DNA of 64,000 nt from Candidatus Poribacteria bacterium (lineage in GTDB: Bacteria > Poribacteria > WGA-4E > WGA-3G): the NCBI GenBank assembly GCA_022821725.1, contig JAJEDB010000071.1, positions 1-64,000 on the forward strand, in the 5' to 3' direction. Positions 1 to 64,000 of this stretch are shown here, one piece after another. The notes under the pieces are model-generated. The model saw nothing but the letters and a program-made list of their open reading frames with translations. It was not told the DNA's origin and did no database searches. The first letter of the stretch is position 1. Each line of letters starts with the position of its first letter. Both the position numbers and the translations under genes were made by a program.

Positions 1-73
1 CGGCTTGAGATTTTTTACCCCCAGTTTGAATAAAATCTAAGACGCGTTTGCGTAAATCTGTTGAATATGCCAT
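1..73 (-). CDS. IS630-family-like transposase N-terminus (partial, runs off left edge)
   Basis: Minus-strand reading from ATG at 73: MAYSTDLRKRVLDFIQTGGKKSQA..., typical of the N-terminal helix-turn-helix of IS630-type transposases. Not in the ORF track because it is truncated. Confidence 0.7.
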   Translation of the reverse strand, partial: MAYSTDLRKRVLDFIQTGGKKSQA

Positions 74-366
74 AATAGACGCAGCCTATCATAAAACCGA
101 AAAAATGTCTCTTTAATTCTAAAGGTCACTATAAATAAAAACATTAAGGTTCCTCCTCAAAATCGCTGTCAGTCGACAATAACAGATAAGCAATTTCTAT
201 GCCATTCCATTTTGTATCGCAAGCGTGAGATTTCGCACGAAATGGGGCAATTTCTTGCCTCAGCATGCACAAAAAGGGGCAATCGTGAATGGCTGAAACA
301 TCAAACACACGCGCTAATCCTTATAGTATACCATTCACAGTGGGATCATGTCAAATCAAACGGGTA

Positions 367-433
367 GCACTCCGCTGGAGTGCGGTGTCTTGACTTCACG
401 CTTTTCTATAGACATAGCACTCCGCTGGAGTGC
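367..433. repeat. Two copies of palindrome GCACTCCGCTGGAGTGC (367-383 and 417-433)
   Basis: Exact 17 bp palindrome repeated with a 33 bp spacer in noncoding DNA. Confidence 0.85.
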
Positions 434-599
434 GAAAGCCAAATTTTTCTCTGAAACACCCTGTTGAGACATCCAAAATTCGTCAGAGCAATTTGGGTTA
501 ATATAGACCCACTATTAACGCCGTTGATTGACAAAGGCACACCGTTTGGGTAAAATAGTCTGTGTTTAGCATACTATCAAAATTTAAGGAGACAGACGG

Positions 600-1517
600 A
601 CGAAAAACACGAATTACGCCCTCCATTCCACTATCAAACGCTTCCTATGTCTGCTGTTAATGCTAATTTTGCTGCTGAATGGATCGGTTCACGCAGCGTT
701 CGAGAATATCGAACTCATGGCGGGACCCGCGGGGATGGGAAGTGCCTATTCGGCAGCGACGCAGGATACCAGTGCCCTGATATGGAACCCCGCAGGTTTG
801 GCACGATTACGGACTCCTGAAATCGGTGTCAGTTACCTCGATCTGCACGGTGTATTCGGTTACAGTTTTGTCGGCGTGGCACACCCGATTCGGAGGGGAC
901 ACACCCTCGGCGCAGCACTCCTAAACTCAAGTGATACAGAAGGGATCTCTCAAGAAAGGATTGTGATGTTGTCGCTCGCAACCCGTATATGGAAAAGGCT
1001 GCATATCGGTATGAATGCGAAATATTTTAGCACTTCGGTCAATCTGGATCAGATGCCGTTAGGGCACGGCACCGGATGGGGCACCGATCTCGGTTTCCAA
1101 TATGACTTTATGGCGGAAATGGTTAGAATCGGTATCGTCCTCCCGAACCTGTTCTCGAACGTGTCGTATCGTCGACTTGAAGAGACGACCTCCAAAACCA
1201 CCTACAGCGAGTCGCTGCTCCGTGAATGGCGTATCGGTGCTGCGGTCAGCGTCAATTTCGGCTCAGGGGCACCCTACAGATACCTGGAGGCTGTGTTAGC
1301 GGCTTTTGAGATCGCCAACGGTGTCCCGCTTATCGGATGTGAGTACCGAAATGATATAAGATACGGTGAATTCGCGCTGCGGTTGGGATGGCGTTTCGGC
1401 GATGGACCCACCGCCGGATTCGGCTGTCAGCGCGGTAATATTAGCGTAGATTACGCCTTCGTGAACGAGAGATACGGTTCGCAGACCTCGCTGTTCTCAG
1501 TCCGGCTTTTCTATTGA
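600..1517 (+). CDS. PorV/PorQ-like (FadL-like) outer-membrane beta-barrel protein
   Basis: Motif AGPAGMGSAYSAATQDTSALIWNPAGLA. The signal peptide (KRFLCLLLMLILLLNGSVHA) extends upstream of the ORF-track ATG at 660; SD AAGGAG at 586-591 points to a non-ATG start near 600. Confidence 0.6.
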   Translation, partial: TKNTNYALHSTIKRFLCLLLMLILLLNGSVHAAFENIELMAGPAGMGSAYSAATQDTSALIWNPAGLARLRTPEIGVSYLDLHGVFGYSFVGVAHPIRRGHTLGAALLNSSDTEGISQERIVMLSLATRIWKRLHIGMNAKYFSTSVNLDQMPLGHGTGWGTDLGFQYDFMAEMVRIGIVLPNLFSNVSYRRLEETTSKTTYSESLLREWRIGAAVSVNFGSGAPYRYLEAVLAAFEIANGVPLIGCEYRNDIRYGEFALRLGWRFGDGPTAGFGCQRGNISVDYAFVNERYGSQTSLFSVRLFY

Positions 1518-1606
1518 TTTTTGCTAAATTGATGGTAAACTGTCTACAACAAAGTCTATGAGGGTTAGACCCCATCTTGTGATTATCCAAAAAAGGAGGC
1601 GGCACG

Positions 1607-1831
1607 ATGGAAAAACCAACGACTATTCAAGAAATTATCCAGCGATTAGACAAACTTACACCTATGCAACAGAAACAAATTTTGAATTCTGTTCTCTCTT
1701 TTTTAGGGGAACCGATAAGAGGCACACCGGGAAAGGAAATGCTTAAATTTGTAGGTACAATCTCGAAGGAAGACTTGGAAATCATGAAGCAGACCATTGA
1801 GGAGGGATGTGGAATGGCATCGTTATCGTAA
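1607..1831 (+). CDS. Orphan VapB-like antitoxin paralogue
   Basis: 74 aa, clearly similar to the 1942-2172 product (TTIQEI..RLDKLT..Q...L...LSFLGE); SD AAAAGGAGG upstream; no toxin follows. Confidence 0.55.
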   Translation: MEKPTTIQEIIQRLDKLTPMQQKQILNSVLSFLGEPIRGTPGKEMLKFVGTISKEDLEIMKQTIEEGCGMASLS

Positions 1832-1941
1832 GGACATCATATTAAAAAGCGTTGACTTTCTCAGACGACCTATGATAAAATTCTTTCAAGAGATCAGTGG
1901 GTACAGAAACCACATCCGCTAATCAAAAAGGAGGCAACACG

Positions 1942-2172
1942 ATGGAACATTCAACGACTATCCAAGAGATTGTGGAACGGTTAGACAAACTCACACTTGG
2001 GCAGCAGAGACAGGTTTTAGACTTCACGCTTGAATTATCCGGGGAATCCCCAAAAGGTATACCCCTTCAGGAATTGCTTGAATTTGTAGGTCTCTTCCCG
2101 CCCGAAGACCTTGAAGAAATAAAACAGGCGATTGAGGAGGATTGCGGACAGGTCGATGAATCAGAATGGTAA
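1942..2172 (+). CDS. Antitoxin of a VapBC-like module
   Basis: 77 aa from MEHSTTIQEIVERLDKLT; strong SD AAAGGAGG; overlaps the following PIN gene by 17 nt. Confidence 0.65.
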   Translation: MEHSTTIQEIVERLDKLTLGQQRQVLDFTLELSGESPKGIPLQELLEFVGLFPPEDLEEIKQAIEEDCGQVDESEW

Positions 2173-2557
2173 ATATCTGTTGGACACCAACATTCTCATT
2201 GCTATGTTAGCTGATGATATGATAATCCACGTCCAAGACAAAACGCAAAATGTTCCTAAAGTGTCTTTGCCTTCCCCGGCAATTGGTGAGCTCTACTATG
2301 GGGCGCGAAAATCAGGCAGACCTATAGAAAATCTCGCAAAAGTTAACCGGCTCACGCAGCGATTTCCACTCATCTCTTGTGATTTGGAAACGGCACAGTG
2401 GTACGGAATCATCAAAAACGAGTTGCGGCGGAAGGGCCGCCCTATCCCAAATAACGACCTCTGGATCGCAGCAATTGCTTTACAATATGACTTAATTCTT
2501 GTCACACGAGACTCACATTTTGACGAAGTAGAATCTCTACAGACAGAATCCTGGTAA
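2156..2557 (+). CDS. vapC: VapC-like PIN-domain toxin ribonuclease
   Basis: YLLDTNILIAML, ELYYGARKS, NDLWIAAIALQYDLILVTRDSHFDEV: classic PIN-domain acidic motifs. Start set to internal ATG at 2156. Confidence 0.85.
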   Translation: MNQNGKYLLDTNILIAMLADDMIIHVQDKTQNVPKVSLPSPAIGELYYGARKSGRPIENLAKVNRLTQRFPLISCDLETAQWYGIIKNELRRKGRPIPNNDLWIAAIALQYDLILVTRDSHFDEVESLQTESW

Positions 2558-2560
2558 CTC

Positions 2561-3928
2561 CTACACCAACAACAGATACGGGTCTTGAATATAACTGGAG
2601 ACTGTTTGTAGGAACTGCGCTGCAGGGGCACCGTCTACCACACGATGATCGAACGTTAAACTCAGCGTCAGCATGCTCCGAACAACAATTTCATCGTCGT
2701 GAACAACCGGTTTCTTCAGAATCCGTCCCACCCCGAGAATCGCACTCTCCGGTGGATTGATGATAGGTGTAAACGCATCAATCCCGAAATTCCCAAGATT
2801 TGTAATTGTAAAAGTACCACCTTGGAGTTCACCGGGTGTCAGTTGATTACTGCGCGCCCGTTCGGCGAAACCTCTCACCTGATCGGATATCTCCGATAAC
2901 CGCTCCTTGTCGGCATTTCTGACGACAGGGACTACCAACCCGTCTTCCAATGCGACTGCCACACCGATGTTAATTTCCGGTAATAGATGAATCCCTTCAT
3001 CCGTGAGTGTTGCGTTGAGTCGCGGATGTTCTCCCAAAGCGTTTGCGACGACTTTAACGAGCAGATCGGTGTAGGTGAGACTCACCTCTCTCGCCTGTAG
3101 CTTATCGTTGAGCATTCCACGGAGTTCGACGAAAGCGGTTGCGTCAACCTCTGTGTGGAGTGTGACACTGGCGTTGGTCTGAAGGCTCATGGTCATCCGC
3201 GCTGCGATAATTTCACGGATGCCATCCATAGGAATAACCTCTGTCGCCTGTTGGGGAGCGGGGGCCTCTATAACAGGGGTTTCAGCGGCGGCTGCGCTCG
3301 CTTGCAACACATCGTCACGGACGATTCTGCCATCGGGTCCCGAACCGACGATTGAAACCAGATCGACACCGTGTTCCTTCGCCAATCGTCGGGCAAGCGG
3401 TGATGCCTTCAGTCGGGTGGTTTCTTCGATTGGCGCGGGTCCTCTTAAGTCAATATATCGCTGGACATCGCTCTCAAGAATACGTCCACCGGGTCCAGAG
3501 GCTTTGACTTCGGTCAAGTCAATCGCGAGTTTTTCGGCGAGTTGGCGTGCCGCTGGTGAGGCTTTTGGTGCGACGGTCGTAGCAGGTGGTGTTGCCTTGG
3601 GTTGTGCGGGTTGTACTGATGCTTGCGGTTCCGGTGCGGTGTCCACTTCGGCTGTCCCCGTGTCCGCCTCAACGCGTGCCACTTCCTCTCCGGGTGCGCC
3701 GATAATCGCTAACAGGGCATTGACGGGGACATTGGTACCTTCCTCAGCCAGCAATTGCGCGATCACCCCATCCGTGGGGGATTCCTGCTCATGGACGACC
3801 TTATCGGTTTCGATCTCTAACAGCGGCTGTCCTTGTGTGACGGTATCGCCCTCCTTCACCAGCCATTTCCCGATTTTCCCTTTGGTCATCGTCTGATCCA
3901 TCTGAAGCATTTTTAACTCAACTGCCAT
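2561..3928 (-). CDS. Dihydrolipoamide acyltransferase (E2) of a 2-oxoacid dehydrogenase complex
   Basis: N-terminal lipoyl domain (EIETDKVV), two peripheral-subunit-binding domains, catalytic DHRVVDGAPAAQFL. Confidence 0.92.
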   Translation of the reverse strand: MAVELKMLQMDQTMTKGKIGKWLVKEGDTVTQGQPLLEIETDKVVHEQESPTDGVIAQLLAEEGTNVPVNALLAIIGAPGEEVARVEADTGTAEVDTAPEPQASVQPAQPKATPPATTVAPKASPAARQLAEKLAIDLTEVKASGPGGRILESDVQRYIDLRGPAPIEETTRLKASPLARRLAKEHGVDLVSIVGSGPDGRIVRDDVLQASAAAAETPVIEAPAPQQATEVIPMDGIREIIAARMTMSLQTNASVTLHTEVDATAFVELRGMLNDKLQAREVSLTYTDLLVKVVANALGEHPRLNATLTDEGIHLLPEINIGVAVALEDGLVVPVVRNADKERLSEISDQVRGFAERARSNQLTPGELQGGTFTITNLGNFGIDAFTPIINPPESAILGVGRILKKPVVHDDEIVVRSMLTLSLTFDHRVVDGAPAAQFLQTVSSYIQDPYLLLV

Positions 3929-3946
3929 TTTTTCTCCTATTTTTCC

Positions 3947-4243
3947 TCATGAATGTCCTTCGATCAGTTCAATCAGTAGCTCAACATTCGCATCTTTTTC
4001 CAGAATCAGTGCAAATTTATGGTACTCGTCGCCCTTGAAGATCGCCTGAATGAAAGGACTCAACGCAATTAAGAGTTGGCTCCCCAAAAAGTTCAGCGGC
4101 TTACCGGTCTCTAAAAAGAGAATGGCGGGCGCGGTTAGACCGCGCCGGACAATCCACGTTGCAGCCTTTTCAAGCAGGGCGCGTTGCTCGGACTCAGGAA
4201 TATCTTCAAGGACACGTGGTATTTCAGGGTTTGGATTGAACAT
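3947..4243 (-). CDS. Hypothetical protein
   Basis: About 98 aa from MFNPNPEIPRVLEDIP; co-directional with neighbours. Confidence 0.5.
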   Translation of the reverse strand: MFNPNPEIPRVLEDIPESEQRALLEKAATWIVRRGLTAPAILFLETGKPLNFLGSQLLIALSPFIQAIFKGDEYHKFALILEKDANVELLIELIEGHS

Positions 4244-4303
4244 ATTGTCCCGTAAGCCTCTATAGGCTTGCGCAGCACCTAAGTCCCTACAAATACACAA
4301 CCT

Positions 4304-5344
4304 CTAAATCTCTAAGTCGCTCAGGTAATCGGCGATCTGCTTGGGTTGTCCGTCAAGCGTTGTTTCCATTGCGGCGATGACAAGCACGAAACTTTTGATA
4401 TTGTCCTCAATCCGTGTATCAGAAGGTTCGCCACCATCGAGCCAGTTCAGGAATTCATCAAAGAGATGCTGATGCGCTTGGTAGGGAATTGCCGGTGCCT
4501 CATAGACTTCGGTCTCTCCCCCCACACGGTGGATCGTCATCTGGTTGCCGCCCGCGATTTCCACAGCACCCTCCTCAAATTCAGCGCGATAGTGTTCATG
4601 GTTCCAACAATTAACGATACCCGCCGATGAACTGTTGCCTTCATAAGAGGTATGGACACCGTTATCCATCCGCATCACGTAGAAACCGCTGGAGTAATGC
4701 TGGAAACTCGACCATTCGGGATTCCATCCAAATCCGATTAAGGTTTCACAATCGCCACCGGAGAGGAACCGAAGCATGTCAAGATGATGGACAGAGCCTT
4801 CAAAAAGAAGCCCGAAATCCATATCGTGTCGCCACGCTTTGCCCCACGAAAGATAACGCCGATAATCGCACGCATATCTCCCGACAATGTGTTGCAGCCG
4901 TCCCAATCTACCCTCATCGCGGATACGAATCAATTCCTGTTTATTATCTGCATACCGATAGTTTTGGATAATCGCGCACGGGAGTCCTGTTTTTTGGGCG
5001 GTGTGCACCATCGCTTTTGCTGCGTCTAAGGTATCCGCAATCGGTTTTTCACAGATAACCGGCATCCCGTTTTCCATAGCAGCAATTGCAGCAGGACTGT
5101 GAAATTGCGGTGGAACCGCAATACCACAGAAATCAGCTTTGACCTCTGCACACGCCTCGTTAAAGTCTGTGAAGAGTTGTGAAGTGCCGAGTCCTAATGC
5201 CTCGCCCTGCGCTGTGAGTACATCTGTACTCACATCCGCTAAACCAACGATTTCGATCCGGTCGCTGAAATTGTTCGTGAAATTGTTGATCCAGCCACCC
5301 GCCATACCACTGCCACCAATCATTAAACACGTTCGTTTTGCCAT
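4304..5344 (-). CDS. Gfo/Idh/MocA-family oxidoreductase
   Basis: N-terminal Rossmann fold, VICEKPIADTLDAAKAMV motif; start set to MAKRTCLMIGGSGMAG. Confidence 0.88.
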   Translation of the reverse strand: MAKRTCLMIGGSGMAGGWINNFTNNFSDRIEIVGLADVSTDVLTAQGEALGLGTSQLFTDFNEACAEVKADFCGIAVPPQFHSPAAIAAMENGMPVICEKPIADTLDAAKAMVHTAQKTGLPCAIIQNYRYADNKQELIRIRDEGRLGRLQHIVGRYACDYRRYLSWGKAWRHDMDFGLLFEGSVHHLDMLRFLSGGDCETLIGFGWNPEWSSFQHYSSGFYVMRMDNGVHTSYEGNSSSAGIVNCWNHEHYRAEFEEGAVEIAGGNQMTIHRVGGETEVYEAPAIPYQAHQHLFDEFLNWLDGGEPSDTRIEDNIKSFVLVIAAMETTLDGQPKQIADYLSDLEI

Positions 5345-5479
5345 TTTTCTAACGATTGCTCCTGGGCGTTGCCGCCGTTGTCGGCAACGATCTAAAATTA
5401 ATAAAAAACCCACTTTAGGTTATGAAAAGTTTCTGAAAGATTCAAAATCTGTATTCTCACTGCAAAGCAATTGAATCGT

Positions 5480-5986
5480 TTAAAGATTTTGCATCAGTTT
5501 GCCACGTAAAACGTAATCGTCCTTGCCGCGTCGGACGCGTTCAAATTCCGCCTCGGTCGCCTTACGCCCCACCTTTGCTGGGACTCCCATCGCCACTGCA
5601 CCCGGTGGGATTTCCTGTCCTTCTCGGACAAGCGCCCCAGCTGCAACAACGGCATTTTCGCCAATCACCGAGCCCGTCAGGAGAATCGCTCCCATGCCGA
5701 TCAGGGCACCGTCTCCAATCGTGCAACTATGGAGGATAGCACCGTGCCCGATCGTAACATCATCACCGATGAGACACGGAATCTCCTTGTCCATGTGTAT
5801 CACTGCACCGTCCTGAACGTTAGTGCGACACCCGATCCGGATCGGTTCTAAATCCCCACGGAGCACGCTGTTAAACCAGATACTCGATTCTTCCCCAATT
5901 GTTACATCGCCTACAATCATCGCCCCTGGCGCGACGAAAACAGAGGGATGCACGTTCGGCGTTATGCCTTCATATTCTATCAACAT
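5480..5986 (-). CDS. Gamma carbonic anhydrase family protein (left-handed beta-helix)
   Basis: Hexapeptide repeats; RGDLEPIRIGCRTNVQDGAVIHMD, GHGAILHSCTIGDGALIGMGA. Confidence 0.88.
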   Translation of the reverse strand: MLIEYEGITPNVHPSVFVAPGAMIVGDVTIGEESSIWFNSVLRGDLEPIRIGCRTNVQDGAVIHMDKEIPCLIGDDVTIGHGAILHSCTIGDGALIGMGAILLTGSVIGENAVVAAGALVREGQEIPPGAVAMGVPAKVGRKATEAEFERVRRGKDDYVLRGKLMQNL

Positions 5987-5998
5987 ATTCCTTCCTAA

Positions 5999-7657
5999 CT
6001 AAAAAAATTGCTGTGCAACCAGCAATTTGCGGAGATTTCCTATTCCCCATCTATAAGATATTCCGAATACACCCACAAGGAGGATTATCAACCCAACAAA
6101 CACGACGAGACTTCCCGTATACCACGCTATGACCACGGCAAGAACAAGTGCCACATCAATAATAAGCACCACTGTGAACGTTAAAACCCGAAGGATCGGC
6201 TTCCGTGTTTTTGATAGGGTGGTTGTCAATTCTGCCATCCACGATAAAGTTCCAATCGCTGTATTCAAGGCGCACGCCGTCGGGAGCGTTAAGAGAGGCG
6301 TTAGCATGACTGGCATCCACGTATCCTTTGGCATTTGGAGGAGACACACAGCAAACAGAGACCAGAATTCAGCATAAACCAATGCACAGAGAAACGCTGT
6401 CAGGAATTTACTCGTGAACACCAACCTCGGCGTAACAGGGGCGGCTTTCAGCATCCACCATGTCTTCGCTTCATCTCGAAGACCGTTACAGCTGATACCG
6501 AAGGTAATCAGCATACTATACAGAACTATCTGCACAGTCAGAACCAGTCCAGCGTTCGTATCCGCACTGCCTTCCTGCACGAGTAAGATAGCGATGTGAA
6601 CCACCAAAAACAGCGTGAGCATCGCAATGGCAATTAACCGTCCACTGTGCCGGACGAAAATGAGAAAGTCCTTTAGCATCATAGATCGTATCTTACCACG
6701 TCCGATCGCAAGCCGCATGCGTTCCAGATACGATGCTTGAGAAGCAGTGGTGCGCCGCACGGATTTACGCTTGGAAACTTTCAACTGCCGAATATTTTCC
6801 CAACCGCGTTGATACATCAGTTGTGCAACAAGCACTGCCACGCCGACAGCGGTGAGACTTCCTCCAACACCGCCCAGTGCCCACCTCAACCGGACCCCTA
6901 TTGTGGATTCAGTCACCCAACTCAACAGCAGTTTGCCAATCCACTCGTGTGGATACCACGCAGCAGTCGTATCCGTTGTTCTCTCGGAAGCCCAATCGAG
7001 CAACAATTGCTTTAGGTGGATCGGCTCAAACTCGAAAAACAGTGTTAACGATAACAGGAAACCTACCGCTACGCCAATTGCAGTGCCGAGCACCTTGAGT
7101 GTTGCGAGAAGCCATCCAGACGAAAAGAAACGCGCAATCAACATCACACTGACGGTGACATAACTCGCGATCATTAACAAAAGACACAAGCACACTGGAA
7201 ATAGAACTGCGTAGAAATGCCACGGTAATTCAAATATCAGACCGAACGCTACCCACGGAGGTCCCAAAAAACAGAGGATACTCAGAAAGCGCGTGAGAGT
7301 CAGATGAATGAACTTATACCCGAAAATTGCGAGCGGTTGAATCGGTGCAGCGTGTAACAATGCCGTGTCCGGTGCTTCATATAGACTCTTCAGCGAACTC
7401 TCCATCAATTCCTTGGCAACAACGATAATCCCGAAGAGCATGAACCCATTAATCACACCCAGCAGAAGTCTCGGTTCCGCCTCAGTGTGTCGTAAATGCG
7501 CGAAGAGGGAATTTCCTAACACCGAGAGTGCAACGATGAAGACGAGATACCCGACCCCCTTTAAAGCGGTTTTTCGCCACGCCTCGCCACCACGACTTAG
7601 TCCATTTAACCACCCTTGCAAATCCGCGCTCAGCAGAATTATCACATTCCTCAACAT
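5999..7657 (-). CDS. ABC transporter permease (multi-spanning exporter subunit)
   Basis: Multiple TM segments, adjacent to ABC ATPase. First 10 aa of the ORF-track call (MSFLRKVKLK) are encoded by the repeat element; likely start MLRNVIILL at 7657. Confidence 0.75.
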   Translation of the reverse strand: MLRNVIILLSADLQGWLNGLSRGGEAWRKTALKGVGYLVFIVALSVLGNSLFAHLRHTEAEPRLLLGVINGFMLFGIIVVAKELMESSLKSLYEAPDTALLHAAPIQPLAIFGYKFIHLTLTRFLSILCFLGPPWVAFGLIFELPWHFYAVLFPVCLCLLLMIASYVTVSVMLIARFFSSGWLLATLKVLGTAIGVAVGFLLSLTLFFEFEPIHLKQLLLDWASERTTDTTAAWYPHEWIGKLLLSWVTESTIGVRLRWALGGVGGSLTAVGVAVLVAQLMYQRGWENIRQLKVSKRKSVRRTTASQASYLERMRLAIGRGKIRSMMLKDFLIFVRHSGRLIAIAMLTLFLVVHIAILLVQEGSADTNAGLVLTVQIVLYSMLITFGISCNGLRDEAKTWWMLKAAPVTPRLVFTSKFLTAFLCALVYAEFWSLFAVCLLQMPKDTWMPVMLTPLLTLPTACALNTAIGTLSWMAELTTTLSKTRKPILRVLTFTVVLIIDVALVLAVVIAWYTGSLVVFVGLIILLVGVFGISYRWGIGNLRKLLVAQQFF

Positions 7658-7879
7658 TTTTAATTTTACCTTGCGGAGAAACGACAAACGTTAGAACTTT
7701 GACGGGCGTTGCTCAAATCCGTTCTCCATTTCATTACGAACTCCGCGCTTTCGTTTCCCTAAGACAGCAGCCTGCAACAATACGCAGAAATACCCAAGCA
7801 AAAACACGCAGGCGGGTCTACGGAAAGGAACGTCAAACTTGAAATCCGCCTAACCGAACCGCAAGGTATAATTAAAAAT
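7656..7879. mobile_element. MITE-like element, copy A (about 224 bp, 21 bp TIRs)
   Basis: Left ATTTTTAATTTTACCTTGCGG (7656-7676), right CCGCAAGGTATAATTAAAAAT (7859-7879); TIRs match 20/21. Confidence 0.8.
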
Positions 7880-8630
7880 CTGCGGTAAGATCGAGAAAAA
7901 TATCCTCAAGGGTCTCCATCCCATCCTGACCGACATCGACGGGTCGTCCGTGGTCTCCCTGCCTTCTCTGCTGCAATTCCGCAAGGGTCCCGACAGCAAT
8001 AAGCTGACCCTTACTGATAATACCGACTCTATCGCAAATACGTTCGGCGATTTCAAGAATGTGTGTCGTCATAAACACAGTGGAGCCCTGCTCACAACGT
8101 TCGCGCAAGAGTTCCCTGACAGTTCGGGCACTCCTCGGATCCAAGCCACTGGTCGGTTCATCAAGGAAAAGAATCTGCGGGTGATGCACAAGGACCGAGA
8201 TGAGCAGGATTTTCTTCTGCATGCCGTAGGAATACCCCTTGATTTGATCGTCAGCAGCCTCGGTCAACTCGAGTTGCTCCAGTAGCATACCCATCTCATT
8301 TTCGGCTTGCTCCGGCGGCACTTCATACAAATTCGCTATCATCCGAACAAACTGTCTACCGCTCAATGCTTCATAAAGTTGCGGCGTATCGGGCATCAGT
8401 CCGAGAATCGCCTTTGCCTGTAAACTCTGTTTCTGAATGTCAAAACCGCCGAGCGTTGCAGTGCCAGATGTCGGGCGGAGTAAGCCCGTGAGCATATTGA
8501 TTGTCGTCGTCTTCCCAGCTCCATTCGGTCCAAGGAACCCGAATATTTCACCGGCATCTACCTCAAGTGTCAATGCATCTACGGCACACAATTTACCGAA
8601 ATATTTCGTTAAACTTAAGGTTTTAATCAT
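7872..8630 (-). CDS. ABC transporter ATP-binding protein
   Basis: Walker A GPNGAGKTTT, YSYGMQKK signature, Walker B ILFLDEPTSGLD. Stop codon lies in the TIR of element copy A. Confidence 0.93.
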   Translation of the reverse strand: MIKTLSLTKYFGKLCAVDALTLEVDAGEIFGFLGPNGAGKTTTINMLTGLLRPTSGTATLGGFDIQKQSLQAKAILGLMPDTPQLYEALSGRQFVRMIANLYEVPPEQAENEMGMLLEQLELTEAADDQIKGYSYGMQKKILLISVLVHHPQILFLDEPTSGLDPRSARTVRELLRERCEQGSTVFMTTHILEIAERICDRVGIISKGQLIAVGTLAELQQRRQGDHGRPVDVGQDGMETLEDIFLDLTADF

Positions 8631-9295
8631 TTGCGATTACTGCCTAAGACCTCACTTTTAAGTTCTGCGAGCACTCGATCAATGTTAGAATCATCTGCGT
8701 TTTTTGTCGCATCCGTGGCATCGCGGCGATTTCGGTTTTCCCAAATTTCTGCCTTTTCTTCGGCTATTTTCAATTTGTGTTCAGCCCGCGCGAAAGCCGT
8801 GGAGAGCGCATTTTCCGCTGTCGCGATTAATTTATAGAGTTCCGAGCGGGTCTCTGCTTGTTTCTGACGGTGGGATAGGGTTTCAGCGTGCCCCGCTGCG
8901 CTTCGGAATTGCTGATAAAATTCGTGAAGTGCTGTTTTGAGGGTCGTTACGACTGCTGCCTGCGCAGCAATTTGACGTTTATAACCGTCTGCGAGGTTCA
9001 AGTGGTGTTGCCTGCGGCGTTGCGCTTCCCTTGCACGTGCTGTGTCCTGATCCTGTAAAGCAGCGTCAGCCTTTTTACCCCATACGTTTGCTGTATCAAT
9101 AGCCTCCTGATAGGCGCGTTTGAGTGTCTGTTCATCTACCATCGCTATGGCTACCAGATCTTTTGCCTCATCAAGTCGCACTTTCATGTCAACAATGGCT
9201 GTATCCAGCAGCGATTCGGCATCCTCCAGTGCTTCGAGAAATTGGTTTATAGTCTCTCGAATCTCTTCTGAAATCTCCTTAAGCCTTTTCATCAT
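8627..9295 (-). CDS. PspA/IM30-like coiled-coil protein
   Basis: Long coiled coil with PspA-like composition; 4-nt overlap with ABC ATPase gene. Confidence 0.65.
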   Translation of the reverse strand: MMKRLKEISEEIRETINQFLEALEDAESLLDTAIVDMKVRLDEAKDLVAIAMVDEQTLKRAYQEAIDTANVWGKKADAALQDQDTARAREAQRRRQHHLNLADGYKRQIAAQAAVVTTLKTALHEFYQQFRSAAGHAETLSHRQKQAETRSELYKLIATAENALSTAFARAEHKLKIAEEKAEIWENRNRRDATDATKNADDSNIDRVLAELKSEVLGSNRK

Positions 9296-9490
9296 CCACC
9301 CTCCATCGTTCCATTATATCCAGTTTGCCGAGAAAATCAAGCGTAAACTTTCATCTTCACGAAAATCTAATCCTCTTCTGTGCCTATCGCCATACTGGAG
9401 CCGTCACTCTTATTAGAAACATTGGGCTAAAAAAAGATAGTCAAAGAAACAGTGTTTGACTTTTGGACGGAACGAAACACTCAGATACCG

Positions 9491-10372
9491 CTATTTCATC
9501 TCATGCTGGCACAATGCTGTGTAATTAGCATTGACGAGTTCGACACCATAAAGCGCCATTCTATCCATGATTAGACGGATTGCGGGAATATTATTATCGA
9601 TTAAAATCGAGGAGCGATTGTGCAGTGCTGCAGACTCACCGAGTGTGCCGCTGCCCGCAAAAAAATCTAAAAGGGTATCACCGGGTGAAGAATGCACCTT
9701 GACGATACGATTAAGGATTCCGAGCGGTTTCTGCGTTGGATAGCCTGTCTTCTCACTCCCATTGGTACTGACGATAGTATGCCACCAAACATCGGTCGGC
9801 GTTTTACCGCGCGCTGCCTTTGCTTTACCGACTAACCCAGGTGCCATATACGGAATCCTGTCCATCTCATCGAAGTTGAAGGTGTAGGACTCCGGTGTTT
9901 TGGCATACCACAAGATGTTATCGTGTTTCGCAGGCCACTTCGATTTGGGTCTCCCACCGTAATCGTAAGCCCAAATAATCTCATTGACGAAAGATGCGCG
10001 TCCGAAAATCTCATCAAGCATCACCTTACAATAATGCACTTCGCGATAATCGATATGGAGGAAGAAACTGCCGTGCGGATGCAGCACACGATACGCCTCT
10101 TCAAAACGAGGTCGCAAAAATTGCAAATAGGCATCCGAACTCTCAAACTGATCGGTGTAATGCGTGGTCTTGCCTTTGCGGGTTCGGTATGTTCTGCCTT
10201 GGAAGCCGATCCGATCACCCTCGGCATCCGGCTCAACTTGGATCTCCGTCCGCTGTTGAAGTTTCCCTGTGTTAAACGGCGGATCAATATAAATCAGGTT
10301 GACGCTTTCATCAGGAACATACTTCTGAAGAATTTCGAGGTTATCACCGTAATAGAGTTGATGCTTAGACAT
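9491..10372 (-). CDS. Site-specific DNA methyltransferase (beta-class N6-A/N4-C)
   Basis: LIYIDPPFNTGK catalytic motif near N-terminus, YPTQKPLGILNRIV and LLDFFAGSGTLGESA SAM-binding motif near C-terminus. Confidence 0.9.
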   Translation of the reverse strand: MSKHQLYYGDNLEILQKYVPDESVNLIYIDPPFNTGKLQQRTEIQVEPDAEGDRIGFQGRTYRTRKGKTTHYTDQFESSDAYLQFLRPRFEEAYRVLHPHGSFFLHIDYREVHYCKVMLDEIFGRASFVNEIIWAYDYGGRPKSKWPAKHDNILWYAKTPESYTFNFDEMDRIPYMAPGLVGKAKAARGKTPTDVWWHTIVSTNGSEKTGYPTQKPLGILNRIVKVHSSPGDTLLDFFAGSGTLGESAALHNRSSILIDNNIPAIRLIMDRMALYGVELVNANYTALCQHEMK

Positions 10373-10600
10373 TCGATCTCCTGTTCTGTATACAATAGGG
10401 TGTGAGCGATCTTCTTTCTACAAGAGGCAAAAGGAATCAGTTTCAGTTTTTAATATCGCTTGCGATTTTCGTTCCCTTTTCCTCATCAGAATTATACCAG
10501 TGTTATGGCAATTTATCAAGTTTCCGTATGTTATGTTGAGGCACATGAGATTTTTCTTGACGCAACAAAATATTTCGTGTAAAATTTTAAGAGCGGTATT

Positions 10601-10723
10601 ATGAGACTCGCTGAAATCTGGGAATGGAAGTTCTTTCTCGGTATTATGGGCTGTCTGACTGCCACCTTTTTTGGATTCGGGTCGCTTCTAATTTTTTGTT
10701 TCTTTGCGCAGGAGTTTCGTTGA
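10601..10723 (+). CDS. Small membrane protein (40 aa)
   Basis: MRLAEIWEWKFFLGIMGCLTATFFGFGSLLIFCFFAQEFR, one TM helix; ends 3 nt before the ruvX ATG; below the ORF-track length cutoff. Confidence 0.45.
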   Translation: MRLAEIWEWKFFLGIMGCLTATFFGFGSLLIFCFFAQEFR

Positions 10724-10726
10724 AAA

Positions 10727-11173
10727 ATGGAAATTCTACTCGGATTAGATATCGGTGATACACGGATTGGGGTTGCGCTCAGTGATGCTCTCGGTGTTGC
10801 GGCACATCCACTGTGCACGCTCACCCGAAAGAATCGGCGGGTCGATTTAATTGCGATCTCGGATCTGGTTTCTATCCATAAGGTGGAATGTGTCGTGATC
10901 GGCTTACCCATCTCTCTTGACGGCTCCATTGGGACACAAGCACAGAAGATCCAGAAGTTTGCAGAACGTTTGGAGCAGGTCATTGACATTCCGATCAAAT
11001 TTCAGGATGAACGCTTTACAACCGCTGAAGCAGCAGATATTTTGCGTGAACTTAACAAAGACACAAAAACAGAGAAAGAACTTATCGATGAGGTGGCGGC
11101 GGTAATTATTCTTACAGACTATTTGAATAGCGAGCGGGAGATTTCTAACGATGTCCAGAGCCCCATCGTTTAA
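10727..11173 (+). CDS. ruvX: Holliday junction resolvase RuvX/YqgF family
   Basis: LLGLDIGDTRIGVALSD, VVIGLPISLDGSIG, QDERFTTAEA. Confidence 0.93.
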   Translation: MEILLGLDIGDTRIGVALSDALGVAAHPLCTLTRKNRRVDLIAISDLVSIHKVECVVIGLPISLDGSIGTQAQKIQKFAERLEQVIDIPIKFQDERFTTAEAADILRELNKDTKTEKELIDEVAAVIILTDYLNSEREISNDVQSPIV

Positions 11174-12203
11174 AATTCTCTCAAGAACACGGAAGATTCA
11201 TGTAGGCATACTGACGCTCTGCTGTCTTAGTGCTCTTTGTATCATTATCCTGCTGATTGGGGTATCCCTGACGCGTCCGCCTACATCGTCAGAAGAAGTT
11301 GTCAATTTTGACGTGCCAGTGGGGAGTAGCTCCCGGACAATCGCAAAGCAATTAATTGCGCAAAAGTTGATACGCAGCGAACATGTCTTTCGTTTAGCTG
11401 TCCGATATAGAGGGACCGGTAAACGCCTACAAGCTGGAACCTATGTGTTACGGCGGAACATGGCACTGTGGGACTTACTCGATGAATTTGAAAAGGGACA
11501 GGTTACACTCGTTAGCTGGACGGTGCCAGAGGGTTTAACAACAGCCGCCATTGCTGAACTTTGGGAAACGAGCGGCTTTGGCACAGCGGCGGCATTTCGG
11601 AAAGCCTCCAAATCCCAGCATTTGTTGGATCGGTATGGACTGACAGACAAAACTGTGGAAGGCTATCTTTTTCCGAATACATACAAATTCGCAAAAGGCA
11701 CAACAACTGAGAAAGTTGTTGAGATGATGCTCGATGAATTTAAACGGCAATGGACAGAAAAATTTGAGGAGGAGGCACAAAATTTAGGGCGTACCCGTCA
11801 CGAAATCGTAACGCTTGCTTCTGTCATTGAAAAGGAAGCACAATCCGATCCGGAACGTCCCCGTATTTCAAGTGTCTTTCATAACCGACTCACACGAAAG
11901 TGGAAACTTCAGGCAGATCCAACAGTGCTTTATGCCTTAGGGAACCCAAAAAGTCCCTTAACGAAAGCCGATCTACAGGTGGAGTCGCCTTATAACACCT
12001 ATAAATACAAGGGTTTACCCCCTGGCCCCATTGCGAATCCGGGGATTGATTCAATTGTAGCCGCACTGCGACCCGAAAAAACAGACTATCTCTACTTCGT
12101 GGCGATAGGCGAAGGAAAGCACCACTTTTCAAAGACGCTTTCAGAACACAATAGAATGATACGAAAAATGCGGCGTGCTTCTCGTAAGCATGTCCGGCAG
12201 TGA
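11151..12203 (+). CDS. mltG: Endolytic murein transglycosylase MltG
   Basis: TM plus YceG domain: VEGYLFPNTYKF, ASVIEKEAQSDPERPRISSVFHNRL, LQADPTVLYALG, YNTYKYKGLPPGPIANPG. Confidence 0.95.
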   Translation: MSRAPSFKILSRTRKIHVGILTLCCLSALCIIILLIGVSLTRPPTSSEEVVNFDVPVGSSSRTIAKQLIAQKLIRSEHVFRLAVRYRGTGKRLQAGTYVLRRNMALWDLLDEFEKGQVTLVSWTVPEGLTTAAIAELWETSGFGTAAAFRKASKSQHLLDRYGLTDKTVEGYLFPNTYKFAKGTTTEKVVEMMLDEFKRQWTEKFEEEAQNLGRTRHEIVTLASVIEKEAQSDPERPRISSVFHNRLTRKWKLQADPTVLYALGNPKSPLTKADLQVESPYNTYKYKGLPPGPIANPGIDSIVAALRPEKTDYLYFVAIGEGKHHFSKTLSEHNRMIRKMRRASRKHVRQ

Positions 12204-12264
12204 TAACAAAACAGCGGTCGGTTCTCCGTCGGCAGTCACTCGGATGGCAGGGTGGACCGGTGAA

Positions 12265-12345
12265 AAGATGGGTACTCAAACCGAAGAACCCTCCATCTTC
12301 CATGCGAAAACGCAAGCCCCAACGGGGCGAAATGTGTATAGGAAT
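12265..12345. repeat. Palindrome-rich intergenic repeat upstream of lpxC/fabZ
   Basis: AAGATGG...CCATCTT inverted repeat (12265-12299) followed by CAAGCCCCAACGGGGCGAAATGTGTATAGG, related to the reverse-strand 24005-24058 sequence. Confidence 0.6.
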
Positions 12346-12353
12346 AAAAGCGA

Positions 12354-13640
12354 ATGGCAACAGCTGATTTACAGCAAACAATTCAAAATGAAATAACAAT
12401 GACAGGCAAAGGGTTAATGTTGGGAGAACCTGTGACATTAACCTTGAAACCAGCCCCCGCGGACTCCGGCATCGTCTTTCGACGGGTGGATCTCGCGGGT
12501 GCCCCAGAAGTGAAGGTATGTCAGGAAAACTGGGCGGATATTCTGCCGCGATGCACCAGTTTACGCAGCGGTGACACAGCCGTCAGCAGCATCGAACACA
12601 TCCTCTCAGCACTCGGTGGTCTCGGCGTTGACAACGCGACAGTGGAACTTGACGCATCGGAACCCCCTGGGCTTGATGGGAGTGCGGTGCCATACGTCGA
12701 AAATATTCAAGCCGTAGGACTTGTCCCACAAGATATACCCCGAAAGTTTATTGAAGTCACAGAGCCGTTTGCGGTCTCTGTAGCGGATAAGCAACTCGTG
12801 TTGCTACCTGCCGACGCGTTCGAGGTGACATTCGTTTACGCACATCCACAGACGAAACCACAAACAACGACCCTCAAAATAACCCCAGAATCATACGCTC
12901 GCGACATCGCACCCGCCCGGAGTTTTTGTTTTGAAGATGAGATTGAAGCACTACAAGCACTCGGTATTGGGAAAGGGGCAAGTTACGACAATGTCGTCGT
13001 TATCAATGCCGAAGGTGAATCCAGCATACCTCTGCGGTTCGAAGACGAGTTTGTGCGCCATAAAATCCTTGATTTGATTGGCGATCTCTACTTAGCTGGA
13101 CACATGCCGAAGGCACATGTTCTGGCAATGCGGACCGGACATCTGTTCCATGCGGAATTCGTGCAAGCCCTCGCCGATGCGGGTCACCTTCAACAGACAC
13201 CTGTTCAAGAACCGATTGAGGTCATGGATATCTATGAAGTGCTGCCACACCGACATCCAATGTGCATGGTGGATAGAGTTATTGAATACGAAAGTAAAAA
13301 ACGCGCCGTAGGCATCAAGAACGTGACTTATAACGAACCCATTTATGAGGGGCATTTTCCGACGCGCCCTGTGATGCCAGGGGTGTTACAAATTGAAGCA
13401 CTCGCACAACTCGCAGCATGGCTCGTCCTTCGAGACATCGGCAAGGAAGGGGAACTTGGCTATTTCCGCTCAATCAACAAGGCAACATTCCGACGCGCTG
13501 TCATTCCAGGGGACCAACTCCGACTGGAAATAGAGGTCGCCCAACTACGGAGCCGAATTGCACGCATTGAAGGACGCGTCTACGTAGAAGACAAACTCGC
13601 TACAGAAGCAGAACTGTCAATCGTATTGGCATCTGTCTGA
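12354..13640 (+). CDS. lpxC/fabZ: Bifunctional LpxC deacetylase / FabZ dehydratase fusion
   Basis: LpxC half (TGKGLMLGEPVTL, SSIEHILSALGGLGVDNATVELD) followed by FabZ half (EVLPHRHPMCMVDRV, GHFPTRPVMPGVLQIEALAQLAAW). Confidence 0.94.
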   Translation: MATADLQQTIQNEITMTGKGLMLGEPVTLTLKPAPADSGIVFRRVDLAGAPEVKVCQENWADILPRCTSLRSGDTAVSSIEHILSALGGLGVDNATVELDASEPPGLDGSAVPYVENIQAVGLVPQDIPRKFIEVTEPFAVSVADKQLVLLPADAFEVTFVYAHPQTKPQTTTLKITPESYARDIAPARSFCFEDEIEALQALGIGKGASYDNVVVINAEGESSIPLRFEDEFVRHKILDLIGDLYLAGHMPKAHVLAMRTGHLFHAEFVQALADAGHLQQTPVQEPIEVMDIYEVLPHRHPMCMVDRVIEYESKKRAVGIKNVTYNEPIYEGHFPTRPVMPGVLQIEALAQLAAWLVLRDIGKEGELGYFRSINKATFRRAVIPGDQLRLEIEVAQLRSRIARIEGRVYVEDKLATEAELSIVLASV

Positions 13641-13689
13641 TTTATGGTTGTCAACTGACTGCTGATAACTACTAAACGGAGGGACATCT

Positions 13690-14511
13690 GTGCTAGAAAC
13701 CAACATTCACCCTACGGCTATTATCTCTCCAAAAGCAATATTGGAAGAAGGGGTTAAGATTGGCCCCTACAGTCTTGTCGGTGAAGAGGTCCATATAGGG
13801 CGCGGTACCGTGATTGGTCCCCACGTTCAGATTGAAAAATGGACAACTATTGGCGAAGAATGCAAAATCTTCTTCGGGGCTACCATCGGTAACGAATCGA
13901 AAGATCTGAAGTACGGGGGGTGGCGGAGTTATGTGAAAATCGGGAACCGCAATATACTCCGCGAATACGTCTCGATCTCCAGGTCATCTTTTGAAGAGGA
14001 AGCGACTATTGTTGGGGACAATAATCTGCTGATGAATTGGGTTAACCTCGCACACGATGCTATCGTCGGTAATCGAATAATCATGGCAAACTTTGTCTCG
14101 CTTGCAGGGCATGTCGTGATTGAAGATGATGTTCGACTGGGGGCGCATGCGGCACTGCACCAATACGTGCGCGTAGGCAAGATGGCAATGGCAGGAGGTT
14201 TCTCAAAGATCGTGCAGGATATTCCGCCCTTTGCTCTCTCCGCCGGACAACCCGCGCGTGTCCGAGACCTCAACCGTATCGGTATCCGAACCTCACGGAT
14301 TAACCCTTTATCACAACTCACACCTGAAACACTCGCGGCGTTAAAGAAGGCGTTCCGCATTTTGTTCCGATCAGGACTCCCCCTCAAGCATGCTGTCACC
14401 AGAGTCAGAGAAACACTTGAGCCAACGCCGGAAGTTGAATATTTACTCAAATTTATAGAAACCTCCAAACGCGGTATAGGGTTTAGTCAACCGAACCGGA
14501 CGCTTTCTTAA
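13690..14511 (+). CDS. lpxA: Acyl-ACP--UDP-N-acetylglucosamine O-acyltransferase LpxA (GTG start)
   Basis: IHPTAIISPKA...GVKIGPYSLVGEEV hexapeptide repeats, order after lpxC/fabZ. Confidence 0.93.
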   Translation: MLETNIHPTAIISPKAILEEGVKIGPYSLVGEEVHIGRGTVIGPHVQIEKWTTIGEECKIFFGATIGNESKDLKYGGWRSYVKIGNRNILREYVSISRSSFEEEATIVGDNNLLMNWVNLAHDAIVGNRIIMANFVSLAGHVVIEDDVRLGAHAALHQYVRVGKMAMAGGFSKIVQDIPPFALSAGQPARVRDLNRIGIRTSRINPLSQLTPETLAALKKAFRILFRSGLPLKHAVTRVRETLEPTPEVEYLLKFIETSKRGIGFSQPNRTLS

Positions 14512-14577
14512 TGTTCCTTGTGGTTCGATTAGGTGGGTTTCAAGTTTGTCATTTCTCGGCAAGGTAACATTAAAAAT
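14508..14577. repeat. Mini-copy of the TIR element between lpxA and lpxI
   Basis: TTAATGTTCCTTGTGG (14508-14523) and CGGCAAGGTAACATTAAAAAT (14557-14577) face each other; contains the lpxA stop and the lpxI SD/start. Confidence 0.65.
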
Positions 14578-15379
14578 GGAAAAATTGGGTATCATTGCAG
14601 GCGCAGGTGAACTCCCCGTGCTATTAGCACGTGCCGCTGTTGCCCATGAACGACAACCCGTTATCATCCAAATCACCAAGTCTGATGCGCAACGCTTTGC
14701 CGGAATCGAATGTGAACTTCATACGTATGGCGTGGGTCAGATTCGAAGGATCGCCCGAACCCTTCTCAATTCAGGCGTGAAAGAGGTTGTGATCCTCGGG
14801 AAAGTCGAAAAAAACATCCTCCTGCGTCCCTTTCAAATTGATACGACCACGATTAAAATTCTGGTCCAGAACCGGCGTGAAAAACCTTCCGTAATCGTCA
14901 ACGCGGCACTGAACTATCTCGAATCTGCCGGACTTACCATCCTCACCCAAGATCAGTATCTCCAACATCTGCTTCCACAGCCCAGCGTTTTAACGACTCG
15001 ACAACCGACCGCGAGCCAATGGACAGATATTGAACTCGGCATTAGTATCGCCCGCCAGATAGCAAACATGGATATTGGGCAAACAGTTGTGGTTAAGAAT
15101 CAGATTGTCCTTGCTATGGAAGCCATCGAAGGAACGGACGCGACTATTCAGAGGGGTGGAAATTTGGGAAAGCAGGGAATCGTTGTTGCGAAAGCCGCAG
15201 CCGAGAACCACGATTTTCGTATTGATGTGCCGACGGTGGGACTGCAAACACTTGAGGTGCTCCATGAAGTTAAAGCGAGTGTGTTAGCAGTCGAAGCGTG
15301 CCGAACTTTTATGATAGATGCCGATGTGCTGATTCAGCAAGCAGACCGCCGGAAGATCGCAATCGTTGCTGTAGAGTAA
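14576..15379 (+). CDS. lpxI: UDP-2,3-diacylglucosamine diphosphatase LpxI
   Basis: MEKLGIIAGAGELPVLLARAA; KEVVILGKVEK; VEAIEGTDATIQRGG family motifs. ORF-track N-terminus MSFLGKVTLK is repeat-derived. Confidence 0.9.
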   Translation: MEKLGIIAGAGELPVLLARAAVAHERQPVIIQITKSDAQRFAGIECELHTYGVGQIRRIARTLLNSGVKEVVILGKVEKNILLRPFQIDTTTIKILVQNRREKPSVIVNAALNYLESAGLTILTQDQYLQHLLPQPSVLTTRQPTASQWTDIELGISIARQIANMDIGQTVVVKNQIVLAMEAIEGTDATIQRGGNLGKQGIVVAKAAAENHDFRIDVPTVGLQTLEVLHEVKASVLAVEACRTFMIDADVLIQQADRRKIAIVAVE

Positions 15380-15380
15380 C

Positions 15381-15412
15381 AAAAAAACGGAGGTAGTCAA
15401 TAACCACCTCCG
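15381..15412 (-). terminator. Rho-independent terminator between convergent lpxI and selW
   Basis: CGGAGGTAGTCAATAACCACCTCCG stem-loop (15388-15412); followed on minus strand by seven T (A run at 15381-15387). Confidence 0.7.
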
Positions 15413-15430
15413 CCTTTCTAAAGACGCTGG

Positions 15431-15664
15431 TTACGCTGCTGCGTCCATTGCGGCTGTTATCTGCTCCGTGGTCGGAAACTGTCCGGTTTCTAACTTTGAA
15501 TAGAGCAGTGTCCCGTTCAGCGAGACTTCAAAAGCCCCACCACTACCGGGGATTAGATCGACTGTCTTAACCGCCGCACCATATTTCTGTTTCAAGGCAT
15601 CTGCCAAACTGGCTGCCCGTGGTTGGTAGTTTCAAGCCGTGCAGTATTCGATTCTCACTTCCAT
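15431..15664 (-). CDS. SelW/Rdx-family selenoprotein (in-frame UGA read as Sec)
   Basis: Minus strand: MEVRIEYCTAUNYQPRAASLADALKQKYGAAVKTVDLIPGSGGAFEVSLNGTLLYSKLETGQFPTTEQITAAMDAAA*, U = TGA at 15634-15632; SD GAGGAGG; CxxU in the position of the Rdx CxxC/CxxU motif; hairpin 15596-15617 just 3' of the UGA. Confidence 0.85.
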
Positions 15665-15987
15665 GGATATTGTTCCTCCTCAATTAATTTTGACATTGCC
15701 TGTCGCCATAAATTCAATCGTCTATCTTAAAATTTTACAACAAACAGTGGAAAATTGCAAATTTTTTCGTACCTTTACAAATTAGTGAAGATTGGCACAG
15801 ATTTTGCTACATATCGGTGTAAATACTCGATTCCGTCAAGAAACTGAAAAGGTACCTAAAGTCTGTAAAATTGTTCCGAGGTAGCAGGATACCTCAACAG
15901 TTTCAGGCACACCGCAACTTTAGCACACTTGCAAACTTTCAAGCGTGGAACTCACCGATGCGAAGTCAGCACATAGGTGTTTAAATT

Positions 15988-16788
15988 ATGAACAGGTCTA
16001 TCCAATTTCTGAACAAGTCTCTATCTTTATCTATCTGCGTCCACTTGATAGGCGTCGCAATTGCAGCGCTATCCATCGTCGGAACAGTAGACAAACATGG
16101 CGATGCGATTGTCGCAGAATTTGTCTCGTTCCCAGAGACACAACAGATCCGCGAGCCACGTCCGAAACTCAAAGTGCCAGCATTAACACAGATAGACTTC
16201 ATCCGCCCACAACCAGAACCTATTCGGACGATTTCAGAAGCCGTCCACATACCACACAGCAAAACACAACTCGCTGTCGATACGCTCCCGGTCTCGAGTA
16301 TTCATCAGACAACGCCGACAGAAATTGGAATAGAGGGTGTAAAAACACTTCAGGGTAGCTTACCGCTTCGGGCACCCGATCGGGGTTCACAACCGCTCCG
16401 TTTGACCTCCAAAGGGATACCCCGTCCAGAGTGGACATTGACCCCAACCGTCATTGCAAGCACTGAAGTCTCTGAACTACCACCAGTGCCAGCACTGCAG
16501 GAGGAACCCACACAAGATGCCCGGTTCTTCCGTAAAATCGATCCGATATATCCCGAATCTGCCCGGCTTTCCCACACGGAAGGACTCGTTGTGTTGGAAG
16601 CGACAATCGGTACAGATGGCATCGCGAGAGACATTAAAGTTATCAAGGTAATTGAGGTCGGTGGATTAGGGTGTGAAGAAGCCGCAATTACGGCACTCAA
16701 AGCGTCCCGATTCGTGCCAGCGAAACGGGGCAAAGAGGTTGTCAGTCAACGTCTGCGTATCCCCTACCGTTTCCAGTTTAAAAGTTAG
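15988..16788 (+). CDS. TonB-family energy transducer
   Basis: N-terminal TM, proline-rich linker, C-terminal IDPIYPESARLSHTEGLVVLEATIGTDG...ALKASRFVPAKR. Confidence 0.88.
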   Translation: MNRSIQFLNKSLSLSICVHLIGVAIAALSIVGTVDKHGDAIVAEFVSFPETQQIREPRPKLKVPALTQIDFIRPQPEPIRTISEAVHIPHSKTQLAVDTLPVSSIHQTTPTEIGIEGVKTLQGSLPLRAPDRGSQPLRLTSKGIPRPEWTLTPTVIASTEVSELPPVPALQEEPTQDARFFRKIDPIYPESARLSHTEGLVVLEATIGTDGIARDIKVIKVIEVGGLGCEEAAITALKASRFVPAKRGKEVVSQRLRIPYRFQFKS

Positions 16789-16950
16789 GTATCTCGGCGA
16801 TGATCTCCTATCTAACACCGTAAACTCTACGTGTGTCTCCCCCTATAGCAAAATAAAAATACTTGCACTATCCATATATCCCCCCTATAATCTTCACTAT
16901 TGAATCCAATGATACGGGGATTATTTCTGCCATTTCTAAGGAGATAAAAG

Positions 16951-17700
16951 ATGGATATTCGACTTAACGATAAGGTGGCTGTGATTACTGGTGCATCCAC
17001 AGGTATTGGTGCCGCAACCGCGATTGAATATGCGAAAGCAGGCGCGAAAGTCGTTTGCGGCGATATCAATGAAAAAGACGCTCAAAAAACACTTAATACA
17101 ATTGTTGAAGCAGGGGGGATTGCTAAATTTCAACGCACCGATGTCACCGTCGAAACTGAAGTAGCGGATTTGATGGAAATCGCTGATACGGAATACGGCG
17201 GGATTGACATCTTGGTAACTTCCGCAGGTGTCCTGCGTGGGCCGAGTGTCCGCATCGATGATTTTGAAGCTGCGACCTTTGATTCAGTTATCGATGTGAA
17301 TCTCAAAGGCACTTTCTTCGCTCTCAAACACGCTGTTCCAATAATGAAACGCGGGGGTGGTGTTATCCTGTGTATCGCCTCTGGTGCCGGGGTCCGCGGT
17401 GGCAGTTCCTCGGTTGCTTATGCGTCCAGCAAGGGGGGTGTTAATGGGCTTGTCATGACGGTAGAAAATCAGGTTGCGTCAATGAATATCCGTATGCATA
17501 CCATCTGTCCCGGTGGACTCGCAACCCCACTCAAACTCGGACAGATCGCAGAATCGGCGAAGCGGGACGGGCAAGACCCAGATGCGGCGGTCGCGAATGC
17601 CCGGAACTCACTTGGTGACCCAGCGGGGGTCGCACGGGTCCTCACATTCCTCGCCTCCGATGCAGGCGCATACACCCGCGGTCAAATTTTCACGAGATGA
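16951..17700 (+). CDS. SDR-family oxidoreductase
   Basis: VITGASTGIGAATA, YASSKGGV catalytic YxxxK. Confidence 0.92.
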   Translation: MDIRLNDKVAVITGASTGIGAATAIEYAKAGAKVVCGDINEKDAQKTLNTIVEAGGIAKFQRTDVTVETEVADLMEIADTEYGGIDILVTSAGVLRGPSVRIDDFEAATFDSVIDVNLKGTFFALKHAVPIMKRGGGVILCIASGAGVRGGSSSVAYASSKGGVNGLVMTVENQVASMNIRMHTICPGGLATPLKLGQIAESAKRDGQDPDAAVANARNSLGDPAGVARVLTFLASDAGAYTRGQIFTR

Positions 17701-17702
17701 AC

Positions 17703-18065
17703 CTATGCGGAAAAAGCATAGTCAAAATTCAGCCACAAACTCTTTGAATAGCGGTAGAAGAGAACGGGGAAGATCGCGGAAAAGAGTGCCCACACACTTA
17801 AATTAACGTAGAAAGGAATGGAAGTCAAAGTCTCAAATAGAAAATAGCTTGGAAAAGCGATAAGGACTGTCGCGCCGTAATTGAGGTACATGGCACCGAC
17901 AAAGTAACCCGATTCTCGTTCAAACTTCAAATCACAGACGCTGCAATGGGTGAACATCCTGAAATAGGTTTGAAACAGCGCGCCTTCACCGCACCGGGGA
18001 CATTTCAGTTGAAAACTACGTCGCAGGATTTTACCAAGGTTTTTAATTTTACCTTGCGGAGTCAT
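17703..18065 (-). CDS. DUF983-like small membrane protein
   Basis: KCPRCGEGALFQTYFRMFTHCSVCDLKFERESGYFVGAMYLNYG; start set to MTPQGKIKNLGKILRRSF, itself repeat-derived. Confidence 0.7.
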   Translation of the reverse strand: MTPQGKIKNLGKILRRSFQLKCPRCGEGALFQTYFRMFTHCSVCDLKFERESGYFVGAMYLNYGATVLIAFPSYFLFETLTSIPFYVNLSVWALFSAIFPVLFYRYSKSLWLNFDYAFSA

Positions 18066-18244
18066 AACGGGAAATTGCTGATGAAGTGCCTTTCTTAAAT
18101 CTGAAGAAACACCCAAGCAAAAACCCCTCCAAATGTAAAGCAAAGACAAATTATGCCATTTAAGGCATAATTTCATTACGGGCTCACGGTTGCGTGTTAA
18201 AAAACACACAGATTTTCAAACCCAATCGCGAAAAAACGATTGCG

Positions 18245-18925
18245 TTAATAGGTATTGTTATCCCAAAAGACTTTGAAGGTTCGGAGGAGGATTTTAAAAT
18301 CGTTCCAGAAAGATAGATTCTCAATGTATTCCAAATCAACAGGAATACCATCTCGGATCGCGCCCTGTCGACGTGGACTCAGCTGCCAGAGACCTGTCAT
18401 CCCGGGACGGACGAGGTGACGCTGATTTTCCCAAGGTTCATAATGCTCGGCAAGAAAGGGCATTTCTGGACGCGGACCCACGAGGCTCATTTCGCCCTTT
18501 AGCACATTGAACAGTTGGGGCAACTCATCCAAACTCGTTTTACGGAGCCATCTGCCGACCGGCGTAATGCGTTTGTCATCAATCGCGCCGGGTTTCTCGG
18601 AATAGGACGGCGTATCCACATGGAGGCTCCGAAACTTGTGGATCACAAAGAGTTCGTTGTTTAGACCAACCCGCTTGTGTGAGAAAAAGACGTCACCGCG
18701 TGAGGTGAGTTTAATGAGAATGGCAATCAGTGCCATTAGAGGGGCAAAGATAATGATAAGGAAAAATGCGGCAATAGCGTCAAACAAATGCTTGCCACGC
18801 GTTGCATAGAAAGAGGAGAGTCGTTCCACAAGAGTCCCTGTTTTTGATATTTTTGGCGAAGCTTGCAAGCCAGTTCCGCTTGCATCTTTTCCTATCTGGT
18901 CTATGTTTCTTGATAGGAATGGCAT
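18245..18925 (-). CDS. Undecaprenyl-phosphate sugar phosphotransferase (initiating sugar transferase)
   Basis: KHLFDAIAAFFLIIIFAPL, KTSLDELPQLFNVLKGEMSLVGPRPEMP, RPGMTGLWQLSPR. Confidence 0.93.
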   Translation of the reverse strand: MPFLSRNIDQIGKDASGTGLQASPKISKTGTLVERLSSFYATRGKHLFDAIAAFFLIIIFAPLMALIAILIKLTSRGDVFFSHKRVGLNNELFVIHKFRSLHVDTPSYSEKPGAIDDKRITPVGRWLRKTSLDELPQLFNVLKGEMSLVGPRPEMPFLAEHYEPWENQRHLVRPGMTGLWQLSPRRQGAIRDGIPVDLEYIENLSFWNDFKILLRTFKVFWDNNTY

Positions 18926-18927
18926 GA

Positions 18928-20046
18928 TTAAGTCCTCTGGAGCTTTTCAAAAACATCAAGATATTGCTGCGCTATGTTTTCCCAATTAAATCGTTTTCGG
19001 ATCTGTTCCGGTGCGCGCCGTCGGAAACCTTCAACCTGTTCGGGATTTTGTTCCAACATCTGAATTTTTTCCGTGAGCGACGCGACGTTTTTGTCAAAAA
19101 GCACTCCATAATGCCCACCTTCCAGCACTTCATCGTTGAAAGGCGTATTCAGTGCAAGAATGCAGTTGGAAAACCCTAATGCCTTTAGAATAGAAGGATT
19201 AATGCCTCCGAACTGGTGTCCATGGACGTAGGCAAAGCAGTGATGGTGAAGCTCTTTAATATGCTCAGAATCGTCGATATGTCCAAGAAACTTGACGTTC
19301 TCGTTAGCAATACCTTTTAACTTCGAGAGAAATTCGTTTTCGAGTTTGTTGCCTTTGTAATCAGCGCCCCCGGCTATCGCGAGTTGTTTTTGGCTCTTTG
19401 AAGCAACGAACGCCTCTAAAATGAGGTCGGCATTGTTATCCGGGACGAGTCGACTGGCAATCAGATAATAATTCCGGGGTTCAAGTCCGTAGGTCTCCAG
19501 AATTTCTGGATGTTCCGAGGGCTCAATATTCGCGCCATAAGCGATATAGGTGGTTTCTGCCCCTAATTCCTCAAGATAGAGACGCTTCATTTCAGAGGCA
19601 TCCGTAATAACAATGGGAAACGCTGCCGTCGCCATCTTTGCCGCCCACTTGAAGTAAAGGGCACCAATCCCTTTCCATTTTGGACGGAGCCATTCCATTC
19701 CATCAACGTTGATAACAGCGGTTTTGCCTGCGATACGGAAGAACCATCCGAACGGACCATTGCCGGCATTCCATGTCAAAATGACATCAGATGCGGTAAC
19801 CGAAGCGTGCACGGTTGCGAGAAAACTGTGGCTCAGGGTACTGAACATCTTATGCTCTATGCTTGGCAAATAAACAAGCTTGATGCCCTGCCATTCCGCA
19901 GGTCTCTCCTTGAAAAGTGCCTTCCGACAGTAGACGATAACTTCATGACCGGCTTCCACCCAGCGGGGGGCGAGTTCGCCCATGATAGTTTCCAGTCCAC
20001 TGTAGGTAGCGGGGAGCCCGCGTATGCCTAACACCCGAATCCTCAT
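18928..20046 (-). CDS. Glycosyltransferase family 4 (DUF1972-like)
   Basis: VLGIRGLPATYSGLETIMGELAPRW, GGINPSILKALGFSNCILALNTPFN. Confidence 0.88.
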   Translation of the reverse strand: MRIRVLGIRGLPATYSGLETIMGELAPRWVEAGHEVIVYCRKALFKERPAEWQGIKLVYLPSIEHKMFSTLSHSFLATVHASVTASDVILTWNAGNGPFGWFFRIAGKTAVINVDGMEWLRPKWKGIGALYFKWAAKMATAAFPIVITDASEMKRLYLEELGAETTYIAYGANIEPSEHPEILETYGLEPRNYYLIASRLVPDNNADLILEAFVASKSQKQLAIAGGADYKGNKLENEFLSKLKGIANENVKFLGHIDDSEHIKELHHHCFAYVHGHQFGGINPSILKALGFSNCILALNTPFNDEVLEGGHYGVLFDKNVASLTEKIQMLEQNPEQVEGFRRRAPEQIRKRFNWENIAQQYLDVFEKLQRT

Positions 20047-20184
20047 TTTTCTAATTTTCCTTATATATTATACCCGTTTTCGGCGCGAAAGTCCAATTTG
20101 TTTTTACGATCAGAAACTCACAGGCAATGCTTGTATGCTTTGATGATTGGAACCGGACAAATCTTCATTTTTTTTCTTTTTTTA

Positions 20185-21921
20185 TTAGGGAAACCGGTAG
20201 AGAAATTTGGCTTCAATTTCATTGGCATTTTCGCGCACATCTCTACGATTTCCCAAGTTCCGTCTCCACACACGTGCCCACTCTGCATAGAGTGAATAAT
20301 GTCCGATAACGACCCAGTTAGCCCCGACTGAGAGACGATGCTCACTCTCTGTGACACCAGATAACGGGGTCCACACATCGTCTTTTGGAGCATCTGCCGG
20401 ATGTTGCTTATCAATATTACCGGATCCGTGGCGTTCCAATTCATAGCCGAAAGTCGTTTCCAGCCTATCTGTCCACCGGCGACGCAGTTCTACCCATAGA
20501 TTGTCGGCATCAGAACCGATCTGATGTCCGATGGGTGTGGTGAAGTGTTTGTAGACATTCACAGGGTTTACGTGTGTATATGCGTATTGGTTTATAAAGG
20601 CGTATTCGGCATGAAAGTCAGTATCTGCAATGCCAAAAGGGTCTGTTAGATATATACCGCCGAGGATACCAAACTTTGTATCCCAATGTTTAAAATTCGC
20701 TGCCGGGTTCCCATCATCAATCATGAGTTCGCCATAAATTTCAAAATCGTCCACAAGGCGAAGCCGCATATCAACACTCATAAGGACGTTGTCCCCACTG
20801 CCGGGGACGCGCCCATCTGCCCGTGAAATCGGTTGTTCGTTAATCAAGTAGATATTGATTGGGTTGAGATACCCGGGTTCAAAACGGTCGCCGTAGACGA
20901 CAACTTCAGAGAGACCAAACCCGAACCTATCCCAAAAGTATCCCTCAACTCTATGACCTGAAATATATTTCTCATTGATCTCCGCTGACATATCTTCCAA
21001 TATACCCGTGAACGCCGTGAAGGTGACAGGTTCGTAGGTGGCTTGGAGCTTAATCATGTCCATAGCGAGCGGATTTTTGGAAACTAAAAGACTGTCATGA
21101 TAGCCAGGTCCCCACTGAAGTGTATCCTGTCCAAGCTGCAGCTCAAACCACGGCAAATCAAACTTCAGATAGGCGTTAATTGCAGTCCGATTCTTGAGTC
21201 CACCCTCCAACTGTCTGATTTTCGTCTCATCAGGAAAGAAATCATCAAAAAATTCACCGTAGACGAACCTATGCGCTATATCGGTCGTAAAGGCGAACGT
21301 TTCCCCCACCTGTCCATAGAGATGTGGATAGAAGGTGGTAACATGCATGTTTCCTTCGTAGGGGCTGGGTGACCCAGACCCTACCGACAGATTATCAACA
21401 AGATGAGCGATAACACGTTGTGAGGCTCTCATGTCGAAAGAGAAACGGTAGTTCTTGCCCGCCATTGTCATTAGGTGCAATCGTCGGTTTCCAGACGGGT
21501 TTTCGGTTTCGGAATCGAGGTGTTTTTGCTCGGGTGTTTTCCCCTCTCCTACATTTTCTATAACCTGTTTCGGATGAATCGGGGTTACAACCGCTTCTGA
21601 TGCCTCTCGGTAAAAGGTCAATAGCGTGTTTAGTCGGTCTTGGTCAATGGAACTCAATGCGATTTCGCCGTTTTTCTGTTTCCGATCCGCCTCTAACAGA
21701 TAAGACACAACCTGTTTGCGGGTGAGCGGTAACGAACCGCGCCGTATGCCGGGCAAAACCCGTTTATTAAGTAAACGATGCACAAAGCGATAGGTTTCAC
21801 GATTAAAGTCTGACAAGTCCGGATTGAGCGGAACATTGATGAGAGAATCAGCATCTGCCAATGGACACATGAGTACCAATATTGCCAAGCAAGAAATTAA
21901 CAGGTTCCGTAAAACGATCAT
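20185..21921 (-). CDS. Capsule assembly Wzi-like outer-membrane protein
   Basis: Signal peptide; beta-barrel pattern with LGQDTLQWGPGYHDSLLVSKNPLAMDMIKLQ as in Wzi-family proteins; contains a palindromic insertion at 21358-21384. Confidence 0.75.
   Translation of the reverse strand: MIVLRNLLISCLAILVLMCPLADADSLINVPLNPDLSDFNRETYRFVHRLLNKRVLPGIRRGSLPLTRKQVVSYLLEADRKQKNGEIALSSIDQDRLNTLLTFYREASEAVVTPIHPKQVIENVGEGKTPEQKHLDSETENPSGNRRLHLMTMAGKNYRFSFDMRASQRVIAHLVDNLSVGSGSPSPYEGNMHVTTFYPHLYGQVGETFAFTTDIAHRFVYGEFFDDFFPDETKIRQLEGGLKNRTAINAYLKFDLPWFELQLGQDTLQWGPGYHDSLLVSKNPLAMDMIKLQATYEPVTFTAFTGILEDMSAEINEKYISGHRVEGYFWDRFGFGLSEVVVYGDRFEPGYLNPINIYLINEQPISRADGRVPGSGDNVLMSVDMRLRLVDDFEIYGELMIDDGNPAANFKHWDTKFGILGGIYLTDPFGIADTDFHAEYAFINQYAYTHVNPVNVYKHFTTPIGHQIGSDADNLWVELRRRWTDRLETTFGYELERHGSGNIDKQHPADAPKDDVWTPLSGVTESEHRLSVGANWVVIGHYSLYAEWARVWRRNLGNRRDVRENANEIEAKFLYRFP
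21358..21384. repeat. 27 bp palindrome GTAGGGGCTGGGTGACCCAGACCCTAC inside wzi-like CDS
   Basis: Same family as 27972-27998, 28289-28343 and 47894-47920. Confidence 0.8.
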
Positions 21922-21935
21922 ATTCTCTATCCACC

Positions 21936-24068
21936 CTATTTTAAAATTACCATTTGGCGTGTGGTTTTAATTTGCCCTGCCTGAAGCGTATAAAAGTAAA
22001 CGCCACTCGCCACAGGTTCACCCACGGCGTTCCGACCATCCCAATACGCCGCACGCGATCGAGTCCGATAGGTGCCAGCACCTTGAAATCCGAATGATAA
22101 TCGACGGACAGATTCACCTTTCAGATTATAGATGTGAATCTCAACCTCCGAATCTTCAGCCAAATCGTAGGGTATCCACGTCTCAGGATTAAACGGATTC
22201 GGATAATTCGCCAACAGCACTGTTTCCTTGGGAGTCGCCGTATTCATTAGATGTTCTAAGGCAGCAATGCCGCGCTGAAAAGGGAGAGAACCATCATTCG
22301 CGAAATGCGCTTCAGTAAGCCACTGTTCCACTAAGTCAAAATGCTCCGTGCTAACAGCGGAGTGTGCCGACGGTGAAGCGAGAGCACTGGATTCACCGAA
22401 ATGTGCAGCAGTTAGAAGCAAGTCAAGAATGTTAACTTTACCATCCTTGTTTACATCAACTTTCGGATGTGCTGCTGGCGTTTCCGCACCAAAACTGTTT
22501 GAAATCAGGAGAAGATCTCGGATGTCAACGATCCCATCATCATTTATATCCCAGGGTAATGTGTTTGGAACAGGAACTTGCGGGTGTCCATCTGGCAAAG
22601 CCGCGTGCCATCCAGCATGCAGCCGTTCTTTGAGATGTGCGACGAGTCCCACGTTTTCTGGTTGTGTCGCGATATTGACGGTCTCATCTGGATCCATCTC
22701 ATAATCATAGAGTTCAACACCACGACTGCCGTCTTGTCCCCATTCGGTATATCGGTACCGCTGCGTACGCATAGAGTTACCCTGTAGAGTACTGCCTCTT
22801 TCGAGTTGACTAAACGCTGCAGTCTTCCATGGACGCGTCGGTTGCTCGACGACTGGTAGCAGACTTATGCCTTCTAACTGCGGTGGTGTTGAAAGTTGAC
22901 AGGTATCACACAACGTCGGGTAGATGTCAACAAGTTCAACCAGAGCATCTGTTTTAGCATTGACGGAAGTCTGACCGGGCACACTGACTATCAACGGCGA
23001 ACGGACGGAGGCTTCAAAAAGCGTATTCTTTCTCCAGAGCCCGTGTTCCCCGAGATGAAATCCATGGTCTCCCCAAAGAACCACGACCGTGTTTTCTGCG
23101 AGTCCTAACGTATCCAATTGCTTGAGGACCCGCCCCACTTGGGCATCCACATAACTTGTCGTCGCAGCATACGCCCGAATTAACTCCAAAGTTTTCGCAT
23201 CATCAAATGGAGGATATTTTGAGATATCTTGATACCCTCTTAATCCCTTGGGATTGGAGGCTATCTCCGGGGCATCCTTTGGGAGACTTGAATCAATAGG
23301 TACCGAGAAAGTTTGAGGAGGATACAGGTCGAAGTATTTGCTTGGAGCGTAGAAGGGCAAATGTGGTTTGTTAAAACCGACGGCGAGGAAAAATTCCTGG
23401 TCTTTAACCTCTTTTAAAACGTCCACTGTTGCATCAGCGATCCTGCCGTCTTCCAGTTCATCATCAGCGACATCAAGCGCCTGCCATGATGGATTTGTTG
23501 CTTTATCAACAGGTTTCCAAAACTCTCTCCAAATTGGAGCACTCCAAGAGGACGTATCTAACAAGGCGTGGGGACCGTGTGTGATTTTACCAACAGAACG
23601 CGTATGATAGCCGTGCGCTTTGAAATGTTGTGGCAGGGTTACCACTTCGGGCACTGTATCACGAAAATACTTGAAATTATCATACACACCAACCGTATCG
23701 GGTCTTAATCCCGTCAGCACGGAAGCCCGTGAGGGATTGCAAACTGGGAATTGACAATACGCACGATTGAAGAGCGTCCCGCGTCCCGCTAAAGCATCAA
23801 TGTTCGGTGTGTGCATCTCTGGATAGCCGTAGCACCCAAGTAGCGGTCGCAGATCGTCAATAGCGATGAACAAGACATTATATCGGCTTTGGGCACTCGT
23901 TCTTAGTTTCGGTAAGAGTCCAGCCGTGAAGGCAGCTGCGCCTGCTTTCAAACTGGTTGAGAGAAAAGCCCGCCGGGTAAAAGGAGGTGTTGTTGGGGAG
24001 TGTCTTTGTGCTTGGCTATCTATACACTTATCGCTCCGCTGGGGCTTTATGCTTGGGGTTGATGACAT
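21936..24068 (-). CDS. Secreted sulfatase (iduronate-2-sulfatase-like) with Tat signal, dockerin-like repeats and C-terminal sorting tail
   Basis: FTRRAFLSTSLKAGAAAFTAG Tat motif; CNPSRASVLTG formylglycine motif; WGDHGFHLGEHGLW; DINDDGIVDIRDLLLISNSFG / DVNKDGKVNILDLLLTAAHFGE; NYPNPFNPETWIPYDLAE tail. Confidence 0.92.
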   Translation of the reverse strand: MSSTPSIKPQRSDKCIDSQAQRHSPTTPPFTRRAFLSTSLKAGAAAFTAGLLPKLRTSAQSRYNVLFIAIDDLRPLLGCYGYPEMHTPNIDALAGRGTLFNRAYCQFPVCNPSRASVLTGLRPDTVGVYDNFKYFRDTVPEVVTLPQHFKAHGYHTRSVGKITHGPHALLDTSSWSAPIWREFWKPVDKATNPSWQALDVADDELEDGRIADATVDVLKEVKDQEFFLAVGFNKPHLPFYAPSKYFDLYPPQTFSVPIDSSLPKDAPEIASNPKGLRGYQDISKYPPFDDAKTLELIRAYAATTSYVDAQVGRVLKQLDTLGLAENTVVVLWGDHGFHLGEHGLWRKNTLFEASVRSPLIVSVPGQTSVNAKTDALVELVDIYPTLCDTCQLSTPPQLEGISLLPVVEQPTRPWKTAAFSQLERGSTLQGNSMRTQRYRYTEWGQDGSRGVELYDYEMDPDETVNIATQPENVGLVAHLKERLHAGWHAALPDGHPQVPVPNTLPWDINDDGIVDIRDLLLISNSFGAETPAAHPKVDVNKDGKVNILDLLLTAAHFGESSALASPSAHSAVSTEHFDLVEQWLTEAHFANDGSLPFQRGIAALEHLMNTATPKETVLLANYPNPFNPETWIPYDLAEDSEVEIHIYNLKGESVRRLSFGFQGAGTYRTRSRAAYWDGRNAVGEPVASGVYFYTLQAGQIKTTRQMVILK
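24005..24058. repeat. Palindromic dispersed repeat overlapping the sulfatase N-terminus
   Basis: Reverse complement reads CCCAAGCATAAAGCCCCAGCGGAGCGATAAGTGTATAGATAGCC, related to 12313-12345. Confidence 0.6.
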
Positions 24069-24152
24069 TTCTGATATCTATTCCTCGTTTTCATTTACTG
24101 TGTTTGTCTATCTCGGAAATCGGGGGTAAAAACCCTCCCACAAAAAGTCTGT

Positions 24153-25157
24153 CTAAGGCTTATATCCCAATTCTCTCATGGTATCATGGAAAAGTGGTGC
24201 GACTTTTGGATGAACATCAAAAGATTCTTTAGCAGGGACTGGATGCAAGGTTTGCCGCGCATACGCTTGGAAAGTGTTATCTGTTGGCAATTCACAGAAG
24301 TCGCATAACGCGGTAAGTGTTTTGTCTGGCTCTGATGTCAAATCCTCGAAACGGACGAGATGGATATAATCCGGTGTTGCTTGCATGAGACGGATCCCCT
24401 CCTGCATGGTGACTATCCATTCTATGGCGGCTCTGTCGAGATGTCGCTCAAAATGTCTAAGGTCATCGGTTCCTATTTCAGCGAAAACCGGATCTGCTTT
24501 AACGAGTTGCTCAATTAAGAGTCTCCACTTTCGGTCATCCACACCCCACCAATCGTGTTTCTCACTATTGACCTGAACACCGAGTCGCTTTGACCAAGTT
24601 GCAATTGAATGACACGTATCCCACCCGTTGCGGGTGAGGAAGATGAAACGCGCATCAGGAAACAGCGCACGCACGAAATCTACCCTGAAGATAAGTTCCG
24701 GATACTTATCAACAAGACGTTTCGAGCGAGTTGCCGTCAAATAAGCACCGAACATCTGGGTAGCACGCTGACGCATTTCGTGGGTCGCATCTTCAGCGGC
24801 GAGTCGATACCTTGCCTCCGCTTGACTGTAGTTCCCAATAATGTCTTCATGCGGATGGATGAGGTGCCACATCGCTTTTGGTTCATTGAGATAGCCGACT
24901 TCTCTGTGCATGGACAGCACAATACCGAGTATCGTCGTGCCACTGCGCCCGGTCCCCAAGATGAAGATCGGCTTTTCAACAGATTTATATCTGTTATTGT
25001 TCGTGGCGAACCTTTTCAAAAGAGAAAAGACGAGCGGATTTATCCAGCGCCCCTTTGTGGTTACAGGACGTCCCTCAAAGAACGCGTAACTCATGAGACG
25101 CGTTATTACTTTCGTTGGGCGCGTTTTAATATAACGTGAATCTATTTGTGCAATCAT
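24153..25157 (-). CDS. Sulfotransferase
   Basis: 5'-PSB loop IFILGTGRSGTTILGIVLSMH, FIFLTRNGWDTCHSIATW 3'-PB motif. Confidence 0.85.
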   Translation of the reverse strand: MIAQIDSRYIKTRPTKVITRLMSYAFFEGRPVTTKGRWINPLVFSLLKRFATNNNRYKSVEKPIFILGTGRSGTTILGIVLSMHREVGYLNEPKAMWHLIHPHEDIIGNYSQAEARYRLAAEDATHEMRQRATQMFGAYLTATRSKRLVDKYPELIFRVDFVRALFPDARFIFLTRNGWDTCHSIATWSKRLGVQVNSEKHDWWGVDDRKWRLLIEQLVKADPVFAEIGTDDLRHFERHLDRAAIEWIVTMQEGIRLMQATPDYIHLVRFEDLTSEPDKTLTALCDFCELPTDNTFQAYARQTLHPVPAKESFDVHPKVAPLFHDTMRELGYKP

Positions 25158-26161
25158 ATACGTCTTTTTAGCGTTTGACGGACATTTTTCATACGATCAA
25201 GGTTAAAAAGGAATGCCCCGGCTAACTTCACAGGGAAGATCAATAGATGCAATGCCAAACTTGCGATATTCGGACGGACAGACACAGGACCATAGTTATG
25301 TTTTTTCATGAGGGCTGCATTTATCTTTTGGTTGAGGTAGATTTCAGCCGAACTGAGTCCCCCCCCAGTCGTGTCGTTGTGCCAGCTGTGTGCCCGATGC
25401 GGATTGATACCGAGTTGCTCGGGCTGGTCCTCCGCAACAGAAGATCCGACTTGCGGAACTTGAAGCATAGCCTCCGTGTAAGTAATACCGACAAAATCAC
25501 AGAGATGTTTGACAGTTGCTTTAGGATGCGCGAGGAGTTCCTCAAAATAGATGGAGGTAACCCGTTCATGTTGTAAAAATTGCTCAGCAGCGGTGACGGC
25601 AGTTCGCCAGATGTAACTAATGGTTATTGGATGATAGTTCACCCAGTCGCGGAACATTTCTTTCATTGGCAGATCGCTCCCACCGAGAAACCGACGTTTC
25701 CACTTCCTTTTTTGAGATAATAGCACATCACGCGGGTCACGGATCATATTGATAACCCGCGCGTTTGGGTACAACTGAAGGATATCGGCAATATAAAAAA
25801 CATTACGCGGCGTTTGGTCACAAGGGATCGTTCCACCGTTCACAGCAGCAACATAGTGGAGAAAAGCTTCAAAGAGTGCGGCTGGCGTTTCAGGGTAAGT
25901 GGTCAGCCTCTCAAGAAACGCCTGTGCCTCGCTTAAGAAACGGCGTGGATTTCCATGCGTGCGATATCCCTCTCGCTGAATACAATGCAACTGCGAAGTT
26001 AGTTCTTCTATCGCCTCCTTACGCGATGCTGATGAAAACGGGGGCGCACACAACTGACCAAAGAAGTGCAGCTCACCAAAAGTATAAACACTTGGATGCT
26101 TCCCTAAAATCCGTCCCATCATCGTTGTTCCGCTGCGACTATTCCCTACAACAAATACCAT
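25154..26161 (-). CDS. Sulfotransferase
   Basis: VFVVGNSRSGTTMMGRILGKHP, VINMIRDPRDVLLSQKRKW; 4-nt overlap with next gene. Confidence 0.87.
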   Translation of the reverse strand: MVFVVGNSRSGTTMMGRILGKHPSVYTFGELHFFGQLCAPPFSSASRKEAIEELTSQLHCIQREGYRTHGNPRRFLSEAQAFLERLTTYPETPAALFEAFLHYVAAVNGGTIPCDQTPRNVFYIADILQLYPNARVINMIRDPRDVLLSQKRKWKRRFLGGSDLPMKEMFRDWVNYHPITISYIWRTAVTAAEQFLQHERVTSIYFEELLAHPKATVKHLCDFVGITYTEAMLQVPQVGSSVAEDQPEQLGINPHRAHSWHNDTTGGGLSSAEIYLNQKINAALMKKHNYGPVSVRPNIASLALHLLIFPVKLAGAFLFNLDRMKNVRQTLKRRI

Positions 26162-26364
26162 TTTTTAATTTTACCTTGCGGAGAAATGAAGGACGTTTGA
26201 ACTATTACATGCGCTCCACTTATCCGCCCTCCATTACATTACGGGCTACGGTTACGAAAATTAATTTAAGGCAGCAGCCGACAATAACGGCGCAGATGGA
26301 TACAGGAAAAACTTTCATTAAACCAATTGCTTAATTTAACGCCTTGCGAATAATTAAAAAACCA
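26160..26364. mobile_element. MITE-like element, copy C (degenerate right end)
   Basis: Left ATTTTTTAATTTTACCTTGCGG (26160-26181); shared internal CATTACATTACGGGCTACGG; right end GCCTTGCGAATAATTAAAAAACC. Confidence 0.6.
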
Positions 26365-26406
26365 TTTCATTACGGGCTACAAGTCTTGGTCTCCGAAGAA
26401 CGACTG

Positions 26407-27966
26407 TCAGTTTTTATCTTTTAATTTTAAGATTCCGAAACTGTTTTCAGGGATGACGAGTTCCGTTGACTTCCCGCGCCACTCTTGGATATGGACTTCG
26501 ATTTTGGCAGTCCCCTCCATTTCGGCGTTTCCACCGTTGGTCGCATTGAGCCTCTCATCAGCAACATAACGGTAGTCAATGCCGCCTTTGTAACGCTTAC
26601 CGTCAATTAGAAGCTGCGGTTCGTATTGCTCACCTGTCCGATTGCTAACGAGGATTGTCAGATGTTCTACAGCATTCCCACCGATGGCGTGCGCCTGAAT
26701 ACCGGGCATCTGTTTACCCTTATATTCTATGGCACCTTCAAGAACGGGCTGATTTCGAATTGAAAGGCGAAACTGTGTGTCAGCCCCAGCGAACGCTTCA
26801 CCGATGAGTTGAAAAGCCGGATAAACAGTCCGTCGAATCGTGTTACCGAAATCGGACTCTGGTTCACCGCCATATTTCCAAAATGTATTGGGGGTTGGGG
26901 GTGTTACGCGTGAAAACACAGGGAACCCCTTGCCGGGACCGGCAAGGACATGAAAGTTCGCTTGTGTGACGTTCGGAATCGCTAACATCTTTAGAAAAAA
27001 ATCACCCACATACATCGCATGAAGTTGCGTATTCGCGACCCGGTTTGCGGGGTTAGCGATGTTCCACTCAGTTATCCACATCTCTTTATTTGGAAACAGT
27101 TTTTCATAGTAGTCAATTGCCTCTGCGACATCAAAGTGAATCCATCCCATGAGGTAGCCTCGCATCTCCTCTATCTCTTTTTTTCGGATAGCTTTGTAGG
27201 CATAGACATGAACGGTATACGCATCGTAAAAACTATTATCGGCTGCGAGGCCTTCATCCCATTTCCGTTGTTGTTTCTTGACGAACCAGCCCTCTTTGTG
27301 GAAGGCGATCGGGGTAGCACACACGGATACCTTTATATCAGGGTTGACGGCTTTCATTGCTGCAGCATGCTTCTTGGCTTCCGTTATGTAGGTTCCAACG
27401 GTCGGGTATTTGTTGAGGTAATGTGGCAGATAGTATTCGTTCCCGAGTTCCCAATGCGTAATCTGATATCCTTTGTCTTTAGCGTAGCGGACCCATGCCG
27501 CACTCTCCTCTGGACTGCCTGCCCACAAGTTTACAACAATAATAGGTGTTATATTCAACGAGTGACATAACCGCATAAAATCGTCGAAAAGGATTTTACC
27601 GTTTCGCAGCCTTTGAAGTCTGACGTAATTTCCCTTCATCCGTCTATTCAACTTCGTACTGAGCGTCGATACCATTTCATCCTCAAAAAAGCCGCCAGGT
27701 TCCCAATGATAGAAGTTCCCAACCGCCCCACCAGGAAATCGTAGTGTCTTTGGTGCGAGTTTCTTCGTTAAGGCAACAAAATCGTCATCAAGGTAACCGT
27801 AATCGCCGTTCATCATGTTTGTATTGAAGCCGTAAAGTGCTTGACGGAGCGGTTGTCCGTTACGCGTATCGATCTCCAAAGAGAGTGTATCAGGCAGCGA
27901 TTTTTGGGTTTGACAACCGATTACCAGAAATAGGGTCATCATCCCCAGCAACCCCAGACACCCCAT
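26407..27966 (-). CDS. Lipoprotein glycoside hydrolase (arabinofuranosidase-like TIM barrel)
   Basis: Lipobox MGCLGLLGMMTLFLVIGCQTQ; LRFPGGAVGNFYHW, WELGNEYYLPHY, EMWITEWNIANP. Upstream 40 aa of the ORF-track call are repeat-derived. Confidence 0.65.
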   Translation of the reverse strand: MGCLGLLGMMTLFLVIGCQTQKSLPDTLSLEIDTRNGQPLRQALYGFNTNMMNGDYGYLDDDFVALTKKLAPKTLRFPGGAVGNFYHWEPGGFFEDEMVSTLSTKLNRRMKGNYVRLQRLRNGKILFDDFMRLCHSLNITPIIVVNLWAGSPEESAAWVRYAKDKGYQITHWELGNEYYLPHYLNKYPTVGTYITEAKKHAAAMKAVNPDIKVSVCATPIAFHKEGWFVKKQQRKWDEGLAADNSFYDAYTVHVYAYKAIRKKEIEEMRGYLMGWIHFDVAEAIDYYEKLFPNKEMWITEWNIANPANRVANTQLHAMYVGDFFLKMLAIPNVTQANFHVLAGPGKGFPVFSRVTPPTPNTFWKYGGEPESDFGNTIRRTVYPAFQLIGEAFAGADTQFRLSIRNQPVLEGAIEYKGKQMPGIQAHAIGGNAVEHLTILVSNRTGEQYEPQLLIDGKRYKGGIDYRYVADERLNATNGGNAEMEGTAKIEVHIQEWRGKSTELVIPENSFGILKLKDKN

Positions 27967-27971
27967 TGAAA

Positions 27972-27998
27972 GTAGGGGCTGGGTAACCCAGTCCCTAC
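27972..27998. repeat. 27 bp palindrome GTAGGGGCTGGGTAACCCAGTCCCTAC
   Basis: Immediately upstream of the likely glycoside hydrolase start. Confidence 0.85.
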
Positions 27999-28082
27999 CA
28001 TGCCTTGAGTGCCTAAAATTGTGGGTGTATGCACGGAAGCCCCTTTCGAGGTTACGGATTTTAGAACACTTGCAAACTTTGG

Positions 28083-29498
28083 TCATAATGTTACCCTCAG
28101 CGGTCTATAGGTTGGGAGTGATCTATCACTGGCGAACATGAGTCCAGCGCAGAGCCAGAAGTAGAACCCATACCCTCGAAATTCAAGGGTTCGATTAAAG
28201 AAAAGTAAAAATACAGTAACGGCGACAAGACAGAGCATGATAATCGCGATCCGCTGTGTTACACCTGAGAAAGGTGCCTCCCTCTCCGATAGGGGCGGGG
28301 TTTCCCCGTCCCTGTGTAAGGGCGAGGTGAACTCGTCCCTCTTAGACTTCTTATAAAGCCGGAGGGCAGCGCGAAAAAGTTGATAAAATATCAAAGCGAA
28401 GAAACCCAATCCCAATATACCATAGAAACACAAGATGGCTACCCAATAGACATCCTTGAAACCGTTCTTACTGAGAACTTTAAGAAGGAATGAGCGTTTG
28501 CTCATATTAAGTTTCTCAATTGTGCTGTTCTGGTCAGCCCCATAACCCAAGACCGGTTTGTTAACAAGGACCGTCGGGACATTCCCGATCAACGCCCCCA
28601 ACCGCTGCTTTTGTGCCACACGGACATAGGACCCGGAAAATACGCCTGTTACGTTGCCGACGAGTCCAACCCTTGCTTTACGTGGGTTTATATATTCAAG
28701 GCCAAAGGGGTTCGCCACCGCGAGTAGTACCCCGAAGATTAAGACAGTCGCTAACGCTAAACGAAGGGTCTTTTTCCAACCGTGGTGGAAGAAGAACCAA
28801 GCACCACCGGCGAGAAGGGCGGAGAAGGTTGCGGCGCGTGAATATGAACGCGCTATAAAGAAAAACAGTATCGCTGCTCCAAGCAGATTCAGATACTCCA
28901 GTCGCCGAATACGAGAAAGATAGATAACAAGGACCAGAATCATAAAGACCCCGTAAATTACGGTATCTCCCAAAGTCCCGTAGACGCTGCCAATCTCTCT
29001 GCCGAGTTCAAGCAATCTGTACTCTTTGGTGAACCCACCAATGGTGAGCGTTGATTCGCGGGGTAGGAAGAAATCGAACGCGGCGGGTCCGCCTACCCAC
29101 TGAACGATACCCGCGACAAGTTGGAAAACCCCGACCACAAGAATTATGCGTAAAAGGGTTGTAACCCGTTTCTCCGACAGAGCGGAGTTCGCAATGAGAT
29201 AGAAGAGGACAATATATCGCGCAAAGGGTCGGATGTTGTAAAGACTGCCCATCAAGGGCGATCTGTTTATGAGCATTGAGAGTAGGACAACCGTGTAAAA
29301 ACCGATAATTGGCAAGTCGATTGCCGTCTTGACAAAAGGAATACCTCTGTGGAGTTTATGGATAACGAGTTTGCCAAAAGCGATATAGATGGTTATTTCG
29401 CCAAAGAATCTTAAATAGGAGTAGATAGCATCGCTAACAGGTAAAAACTTGAGTATAAACTCCTCAAAAGCAACGTATCCCGTCAAAAAATAAATCAT
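28083..29498 (-). CDS. O-antigen ligase/polymerase family membrane protein
   Basis: Multi-TM protein, ARSYSRAATFSALLAGGAW and NKPVLGYGADQNST typical of Wzy/WaaL-type proteins; contains two palindromic insertions near 28289-28343. Confidence 0.8.
   Translation of the reverse strand: MIYFLTGYVAFEEFILKFLPVSDAIYSYLRFFGEITIYIAFGKLVIHKLHRGIPFVKTAIDLPIIGFYTVVLLSMLINRSPLMGSLYNIRPFARYIVLFYLIANSALSEKRVTTLLRIILVVGVFQLVAGIVQWVGGPAAFDFFLPRESTLTIGGFTKEYRLLELGREIGSVYGTLGDTVIYGVFMILVLVIYLSRIRRLEYLNLLGAAILFFFIARSYSRAATFSALLAGGAWFFFHHGWKKTLRLALATVLIFGVLLAVANPFGLEYINPRKARVGLVGNVTGVFSGSYVRVAQKQRLGALIGNVPTVLVNKPVLGYGADQNSTIEKLNMSKRSFLLKVLSKNGFKDVYWVAILCFYGILGLGFFALIFYQLFRAALRLYKKSKRDEFTSPLHRDGETPPLSEREAPFSGVTQRIAIIMLCLVAVTVFLLFFNRTLEFRGYGFYFWLCAGLMFASDRSLPTYRPLRVTL
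28289..28343. repeat. Two adjacent palindromes inside the O-antigen ligase CDS
   Basis: ATAGGGGCGGGGTTTCCCCGTCCCTGT (28289-28315) and GTAAGGGCGAGGTGAACTCGTCCCTCTT (28316-28343); translate as KRDEFTSPLHRDGETPPLSERE. Confidence 0.75.
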
Positions 29499-29720
29499 TT
29501 TTTAATTTTACCTTGCGGAGAAACGACGTGCGTTTGGACTTTGACGTACGTTCCTGAAATCCGCCTGCGCCGTTGTTGCAGGCTACTGTCTTGGGTAAAC
29601 TAAAACCCGTAGCCCGTAATGTAATGGAGGGGTTTTTGCTTGGGCGTTTCCTCTAGATCTACGGAAAGGAACGTCAAACTTAAAACCAACCTGACCGAAC
29701 CGCAAGGAATAATTAAGAAT
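29497..29720. mobile_element. MITE-like element, copy B (about 224 bp, 21-22 bp TIRs)
   Basis: Left ATTTTTTAATTTTACCTTGCGG (29497-29518), right CCGCAAGGAATAATTAAGAAT (29700-29720). Confidence 0.8.
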
Positions 29721-30639
29721 TCCAAGAAGGAAGGTGTCTGTCTAATAACGCAGCCAATTGATCGTTAAATGGCTGAAAATACGCCATCTGGCGTTCACGC
29801 GTCTGTGGATTGATCGGCGGCGGTACTGAACCCATATTTTCCGTTGGAGACCTGTCGTTCCAATCCAGAACGGCTTTTCTCAACTTGTAAGCGGTGGCAT
29901 CGGGGAGCAATTTCCGAATCGCCCTTCTGAGTGGATTGTGGGATGCCAGAAATTGCGTAAAGAAAAGGTTGAATTTTTCGGAACGCGGCAGGGCGGCTTG
30001 GTTATGCCGTTCCCCGATTGTGGGGCTGAAATCCGCACTGATCCCTATACGCTCAAAGAGTTGCTGACAGACAACTGCGGCGTTATCCTTTAAATCATCA
30101 GTTAAGACGCAATGCACGCGACTGGCACCAAATTGGGTTATCAAATTCTTGACATGCGGGTAATAGATGCCGTTGTATTGATAAGCGCACTGTCTCCATT
30201 TAAACCAGTCTTCGTTCAGGCGGGCTTCCTCGGCAGCAAGTGCCTCTTCATAAGTTTTGATGTTCTCCCACCCTCTCCGCCGAGCCCACCAATAGGCAGA
30301 ATAGGCACGTGCCACGGGCTCCCGTAAGAGAACCACGATGTGTATATGAGGATTGTGTTCATAAATCCGTTGCATGACTTCCGGTGAATGCATCACCATC
30401 ACATTCTTCGCGATCAGACGCTTCTCCTGAATCTCATCGTGGGAATCCTGTCCAACAAAGTATTTCTCAAAAGCCCATTCATACCCGCGCGTATATTCAC
30501 GCGCCTGCAGGAAGAACGTCATCTCCGGTTGGGCATGCGTGTGGATATCGGGGTGCTGCGCCAAGTAGCGGAGGAGCGAAGAGGTCCCCGCCTTCTGTGC
30601 GCCAACGATCATCAACTGGATTTTTCCCAAGTTTTCCAT
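29713..30639 (-). CDS. Sulfotransferase
   Basis: LMIVGAQKAGTSSLLRYLAQHP, VLLREPVARAYSAYWW. Stop codon lies in the element TIR. Confidence 0.87.
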   Translation of the reverse strand: MENLGKIQLMIVGAQKAGTSSLLRYLAQHPDIHTHAQPEMTFFLQAREYTRGYEWAFEKYFVGQDSHDEIQEKRLIAKNVMVMHSPEVMQRIYEHNPHIHIVVLLREPVARAYSAYWWARRRGWENIKTYEEALAAEEARLNEDWFKWRQCAYQYNGIYYPHVKNLITQFGASRVHCVLTDDLKDNAAVVCQQLFERIGISADFSPTIGERHNQAALPRSEKFNLFFTQFLASHNPLRRAIRKLLPDATAYKLRKAVLDWNDRSPTENMGSVPPPINPQTRERQMAYFQPFNDQLAALLDRHLPSWNS

Positions 30640-31601
30640 GGTATCGATTTCCCAATCAATTCGCCGAGAGCCTGAACATCCGACGTGTAATAATCGATCA
30701 AACGGTGCCGCGTTTCTTCTGACACCTGCGTCTCCGCATCCGTCTGCGCGTTCAATCGGAGATAGAGTGGTTCAATTGTGCGTCTTATGGATCGCAACGG
30801 GATATGAAGGATCGGTTTGTCATGCGTCCACTGTCGCACTCGAAACCGGAAATCCCTATATTTTCGATGCAACTCAGAATTTCGCATCTGCTGCGTCCGA
30901 TTCGTTACTTTAAAGCCGTAATCGCCATAAAAACCGGCATCAATACCAGCGAAGTCACATAATTTTGCCATAGTGTCCGCGGGGTGTGCAGCAAGTTCCT
31001 CATAAAAAAGGATGTGGACACGCTCCGGACCGAATCGGTTAAAATAATGCTTCAGATAGATAGTATAACACCCCTGCTGAAGTGTTTGCAAGTGCTGTTC
31101 TTCTGTCTCTTCATGGCGATTCGTAGTCGCGAAAAGTAATTCAACATACGCGTCGAAACTCAAAGTTTGGGGCAACTTGCCAATTTGTTTCGCAAATCGA
31201 TACCAAGAGATCAACCTGGAAATCGGTTCACGGAGACTGAAGACTAACTTTGTATCGGGTAGCGATGCGGCAATTCTCTCACGAGCTGCATTACAATATA
31301 GATAGTCAGGGGTCGACTCCATCCGAAGCTGCGTTCCATCCACATCAGGAAACAAAAGATTGTATTCCTCCACAGCCTCCCCCTGCTGATCTTCTCTATA
31401 TCGGTATTTTGACGGAAGCGGATAGTCGCTGCTGAGAAAAAATCGGGTTTCCTTGTAGGTGGAGGCACAAATAGATGGGTGGTCGGCAAGATAGATGAAC
31501 AGCGACGTTGTCGCTGCCTTCGTGGTCCCCCCTATGATGAGATAGCGATAGTCCGCAACATTTTTTAAACTTACCTTGCGGGGCAATTGAGTAGGTTTCA
31601 T
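30612..31601 (-). CDS. Sulfotransferase
   Basis: LIIGGTTKAATTSLFIYLADHPSI, LVFSLREPISRLISWYRF; N-terminus MKPTQLPRKVSLKN is repeat-encoded; overlaps next gene by 28 nt. Confidence 0.85.
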   Translation of the reverse strand: MKPTQLPRKVSLKNVADYRYLIIGGTTKAATTSLFIYLADHPSICASTYKETRFFLSSDYPLPSKYRYREDQQGEAVEEYNLLFPDVDGTQLRMESTPDYLYCNAARERIAASLPDTKLVFSLREPISRLISWYRFAKQIGKLPQTLSFDAYVELLFATTNRHEETEEQHLQTLQQGCYTIYLKHYFNRFGPERVHILFYEELAAHPADTMAKLCDFAGIDAGFYGDYGFKVTNRTQQMRNSELHRKYRDFRFRVRQWTHDKPILHIPLRSIRRTIEPLYLRLNAQTDAETQVSEETRHRLIDYYTSDVQALGELIGKSIPWKTWEKSS

Positions 31602-31715
31602 GCTTGAAGTGCCTTCTCTCGAGTCGCCTGCGCCGTTGTTGCAGGCTTACGGTTTGGAACTAATTTTTCCCTATTAACCGATAACCATTTTATCGGAGAC
31701 CTCATAATTAAAAAT
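31560..31715. mobile_element. MITE-like element, copy E
   Basis: CATTTTTTAAACTTACCTTGCGG near 31559-31582, TAATTAAAAAT at 31705-31715; internal CGCCTGCGCCGTTGTTGCAGGCT shared with copy B. Confidence 0.6.
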
Positions 31716-33089
31716 TTAGAACCAAGACACCCGTGTTCTTCGGAGAAGATACGTCAGGTTCCCAACAGCAAGAACCGCAGTGATTGATACGGATAACGCA
31801 ACGGATAGCAGCCACCACGTCTCGATTAACCCATACGCTATCAGAAAATTGAGAATTGCCATCGCCACCATATTTGTGAAAATAGCGCGGTATGCCTTTT
31901 GCGCGTAAAGCCCGGCATTCAGCACAGGTATCAGACAGGAGAATACCATCCCTGTGCTGAGCCAAAAGAGGAGTTGTCCTATCAATTCAATTGACGTTTC
32001 ATCTATTGTTCCTCTCCCATACAAGAGCCAGCTAATCTTTCCATGGAATAGCAATAGGACCAGGGTTACTGGAAATCCGATGATGATAGCCATGCGTGCG
32101 TTTCGGTTGAGCGTCCGCCCTAATTCCATTTTATTCTTTGCTGCGTCGCGCTCGGTAGCCGTGCGATCACTATCACCGCGCCGGCGTGCTACCACTGTCG
32201 CCATATCTGGCAAACCGGTTGTCGCAATACTGATACCGATGAGGGTCTGTAACGCCGAAAAGATTTGGAAGGCAGACTTATAGAGCGTGATAGCACCACT
32301 GCCAAGTTGTGAAACAAGATACACCTCAACGAGTAAACGGTTCACGATTTGCCGTATCCCGAAACCGAGTGTCGGTAGGGCAACCGTGTTTTTCAAAGAA
32401 CGCAGCGTGTCCACAGAAACGCCTGTAAACGCATACCGGTGCCCCGTTCGATATGTACCGACGCACAGCCATACAAAATATGCGATAAATCCGCCTGTGT
32501 ATGCCATCACCACATAGTTTTCGAGACGCTGTGTATTCCACAGAATCAGAAATATAAACCCGGCGGTGCCCGCAGGTAAAGCATTTCGGAGTGCAACTGT
32601 TTTGAAATGTTGCTGGCTATTTAGGAAAGCCCCGAGGCCCGTGCTACCACATCCGAAGATAAGGAGAGGCGCACAAAATCGCAACAGTGTCGTAGCCTGC
32701 TGGATATCAACAGTCGATTTCCGTAACAACCCGCCCGCTATCCATGGTGCCAAAAGTTCGACCAGAATGAAAATCCCGAAGCCAATACTGAGCAACAAAA
32801 TTAGGAGACTGTTCGTGAAACGTTGGTATTCCGTGCGAGTCATCTCCTTCTCGCGTGTGACGAAAACCGGAACGAGACTAAATTTAGCACCTTCTCGGAC
32901 AATGGTATCCACCAACAGCACGACCGTTAATGCGGCAGTGAGTGCGTCCGCTGTATCGCTGAATCCGAAGCGTTTTGGAATCAACAGGACCCGGACGAGA
33001 AGACTCAACCCCATCCCAGCAAAGGTGATCCCCATCACCCAAAACGTTTTTTTAATGTTCCTTGCGGCTAAGTAACGTGGTCTGGACAT
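31716..33089 (-). CDS. MurJ/MVF-type polysaccharide or lipid flippase
   Basis: About 12-14 TM segments, GMGLSLLVRVLLIPKRFGFSDTADALTAAL; start set to MSRPRYLAARNIKKTFW (partly repeat-encoded). Confidence 0.82.
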   Translation of the reverse strand: MSRPRYLAARNIKKTFWVMGITFAGMGLSLLVRVLLIPKRFGFSDTADALTAALTVVLLVDTIVREGAKFSLVPVFVTREKEMTRTEYQRFTNSLLILLLSIGFGIFILVELLAPWIAGGLLRKSTVDIQQATTLLRFCAPLLIFGCGSTGLGAFLNSQQHFKTVALRNALPAGTAGFIFLILWNTQRLENYVVMAYTGGFIAYFVWLCVGTYRTGHRYAFTGVSVDTLRSLKNTVALPTLGFGIRQIVNRLLVEVYLVSQLGSGAITLYKSAFQIFSALQTLIGISIATTGLPDMATVVARRRGDSDRTATERDAAKNKMELGRTLNRNARMAIIIGFPVTLVLLLFHGKISWLLYGRGTIDETSIELIGQLLFWLSTGMVFSCLIPVLNAGLYAQKAYRAIFTNMVAMAILNFLIAYGLIETWWLLSVALSVSITAVLAVGNLTYLLRRTRVSWF

Positions 33090-33340
33090 TGAAGGGTTCG
33101 TATCCGAGTCGTCTGTGTGTTTTTGCTTGGGGTGTTTTTGCTTGGGCGTTTCTGCGTATTGCTTGGGCATTTCTGCGTATTTTTGCGTATTGTTGCAGGT
33201 TTCGTGTTAGTGGACAAGTTCCCAAACCCAGTTGCGAATGAACCAAACATCTGCTCGTAATGAAATTAGGTTCTCCTTAAATGGCATAATTTGTCTTTGC
33301 TTTACATTTGGAAAGCAGTCCAAGAGCGATAGTTAAAAAT
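33046..33340. mobile_element. MITE-like element, copy F (with internal tandem repeats)
   Basis: TTTTTTAATGTTCCTTGCGG left end, AGTTAAAAAT right end; internal repeats of TGCTTGGG(C/G)(G/T)TTTCTGCGTATT; ATGGCATAATTTGTCTTTGCTTTACATTTGG is the reverse complement of part of 18125-18160. Confidence 0.55.
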
Positions 33341-34331
33341 TCCAACTTTCGGGTAGATTTTTGCGGATTTCGATATCAGTAAACGCAGCGGAAGTGCGGG
33401 GACCAACGGACTGCGCCCAGGTTGCCATTCTCTCTAACCCTTCGGGAAGGCCGACTTGTGATGTTTCTCCGAAGACGCCGTGGAATTTCTCGTGTGCGCA
33501 ATACGCGTGTTTCACCTCTTCTCTCGCACGCACGTTGATAACAGAGACTTCCTTTCCCATCGCTGTCATCACCAGGTCTGCCAATTCGTTGACGGATACA
33601 TGTTTATCCGATCCGACGTTAAAAACCTCTCCAGAGGCTTCGGGTATGTCCACAACGCGAGCGATATGTGGGGCGACATCGGCGATATGTGTGAAGGCGC
33701 GCGTTTGTTCACCGTCTCCAAAGATAACTAACGGTTCCCCTTGCATAATATTATTCATGAAAATACCAATGACGTTTCGGTACTTGTCTCCGATATTCTG
33801 GAGCTCACCGTAGACGTTGTGCGGACGGAAAATGGTATACTCCAAATCGAAGAGTCGTTTTGCGACGACAAGTTCCTGTTCAACGGCGTATTTGGCAATG
33901 CCGTAGGAATCTTCGGGCATCGGGACCAGTGCTTCGTGCATCGGGAGTTGGTTCGCGCCGTAAACAGCGATGGAGGAGGTGAACACAAAACGCTTGACGT
34001 TGTAGTTTACGGCTGCATTGATGAGATTTACACTCCCGATGAGGTTATTCTGGTAGTTAAAGCGTTTGATGAAGTGACTGAGTCCCTCCGCTGCATAGGC
34101 GGCGAGATGATAGATATAGTCGAATTGGTATTGCTCACAGAGTCGATTTATGAGCGGCACATCAAGGATGCTTCCTTCGACAAAGGTTACGGACGGGTTG
34201 AGATTCTCACGGAAGCCACCGCTCAAATCATCAAGTGCAACAACGTCTGTGTCTCCCTGGCGAAGAAGTTCATCAATTACGTGCGCGCCCATAAAGCCCG
34301 CACCGCCTGTGACTAATGCCGTTTTTTTCAT
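33333..34331 (-). CDS. NAD-dependent epimerase/dehydratase (UDP-glucose 4-epimerase-like)
   Basis: ALVTGGAGFMGAHVIDELL, YGIAKYAVEQ, FGDGEQTRAFTHIADV. Confidence 0.92.
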   Translation of the reverse strand: MKKTALVTGGAGFMGAHVIDELLRQGDTDVVALDDLSGGFRENLNPSVTFVEGSILDVPLINRLCEQYQFDYIYHLAAYAAEGLSHFIKRFNYQNNLIGSVNLINAAVNYNVKRFVFTSSIAVYGANQLPMHEALVPMPEDSYGIAKYAVEQELVVAKRLFDLEYTIFRPHNVYGELQNIGDKYRNVIGIFMNNIMQGEPLVIFGDGEQTRAFTHIADVAPHIARVVDIPEASGEVFNVGSDKHVSVNELADLVMTAMGKEVSVINVRAREEVKHAYCAHEKFHGVFGETSQVGLPEGLERMATWAQSVGPRTSAAFTDIEIRKNLPESWNF

Positions 34332-34399
34332 TTTTTTATTTTACCTTTTTGTAGGACTTTTAAGAGAGTCTTGCATGCCTATTTTCCCTTTTTTCGCTA

Positions 34400-37012
34400 T
34401 TATTTTACGACCACGAGCCGTCTTGTCTGTGTAAACGTCGGTGTCTCCAACTCACATACGTAAACGCCGCTCGCCACGCGTTCCCCCAATTCGTTTGTGC
34501 CATCCCAATACGCTGCTTCATCGCGGCTCAAGTAATATCCAGCAGCTTGATGCCCTGTAAAGAGCGTCCGCACAATACGCCCTGAAGCATCATAGATGCG
34601 GATTGTGATGTCGGTACTTTCCGCGAGCTGGTACGGGATCCACGTCTCTGGATTAAACGGATTTGGATAGTTGGCATGAAGTCTTGTATCTAACGGTCCC
34701 TCAACAGACATCAACAATGCTGCTAAGAAACGTTTGACTAATTCCTTATGTGTGGCGTTTGCTGATACCTCTTCAATCTTTTCGTAAAAGGAAGTGAGCA
34801 ACGCGGTGTCAGCGTCTGATAAACGGTTTTCAGTAGACCGATACCCCTTATGATATGGCGCCCCTGCGACCTCTTGGTTTCTCTCAGAAACTCTGACAAT
34901 CCGAACGAGATCTAAGATATCGACCTGACCATCCTCGTTAATATCCGTCCGAGGATTTGTAGGTGGACTCTCCCCGAAATGCTTGACAATAAGCACAAAA
35001 TCAAGTATATTCACCTGACCATCCTGATTGACATCGGAGACCGCAAGAGCCGTCTGTCCATCAGACTCAACAACCCGTAACACTTGGTTCACGGGTACAT
35101 CTTTCAATTTTTGAACGATGCCGCTGGGCCAATGAATGACCAGTTCACTGACAGTTTGGTTCTGTGCAAGTCCAAAATGGATGCGTTTCTGGTCTTGTTG
35201 ACACCAACGGATACCACCACTATTTTCTCGGAGCTGCGTTTTGCCATCAGGCGTCGTCGCGAAAAGCCGTGCTCCAATACCATCACGATTGGAAACCGTT
35301 CCTTCCAAATCAATTTGAAGCCAGTTATTGCCACCACCACTGTTGTGGAAAAGTTGATCCGGTCCGTCATTAAAAGGGTACCCTCCATAGCCATTGGTAA
35401 CAAAAAGGTCGAGATACCCGTCGCGATCATAGTCAGCCATTGTAACACTGTGTCCCTTGCCTACTGTGTTGGCTGCAGCTCCCCCCGCGTCAGGCACTTG
35501 CAGGAAGGTGCCATCCCCTTGATTTTCGTAAAGTTGATTCGGAAGGTTACCAGCACTACTTAACCTGACGACATATAAATCTAAATCCATATCGTTATCA
35601 AAATCGCCAGCCGTGACAGAACGTCCCCCAAGGAATTCGTTAGGTCCGTTGGCAGTAACCTTCCTACGAAACCCATTTCCGGTATTGATTAAGAGGACAG
35701 ATGGTGGATTATAGAAAAGCTCCGTTGTAGAAAAATTAATTCGCTCCATCTCGGAGATCGCCCCTTGCGTTGAAACAACCGCATCGAAACCCGTCCAATT
35801 GTTCGTATGTGACATCTTATAGTATAACAGCGTCCACTTTTCTGTCGCTGGGTCATATCCTATATAGATGCCAAATAAATCAAATTCGGGACGCTCCGCC
35901 AGACCGACAACCTTAGGATCATCAGGAGATAACACAAATTTAAAGGTGCCAGCATTGCGAACCGGATCGGCACCCGTAAATTCACCGTTAAATTCCGTCA
36001 ACCGATGCCCGTCAGATCCAATAGATATGAGAGATGGACGCGGTTCCCAAACTGAATAAATTTCAAAACGCACATCTCCTGTTGCTTTAAAACTGATCCC
36101 CTTTTCCCCTCGGTTATTTCGAATATTGAGCCTTAACCGCTCGGCATCTACCTGTTCAACGTAAGAGTTATATACCCCTCGAACCAAAAAGGCATCTGGG
36201 CGCAAATCACCATTGAAATCGGCATACACAGCATCATAAACACTGTATTGTTTCGGGAAATTAAATGTGGACCCTAAGTCTTCAAAAGGAGGAACCGATA
36301 TATCATACACGCCCCTTGGGTAAGGTCCACCACTAACAATCAGGTCCATCTTCCCATCACCTGTTATATCAGAAAGATTGGCGAACTCCACACTTTCTTG
36401 GAATAACGATTCACGCGGACTGTTTACCCCGAAAAATCCGGTTCGTTCCTGTTGAAACAAAAACGAGGCGATGGGTGGATCGATATCCGTTCTGAGTCTA
36501 CCCGTTAACATGAGATCCAATCTTCCATCACTATTGAAATCCATCCAAATAGGGGTCCGTCCGCGCATAAGTGGGACATCTACACCGAGTTCAGAACCGC
36601 GTTCAATGAGCATACCCTTCTCGTTTAGATAGAGATGATTATCACTCTTTGGGTCGGGAGCTCTCACGCGTCCTCCGTAACTCCCGGATAGCAGAATCAA
36701 ATCCTGGTCGCCATCGTTATCAAAATCTGCCCACGCCACGCCGTGTGTATCCACAGATGGATTCGCATTCCAAACTAGGTCAATAATGTCTGTGAAAGTT
36801 CCGTCACCGTTGTTACGATAGAGACTCGGTTTGTGTCTGTGATTGGTAGCCCATAAATCCAAATATCCGTCGCCATTAAAATCCGCCCAAGCGTTTCCCC
36901 AACTTTCACCGACTCGTGTAATCCCTGCGTGTTGTGACACCTCCTCAAACTGAATGTCACCCGATGCGGTGGATAAAAAGCAGAAAATGGACAGCAGTAT
37001 CAAAATTCGCAT
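34400..37012 (-). CDS. Secreted FG-GAP/VCBS repeat protein with ASPIC/UnbV domain, dockerin-like repeats and C-terminal sorting tail
   Basis: Repeated D-N-D-G-D motifs (ADFDNDGDQDL, ADYDRDGYLDLFVTNGYGG), REN.GGIRWCQQDQKRIHFGL, DVNQDGQVNILDFVLIVKHFGE, ANYPNPFNPETWIPYQLAE. Confidence 0.9.
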   Translation of the reverse strand: MRILILLSIFCFLSTASGDIQFEEVSQHAGITRVGESWGNAWADFNGDGYLDLWATNHRHKPSLYRNNGDGTFTDIIDLVWNANPSVDTHGVAWADFDNDGDQDLILLSGSYGGRVRAPDPKSDNHLYLNEKGMLIERGSELGVDVPLMRGRTPIWMDFNSDGRLDLMLTGRLRTDIDPPIASFLFQQERTGFFGVNSPRESLFQESVEFANLSDITGDGKMDLIVSGGPYPRGVYDISVPPFEDLGSTFNFPKQYSVYDAVYADFNGDLRPDAFLVRGVYNSYVEQVDAERLRLNIRNNRGEKGISFKATGDVRFEIYSVWEPRPSLISIGSDGHRLTEFNGEFTGADPVRNAGTFKFVLSPDDPKVVGLAERPEFDLFGIYIGYDPATEKWTLLYYKMSHTNNWTGFDAVVSTQGAISEMERINFSTTELFYNPPSVLLINTGNGFRRKVTANGPNEFLGGRSVTAGDFDNDMDLDLYVVRLSSAGNLPNQLYENQGDGTFLQVPDAGGAAANTVGKGHSVTMADYDRDGYLDLFVTNGYGGYPFNDGPDQLFHNSGGGNNWLQIDLEGTVSNRDGIGARLFATTPDGKTQLRENSGGIRWCQQDQKRIHFGLAQNQTVSELVIHWPSGIVQKLKDVPVNQVLRVVESDGQTALAVSDVNQDGQVNILDFVLIVKHFGESPPTNPRTDINEDGQVDILDLVRIVRVSERNQEVAGAPYHKGYRSTENRLSDADTALLTSFYEKIEEVSANATHKELVKRFLAALLMSVEGPLDTRLHANYPNPFNPETWIPYQLAESTDITIRIYDASGRIVRTLFTGHQAAGYYLSRDEAAYWDGTNELGERVASGVYVCELETPTFTQTRRLVVVK

Positions 37013-37063
37013 TTCTTTTCCTTCAAAATTGTTGCATACAACTGAGATTCAAGAACCTCAACG

Positions 37064-38362
37064 CTACAAAAATCGTTGGTAGACCTTCATAATCCTTTCA
37101 TAGTGAACGTCGGCATTAAACTCTGTCTCCATCTTTTGGCGACCCATGCGCCCCATCTCGGCAGCCTGTTCCTTATGCTCGGAAATCCAGAGGAGACGTT
37201 CTCGAAGTGCTTCTTGTTCACCCGATGGAACGAGAAATCCGTCAACCCCATCCACGATGAGTTCTGGAATCCCACCTATATCCGCACCAATAACCGGTTT
37301 ACCGTAAGCATAGGATTCTAAGACGGACATCGGACAGTTTTCATACCACTCCGACGGTAAGACGGTACAGATGCTATTCAGAATGAGTTCTTGGAGCTCA
37401 TCACCGTGCTTAAAACCGAGGAGGCGAATATGATCACACCCGTTCTCTTCAATGATCCGCTGAACTTCGGGCATTGCTTCACCATCACCGACGATATAGA
37501 GCGGGACCTGCTTGAGCGGTGCTGCCGCTTCTATCAAGGTCAAAATCCCTTTGCTCCGATGCACCCGTCCGAAATAGAGGATATAGTCCCCTACGTCGAA
37601 ATTCGGTGTGATATCGGAGACATCAACAAAGTTATGAACGGTTGAGATTTGGTCCTCTGGAATGCCGTGTGAAATCATCTTTTCCCGAAGGAAATGAGAG
37701 ACGGAAATGAAATGGTCGAATTTCTTAACGGCACCGAGCATGTGTGATACATAAGACTCCGTGACGCTCAACGCAGTCCGGGCAAGTGAACCCCTGTTGC
37801 AGCGTTTCGGGAGCGCGCGCCAAAAGTGTTTACCTTCACACGCCTCACAAATCTCATCGTTTGAGAGATGGCTATAAACTGGGCAGGTTAACTTGTATTC
37901 ATGTAACGTCTGAATGAGCGGAATTCCGTCTTTTTTCAGGACCTCTAAGATTGACGCAGTGAGTTTACCGTAGTAGATATGGAAATGCGCCAGGTCGATG
38001 TCCGTGTCTTTCAATAACCGGCGGATTGATTTGACGGCATCGTGTGAATATAAAAAGCGCAATAGGTCTCCTACTCCCGGACGCTTGAAGTCGGCACCGC
38101 GTGGGAAATAGTGTTCCCACTCAGACGGTTCGTTATTAGGGTCCGCCGCTGTAAACGGAACAACACTGTGTCCGTGTTTTTGCAACACCTCGGCGAGGGT
38201 AAAGAAGTAACGATCGGAACCGCCACGGACGTAGTGGTTTTGTGAGACGTTTAGAACTTTTAATTTCTGGGCATCTGCTCCGCTCTCCATTACATTACGA
38301 GCGGGTTCTTGGTGAAGCTGCGATTGAAATAAGGATATGTCCTTCATAGTATCAAACCCCAA
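37064..38362 (-). CDS. Glycosyltransferase family 4
   Basis: YILYFGRVHRSKGILTLIEAA, SEWYENCPMSVLESYAYGKPVIGADIGGIPELI. First about 33 aa are repeat-derived; start may be nearer 38290. Confidence 0.9.
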   Translation of the reverse strand: MGFDTMKDISLFQSQLHQEPARNVMESGADAQKLKVLNVSQNHYVRGGSDRYFFTLAEVLQKHGHSVVPFTAADPNNEPSEWEHYFPRGADFKRPGVGDLLRFLYSHDAVKSIRRLLKDTDIDLAHFHIYYGKLTASILEVLKKDGIPLIQTLHEYKLTCPVYSHLSNDEICEACEGKHFWRALPKRCNRGSLARTALSVTESYVSHMLGAVKKFDHFISVSHFLREKMISHGIPEDQISTVHNFVDVSDITPNFDVGDYILYFGRVHRSKGILTLIEAAAPLKQVPLYIVGDGEAMPEVQRIIEENGCDHIRLLGFKHGDELQELILNSICTVLPSEWYENCPMSVLESYAYGKPVIGADIGGIPELIVDGVDGFLVPSGEQEALRERLLWISEHKEQAAEMGRMGRQKMETEFNADVHYERIMKVYQRFL

Positions 38363-38452
38363 GCCTGCAACAACGGCGCAGGCGGATATTGATCAAAAAC
38401 CGTTAAATTTCCAACCTCGTCGTTCTCCCACAAGGTAAAATTAAAATTTTTT
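38259..38452. mobile_element. MITE-like element, copy G (degenerate left end)
   Basis: CATTACATTACGAGCGGG, GCCTGCAACAACGGCGCAGGCGGAT, ACAAGGTAAAATTAAAATTTTTT at 38430-38452. Confidence 0.55.
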
Positions 38453-38462
38453 CACCCTCCTG

Positions 38463-39374
38463 CTATAGATCAGTGAGAAGTGCTGGATATGGAAATCCTG
38501 CATCGGCGATCCGTGTGTCCGCGAACGGTTCATAATGGACCGTGCCTATCTGTTTGGTAGTCAGCACCGGATCATCGGCATCCACAATTACATTCGCTAT
38601 CTCGATAGGGTCTGAATGTCCCCACCAATTGTTGGTTACGACCAAATCAAATTTTACATTCAAGCGGAGTGCAAAGATATTTGCGTTCAGATTGTTGTTT
38701 TGAATAATAGATTGGACATTCTCACAGAAGATACCGGTCTCGTTTTTGGTGATATTGTTTCTTTCAATCCTCGGACGCGTTTGACGTCCGATAGTGCTGA
38801 TACCGATGTGATTGTCAAGAATGTCGTTGTGTTGAACGCCAGCGTCACTCCCGTCGAGAGCGATGGCGGTTTTATTTTGACGAAGAACGCACGCTGCAAC
38901 AGTTGGCGATGTCGTTTTGATGTCAAGAGCGACTGTGGCATACTCTATAACCGCCCCTCTGACAAAACTCTCTAAATCGTGTGTGTGGTCGAAAAGGATA
39001 CCGTTCCAATCACCGGGGGCAGGTCCGACATTGTCCGATGTGAGATGTACACGTCGAGTCACTGGGTCTTGATCTAAAGGGGTTCCGATCTTTAAAATAC
39101 CTCTTACGATAAGAAGGGCATCCCGTCTAAATTTAACAGTTGTGCCGGGTGGGATGTTGAGGGTTATATTCTGTGGAATCTCTACTGTTCCCTGTACAAT
39201 ATACGTCTTCTCGGGGTCCCACGTTTCATTCTCAATCAGTTGATGGTCTTTGAGGACAATTTCGGAGGTATCTTCAGGTGCTACGGGATTCGGATCTTCT
39301 TGCGTCGCACAGCCTACCCCTACCGATAAACTCAGGCAGAAGATTAATAGGCAATATATCAATCGAATCTTCAT
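38463..39374 (-). CDS. Lipoprotein with right-handed beta-helix repeats
   Basis: Lipobox LSLSVGVGCATQED; NITKNETGIFCENVQSIIQNNNLNANIFAL repeats. Confidence 0.75.
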   Translation of the reverse strand: MKIRLIYCLLIFCLSLSVGVGCATQEDPNPVAPEDTSEIVLKDHQLIENETWDPEKTYIVQGTVEIPQNITLNIPPGTTVKFRRDALLIVRGILKIGTPLDQDPVTRRVHLTSDNVGPAPGDWNGILFDHTHDLESFVRGAVIEYATVALDIKTTSPTVAACVLRQNKTAIALDGSDAGVQHNDILDNHIGISTIGRQTRPRIERNNITKNETGIFCENVQSIIQNNNLNANIFALRLNVKFDLVVTNNWWGHSDPIEIANVIVDADDPVLTTKQIGTVHYEPFADTRIADAGFPYPALLTDL

Positions 39375-39479
39375 TTTTTTTGCTATTCCAGTAAAGTTCC
39401 TTATTTTGTAAAGTTCGTTGCAACTTTTGGAGATTTTCATCAAAAAATTTGGAGAAGAAGGTTATCTTAACGATAATGC

Positions 39480-42074
39480 TTAGAGTCTTGGATCAACCGC
39501 CTCGCTCTCAAGTGCCAGAATCCCGAAAACGCATTCATGAACACGCGACAACGGTTCACGACGAACAAACCGCTCAAGCGCCTCAACCCCCAATGCAAAC
39601 TCTCGAAGTGCCAGGGAACGCTTGTGAGAGAGTCCCCGAGTCCGGAGACGCTCTAAGTTTTGTGGCAGTGTATATTCCGGTCCATAGATTATTCGCAGGT
39701 ATTCACGACCTCGGCACTTTACCGCGGGTTGGACCAATCCTCGTTTGCCTTGGACGATAAAATCCAGAGGTTTGATGACTGCGCCTTCACCCCCTTGCAC
39801 AGTGAGTTCCTCCCAGCGACGGACGGCTGCAGTCTGACTCGCGTCATCGGTCAGATCAACCCTCCCGTAGGGAGTTGCGCGCAACAGGTTGTCCTCAGAA
39901 TTTTGACAGAGTTCTGTAAGCATTTTCATGTGCCACAGATGGTCTTTGTTGAAGTACACCGCACCTTCCGTCGCGAGTAAGTGGAAAGGCGCCAGTTTCA
40001 GATCCGAGATAGATTGGACGTTCCAGCAGTATTGCTGATAAGCGTTGATGTATGCGTCGACTGCCGCTGCGCGTTGTCGATAGTTATCCAATACAGAATT
40101 TACTTCAATGCCTCGTTCAGCAGCGGCTTCCAAGGAAGTCATGGCTTCCTCCAAAGCAATACGAGCAGACGTTCCGACCGGGGCATATTGCTGCTGCAAC
40201 AACTGCTGCGCCTTAACCGACCAAGGCATTAACTCGCAATCAAAACAGATCCAATCCGTGTTCAGCGTCTTCCAATAACCAACGCTGTCCACCGCAATTT
40301 TCACCTGTTTCAACAGCTCGGCTTCAATGGCAGCATCATTAAAGAAGTTTCTGCCGGTGCGTGTGTAACAGATACCAAGGGTATCGTCCGCAACACCAAA
40401 CCGTTTTTTTGCGATTTCTGGATCCCGACAAACGACAACAACAGCGCGTGATCCCATGTGTTTTTCTTCCCAGATGACGTTGGATACACCCTGTCTGCGA
40501 TAATAAGTAAACGCCTCCGTTGGATGTTCAAGCAAACCGGGTCTGTTTGTTGTCTCAGTTGGTGACATTGTCGCTGGAAGGTATATAAGCCATTTTGGGT
40601 CTATAGCGAAACGACTCATCACCTCAAGTGCGGTTATGGCATTCTCTTCACGGATTGTTACATTGTGATGTAACCGTGTGCCGATAACGCGCTTTCCGAG
40701 GACATCATCGATGTTTAGGAGATCACCGGCTATAGACATGGGAGCTCTCTTTTGGAGAGCCTCAACGGAATTCTTTTCAAGCACCCCAGCGGGGTGCGTC
40801 TGCAGAGGTTTAGTCGGTTCATAATATGTTCGGTGTGCCGGGACAGACACGAGTTCTTTTTCAGGGTATCGCAACGCAGTCAGTTTGCCGCCAAAAACAC
40901 ATCCAGTATCAATGTTGATTGTTCGATTTACCCACTGCGGCTCGGTGACCGGTGTGTGTCCATAGACAACCATCGCAGTGCCGCGATACTCGTCAGCCCA
41001 ATTGCTCCGAATCGGCAAGCCGAACGAATCGGTTTCTCCAGTCGTTTCCCCATAGAGTGCGAATTCACGCACGCGTCCCGATGCTCTGCCTTGTAATTCC
41101 GCCTTCATTCCAGCATGGGCGACGACCAATCTTCCGTTGTCAAGCACATAGTGGCTCACCAAACCATCCAAGAATTCCGCGACTTGCGTTTTAAATGCGG
41201 TTGATGTTTTCTCCAACTGAGAGAGCGACTCCGCCAATCCGTGTGTTGGGTTCACATTTCTGCCACGTAGTGCACGCACCAGTTTTACGTCATGGTTTCC
41301 GGGTACACAGATAGCCGCGCCAGTCTTTTGCATTCCCATAACCAAGCGTAATACTTCAGCGACCTTCGGACCCCGGTCAACAAAATCCCCAACGAAAATC
41401 GCTTTCCTGCCTTGTGGTGGCTCAACAATAGTTTCACCGTCCAACTGCGTTGAGATTTCATAACCAAGTTCCTTGAGTAATTGAACAAGTTCATCAAAAC
41501 AGCCGTGAATATCACCTATAATGTCAAACGGTCCATGCGCATTTGTGCGGTTGGTCCACAAGGGCTGCCGTTCCATACGGACGGCTTCAACAGCTTCAGG
41601 TGTGGACATCACATAGACGAAATTCCGAAAACCTTCACGTTTGAGATAGCGCAGTGAGCGACGCAGTTGCTGGTTCTGCTGACGGATGACATGCGGTTTT
41701 AAATTGCGATCGGGACGTGCTTCATTTCTCTCTTGACAGAGTTTTGCCGGCATGTTAAACACAATCGCAACAGTTAAGTAATGGTATTCGCGTGCCAGCG
41801 CAAGCAAAGGTTTGCGTGCTTCAATTTGGACGTTCGTTGCATCAATGACCGTCAATTTACCAGCAGCGAGCCGTTTCGCGGCGATGAAACGCAGCACTTC
41901 AAATGCATCGTTTGTTGCTGTCTGGTCGGTTTCGTCGTCCGAAACAAGCCCTCGGCAGAAATCCGATGAAAGAATCTCGGTCGGCTTGAAATGCTGACGA
42001 GCAAAGGTGGACTTGCCTGACCCGGAAGGTCCAATAAGGATTACAAGTGAGGGTTCAGGAATCTTTATAATCAT
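39480..42074 (-). CDS. pnkp: Bacterial polynucleotide kinase-phosphatase (Pnkp: kinase, phosphatase, ligase domains)
   Basis: LIGPSGSGKSTFARQHF kinase; FDIIGDIHGCFDELVQLL, VGDFVDRGPK, CVPGNHD phosphatase; WEEKHMGSRAVVVVCRD adenylyltransferase. Start set to MIIKIPEPSLVILIG. Confidence 0.92.
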   Translation of the reverse strand: MIIKIPEPSLVILIGPSGSGKSTFARQHFKPTEILSSDFCRGLVSDDETDQTATNDAFEVLRFIAAKRLAAGKLTVIDATNVQIEARKPLLALAREYHYLTVAIVFNMPAKLCQERNEARPDRNLKPHVIRQQNQQLRRSLRYLKREGFRNFVYVMSTPEAVEAVRMERQPLWTNRTNAHGPFDIIGDIHGCFDELVQLLKELGYEISTQLDGETIVEPPQGRKAIFVGDFVDRGPKVAEVLRLVMGMQKTGAAICVPGNHDVKLVRALRGRNVNPTHGLAESLSQLEKTSTAFKTQVAEFLDGLVSHYVLDNGRLVVAHAGMKAELQGRASGRVREFALYGETTGETDSFGLPIRSNWADEYRGTAMVVYGHTPVTEPQWVNRTINIDTGCVFGGKLTALRYPEKELVSVPAHRTYYEPTKPLQTHPAGVLEKNSVEALQKRAPMSIAGDLLNIDDVLGKRVIGTRLHHNVTIREENAITALEVMSRFAIDPKWLIYLPATMSPTETTNRPGLLEHPTEAFTYYRRQGVSNVIWEEKHMGSRAVVVVCRDPEIAKKRFGVADDTLGICYTRTGRNFFNDAAIEAELLKQVKIAVDSVGYWKTLNTDWICFDCELMPWSVKAQQLLQQQYAPVGTSARIALEEAMTSLEAAAERGIEVNSVLDNYRQRAAAVDAYINAYQQYCWNVQSISDLKLAPFHLLATEGAVYFNKDHLWHMKMLTELCQNSEDNLLRATPYGRVDLTDDASQTAAVRRWEELTVQGGEGAVIKPLDFIVQGKRGLVQPAVKCRGREYLRIIYGPEYTLPQNLERLRTRGLSHKRSLALREFALGVEALERFVRREPLSRVHECVFGILALESEAVDPRL
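40744..40797. repeat. Two palindromes inside pnkp CDS
   Basis: GCTCTCTTTTGGAGAGC (40744-40760) and GCACCCCAGCGGGGTGC (40781-40797), the latter related to 367-383. Confidence 0.7.
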
Positions 42075-43470
42075 AACCTTCTCGAGTAAAGACCGCCATT
42101 TGCGTCGGTGGACCAACGCCTTCTGACTCTGGTCCGATTGGGTGAAATGCAACGGTATAACCGAAGCGTTTAGCAACATCTGATGCCCAGGATTGAAACT
42201 CGTTTCGCGTCCACTCGAAACGGTGGTCCCTATGCCGAAAGGGTCCAGCCTCGAGGTTCTCAAACTTCACATTGTATTCTATATTAGGTGTCGTCAACAC
42301 AACGGTCCGAGGACACGTAAATTCAAAAATCACTCGCTCAAAAGCCGCAAGTCGCGGCACATCTAAGTGTTCGATTACCTCTATAACCGCAGCTGCATCG
42401 TATCCAGATAGACGTTTATCTCGATATCCGAGCGATCCTTGAAATAGGCGAAGTCGCTTTTTCTGCTTATCGGGTAACCGATCATAATGGAGCCGTTCCT
42501 GCGCGATTTTTAGGATGCGATGTGAAACGTCCATCCCGACAATCTCTTCAAACTGTTCTTCAGCCAACAACTTACGGAGAAGTTTTCCTTCACCGCATCC
42601 CAAATCGAGAACGCGCCGTGCGTCACACTGTTTGAGGACTTCAGTGACCATAGCCAAGCGGACTTCGTTCAGACCGATACGTTCTTCAACCTGTTCTTCT
42701 TGTGCTTGACCGGATTCGTCAGTCTCTTGCGCATCATCTTCTCGCAATTGGGCGAGTGCCTCCCGCGTGAGTTTCCGTTGATGTTTCAGGTAACGAAGGA
42801 CGATAGATTCCTGTTCTGGATGCGCGGTGAGCCAGTTATTCCCATGCTTTAACAGTTTTGCGACCTCTGCATCGCCGACCCAGTAGTGCTTTTCGTCGTC
42901 AAGTACAGGCATCAAAACGTAAAGGTGCGTGAGGAGTTCGCTCAAGGAACAGGTCTTTTCGAGTGTTACCGTAAAATAACGACTGTCGCCCCACTCCGGA
43001 AATCGTGTATTTAGCGTGTGCCGTTCTGCCTCGATTGTATAACCGAGCGGCTCGAAAAGCCGTCGCAACAATTTCTCTCCACCGCGACACGGCAAAATGG
43101 ACAAGCTCGCGCTTAGCGGAATCTCAGTCTTTACGAGTTCTGGGCGTTCTTTGCATTTACCTGACAACGCGCTGCCAAACACCCTCGAGATCGCTACACT
43201 TAAAAACGAGGAGGCGACATACGGACGATCGTTGACGTATTGCGATAGCGCGAAATTTTCCGCAAATTGCCCGCGGGAGCGGCGGATAAGTCCAACCGAA
43301 TCAACGTCGAGCAGCAATGCTGCCGTGCATTTTTCGGTCCGTGCCTCCGGATAAAAGACATGTGCTTGACCAAAGGGAAGCGTAAAGGATTGAATTCGCG
43401 CCGGGTGTTTATGCAACAGATAACCGAGGTCTGTCGCAGGAGAATATGTAGTTGATATTGTCAATAACAT
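42055..43470 (-). CDS. hen1: Hen1: 3'-terminal RNA ribose 2'-O-methyltransferase
   Basis: Bacterial Hen1 N-terminal half (LLTISTTYSPATDLGYLLHKHP) and methyltransferase half (VLDLGCGEGKLLRKLL, AAVIEVIEHLDVPRL, VVLTTPNIEYN); overlaps pnkp by 20 nt. Confidence 0.92.
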   Translation of the reverse strand: MLLTISTTYSPATDLGYLLHKHPARIQSFTLPFGQAHVFYPEARTEKCTAALLLDVDSVGLIRRSRGQFAENFALSQYVNDRPYVASSFLSVAISRVFGSALSGKCKERPELVKTEIPLSASLSILPCRGGEKLLRRLFEPLGYTIEAERHTLNTRFPEWGDSRYFTVTLEKTCSLSELLTHLYVLMPVLDDEKHYWVGDAEVAKLLKHGNNWLTAHPEQESIVLRYLKHQRKLTREALAQLREDDAQETDESGQAQEEQVEERIGLNEVRLAMVTEVLKQCDARRVLDLGCGEGKLLRKLLAEEQFEEIVGMDVSHRILKIAQERLHYDRLPDKQKKRLRLFQGSLGYRDKRLSGYDAAAVIEVIEHLDVPRLAAFERVIFEFTCPRTVVLTTPNIEYNVKFENLEAGPFRHRDHRFEWTRNEFQSWASDVAKRFGYTVAFHPIGPESEGVGPPTQMAVFTREGYDYKDS

Positions 43471-43779
43471 ATTTTGATTTATTGCCTCTGGGCACCGCTC
43501 CATTTCATTACGCGGTGGTCTCTGGTTAATTCGAAAGACACCTTAAGTCCGCCTACATTACATTATATCTTCCTTTCTGGGTCTCGTCAAGTCTTTTGCA
43601 GCGCCTTCCAGAACCGTTCAGACCTCAGCTGCCAACCGTCAACGATTGGCAGTCAGTACGTTGAGACGCATGACATTTGTTTTAAACCTAAAAATGCAGT
43701 ATAATAGAACCAGAACTCTCTCACCTCACATCTTGCACCACCAAATAGAATCGGTGCCACGCTCGGAGGATATTTTAAA

Positions 43780-45252
43780 ATGGCGGATTTTGATTCTCAC
43801 GCATATACACCGGTATACCCGGGTCCGAACGAGGTTCTGCTTGAAGCGCAAGCACGAGTTTGCACGGGACCCCACCAGACGCGTCCTTTAGGTATAAACG
43901 CTTCGGATTTTCCGCAACCGGAGCCACTTCTTGAAACGCTTCTGAAATCCTTAAGGGGTGAACTCCCAGCGCCAGACGCAGCTTCAGAGGCGCAGATGGG
44001 CGCGTTCTTTGCGGCGATGACGCTCCGTGCCTATTTCCCCAAAGCAACACAGTGGAGTCCAGCAGAGCAAGCGGCGTTCCATAAATACCGTTCAGCCCTT
44101 ACAGAACAACTGCCCCCGGAAATTCAATACCTCATGAACCCTGCACACGGCTACGTCCCAGCGAATCCGACAGAGGCAATCGTCGTAAACGCGTTAGAAA
44201 AGATTCTACGGGCAAAACATTTAGGGTATACCGAAACCCGAGAGATGTGTAAAGCCATCCTTAGCGACGACGTGAAACCCGCTTTCAAAGGTGCTGCACT
44301 GATCGGACAAAGAATGAACCGCGAGACCTATCAGGAAGTGCGAGGGTATCTTGACGCGTTCTTCGGACCCGAAGCGGTCGAACCGATTGACATTGCGGAA
44401 TTAACGCATTTTGGGCAACCCTATGACGGTGCAACGCGTTACTTTCGTCCGACACTGTTCGTCGCGGCAGTGCGTGCCGCACTCGGCGAAGCATCACTCC
44501 TCCACAGTGTGGATGCAATGCCCCCAAAAAACGGTGTAACGGAGGAAACCATCCTGAAGGCGCTCGGCGCCAACACACACCTATCGCTTGCACAAACGGC
44601 TTCACTGATTACAGACGCATCGGTGGGTTTCGGATACATCAGCCAGCGTGAGTATTGCCCTGCCGCCTATAACTTGCGCGAACTACGGGTGCACATCAAG
44701 AAACGTCCACCCTGGGCCGCAACTGAGAAGGCGCAACAGTTTTTTTCCGCACGAGAGGCAAACTACATGGTGCTCGGCTACTATCATATCGGATATGAGA
44801 AACCCCTTCTCCAATTGGCATGGGAGCGCGGATTTGATGCCGCGGTGGCTGTGAAGGGAGAGGAAGGGACAAGCCACTACGCGCTCCGACTCGGGAAGCC
44901 TTCTACCAGCGAGAGGATGGCAGTTAACTACTCCCAAGGTTTCCAGCGTGCAAACGATGTGCGTCAAGATTTCGCATTGGATATCGATCCGGGGATTCAT
45001 GGATTTGACTATACGAGAAGTCCACGTCCAGAGGTTGTCAGCGCGGCGGCATTTGCGGAAGCCGGTGTGGCGGCACTCTCCGGTGAGAAAGGACATATCT
45101 ACGACAGGATTCTCCTAAACACAGCGATGGTAGATTACCTGTTAGGAATTTGCCCAGAGCCTAAAGATGCGCTTGCTCGTGCACAGTTAGTGATGGACAA
45201 TGGGAGCGCGTTGAAGCATCTACAGGCGTATATAGCAGCCAGCAATCAATAG
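43780..45252 (+). CDS. TrpD2-like (anthranilate phosphoribosyltransferase-related) protein
   Basis: LKGAALIGQRMNRET, GATRYFRPTLFVAAVRAALG, LHSVDAMPPKNGVTEE, AVAVKGEEGT: TrpD/YbiB family layout. Confidence 0.65.
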   Translation: MADFDSHAYTPVYPGPNEVLLEAQARVCTGPHQTRPLGINASDFPQPEPLLETLLKSLRGELPAPDAASEAQMGAFFAAMTLRAYFPKATQWSPAEQAAFHKYRSALTEQLPPEIQYLMNPAHGYVPANPTEAIVVNALEKILRAKHLGYTETREMCKAILSDDVKPAFKGAALIGQRMNRETYQEVRGYLDAFFGPEAVEPIDIAELTHFGQPYDGATRYFRPTLFVAAVRAALGEASLLHSVDAMPPKNGVTEETILKALGANTHLSLAQTASLITDASVGFGYISQREYCPAAYNLRELRVHIKKRPPWAATEKAQQFFSAREANYMVLGYYHIGYEKPLLQLAWERGFDAAVAVKGEEGTSHYALRLGKPSTSERMAVNYSQGFQRANDVRQDFALDIDPGIHGFDYTRSPRPEVVSAAAFAEAGVAALSGEKGHIYDRILLNTAMVDYLLGICPEPKDALARAQLVMDNGSALKHLQAYIAASNQ

Positions 45253-45382
45253 TCAGCAAGAAGACGTGAAAGTCTTGGGACGTTCTAAAGTGTGCTAAAG
45301 TTGGGAAGTTGGAAAGTCGATCAAAACTTGCAAACTTCTCAACTTCTCAACTTGCAAACCTCCTACTGAGGGCTGACGGGTA

Positions 45383-46525
45383 TTAAATATAACCTGTCGA
45401 ACCATCGGGTCGGATGGGACAGGTGCGTTGCCAATGGATGTATTCATTATCGGTGATTGCGGATTCGTCGACCTCTACACCTAAGCCGGGACGGTCCCGT
45501 AATTCCAAATACCCGTCTTTTGGCAGATAAGGTTCGTCTACCCACGCGTTCCATTCCGTCTCGGTGGGCAGCAGATACTCAAGGATTTTGAAATTCGCGG
45601 TTGCGGCGGCGAAGTGGACATTCACTGCCGTTGCGAGCGGTCCCATCGGGTTATGCGGTGCGACACTGACGTAGTGCGCTTCGGCAATCGCAGCAATCTT
45701 CCGCATCTCTAAGAGTCCACCACAGACGCATACGTCGGGCTGAATGATGTCAGCCCCTTGTGCTGCAATAACATCCAGAAACTCAAAGCGTGTATAGAGG
45801 GATTCCCCCGTTGCGAGTGGCACTTGCATCTGGGCGCGTAAACGTGTCCATGCGGGCATATGTTCGGGTCGGAGGGGTTCCTCATAGAAATACGGATCAT
45901 AAGGCGCGAGGGCGTTTGCGAGTTGGAGCGCGCGAATCGGTTCAAAGATTTTGGCGTGTGGGTCGAAGGCGAACTCCCAATCCGTGGGTGTGTTATCCCG
46001 AATTTGCTCAAAATAGGTAGCGGCTGCTGCACAGACGCGTCCCCAGCGATCTGCATCGGGATCGAGCTGGTAAGGACTCGTTTTGAAAGCCGTAAATCCC
46101 CACGCTTCATGGAGTTTGTGCGCTTGATCTGCGGCTTCGATGCCATCCCTACCGCCGATGCCACGGTAAACGCGGATGCGGTCCCGAGCGTGTCCACCGA
46201 GGAGCATGTAGACCGGCAAACCCGCTGCTTTCCCGCTGATGTCCCAGAGGGCATGATCGACAGCAGAAATAACAGCAAGCCCAGCCCCGCCTGGCGGGAA
46301 TCGGAACTGTTGATGCAGTTTCATCATTATATATTCAATTCGCCTCGGGTCGTCCCCTTGAATCATCTCGAAGATGTAATCAGCGATCGGCTCAACAGAG
46401 AGGTCGGGACCTGTGGAGTAGGCTTCACCCCACCCGTAAAGCCCTTCGTCCGTTTCGACTTTGATGAGCCCGCGAGGTCGATTGCCAAATCGCGCCATAA
46501 AGGTTTTGATCGCGGTAATTTTCAT
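45383..46525 (-). CDS. Mandelate racemase/muconate lactonizing enzyme family protein
   Basis: YFYEEPLRPEHMPAWTRL, LATGESLYTRFEF, DIIQPDVCVCGGLLEMRKIA, VAPHNPMGPLATA. Confidence 0.92.
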   Translation of the reverse strand: MKITAIKTFMARFGNRPRGLIKVETDEGLYGWGEAYSTGPDLSVEPIADYIFEMIQGDDPRRIEYIMMKLHQQFRFPPGGAGLAVISAVDHALWDISGKAAGLPVYMLLGGHARDRIRVYRGIGGRDGIEAADQAHKLHEAWGFTAFKTSPYQLDPDADRWGRVCAAAATYFEQIRDNTPTDWEFAFDPHAKIFEPIRALQLANALAPYDPYFYEEPLRPEHMPAWTRLRAQMQVPLATGESLYTRFEFLDVIAAQGADIIQPDVCVCGGLLEMRKIAAIAEAHYVSVAPHNPMGPLATAVNVHFAAATANFKILEYLLPTETEWNAWVDEPYLPKDGYLELRDRPGLGVEVDESAITDNEYIHWQRTCPIRPDGSTGYI

Positions 46526-46659
46526 TTTTTTAACTATAGACCTCCGTTTGAAATAGCCATCAGCACAGATTTTTTCAAAAAACCCCTTTAACCGTCAGGT
46601 ATCAGTTAAAGAGTGCTAATACCTCATGTTCTCGACCGCTGATGGCTGATTGCTCTTCC

Positions 46660-48216
46660 TCACCATGGATGTGTGCGAAACGGTGAAGCAGGTAACCCCT
46701 CTTTGTTGACGAGATTCGGTTCTGCACTTTGATGCCAACCGAATCGAACGGCGATTGGGTTCGCAACGGCACCGCTGGAGACGACAATTGTGTTCCCATC
46801 AACTGTCGCTTCCGCCGCAACGAATTGCTTATCCTCGCCTGCGATTTCAAACCATGTCAGGGGTTGTGCGTCTTTCGCCATCAAGCCACTCCCAACGAAG
46901 TCAAAACGCAGTCGGATCGTGTCGCCTTCTACTGCCATTGACTTGTAAATCGGACCGGAATAGGTTACATCCGCTCTACCGTAGGTTTTCGCGAGTGCCC
47001 ACAACGCAAGCCGTCTGCCAACCTCCTGCTTGTTTTGCGGATGGATGTCCTTGAGGTTACCGACATCCGTTGTTACAGCCATACCAGTATGGGGGACGGA
47101 TAAGGTTGCGGCTTGTGCCTCCCAAATTGCCGGTCGCAGAAATGGGCCGGCTCCCCAACCGTAATTAAACGGGGCAAGTTGCACGAAATAGAAGGGGAAA
47201 TCCCCCTGTCCCCAAACCTTACGCCATCCATTGATGAGCGCTTTCATCTTTTCATGGTAGAGCATTCCATCCTGAAGGTTCGACTCGCCTTGGTACCAGA
47301 TTGCGCCACGGAGCGCGTAAGGGACGATCGGATGCACCATGCCGTTGTAGAGTCCGGTGGGTCTGGCGTGATGTCTCAGCGCGTGTCTATTTTCGGGTAT
47401 CTGTGTAAGGCGAGCGTTGGTTTCTAACGCCGCTCGCGTTTCTGCGATCCACGCCTCAATCTCCTTCATCTTTTGCGGAAGTTGCTCGCGATAGTTCGTA
47501 TCCGCTTCCTGAATCTCTTTGGATATGGATTCAAGGGCAGGGACGGTTGAGAAGCCAACAGGCGGTGTCCACGGCTCAATGCGGGTGCCGCCCCAATTGG
47601 TACTGATTAATCCAATCGGAACATTGAGGTTCTTGTAAAGTTTTCTGCCGAAATAGTAAGCGACAGCGGAGAAATTCTCGATTGTTTGTGGGGTGGTTTC
47701 ATACCAGTCGGCTTCTACATCTTGCTGAAGTAATCCTGAAGGTCTGTGCGGAATGTCAAACAGTCGGATCTTTGGATAGTCCGCCGCAGCGATTTCTGCA
47801 TCGGCATCCCTTGAGGCGCGCACAGACCATTCCATGTTCGACTGTCCGGAGCAGACCCAAACTTCTCCGAAAAGAACGTTCGTCAACTCAATTATAGGGG
47901 CTGGGTTACCCAGCCCGTATACACGAAGGGTATAGGGACCCCCGGCTTCCATTGCTGGGAGTTCGGTTCGCCAGTTGCCTTCCGCGTCGGAGACCATCAC
48001 AGTCGTCGAGAAAAGCGGAGCGGCATCCTCCCCTTCGGCACTGAGAGTTATCGTGACTTCCTCGTCCGGGGCTGCCCAGCCCCAGATAGGAACTTCCATG
48101 TCGCGTTGCAATACCATATTACTGCCGATGACACGTGGCAACGTAACCTCGGCATGCGTGAGGGTTTGTATGGAAAGTAACAAGACACCGATGAGAGATA
48201 GCATTAATCGTTTCAT
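46660..48216 (-). CDS. Sialate O-acetylesterase-like protein
   Basis: NVLFGEVWVCSGQSNMEW, YALRGAIWYQGESNL, VTTDVGNLKDIHPQNKQEVG. Confidence 0.92.
   Translation of the reverse strand: MKRLMLSLIGVLLLSIQTLTHAEVTLPRVIGSNMVLQRDMEVPIWGWAAPDEEVTITLSAEGEDAAPLFSTTVMVSDAEGNWRTELPAMEAGGPYTLRVYGLGNPAPIIELTNVLFGEVWVCSGQSNMEWSVRASRDADAEIAAADYPKIRLFDIPHRPSGLLQQDVEADWYETTPQTIENFSAVAYYFGRKLYKNLNVPIGLISTNWGGTRIEPWTPPVGFSTVPALESISKEIQEADTNYREQLPQKMKEIEAWIAETRAALETNARLTQIPENRHALRHHARPTGLYNGMVHPIVPYALRGAIWYQGESNLQDGMLYHEKMKALINGWRKVWGQGDFPFYFVQLAPFNYGWGAGPFLRPAIWEAQAATLSVPHTGMAVTTDVGNLKDIHPQNKQEVGRRLALWALAKTYGRADVTYSGPIYKSMAVEGDTIRLRFDFVGSGLMAKDAQPLTWFEIAGEDKQFVAAEATVDGNTIVVSSGAVANPIAVRFGWHQSAEPNLVNKEGLPASPFRTHPW
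47894..47920. repeat. 27 bp palindrome ATAGGGGCTGGGTTACCCAGCCCGTAT inside esterase CDS
   Basis: Translated as YGLGNPAPI just before the conserved NVLFGEVW motif. Confidence 0.85.
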
Positions 48217-50579
48217 AGCGTTGCTCCTTCAATATAATGGTCATCTCCTCGTTCTTGAAGGCGTTCGGCGAGGTAGCTGTTGCGTTGCATGACTTGATTG
48301 TTGCGGATACAGATGCCGAGTGCCCGTTTGGTGCCGACTATGACGACACACTCCTTCGCACGGGTGATACCGGTGTAGAGCAGATTCCGTTGTAACATGA
48401 GATAGTGCTGCGTGTGTAAGGGGATAACAACGGCGGGATACTCACTCCCCTGCGCTTTATGGACAGTCGTGGCATACGCTAAGACGAGTTCGCCGAGGTC
48501 CGCGGTATCGTAAGCGACCTGTTTATCGGGAAACTGGAGATAGACCTTTTTGTCGAGATGCTCAATGGCGACGACTCTGCCGATATCGCCGTTGAATACC
48601 TCATAGTCGTAGTTGTTGCGGACTTGCATCACCTTATCCCCGATGCGGAAACCGCCTGCGGTTCGAGATACGGGTGCCGTGCCCTCGCGTCTATGGGATG
48701 GCTGCCTGTAAGTCTGAAAGCCGAGCCTCGCTTTTTCTAACGGATGGGAGGCTGGGTTTGTATACTCCGGGTTCAATACTTCCTGGAGGCGTTTGTTGAA
48801 GCTTTCAGTGCCAAGCATCCCACGCCGCATCGGGCATAGGAGTTGGATGTCATCTATCGGATGGTAATCGTAGTGTTGCGGCAACCGATCAGAAATGAGG
48901 GAACATACCAATTCCGTAATCGCTTCGGGATCCTCCTCCTCCATAAAGAAAAAGTTCCGGTCCGTATCGCCAGTGAGTTCTGGAAAATCGCCCTTATTGA
49001 TGCGATGGGCATTGGTGACGATCATGCTCTCCTGTGCCTGACGGAATATCTCGGTGAGTTGGATGACGGGTATCCTTTGGGAATCAATAAGTTCTCTGAG
49101 GACATTGCCCGCGCCGACGGAGGGAAGTTGATCGGTGTCCCCGATGAGGATGACGGTGGTGCCCGGACGAATTGCCTGCATCAGACGGTTCATCAGGACG
49201 AGGTCGACCATAGAGGTTTCGTCAACAATGACGACATCTGTGTCCAATGGGTTTTGTCGATTTCGTTTAAATCCGTTGTTTCGCGGAGAGAATTCAAGGA
49301 GCCGATGAATGGTTTTGGCTTCGCTGCCGGTTGTTTCGCTGAGCCGTTTTGCTGCGCGTCCGGTGGGTGCTGTCAGGGTGATGCGTCTCCCCTCCGCTTC
49401 AAACAGACGAATCATGCCGAGAACAGTCGTGGTTTTACCAGTGCCGGGTCCCCCGGTCAGGATCATGGCACGGGTCGTCATGGCGGTATAGATCGCCTTG
49501 CGTTGTTGTGGCGCGAAACGGATGTCCATTTCGTTCTCTAATTGCGTGAGGAACAGCGTCGTGTTAGAGGGCAGCAGAACGGTGCTTTGTTCTCGACTCG
49601 CTAAGAGCCTCAAAAACTGGTTTGCGACACCGAGTTCGGCATAGTAAAAAGGGGCGAGATAGATGGCGGAATGGTCATCGGTTGAAAGGGGTTCCTGATC
49701 CGTTTCGGAAATCTCATAGTTCTCTTGTGTCTCGTCTATACTCTCCTGTTCGTCGGAAACCACTACATCTGTAAAACCGGGATTAATAATTTCCTCTTTT
49801 TCGACGAGGGCGGAGATCCCTTGCTCAATGGCTGCCAGCTCCTGCTCAAGCATGGTTTGGCACGCTTCAATAAGTTCGGCACGCCGTTGGAAGACGTGTC
49901 CATCATCCGCCTTCTGGCTGAGAACATATTTGATCCCCGCTTGCACCCGCTGCGGCGCATCCTTATCGATGCCAAGTTTCTGTGCGATCGTGTCTGCCGT
50001 TACAAACCCGATACCGTAAATGTCATCAGCGAGGCGATACGGGTCTTCAGTGACGATCGGGATTGCGTCGTTTTCATAAGTTTTATAAATTTTAGCGGCG
50101 TGCGCCGTGCTAACATCGTGCGATTGTAGGAAGATCATCACATTTTTTATTTCGCGTTGCGCTTCCCACGCTTCCTTGATGATTTTTACGCGCTTCCGAC
50201 CGATACCGGGAACGCGTGCCAATTTTTCAGGTTCGTTCTCAATGACATCCATCGTATCCATACCGAACTTACGGACGATGAGTCCTGCCATCTTCGGACC
50301 GATACCTTTGATGAGACCTGAACCGAGATATTTTCTTAAGCCGACGACGTTTGCAGGGAGGATGGTCTCATACTTCTCGATTTGGAACTGTCTGCCGTAT
50401 CTGGGGTTATCTACCCACTGTCCCTGGAGGAGGAGACTCTCACCAGGATTGATAGATGCCAAATTGCCGACGACTGTGATGAGTTCGGCATGGTCGCGCG
50501 CCGAAAGTCTTCCGACTGTATAGCCGGTGTCATGGCTTTCATAGACGATACGTTCGAGTATCCCCTGCAGCGTTTCCAT
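48213..50579 (-). CDS. recD2: RecD2-type SF1B DNA helicase
   Basis: HhH region GPKMAGLIVRKFG, LTGGPGTGKTTTVLGMI, VDETSMVDLVLMNRL, VHKAQGSEYPAVVIPL. Confidence 0.94.
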   Translation of the reverse strand: METLQGILERIVYESHDTGYTVGRLSARDHAELITVVGNLASINPGESLLLQGQWVDNPRYGRQFQIEKYETILPANVVGLRKYLGSGLIKGIGPKMAGLIVRKFGMDTMDVIENEPEKLARVPGIGRKRVKIIKEAWEAQREIKNVMIFLQSHDVSTAHAAKIYKTYENDAIPIVTEDPYRLADDIYGIGFVTADTIAQKLGIDKDAPQRVQAGIKYVLSQKADDGHVFQRRAELIEACQTMLEQELAAIEQGISALVEKEEIINPGFTDVVVSDEQESIDETQENYEISETDQEPLSTDDHSAIYLAPFYYAELGVANQFLRLLASREQSTVLLPSNTTLFLTQLENEMDIRFAPQQRKAIYTAMTTRAMILTGGPGTGKTTTVLGMIRLFEAEGRRITLTAPTGRAAKRLSETTGSEAKTIHRLLEFSPRNNGFKRNRQNPLDTDVVIVDETSMVDLVLMNRLMQAIRPGTTVILIGDTDQLPSVGAGNVLRELIDSQRIPVIQLTEIFRQAQESMIVTNAHRINKGDFPELTGDTDRNFFFMEEEDPEAITELVCSLISDRLPQHYDYHPIDDIQLLCPMRRGMLGTESFNKRLQEVLNPEYTNPASHPLEKARLGFQTYRQPSHRREGTAPVSRTAGGFRIGDKVMQVRNNYDYEVFNGDIGRVVAIEHLDKKVYLQFPDKQVAYDTADLGELVLAYATTVHKAQGSEYPAVVIPLHTQHYLMLQRNLLYTGITRAKECVVIVGTKRALGICIRNNQVMQRNSYLAERLQERGDDHYIEGATL

Positions 50580-50618
50580 TTTTTAGTTTTACCTTATTAA
50601 GACAACAAACAGAGCGAA

Positions 50619-51302
50619 CTACTCAAACAGATGCGCGACTGGGCAGGTAAAACCCGGTATGACAGTATCACCAGTGAGTGTATCATCACGTGTGAGTATC
50701 TCAATATCCGTCTCAGAACGATATACCGTCACGGTTTTGGTAACGGGTTCAAGCACCCAGACGAGGCGTGTTCCTGCGTTCAAATATGCAAATGCCTTCT
50801 CAGCAACACGAGATTGAACATCCGAGGGAGAAACAACTTCAACGGCCAGCTCGGGTGGTATAGGAAACCCCTTTGTTTTGTCGCCCGTCAATTGTGCAGT
50901 CGAAACAAAGGCGACATCCGGTTTTACTGTGCGTTCCCCAACCTGAAAGGTCGTTTCTGCGGTGTACAGACGTCCGAGTTTCTGTTGATAAACATGCGAA
51001 TACAAATAGTAAATGATATTGACGCTAATTTCACCATGTTCTCTCGACGGTGGTGACATCGGTACTAACTCTCCTTTAACATATTCATAACCCTCTACAT
51101 CCTGCTCGAGAAACTCCTCCAACGTCATTGTAGTGCGGATTGTGCGCATCTCTGGAGGGAGTGGTGGCGACTTTGGCACCAATTTGCCGTCTATGTATTC
51201 ATATCCTTCTACATCATGCTCCAGGAACTCTTCCAACGTCATCTTGACACTTTCTGCGGGACGTATGCCTTGTTCAACTTCGTGGATTTCTTGTAACTTC
51301 AT
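50619..51302 (-). CDS. Uma2-family (DUF820) putative endonuclease with internally duplicated N-terminus
   Basis: VKPDVAFVSTAQL, PELAVEVVSPSDVQSRV..K...YLNAGTRLVWVLEP; repeated MTLEEFLE(H/Q)DVEGYEY(I/V). Confidence 0.88.
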   Translation of the reverse strand: MKLQEIHEVEQGIRPAESVKMTLEEFLEHDVEGYEYIDGKLVPKSPPLPPEMRTIRTTMTLEEFLEQDVEGYEYVKGELVPMSPPSREHGEISVNIIYYLYSHVYQQKLGRLYTAETTFQVGERTVKPDVAFVSTAQLTGDKTKGFPIPPELAVEVVSPSDVQSRVAEKAFAYLNAGTRLVWVLEPVTKTVTVYRSETDIEILTRDDTLTGDTVIPGFTCPVAHLFE

Positions 51303-51422
51303 GCTTTCAATCCCTCCGTATAGAAAGTTTGCAAGTGTGCTAAAGTTTGCAGATGAACCAGAACCCTCTGGAAACTTTACGGACTTTAGAACACTTTATA
51401 GACTTTGAAACTTTCCCCAGAT

Positions 51423-52655
51423 CTATCCAATTTCCGTCATCAATTTCTGAAAAGCGTTGAGTTGCGGGGCAATCATATGGGATGTATCCGTTTTGTTCTC
51501 AAGTGCCTCAACGGTTTTGAGTCCGTTGCCTGTGATAGCGAGAACCGTTGGCTCATCAGGTCCGATGTGTCCACTTTCTATCAATTTTTTCGCGGCGGCG
51601 AGTGTGACACCCCCAGCGGTTTCCGTGAAAATACCCTCTGTGGAAGCGAGGAGTTTTATGGCATCCACGATCTCAATATCGGTGGCGTGTTCGCCGACAC
51701 CCCCGGAGTTTCGGACGGTATCCACAGCATAGATGCCGTCTGCAGGGTTTCCAATCGCGAGCGATTTAGCGATTGTATTGGGTCTCACAGGCTTTACAAA
51801 ATCGCCATTCTCTTTGTATGTATTGACGATGGGTCCACATCCCTCGGCTTGGGCAACATGGATTTTAGTGTTCGGTGTATCTATTAATCCCAAAGTGTGG
51901 AATTCTTTTAAAGCTTTGCCAATCTTTGTGATGAGAGACCCCCCGGCGGCAGGTGCGACGATATGCGCGGGTGCCTTCCAACCGAGTTGTTCGATCAATT
52001 CAAAGCAGAGGGTTTTCGAGCCTTCAGCGTAGAAAGGACGGATGTTGATATTAACAAATGCCCACGGATAGACCCCACCAATTTCACTACAGAGTCGGTT
52101 GACATCGTCATAAGTGCCAGTGATACCGACGACTGTGGGACCATAAACGAGAGATGCAACGACCTTGCCAACTTCGAGATCCGCGGGGATGAAAATGAAG
52201 CAATTCAATTTTGCGATGGCAGCGTGTGCGGCGACTGCGTTGGCGAGATTGCCAGTAGATGCACAAGAAACAGTCTCAAAATCGAATTCTTTTGCTTTGC
52301 TCAAGGCGACGGCTACAACCCGATCTTTGAAGGAAAAGGTCGGATGGCAGACGGTGTCATCTTTGATATAGAGTTCTTTGACGCCGAGCGCGTCTCCAAG
52401 ATTTTTTGCCCGGACGAGCGGCGTAAATCCGGTGTGAGTGCCATCTGTCGGTTCACCATCTATTGGCAGCAGATCTGCATAACGCCACATGCTTTCTGGA
52501 CCGTTTTCTATTGAACGCCTTGAAATAGATTTTTGTATCTCTTCATAGTTATAGTCTACTTCCAGGGGCCCGAAACAGAACTCGCAAACGTGGAGCGGTT
52601 CCTTGGGATACTTCTCCCCACATTCGCGGCATTTGAGCCCTAATACTTTTTCCAT
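51423..52655 (-). CDS. thrC: Threonine synthase
   Basis: KDDTVCHPTFSFKDRVVAVALSKA, CASTGNLANAVAAHAA, PAAGGSLITKIGKAL. Confidence 0.93.
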   Translation of the reverse strand: MEKVLGLKCRECGEKYPKEPLHVCEFCFGPLEVDYNYEEIQKSISRRSIENGPESMWRYADLLPIDGEPTDGTHTGFTPLVRAKNLGDALGVKELYIKDDTVCHPTFSFKDRVVAVALSKAKEFDFETVSCASTGNLANAVAAHAAIAKLNCFIFIPADLEVGKVVASLVYGPTVVGITGTYDDVNRLCSEIGGVYPWAFVNINIRPFYAEGSKTLCFELIEQLGWKAPAHIVAPAAGGSLITKIGKALKEFHTLGLIDTPNTKIHVAQAEGCGPIVNTYKENGDFVKPVRPNTIAKSLAIGNPADGIYAVDTVRNSGGVGEHATDIEIVDAIKLLASTEGIFTETAGGVTLAAAKKLIESGHIGPDEPTVLAITGNGLKTVEALENKTDTSHMIAPQLNAFQKLMTEIG

Positions 52656-52669
52656 GTTTTTAATTTTCC

Positions 52670-52880
52670 TTTTTTAATTTTACCTTGCGGATAAGTAACG
52701 AGATTTAAGACTTTAACGTTTCCTGTGTTCGAGTCGCCCTCCACTTCGTTACGGGCTTGGGAATTGGTTTCATATTTTGAAGAAAAAAGAAACGTCAAAA
52801 TGCACAAACCCAGTTGCGAATTAACCGAAGTCCGCAAGGACAACGGACGCAGCGGCCCAGGAGCAATAAATTAAAATTAG
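52670..52880. mobile_element. MITE-like element, copy H
   Basis: TTTTTTAATTTTACCTTGCGG (52670-52690), AATAAATTAAAATTAG (52865-52880), internal CCACTTCGTTACGGGCTTGGG. Confidence 0.6.
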
Positions 52881-54196
52881 ATTGTCAATTTAACGCTAAA
52901 TTCGTTCTTTCCGGATTGTAACGTGAGACGTATAAAAAGCGAATGTTCCCCTATCCATCTGACATCATCGACGTTGGACTCCGTTAATTGTAGACCTTCG
53001 TGGTCACCCCAGACGACTATCCCATAAGGCATCGTCCGCGTCGCCTCTACCACAATGGCGATGTGTAGTTGTGTCCGGTGTCGCGTCGGTAAAAATCCCG
53101 TTAGGACAGGTGTATTCGCTTCAGACTGTAATACCCGTTCGGCAGCATAGTTTTTGATCTCAACGGGCACCATATCACCTTCAATAAAGGTCAATTCACA
53201 CGCCGCGTCGTAGTAAAATATCTTTAACGTAGACTTCGGGTCAGACATTTCCTCTCGGATCTCCGTAGTTGTCCCGACAACCGCGGTCGGTTCGGTTTTC
53301 TGACACTGTTCGATGTAATCTTCAACCATTTGCGAAAGGAGCAGCGGCTTTGTGTCTTGAAGACTCACCACGTGTGCGAAGTATGCATCGAGGCGTTCCA
53401 ACCCCTCTTCTCCGAGGTGTGCAACGGTAAGCGGGTCGATATGTTCTACATAACCCAGCCATTGATTCCACGCCGTGCTTTCGACATAGACATCATAATG
53501 GTGTTGCGCTGTTCCGTTTAAGAGTGCTGCGCGGAGATTATGTGCGTCTGCATCAAGATGACCAGCAGTATGGTAAGGGATACCGACAATCTTTTCAAAC
53601 GATTGGTCAGGGGTCCCTCGTGCGACAATCGCATCAAGAGACGCTGAAACCTCAAGCGGGTAAAAACACCCAAAACCACCGCGGTCGGAACCCTCAATTT
53701 CAGGAACATTCGGGGCTGTCGCATCCACCTCTTGCTGATTCCAATGGTAGCCCCAAAGCCCGCGGAAGCCCGTCTGTTCAAGGGCTCGCAGGAACGTATC
53801 ATTCTTGAAGACTGCCCCTGCGATATTCATCTCCGCCCAAGGCAGCGTTCGCTTGAGTCTTTCCCGTTCCCTGATTATATATTCCGGTAACTTCTCTCGC
53901 ATCGTGACGAGATGCGATGCCATGGCTTCCGTGCTGGCACCCGGATTGGCATTTCTTGCAGCCTCCCAGTTCGTTTCCCAGATCGGTCTGATATCGAGCA
54001 TCAACAAGGGAGCGTCGCCGTGCTCAGTGTGGAACGTTGTGAGCAACCTCGCGACGACTGGCGCAGATGTGGTATCGACTGCCCATGTTATGGGTATACC
54101 GTGTTTATGTGCAATTTCTGCTAACAGTCGGACACCTTCACGCAGCCGCTCCCTGTCTTCCGCTATCGCTGTGCTTACCAATCCGTAACTCAGCAT
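52877..54196 (-). CDS. Hypothetical protein, possibly polysaccharide deacetylase-like barrel
   Basis: ITWAVDTTSAPVVARLL...GFRGLWGYHWNQQEV; family uncertain. Confidence 0.5.
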   Translation of the reverse strand: MLSYGLVSTAIAEDRERLREGVRLLAEIAHKHGIPITWAVDTTSAPVVARLLTTFHTEHGDAPLLMLDIRPIWETNWEAARNANPGASTEAMASHLVTMREKLPEYIIRERERLKRTLPWAEMNIAGAVFKNDTFLRALEQTGFRGLWGYHWNQQEVDATAPNVPEIEGSDRGGFGCFYPLEVSASLDAIVARGTPDQSFEKIVGIPYHTAGHLDADAHNLRAALLNGTAQHHYDVYVESTAWNQWLGYVEHIDPLTVAHLGEEGLERLDAYFAHVVSLQDTKPLLLSQMVEDYIEQCQKTEPTAVVGTTTEIREEMSDPKSTLKIFYYDAACELTFIEGDMVPVEIKNYAAERVLQSEANTPVLTGFLPTRHRTQLHIAIVVEATRTMPYGIVVWGDHEGLQLTESNVDDVRWIGEHSLFIRLTLQSGKNEFSVKLTI

Positions 54197-54198
54197 TA

Positions 54199-54912
54199 CT
54201 ATTCCAAAAAGACGGTAACGCCCAGGTCAGCATACTTCTGGCGGGTGCTGGGACTGCCGTTCCTAAAACAAACAGCGGTTGTCGTTCCCTCTAAAGCTTT
54301 CGCGACGTATTCCACACAAGCATCCACGGTCTGGAGTGCATGATTCGGGTGGCTTTCGATGCTGAACGTCAGATCCGCAGGACCAAAGGAGAGACAGTCA
54401 ACACCCGGCTTCGCGAGAGATCGCGCATGTGTGACGGCTTCTATGGACTCAATCTGCATCCAGAGGATGCCATTGGTGTTCCACCAATCGGCGTATTCAA
54501 GCCGTTCTTTGCCTTCGGAATTCACTCGGGGGGCACCGCCCCAACTCCGAAGTCCCTGCTGTGGATAGTAGAAAGCAGCGACGGCTTCGTTTACGGTTTC
54601 GTCTAATTCGACCTGTGGCACCTCAATGCCTGAGGGACCTAAATCAAGGTAGTTGCCGATAAGATACGTGTTTCGGGTGTGCTTAATCCGAAAGTTGGCG
54701 GGAATTCCGAGTTCATTCGCCATGTTACAGAAGGCGACGAGCCGATCCTCGTTGTATGCAGAGTGTTGGCTATCCACGGCGACAAAATCGTAGCCGCCCT
54801 CTTCGACTTTGGCGACGAGTGCGTCGGCAGATATTGCCATAGACACGTTAGCGCCATAGATGAGTTCTCCGTTGTGGATCCGTTGTTTCAAATTTGCTGC
54901 TGACATTGTCAT
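54199..54912 (-). CDS. HpcH/HpaI aldolase family protein
   Basis: YDFVAVDSQHSAYN, GPSGIEVPQVE, MQIESIEAVTHARSL, LSFGPADLTFSI. Confidence 0.88.
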   Translation of the reverse strand: MTMSAANLKQRIHNGELIYGANVSMAISADALVAKVEEGGYDFVAVDSQHSAYNEDRLVAFCNMANELGIPANFRIKHTRNTYLIGNYLDLGPSGIEVPQVELDETVNEAVAAFYYPQQGLRSWGGAPRVNSEGKERLEYADWWNTNGILWMQIESIEAVTHARSLAKPGVDCLSFGPADLTFSIESHPNHALQTVDACVEYVAKALEGTTTAVCFRNGSPSTRQKYADLGVTVFLE

Positions 54913-55341
54913 CCCTCATTTTTTTAGCGCAGCTTGCGAATCAAAATCTGCTGTTAAATACTGTCTGCGGTGCGCGTGGGTTCAGTTTTACAAGGCAAAC
55001 GGCATAGCGGGTGCTATTCCGAAACCGAGGCAGGCAGGTCAAGTCACGCCTGAATCCCTATAATTATACCCTAAAAATCCTTTTGTGTCAACGGATTTGT
55101 GTTTTGTATAGAACATTCAGCAATCAGCAATCAGCGGTCAGCCGTCGGCATTTCCTTATGCCGCGTTTCAGAGTATTCAGAGTAAAATCCGAAAAGGGAT
55201 AGATTATTAAAAGAGTTGTAAACCTTGATTACAACTGGGTTTTTGACGGTTTTTGTAGGAAGTATTTTGCAGACTTACTCTGAAAGTCTACAAGTTAGTA
55301 GTCAGGAATCGGAGTTCCCTCCTACAAGAATCGGCTGTCCA

Positions 55342-57063
55342 TTATCCTCGTAGGAATTGTATCTGTTGGTTGTCGAAGTGTCGTTCCGATTTCTGGGTTG
55401 GACGGATTCGCCACGCGTCGGGTAAGCGGACGAGGGAGTTGATAACATCAGGGTTCTCAAAGTAGGTATCGTCTATCTGCCAGAATTGAAGGCGCGGGTA
55501 GGTTTGGTGGTTGTGCTCAAAACTGCCCATGTTCTGAGCTTCTTGTCGCATTCTCGCAGTGACAGGTTCAATGGTGATAAAGATGCCGACTTCGGCGTTG
55601 TGCTGATCCATGACGTGGCAGAAGGCACGGACTTGGGTAATGGTAGGTTTGCCAGCCTTGACCTCGGCGAGGATACGCGCATCGGTCTCCTTCATCTGTT
55701 GAGGATTCCACAATGTGACATGTCCGACACCATCAAGTCCACCATCCTTGACATCTTTCGTCGGTCTCAGTCCAAGCCGCGTTACTGCCCAATTTGAGAA
55801 GTCGTGATATTTGCGTTTATCACCCTCTTTCAGCAGTCTGCGGACCTCCTGCATGTTTGTGGGATACCCTTCAATCTGGTAGTCAACAGACGGCTCCAAT
55901 CCGTGTCGGTCTGCCAACCGTTGGCGCATCGGATCGAGTGCGAGAATGGTTATGTCTATCCCCATCCATTGCCGATTGAGGGTATGCGCGGCGTCAATTG
56001 TCGTGCCACAGCCGCAGAACGGGTCAAGGACGATGTCGCCTTCGTTGCTGGAGGCTGTTATGAGGCGTTCATAGAGCGCGATTGGTTTTTGTGTGGGATA
56101 GCCGAGGCGTTCCTTAGAAGCACTCGCAAGGGGATTTATGTCTGTGATAATATCGTGTACTCTACTCCCTTTTGATGTAGATAAATATCGCTTGAATCTT
56201 GGAACGTTGCCCCTCGGTGGCCAATAAACCAATCCATTGGCATCTAATACATTCAATCTTTCATGAACAGAAAGAGACTCATAGTTTTCAGGGGGTCGGA
56301 CATCTTCGGGCCACGCTTCCCTACGTGGTGTGCTCCAATGTCTACCTACTTCACTGGGATCTACATCACGCCACGGTTGACCGGACTCACCTCGTCTAAT
56401 CCCAGGGGCGTTTAGGGAAGCAATCTGGTAGGGGCCTCTTTCGTCCTGATGACGATAAAACTTCTTTACGTATTCCGGATCGTGCGCTGTATAGACGGGA
56501 TTCCAGACCGTTTTGCTGCTTTTGCCATAGAATAGAATCGTGTCGTGGACCCTGCCATATTGTCTGCCATCATTATGTGCATTGGTGCGTTGCCAGATAA
56601 TCTCGTTCCTGAAATTTTCCACACCAAAAACAGCGTCCAGAACTGCTTTGAGATAGTGGCTTGCCGTCGGATCGCAGTGGAGGTAAATGCTGCCGGTGGG
56701 TGTGAGGACTCGGTGCATCTCTGCGAGGCGGGGTCCCATGAAGGCGAGGTAGGCACGCATCGCGCCACTATTACCGGACACGGCGTTTTGTAGGACTAAA
56801 TCGTTTCCTTTGAGACAGTTATCGAGTGCTTTGTAGGTGTCGCTGGTGTAAGCCCGTTTTTCGACCTCGGCCCGTGTGTCTTGTGCGGCGGTGTCCCAGG
56901 TCCAGGTATCAGTGAACGCCTTTTTCTGTGCGAGAGAATCCCCGATAAATGCGTTGTAGTCGCGTCCAGAGTTGAAGGGTGGGTCGGTGCATATTAGATG
57001 GACGCGCTCGTCGTCCATCTCGCGGAGGATTTCGAGGTTGTCCCCGAAGTAGAGTTTGTTCAT
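55342..57063 (-). CDS. DNA methyltransferase fused to a putative Mrr-like PD-(D/E)XK nuclease domain
   Basis: HLICTDPPFNSGRDY, GYPTQKPIALYERLI, VLDPFCGCGTTIDAA methyltransferase motifs; C-terminal KDGGLDGVGHV...ILAEVKAGKPTITQVRAF with GxDG...ExK layout. Confidence 0.85.
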   Translation of the reverse strand: MNKLYFGDNLEILREMDDERVHLICTDPPFNSGRDYNAFIGDSLAQKKAFTDTWTWDTAAQDTRAEVEKRAYTSDTYKALDNCLKGNDLVLQNAVSGNSGAMRAYLAFMGPRLAEMHRVLTPTGSIYLHCDPTASHYLKAVLDAVFGVENFRNEIIWQRTNAHNDGRQYGRVHDTILFYGKSSKTVWNPVYTAHDPEYVKKFYRHQDERGPYQIASLNAPGIRRGESGQPWRDVDPSEVGRHWSTPRREAWPEDVRPPENYESLSVHERLNVLDANGLVYWPPRGNVPRFKRYLSTSKGSRVHDIITDINPLASASKERLGYPTQKPIALYERLITASSNEGDIVLDPFCGCGTTIDAAHTLNRQWMGIDITILALDPMRQRLADRHGLEPSVDYQIEGYPTNMQEVRRLLKEGDKRKYHDFSNWAVTRLGLRPTKDVKDGGLDGVGHVTLWNPQQMKETDARILAEVKAGKPTITQVRAFCHVMDQHNAEVGIFITIEPVTARMRQEAQNMGSFEHNHQTYPRLQFWQIDDTYFENPDVINSLVRLPDAWRIRPTQKSERHFDNQQIQFLRG

Positions 57064-57572
57064 TGTGAGTAACTTTGAGGCGGTAGTGATTCTGGATCCG
57101 CAAAATTGAGAGGAGAAGGTTTGGAATATCTTGTTCCATCTGAATCCTCATAGGTAACATTGATAGTAACTTTCAATTGATTTAAATCGCCCTGTGGATC
57201 TGGTATAATAGGTTTATTATGTCTTCTTTCATCGCCTGGTGCCAGTAAGTCAATTCCGTGCCTGAGAAGATTAATATTCTCAAGTGGTTCGCCTCCATAA
57301 GGTGCGAAAGAAAGACTTTCTTTCTCTCCAAACTCAATTTTACGGGCAACTCCGGTGCCTACATTTTTTACAGAGAGTATAATCTCATAGTCAGCAAAGT
57401 ATTCGTTATGGACATAGAGATTACCGCGTAGGAGGCGAACTATGATCTCCGGTTTATAGGTAGCTTTGAGAGTTTCCCTTGTGAGCCGGACATGCTGCCA
57501 TGTTATATACGCGAGCACAGCAGTGGCAATTGCTACAACCGCTCCTGTAATTAACGTTAGCCACTCTATCAT
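57060..57572 (-). CDS. Hypothetical membrane-anchored protein (N-terminal TM)
   Basis: One N-terminal TM then soluble domain; 4-nt overlap with the methyltransferase-nuclease gene. Confidence 0.7.
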   Translation of the reverse strand: MIEWLTLITGAVVAIATAVLAYITWQHVRLTRETLKATYKPEIIVRLLRGNLYVHNEYFADYEIILSVKNVGTGVARKIEFGEKESLSFAPYGGEPLENINLLRHGIDLLAPGDERRHNKPIIPDPQGDLNQLKVTINVTYEDSDGTRYSKPSPLNFADPESLPPQSYSQ

Positions 57573-57583
57573 GAATTATCCCT

Positions 57584-58129
57584 CTACCGTCCAGACTTAT
57601 GCGTAACTTCAGCTGCTGTCTTGGCTAACAAATCAAGTGTTACATTTTTTAGCTCGCTCAATATAGTCATATCCGTTTCCCGGTCAACGACACGGAATTC
57701 AATTTTTATCTCTCCATTTTCATCAGTGTATTGCGAAATTTGCGGATCACCCACAAAAAGATTCATATACTCACCGACATAACATTCCACTACGACTGGT
57801 TTACTCCTATCAGGTGGGTATGTTATCTTTACATTCTTATGAAATGGCAGTTCACGCACGTTGAAATAGGTCCAGTCCTTAGCCCAATTCTGGACACCGT
57901 GAGTAACAACGCTGGGCACAAAAAAACGTCTTCCAGTTTCTTTTTCTAAAGATTTACAAATGTTGCCAGCGACCGAAATATCGCGGTCAGCACTGAAATG
58001 ATCCTCTTTAACTCTTACCTTTAGGGCATTGATGTGCTTAGAGCCTGTCTCGTCATATTCTAAGTAGTCATAACTTTTCAAAGCATGCTTAAGGGCATGC
58101 ACAATTGTCTGATTTTCCCATAGTTGCAT
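57584..58129 (-). CDS. Hypothetical protein, operon partner of the methyltransferase-nuclease
   Basis: 181 aa, co-directional, 11 nt upstream of the previous gene. Confidence 0.7.
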   Translation of the reverse strand: MQLWENQTIVHALKHALKSYDYLEYDETGSKHINALKVRVKEDHFSADRDISVAGNICKSLEKETGRRFFVPSVVTHGVQNWAKDWTYFNVRELPFHKNVKITYPPDRSKPVVVECYVGEYMNLFVGDPQISQYTDENGEIKIEFRVVDRETDMTILSELKNVTLDLLAKTAAEVTHKSGR

Positions 58130-58171
58130 TATATTCTCCTCCTTAGTTTATGTCACTCATACGAACGACGG

Positions 58172-58249
58172 TTAGCGTGATAACTTCGTCCTTTTCTCAT
58201 CTATTGCGCGGAGGACCTTGAGGTTGTCACTGAAGTAGAGTTTGTTCAT
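58172..58249 (-). pseudogene. Relic of a DNA methyltransferase 5' end
   Basis: MNKLYFSDNLKVLRAIDEKRTKLSR* closely resembles the start of the 57063 gene (MNKLYFGDNLEILREMDDERVHL). Confidence 0.75.
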
Positions 58250-58617
58250 AATTGGCAATCAGTGAGTCGTAAAGATGTTACACTGGTGTAACATTGGGTG
58301 TACAGTGGCTATCGGCAGAGAACCCAGTGCTCGTAAGGGTTTATAGGCTATTATCTTCGGCTTCCGCGCTGCCAAAAAAAGCATTTTGCGGAAAGTGTAA
58401 TATTTCACTTCGTCCTTTTATCAACAAGACGATACATCTAAAATTACTTATCGTCACACTAATTCCATAAGGTGAACGTCTTTTTCCTCCGAAGGAGTCC
58501 ATATCATAGTATAGCATATAGCAGATGCAAAGTTAAGAGAAAAGTGCTAAAGTTTGGGATTTCGTTTTCAGAATACGGATGTTAATGTGGGTTGGATTTA
58601 AGGATTTGACGCAATCC

Positions 58618-58640
58618 AGAGCGGTTAGGAAACCGCTCCT
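58618..58640. repeat. Palindrome AGAGCGGTTAGGAAACCGCTCCT
   Basis: GAGCGGTT/AACCGCTC inverted repeat in noncoding DNA. Confidence 0.7.
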
Positions 58641-58769
58641 ACCGGACCTGGAGAGGCGATGACAAGGGTGAAGCCCATGAAGATAGACGCAGCTTTGGGA
58701 ATTGACAGACTCGGATTTTAAGGGTATGATACTGGAAAATGAAAAGAAATCGTGATGCTGGAGAATTGT

Positions 58770-59189
58770 ATGAAGCCCTATGAATACCTTGAACACACAG
58801 CGGATATGGGACTGTTGGTTAGAGGGAAAAGTCTATCGGATCTGCTGAGAAATGCGGCACAGGGACTCTTTGAAACAATAGCCGTCGTGGATACCGTCGA
58901 TGAGACAGACGCAGTGGAGATTCACCTCACGGCTGAATCCGTGGAAGACCTTTTTGTAAGATGGCTCGACGAACTCATCTTCCAGCACGAAACACAGGAG
59001 ACTTTCTTTAAACGTGCCGACATCAAAGAGTGTAGTGAAACGGCAGTATCAGCGACGGTTTACGGTGAACCTGCAAACTTCGATAAACACGAGGTTTATA
59101 CAGAAATTAAGAGTGTTACATACCATCAGCTGCAGGTCGTGCGAAAGTGTGATGGCAGTTGGTTCGCTCAAGTTATTTTTGATCTGTGA
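58770..59189 (+). CDS. Archease family protein
   Basis: MKPYEYLEHTADMGLLVRGKSLSDLLRNAAQGLFETI, VEDLFVRWLDELIF, EIKSVTYHQLQV. Confidence 0.93.
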   Translation: MKPYEYLEHTADMGLLVRGKSLSDLLRNAAQGLFETIAVVDTVDETDAVEIHLTAESVEDLFVRWLDELIFQHETQETFFKRADIKECSETAVSATVYGEPANFDKHEVYTEIKSVTYHQLQVVRKCDGSWFAQVIFDL

Positions 59190-59193
59190 TAAC

Positions 59194-61116
59194 CTATGGA
59201 TAGAACTGATACATCGTGGTGTTTAGAAGGATGTTCAGGAGACTCCACGTGCTTCCCATGAGATAATCGCCGAGAACTAACCCCAGAAAGAACGGGATGG
59301 CGCGTCGATAACTCTGGATACCCCCGTGTCGGAGGATAAGCCATTTCAACGTCAAAGCGATCAACAACGGAATCCAGAGGTCGGACATCTCTTGGTTGCT
59401 CGCCATCACATAACCGAGCGGATGCAGCGGCAGCCAAAAGAATTTGACCCGAAGATACGTCAGCACCATCATTACAGAAAACCCGATGCCCATGAATATC
59501 ACGCCGAGCCAGTCTGTGTCGAGGGGATACGTAATCCAGTTTGTTAACCGTCCGAAGTATTCTCTTCCGTAACCGAGTGCCCAGGGTCCAAAGTATCCGG
59601 AATCCGCACCGAATTTGTAATAGAAATGTAGCTGCACCCATAAAGCGACAATCACACCGAAAACAGTCGCGATGATAACCGTCAAGAGCATCCGGCGTTG
59701 GTTAATATTGGCGAGTTCCGCGATTTTAAAAGCCTCCAACTGATGCGGCATCTGCTGCGGACGGTAATCTCGATTGAAAAAGCAGACGGAGAGTGCCGTT
59801 AAGTTCCGCGCACCGAGACGGTGCGTCCCCAAAAGCGTGTTCAAGATGTATCGAGGTGCCTGCCAGTGGTAGGCGTGGACAAAAATGCCAGACTCGGCAC
59901 GGATACGTGTTGTGACCAAGGGTGTTATGAGGAACAGAACAGCGAAAGTGAGCGCGAGCCAGACCGCCATGCCTGCCTTGTAGAGGAGGAACGCAAACAA
60001 CAAAACGCCAAGCACAAAACCCCAGACAGCCACTCGATACGACACCGGTTCGTCGTGCTGCTCGATGGGAGGTTCTCGCCCGCGTGACGGCAGCGCGCTT
60101 CTCAAAACGGTGCCGAAATGCCGTTTCCCTGTCCACCCAAAAAAGAAACAGAGTCCGATAAATGCCCCGATCGTCTGTTCGTTAAGATACGGAAAGCGTG
60201 GGATGCTACTCCATCCAACCGCTTTCGCCAAAGCGACTTCGTTCCGATAGAGAAAATAGAAGAGACTCGTCGAAAAGAGGACATCCAACGGCATGAGGAA
60301 CATAATGCCGATCGCAAACGGATAAAAGGCGGTGATGATGGTGCCGTAGAGACTCAAGGGTGCCTCCTGAAACGAGAAAAAACGGCGTGTCACCGGAATA
60401 TGCGGAATCACGGGATAGAGATGGCTCAAGCCGTTGAAGAGACTGATACCAGCAGCAATCGCGAAGCCGATCCACATCCGCTTGTTTCGGAAGAAACCGG
60501 ACGTGGGGTTGGTCATCGCAAGCGGGAGTTGAATAATCGGGAAGGTGAGACGTTCACGCTGCGCCCACTGCCGGCGGAGGATCGTATTGAGGCAGAGAAA
60601 GATAAAGGCTATCACCGAAAAGAGTAATAACCATGCTATCACGACCGGCACCCACACCCGCAAGTGAAGCGGATGATATAGACTGGATTCTCCAAGGTAA
60701 TAGCCACGGAGCGCGTCTCTATCCGAAACGGTGAGCCATTCTGGGAGATGGTGCCAAAACAGGGTGCGCCACTCGTTCTCTTCGGTTGCAAACCAGAAAC
60801 TATGTCCGAGGACAGAGAGGATCGCTTGAAAGACATCGCAGCCCGCCAAGGATGTCGAGAAGCTGAGTGTCACATACAAGAATAACAGTTCGCCTTGTCC
60901 AAGTGCCAAGTTGCTTCTTAGGAGACGGATGACCCCGTTCATCAGCATCACTGCGGTGAGGATGAAAATGACATTGGACAGCGGGACCACCCACGTCGGG
61001 AAGGTATAGCGCACGAGTTCCATCTGGATGAGGAAATAGCAGTTAATGGGTGCGCTAATGGCAAAAATGGTGATGACGCGCCATGTCAAGGCACGTTGTT
61101 GAGGAAGAGAAGTCAA
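59194..61116 (-). CDS. Large multi-spanning membrane protein (DUF6785/DUF6784-like)
   Basis: About 12 TM segments; convergent with archease. Confidence 0.65.
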   Translation of the reverse strand: MTSLPQQRALTWRVITIFAISAPINCYFLIQMELVRYTFPTWVVPLSNVIFILTAVMLMNGVIRLLRSNLALGQGELLFLYVTLSFSTSLAGCDVFQAILSVLGHSFWFATEENEWRTLFWHHLPEWLTVSDRDALRGYYLGESSLYHPLHLRVWVPVVIAWLLLFSVIAFIFLCLNTILRRQWAQRERLTFPIIQLPLAMTNPTSGFFRNKRMWIGFAIAAGISLFNGLSHLYPVIPHIPVTRRFFSFQEAPLSLYGTIITAFYPFAIGIMFLMPLDVLFSTSLFYFLYRNEVALAKAVGWSSIPRFPYLNEQTIGAFIGLCFFFGWTGKRHFGTVLRSALPSRGREPPIEQHDEPVSYRVAVWGFVLGVLLFAFLLYKAGMAVWLALTFAVLFLITPLVTTRIRAESGIFVHAYHWQAPRYILNTLLGTHRLGARNLTALSVCFFNRDYRPQQMPHQLEAFKIAELANINQRRMLLTVIIATVFGVIVALWVQLHFYYKFGADSGYFGPWALGYGREYFGRLTNWITYPLDTDWLGVIFMGIGFSVMMVLTYLRVKFFWLPLHPLGYVMASNQEMSDLWIPLLIALTLKWLILRHGGIQSYRRAIPFFLGLVLGDYLMGSTWSLLNILLNTTMYQFYP

Positions 61117-61152
61117 TGTTATCCTGCCTCACTACGAAACAATGTTCACACT

Positions 61153-62424
61153 CTACCAACGTCCATGCACAGGGGTCTCGCGCGCCTTCTCAAAGAGGTC
61201 TGCCCATGCGTCAGTGCCGTCGTCAAAGGTTAACGCCAGACGCGCACCTTCGACCTGTGCCGCACCGTTGCCAGCATTGAAATAGCTCAAACCATCACCG
61301 GACATGTGGATGCAACTGCCATCGGGATAAACAGCGGTTTTGATGATGCGCGGGACGGGATGAATCGTGTAACCCTCAGCGTCTAACTGATCATCAGGCA
61401 CGCGGAAGCGTTCGACTGCGTCTTCATCGACTTCAACGCCCAACCCAGGGGCATCAGGGATCTTGTGGCATCCCTCCGAGACGTGTATCGGTTGTGTGAG
61501 CAGATGGTCGCTATAGAGATTAATACAGGTGATTGCGGGCCATGTCGCATGTGTGAGCACACTCCCGAGATGTCCTGCCCACGTCGTTGTCAAGCCGTTT
61601 CCAACGATTTGGAGCCAAAACGGCATATCTGCGGCGGCACTGAGTTGCCCCTCACGCATGACCTGCGATTTACCGCCACCGATAACAAATCCAGTGTTTA
61701 CGTCTTCACGGACGCAGGTGGTATAGGGGGGTGATCCGAAGTGCATGGCGACCTGACAGCCGACTTCTTGGCGGATCTGTTTGTTTCCGTCAACATCGCT
61801 CTGCGGAATAGGGGTCTCAAACATCGCTACGTTTGGGTGTGCAGCGAGTTTTTGTAGGATCGGGATAGCCGTCTCTGCGTCGCGCCAAGAACCGTTAGGA
61901 TCGAGGTCGAGTTTGAAGTCGGCTGGAACGCCTGCTGCGACCGCTTCTACCTGTGAGACGATATCCCACCACGGACGCGGTTTGTTTTTGAAACTCGTAT
62001 AACCGTTTTCCACGGCATCTGCGGCTTCCGATGCCCAGTTTTCAGGGGAAGAATCGATACACCACCATGAAATCGGAACCGCCTCACGACACTGCATGCC
62101 GAGAAGCTGGTAGATGGGTACCTCTAAAATTTTGCCGACGACATCGAAGAGTGCCATCTGTAAACCTGCACCGAGTGAATCGTCGTTCATGAGTTCAGCA
62201 GGACTCTGCCCAAGCACACGTTCAACACTTGCATCGCTGACTCGGGAATAGGTATAGTGGACGACAGTCTCACCCCAACCGACATGCCCGGTATCCGTGG
62301 TAACCTTGCACAACTCAAGGATTGACCAGTTGTAAACAGTGGACACGCTCTGGGTGGTAATCTGTTGTTGGCGGGGGGTGAAGGGAACATCTACAAGCAC
62401 ACGTTCAACGTTCGTGACTTTCAT
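61153..62424 (-). CDS. Mandelate racemase/muconate lactonizing enzyme family protein
   Basis: Two-domain enolase-superfamily layout; FKLDLDPNGSWRD, MFETPIPQSDVDGNKQIRQ, LGVEVDEDAVERF. Confidence 0.88.
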   Translation of the reverse strand: MKVTNVERVLVDVPFTPRQQQITTQSVSTVYNWSILELCKVTTDTGHVGWGETVVHYTYSRVSDASVERVLGQSPAELMNDDSLGAGLQMALFDVVGKILEVPIYQLLGMQCREAVPISWWCIDSSPENWASEAADAVENGYTSFKNKPRPWWDIVSQVEAVAAGVPADFKLDLDPNGSWRDAETAIPILQKLAAHPNVAMFETPIPQSDVDGNKQIRQEVGCQVAMHFGSPPYTTCVREDVNTGFVIGGGKSQVMREGQLSAAADMPFWLQIVGNGLTTTWAGHLGSVLTHATWPAITCINLYSDHLLTQPIHVSEGCHKIPDAPGLGVEVDEDAVERFRVPDDQLDAEGYTIHPVPRIIKTAVYPDGSCIHMSGDGLSYFNAGNGAAQVEGARLALTFDDGTDAWADLFEKARETPVHGRW

Positions 62425-62491
62425 GGCAGGACTCCTAAGGTTCAATGGAAGGATGCGAGGTATAGGGACCTTGGAATGTGTTTGCGAAAAG

Positions 62492-62530
62492 AAAAAAGGC
62501 GAGGGGATTTGATTGAAGTCATCCCCTCGC
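62492..62530 (-). terminator. Rho-independent terminator
   Basis: GCGAGGGGAT...ATCCCCTCGC stem followed on minus strand by CTTTTTTC, downstream of the 62542 gene. Confidence 0.8.
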
Positions 62531-62541
62531 TCTATACGATA

Positions 62542-63369
62542 TTAATAAGCGGCTTTAACCGCACCCCAACTGGTAGTGAGTTTGCCTTTGGCATCAATAT
62601 CAAAGCCGTTGGCATTTGTAACGAGAATGCTGTCGATTCTGCCCATCCCCCAACTTTCGTGCCAAACACCTACGGACCCGGCACTTTTGTTAGTGGCTTT
62701 GTTGGATTCAAGAATGGGATCCCCGAGTTCTTCGGAGGGTGCGAACAGATCATCGACTTCATCGAGTTTCATGTACCAGACTTTGACGTTGTTGCCTTTG
62801 ACCTCAACGCGCCCCAAATAGGCGACGGCATTCGTCTGGTCGAGTCCACCACCTAAACCGTGTGGCACACTCTCTATTTCCTTACCACCGTTCTCACAGC
62901 CGCACTGGTCGAGACATTGCCCAGAGGGGCAACACCCGTCTTCCAGACTCATGAAAAGGACCGCCGCTGTCTCATTATAGCCCCAGACAGCGATATAGCC
63001 TTTATCGTCCCCTTTTCTACGGAACTGCACACCGAAACTATCATCATCGCCAAAAGAAAAGACGACTTGGATAATACCATCGGTAAAGTTTTTTAACCCA
63101 GGAAGTTCTGTGTTACCAGAAATGCCACATCCCTCAGCGGTTTGCTTCATGGATTTTTTTCCACCGAGTTTGCCGCCTTCAAAATCATCCGCAGCCCAGA
63201 TAGTGCCAGCGTTTTCCGGTTTATAATTCTTGACATCGTTCACACCGGCATCCGGTTTTGCGTCCTTGGAGCCCGGCTCAAAATCGGCGTAAAACACAAC
63301 TTGACCGCTGGCGTGAAATGAAACAAATAGACTCAAAACGAGAATCAAAAGAAAAAAACGGGTTTTCAT
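62542..63369 (-). CDS. Secreted protein of unknown function (laminin G/DUF1080-like fold possible)
   Basis: Signal peptide MKTRFFLLILVLSLFVSFHASG; C-terminus VGVWHESWGMGRIDSILVTNANG...LTTSWGAVKAAY. Confidence 0.7.
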   Translation of the reverse strand: MKTRFFLLILVLSLFVSFHASGQVVFYADFEPGSKDAKPDAGVNDVKNYKPENAGTIWAADDFEGGKLGGKKSMKQTAEGCGISGNTELPGLKNFTDGIIQVVFSFGDDDSFGVQFRRKGDDKGYIAVWGYNETAAVLFMSLEDGCCPSGQCLDQCGCENGGKEIESVPHGLGGGLDQTNAVAYLGRVEVKGNNVKVWYMKLDEVDDLFAPSEELGDPILESNKATNKSAGSVGVWHESWGMGRIDSILVTNANGFDIDAKGKLTTSWGAVKAAY

Positions 63370-63439
63370 AAATATCTCCTCTGTTGTCATAAAGGGTTGT
63401 GTTGCCGTTTATTGGCGAGCAACAGTATTGTGACAAGGC

Positions 63440-63612
63440 TTTTAATTTGACCTTGCGGGAGAACGGGGTTTCAAACGTGACATCCCTATCTCACGAATCG
63501 CCCGCGTGTTTCTGCGTATTGTTGCGGGCTGACGGTTTCGCGGCTAACTTAAGGCTATAAAGCGTGGTTAGATACCCGCATCACCGAAGGTGCCTCGCCG
63601 TAAAATTAAAGT
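63440..63612. mobile_element. MITE-like element, copy J (degenerate)
   Basis: TTTTAATTTGACCTTGCGG (63440-63458), GTAAAATTAAAG near 63600-63611, internal TTTCTGCGTATTGTTGCGGGCT. Confidence 0.5.
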
Positions 63613-63734
63613 GGTGTTGGGTGAGGTATTGACCTCACCCGACAAAGATGAGTCGCGCAGGGAGACTGCGGTCCAGTAACCTTGTCCTGCCCCGCAGTTG
63701 ACTTTATAGTATTAGCCTATATTAAGGAAGGAGA

Positions 63735-64000
63735 CTAATAACTGCTTTTAACGTCGCCCCACGTCGTAGAGAGTTTGGCATGTGGATCGACATCCGTGGT
63801 GCCGCCTGCACCGGTAACAAGGACGTTATCAACTCTTCCGTTGCCCCAACTTTCGTGCCAGATACCGACGATGCCGGGCCCCATATCATCTGCACCGTCA
63901 TATTCAGCGACTGGATCGCCGAGTTCACTGGAGGGTGCAAAGGGGTCAGACACATCATCCACCGGCATATACCAGACTTGGATGAGACTGCCAGTGACTT
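63735..64000 (-). CDS. Paralogue of 62542 secreted protein (partial, runs off right edge)
   Basis: DDVSDPFAPSSELGDPVAEYD...GIVGIWHESWGNGRVDNVLVTGAGG...LSTTWGDVKSSY aligns with the C-terminus of the 62542 product. Confidence 0.8.
   Translation of the reverse strand, partial: VTGSLIQVWYMPVDDVSDPFAPSSELGDPVAEYDGADDMGPGIVGIWHESWGNGRVDNVLVTGAGGTTDVDPHAKLSTTWGDVKSSY

Follow-up and report, generated by a model that had tools for sequence, protein, structure and literature searches.

Three tightly spaced minus-strand genes lie between an archease gene and an HpcH/HpaI aldolase gene in the window, the whole 64,000-nt stretch of DNA analyzed here (Candidatus Poribacteria bacterium, assembly GCA_022821725.1, contig JAJEDB010000071.1, positions 1-64,000, forward strand). 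The genome is that of a sponge symbiont, and restriction systems are enriched in sponge symbionts (PMC5649159). The features of the locus are as follows.

54199-54912, minus strand: HpcH/HpaI aldolase gene, conserved and bounding the site on the left (Pfam and locus comparison)
55110-58695, unstranded: whole block absent from the sister species G016 (flanks 95% identical, 16 bp between)
55342-57063, minus strand: 573-aa beta-class DNA methyltransferase with a C-terminal Mrr-type nuclease domain (ORF, Pfam, PADLOC, alignment, AlphaFold, Foldseek)
55531-55767, minus strand: Mrr_cat nuclease core, residues 433-511, with D440, D444, E467 and K469 (Pfam, alignment, Foldseek)
55948-57003, minus strand: methyltransferase domain, residues 21-372, with DPPF at 27-30, DPFCGCGTT at 347-355 and the target-recognition region between (PF01555 and invariant columns)
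56164-56583, minus strand: target-recognition region, about residues 161-300, exchanged between homologs (comparison with L061)
57060-57572, minus strand: TM, 170 aa, the second gene in the exchangeable module, with a single hydrophobic helix at its N terminus and a soluble part that looks mostly beta by eye
57584-58129, minus strand: 'unk', 181 aa, two separable regions (about 1-98 and 93-167), first gene of the module
58172-58249, minus strand: decayed copy of the methyltransferase 5′ end, a 25-codon remnant MNKLYFSDNLKVLRAIDEKRTKLSR* (43 bp, 58207-58249, 88% identity)
58752-59189, plus strand: archease gene, conserved and bounding the site on the right (Pfam and locus comparison)

The three minus-strand ORFs of the initial annotation (573, 170 and 181 aa) were confirmed at their coordinates, and its account of their arrangement is accurate: the 170-aa ORF shares 4 nt (ATGA) with the start of the 573-aa ORF, 11 nt separate the 181-aa and 170-aa ORFs, and the 170-aa product has the N-terminal hydrophobic helix of a membrane-anchored protein. 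The decayed methyltransferase 5′ end that precedes the trio (58172-58249) was overlooked there. Outside the block, a Uma2-family gene (50619-51302) lies beside a threonine synthase-like gene, a pair that is conserved in the genus.

A methyltransferase-Mrr fusion and its distribution

Pfam matched the 573-aa protein to N6_N4_Mtase (151 bits, residues 21-372), Mrr_cat (26 bits against a cut-off of 21, residues 433-511) and NA-iREase1 (29.8 bits against a cut-off of 27), and PADLOC matched it to a Type II methyltransferase (9e-63). Its motif order, with DPPF followed by the recognition region and then FxGxG, is that of the beta class (PF01555). In an alignment with 39 homologs from many phyla, DPPF, FxGxG, D440, D444, V468 and K469 are invariant or nearly so, and D444, V468 and K469 of the Mrr motif (GxDG...ExK) are each present in 40 of 40 sequences. 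Position 467 is glutamate in the window and mostly glutamine (18) or serine (17) elsewhere among the 40; the window protein carries the D...(E/Q)xK active-site residues as D444, E467 and K469. The AlphaFold model of the enzyme has a pLDDT of 83. In Foldseek searches against the PDB, its N-terminal part matches EcoP15I Mod and CcrM, and the matches to MspJI and AspBHI, which span 159-188 columns, were assigned to the C-terminal part because both are Mrr-fold nucleases. No PDB chain was recovered with a sequence profile for the nuclease domain, and the nuclease fold therefore rests on Pfam and Foldseek, with Mrr_cat above its curated cut-off and an Mrr-like fold (MspJI, AspBHI) placing the domain among the Mrr-type PD-(D/E)xK nucleases. 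Caution about nuclease activity is called for by the serine at position 467 in 17 of the 40 distant homologs and by the name of one matched Pfam family, which is that of an inactive nuclease. The dN/dS values are 0.04-0.10 for the enzyme and 0.04-0.08 for its nuclease part.

The methyltransferase-nuclease fusion and the Mrr-like GxDG/ExK pattern first proposed from the sequence thus hold up, with Pfam matches above cut-offs, intact residues and structural matches to both parts, and the AlphaFold check suggested there gave matches to Mrr-fold nucleases. Architecture, fold and residues likewise make the proposed single-polypeptide restriction-modification enzyme plausible; the membrane-linked partners that were to be parts of the same system did not stand.

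Relatives of the enzyme among GTDB genomes are Candidatus Poribacteria, and Chloroflexi, Planctomycetes, Alphaproteobacteria and Streptomyces are among the other groups that have the fusion. Plasmids (pMLa, for example) and viral contigs carry it as well, as do phages, including Streptomyces phage Hippo and Mycobacterium phage Amgine. The Amgine fusion (L353, 2492-4123) lies near an integrase gene and is annotated merely as a methyltransferase; Streptomyces phage Werner carries the same methyltransferase-Mrr fusion as Hippo. Outside Poribacteria, no common neighbor family was found beyond scattered cases, and no relative of unk, TM or the winged-helix-like (wHTH-like) region described below lies near the fusion, which can therefore do without the partners seen in the window. 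Since fusions are widespread without a conserved partner, the 573-aa gene most likely encodes a restriction-modification enzyme that consists of one protein, with methylation, cleavage and a role in defense as its expected activities.

The internal target-recognition region of the methyltransferase would set the site, and the Mrr-type nuclease would cut DNA lacking the mark. At the same genomic site in species G012 (L061), this region is unrelated to that of the window (12.7% identity), with both flanking parts at 84-96%. Conversely, three members of a distant subfamily (L178-L180) have recognition regions 65-71% identical to the window's, the N-terminal part being 46% and the nuclease 25% identical. 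Swapping the recognition region would be expected to re-target methylation and cleavage together. A linkage between upstream module and recognition class at the archease/aldolase site was ruled out, because one recognition class is common to nearly all species and the modules differ.

Gene turnover upstream of the enzyme

Close orthologs of the enzyme (85-91% identity) lie between the archease and aldolase genes in 17 species of the window's genus, a count to which L011 was added by hand. Genes of the unk/TM type directly precede the enzyme in only three of these: unk-TM in the window and in G001, and in G013 (L052) a short unk with a TM variant that overlaps the enzyme start, the full pair being displaced. 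The other 14 species have other genes or none directly before the enzyme. The occupants there are E86, D118 with D100, B217 (a wHTH-like region joined to GIY-YIG) with E86, and a 388-aa lipoprotein; no recognizable module is present in G005, G014 and G025. The enzyme gene of G017, G018 and G019 has lost an internal stretch and retains its two ends, and in G019 unk-TM and further modules, in an array that includes a GmrSD gene, are intact all the same. The end points of the three deletions (L177 in G017, L416 in G018, L173 in G019) differ. Two species (G003, G029) keep unk-TM intact and not adjacent to the enzyme, and G011 has modules and no enzyme at the site. The site is empty in G009 and in the sister species G016, where 16 bp separate the equivalents of window positions 55109 and 58696; the flanking aldolase and archease genes of G016 are 99% and 96% identical to those of the window, and no close enzyme or unk was found anywhere else in its genome. 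In some species the archease gene sits within the array of modules, and two copies of it are present in G006 (L052, L053, L175, L054), so rearrangement or duplication of the array has involved archease as well. The gene that immediately follows the enzyme in G006 encodes a 339-aa RRXRR-domain (PF14239) protein (L054:6816-7835).

Displaced modules are separated by decayed copies of the enzyme 5′ end, 45-85 bp long. Several lack an ATG or are frameshifted, and they are therefore remnants; for the same reason, a role as functional leader ORFs was set aside. The unk remnant breaks off at about codon 20 and the remnants preceding B217 and E86 at about codon 27-28, which indicates that each module has carried its own remnant along. 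At other enzyme sites, nothing beyond 12-13-bp matches to the 5′ end was found.

Neither unk nor TM has a significant match in Pfam, NCBIfam or PADLOC, and the structure of unk predicted from one sequence (pLDDT 35) gave no usable model. Full-length unk is confined to seven species of the genus, in one of which (G017) it is broken, and TM always follows it. Residues 1-98 of unk are also found by themselves, as tandem copies and as part of FRG-TPR (L092) and TPR-HNH (L081) fusion proteins, a small domain joined to different effector types; no second copy fused to a core component was seen near the enzyme. The last part of unk recurs as a 77-aa gene, also before a TM relative. Most pairwise dN/dS values for unk are 0.16-0.27, with 0.35 and 0.56 in two low-dS pairs, and those for TM are 0.08-0.30, both sets including copies that do not abut the enzyme. 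Enzyme, unk and TM are all maintained proteins, and unk-TM is under purifying selection also in species where it does not abut the enzyme or where the enzyme is deleted, independently of adjacency. These values and the conservation of the methyltransferase at the site in 17 species speak against a chance observation. Because other modules before the enzyme are recognizable defense genes, unk-TM is most likely a small independent module of the defense type, a function suggested by its neighbors and domain company. Perhaps unk serves as an adaptor or sensor and TM acts at the membrane.

Paralogs of the enzyme occupy further fixed sites, and there too the directly upstream gene varies between species. 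At the C69-type site it is a DUF5677 gene with a 179-aa protein (L040), a CAP12-type TIR gene with 75-aa and DUF4238 proteins (L166), FRG-TPR (L164), a DUF2971-like gene (L187) or nothing (L165), and at the C55-type site an AAA/OLD-like ATPase (L168) or FRG-TPR (L186). Elsewhere HSDR_N (L169), a ResIII-like helicase (L170) and wHTH-FRG-TPR proteins precede the enzyme, and one gene in a slot is similar to PARIS AriA. At eight loci, FRG/TPR-type slot genes (FRG or wHTH-FRG) overlap the enzyme start by exactly 8 nt, and some slot genes may therefore be true partners. FRG genes are abundant and mostly elsewhere (26 of 30 sampled loci have no such methyltransferase within 1.5 kb), so the association of FRG with the enzyme is not exclusive. 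Across the 60 genomes examined, FRG domains are strongly expanded, with up to 10 per genome and many in TPR proteins. A stretch of roughly 90 N-terminal residues that looks wHTH-like by eye is shared by a GIY-YIG protein (L048:6027-6680) and an FRG-TPR protein (L153:2820-4172), with about half of its occurrences at enzyme loci.

Explanations for the proposed exchange slot

There are several possible explanations for this pattern. The probable one, in our view, takes two parts jointly: a one-protein restriction-modification-like enzyme, and unk-TM as an independent two-gene module in an exchange slot before it. Modules would be displaced and replaced by recombination at the enzyme 5′ end, leaving short remnants between them. 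Remnants and turnover are both observed, and homologous recombination through the 5′-end remnants is the step that would link them. Against this explanation, several slot genes (the 388-aa lipoprotein, E86 and D118/D100) have no defense match, the other enzyme sites yielded no 5′-end remnants, and FRG-type genes with the 8-nt overlap may be true partners. In the window species itself, the ATGA overlap of TM and enzyme could still reflect co-translation and a functional link.

Possible, if doubtful, is a plain variable region in which functionally unrelated genes turn over and the enzyme start does no more than supply suitable homology. Sites that are empty, deleted or rearranged would fit such a region, as would slot genes that look unrelated to defense, such as the lipoprotein; however, several unlinked sites have defense-type genes immediately before the enzyme and in the same orientation. 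We are also doubtful of a reading in which the enzyme is a fixed defense core whose interchangeable 5′ effectors are swapped through the start of the core gene, with displaced modules kept as an array behind remnants. On that reading, recognition specificity and effector would be exchanged independently. Such an array behind 5′-end remnants would be comparable to the orphan modules of polymorphic toxins.

Unlikely, too, is a modular system in which exchangeable 5′ effectors of a shared enzyme core act as a second line when restriction is inhibited, as in PrrC or PARIS. Such a system is supported by the effector-like genes that immediately precede the enzyme at several sites, by the exact 8-nt overlap of FRG-type slot genes at eight loci, and by the wHTH-like N-terminal domain common to FRG and GIY-YIG slot proteins, about half of whose loci are enzyme loci. 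Yet modules are retained where the enzyme is missing, the enzyme has no module in several species at the archease/aldolase site, and FRG genes reside mostly elsewhere.

The initial annotation had suggested that the trio could be a single system in which TM and unk are accessory proteins linked to the membrane, and had proposed co-occurrence of the three genes as a check. An obligate three-gene system of this kind is now very unlikely. The tight same-strand order with its 11-nt gap and ATGA overlap speaks for it, and the related short pair in G013 likewise overlaps the enzyme start, but adjacency is limited to 3 of 17 species. The pair is intact where the enzyme is deleted (G019) or non-adjacent (G003, G029), and the enzyme does without it in 14 species at the site and in other phyla; the partners are conserved beside its homologs in neither setting. 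Homing-type spread, in which the GIY-YIG (T5orf172) nucleases of the array cut the methyltransferase 5′ end and drive module insertion, is scarcely credible: the array does hold two T5orf172 proteins, and the remnants before B217 and E86 do end near the same codons, but unk-TM and other modules contain no nuclease, the remnant before unk ends earlier, and no arrays are present at other sites.

Under the preferred reading, the empty, occupied, displaced and deleted states form a natural series in close species that shows the swapping of defense genes at a restriction enzyme, with no integrase or transposase in view. The uncharacterized families (unk, TM and the wHTH-like adaptor) are offered as candidate defense modules. 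The single-protein methyltransferase-Mrr architecture is widespread, phage-borne as well, and apparently uncharacterized.

Comparison with known systems

The enzyme belongs to a known kind; its cassette-exchange locus is the unusual part. In Type IIC/IIG enzymes of the MmeI family, nuclease and methyltransferase share a recognition module, and exchanging recognition changes both activities (PMC4081073); the window enzyme resembles them in having methyltransferase and nuclease domains in one polypeptide. Most of them have an N-terminal nuclease and a gamma-class methyltransferase, and the Type IIG methyltransferase is gamma-class with NPPY/F/W (PMC4081073), whereas the window enzyme is beta-class with DPPF and carries a C-terminal Mrr-type nuclease. 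BtgZI shares the order of an N-terminal methyltransferase and a C-terminal PD-QxK nuclease but is alpha-class. The enzyme is predicted to work like a Type IIC enzyme such as BtgZI, and we do not file it as Type IIG. Its C-terminal fold and D...(E/Q)xK residues are also those of the Mrr-family enzymes MspJI, AspBHI and EcoKMrr. Modification-dependent nucleases of this family are joined to a reader of DNA or modified bases, SRA-like or winged-helix (PMC12707154), and the window nuclease differs in being joined to a methyltransferase.

Among systems built around restriction enzymes, PrrC and PARIS are defense genes embedded beside, or acting with, the enzyme (PMC12707154). A comparable guardian role for unk-TM is possible; however, the neighbor of the window enzyme varies by species and is dispensable, and slot turnover and deletions break the stable module-enzyme linkage of a guardian. 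Bacterial conflict systems use small coupling domains known as effector-associated domains (PMC7159879). The unk N-terminal region has no Pfam match to a described one, and both it and the wHTH-like region resemble such domains in lacking an enzymatic match and occurring on different effectors. The immigration control region and other defense hotspots hold variable defense genes between two conserved genes (PMC12707154). The site described here differs in being anchored by the enzyme gene itself, degraded 5′-end copies of which lie between the displaced modules.
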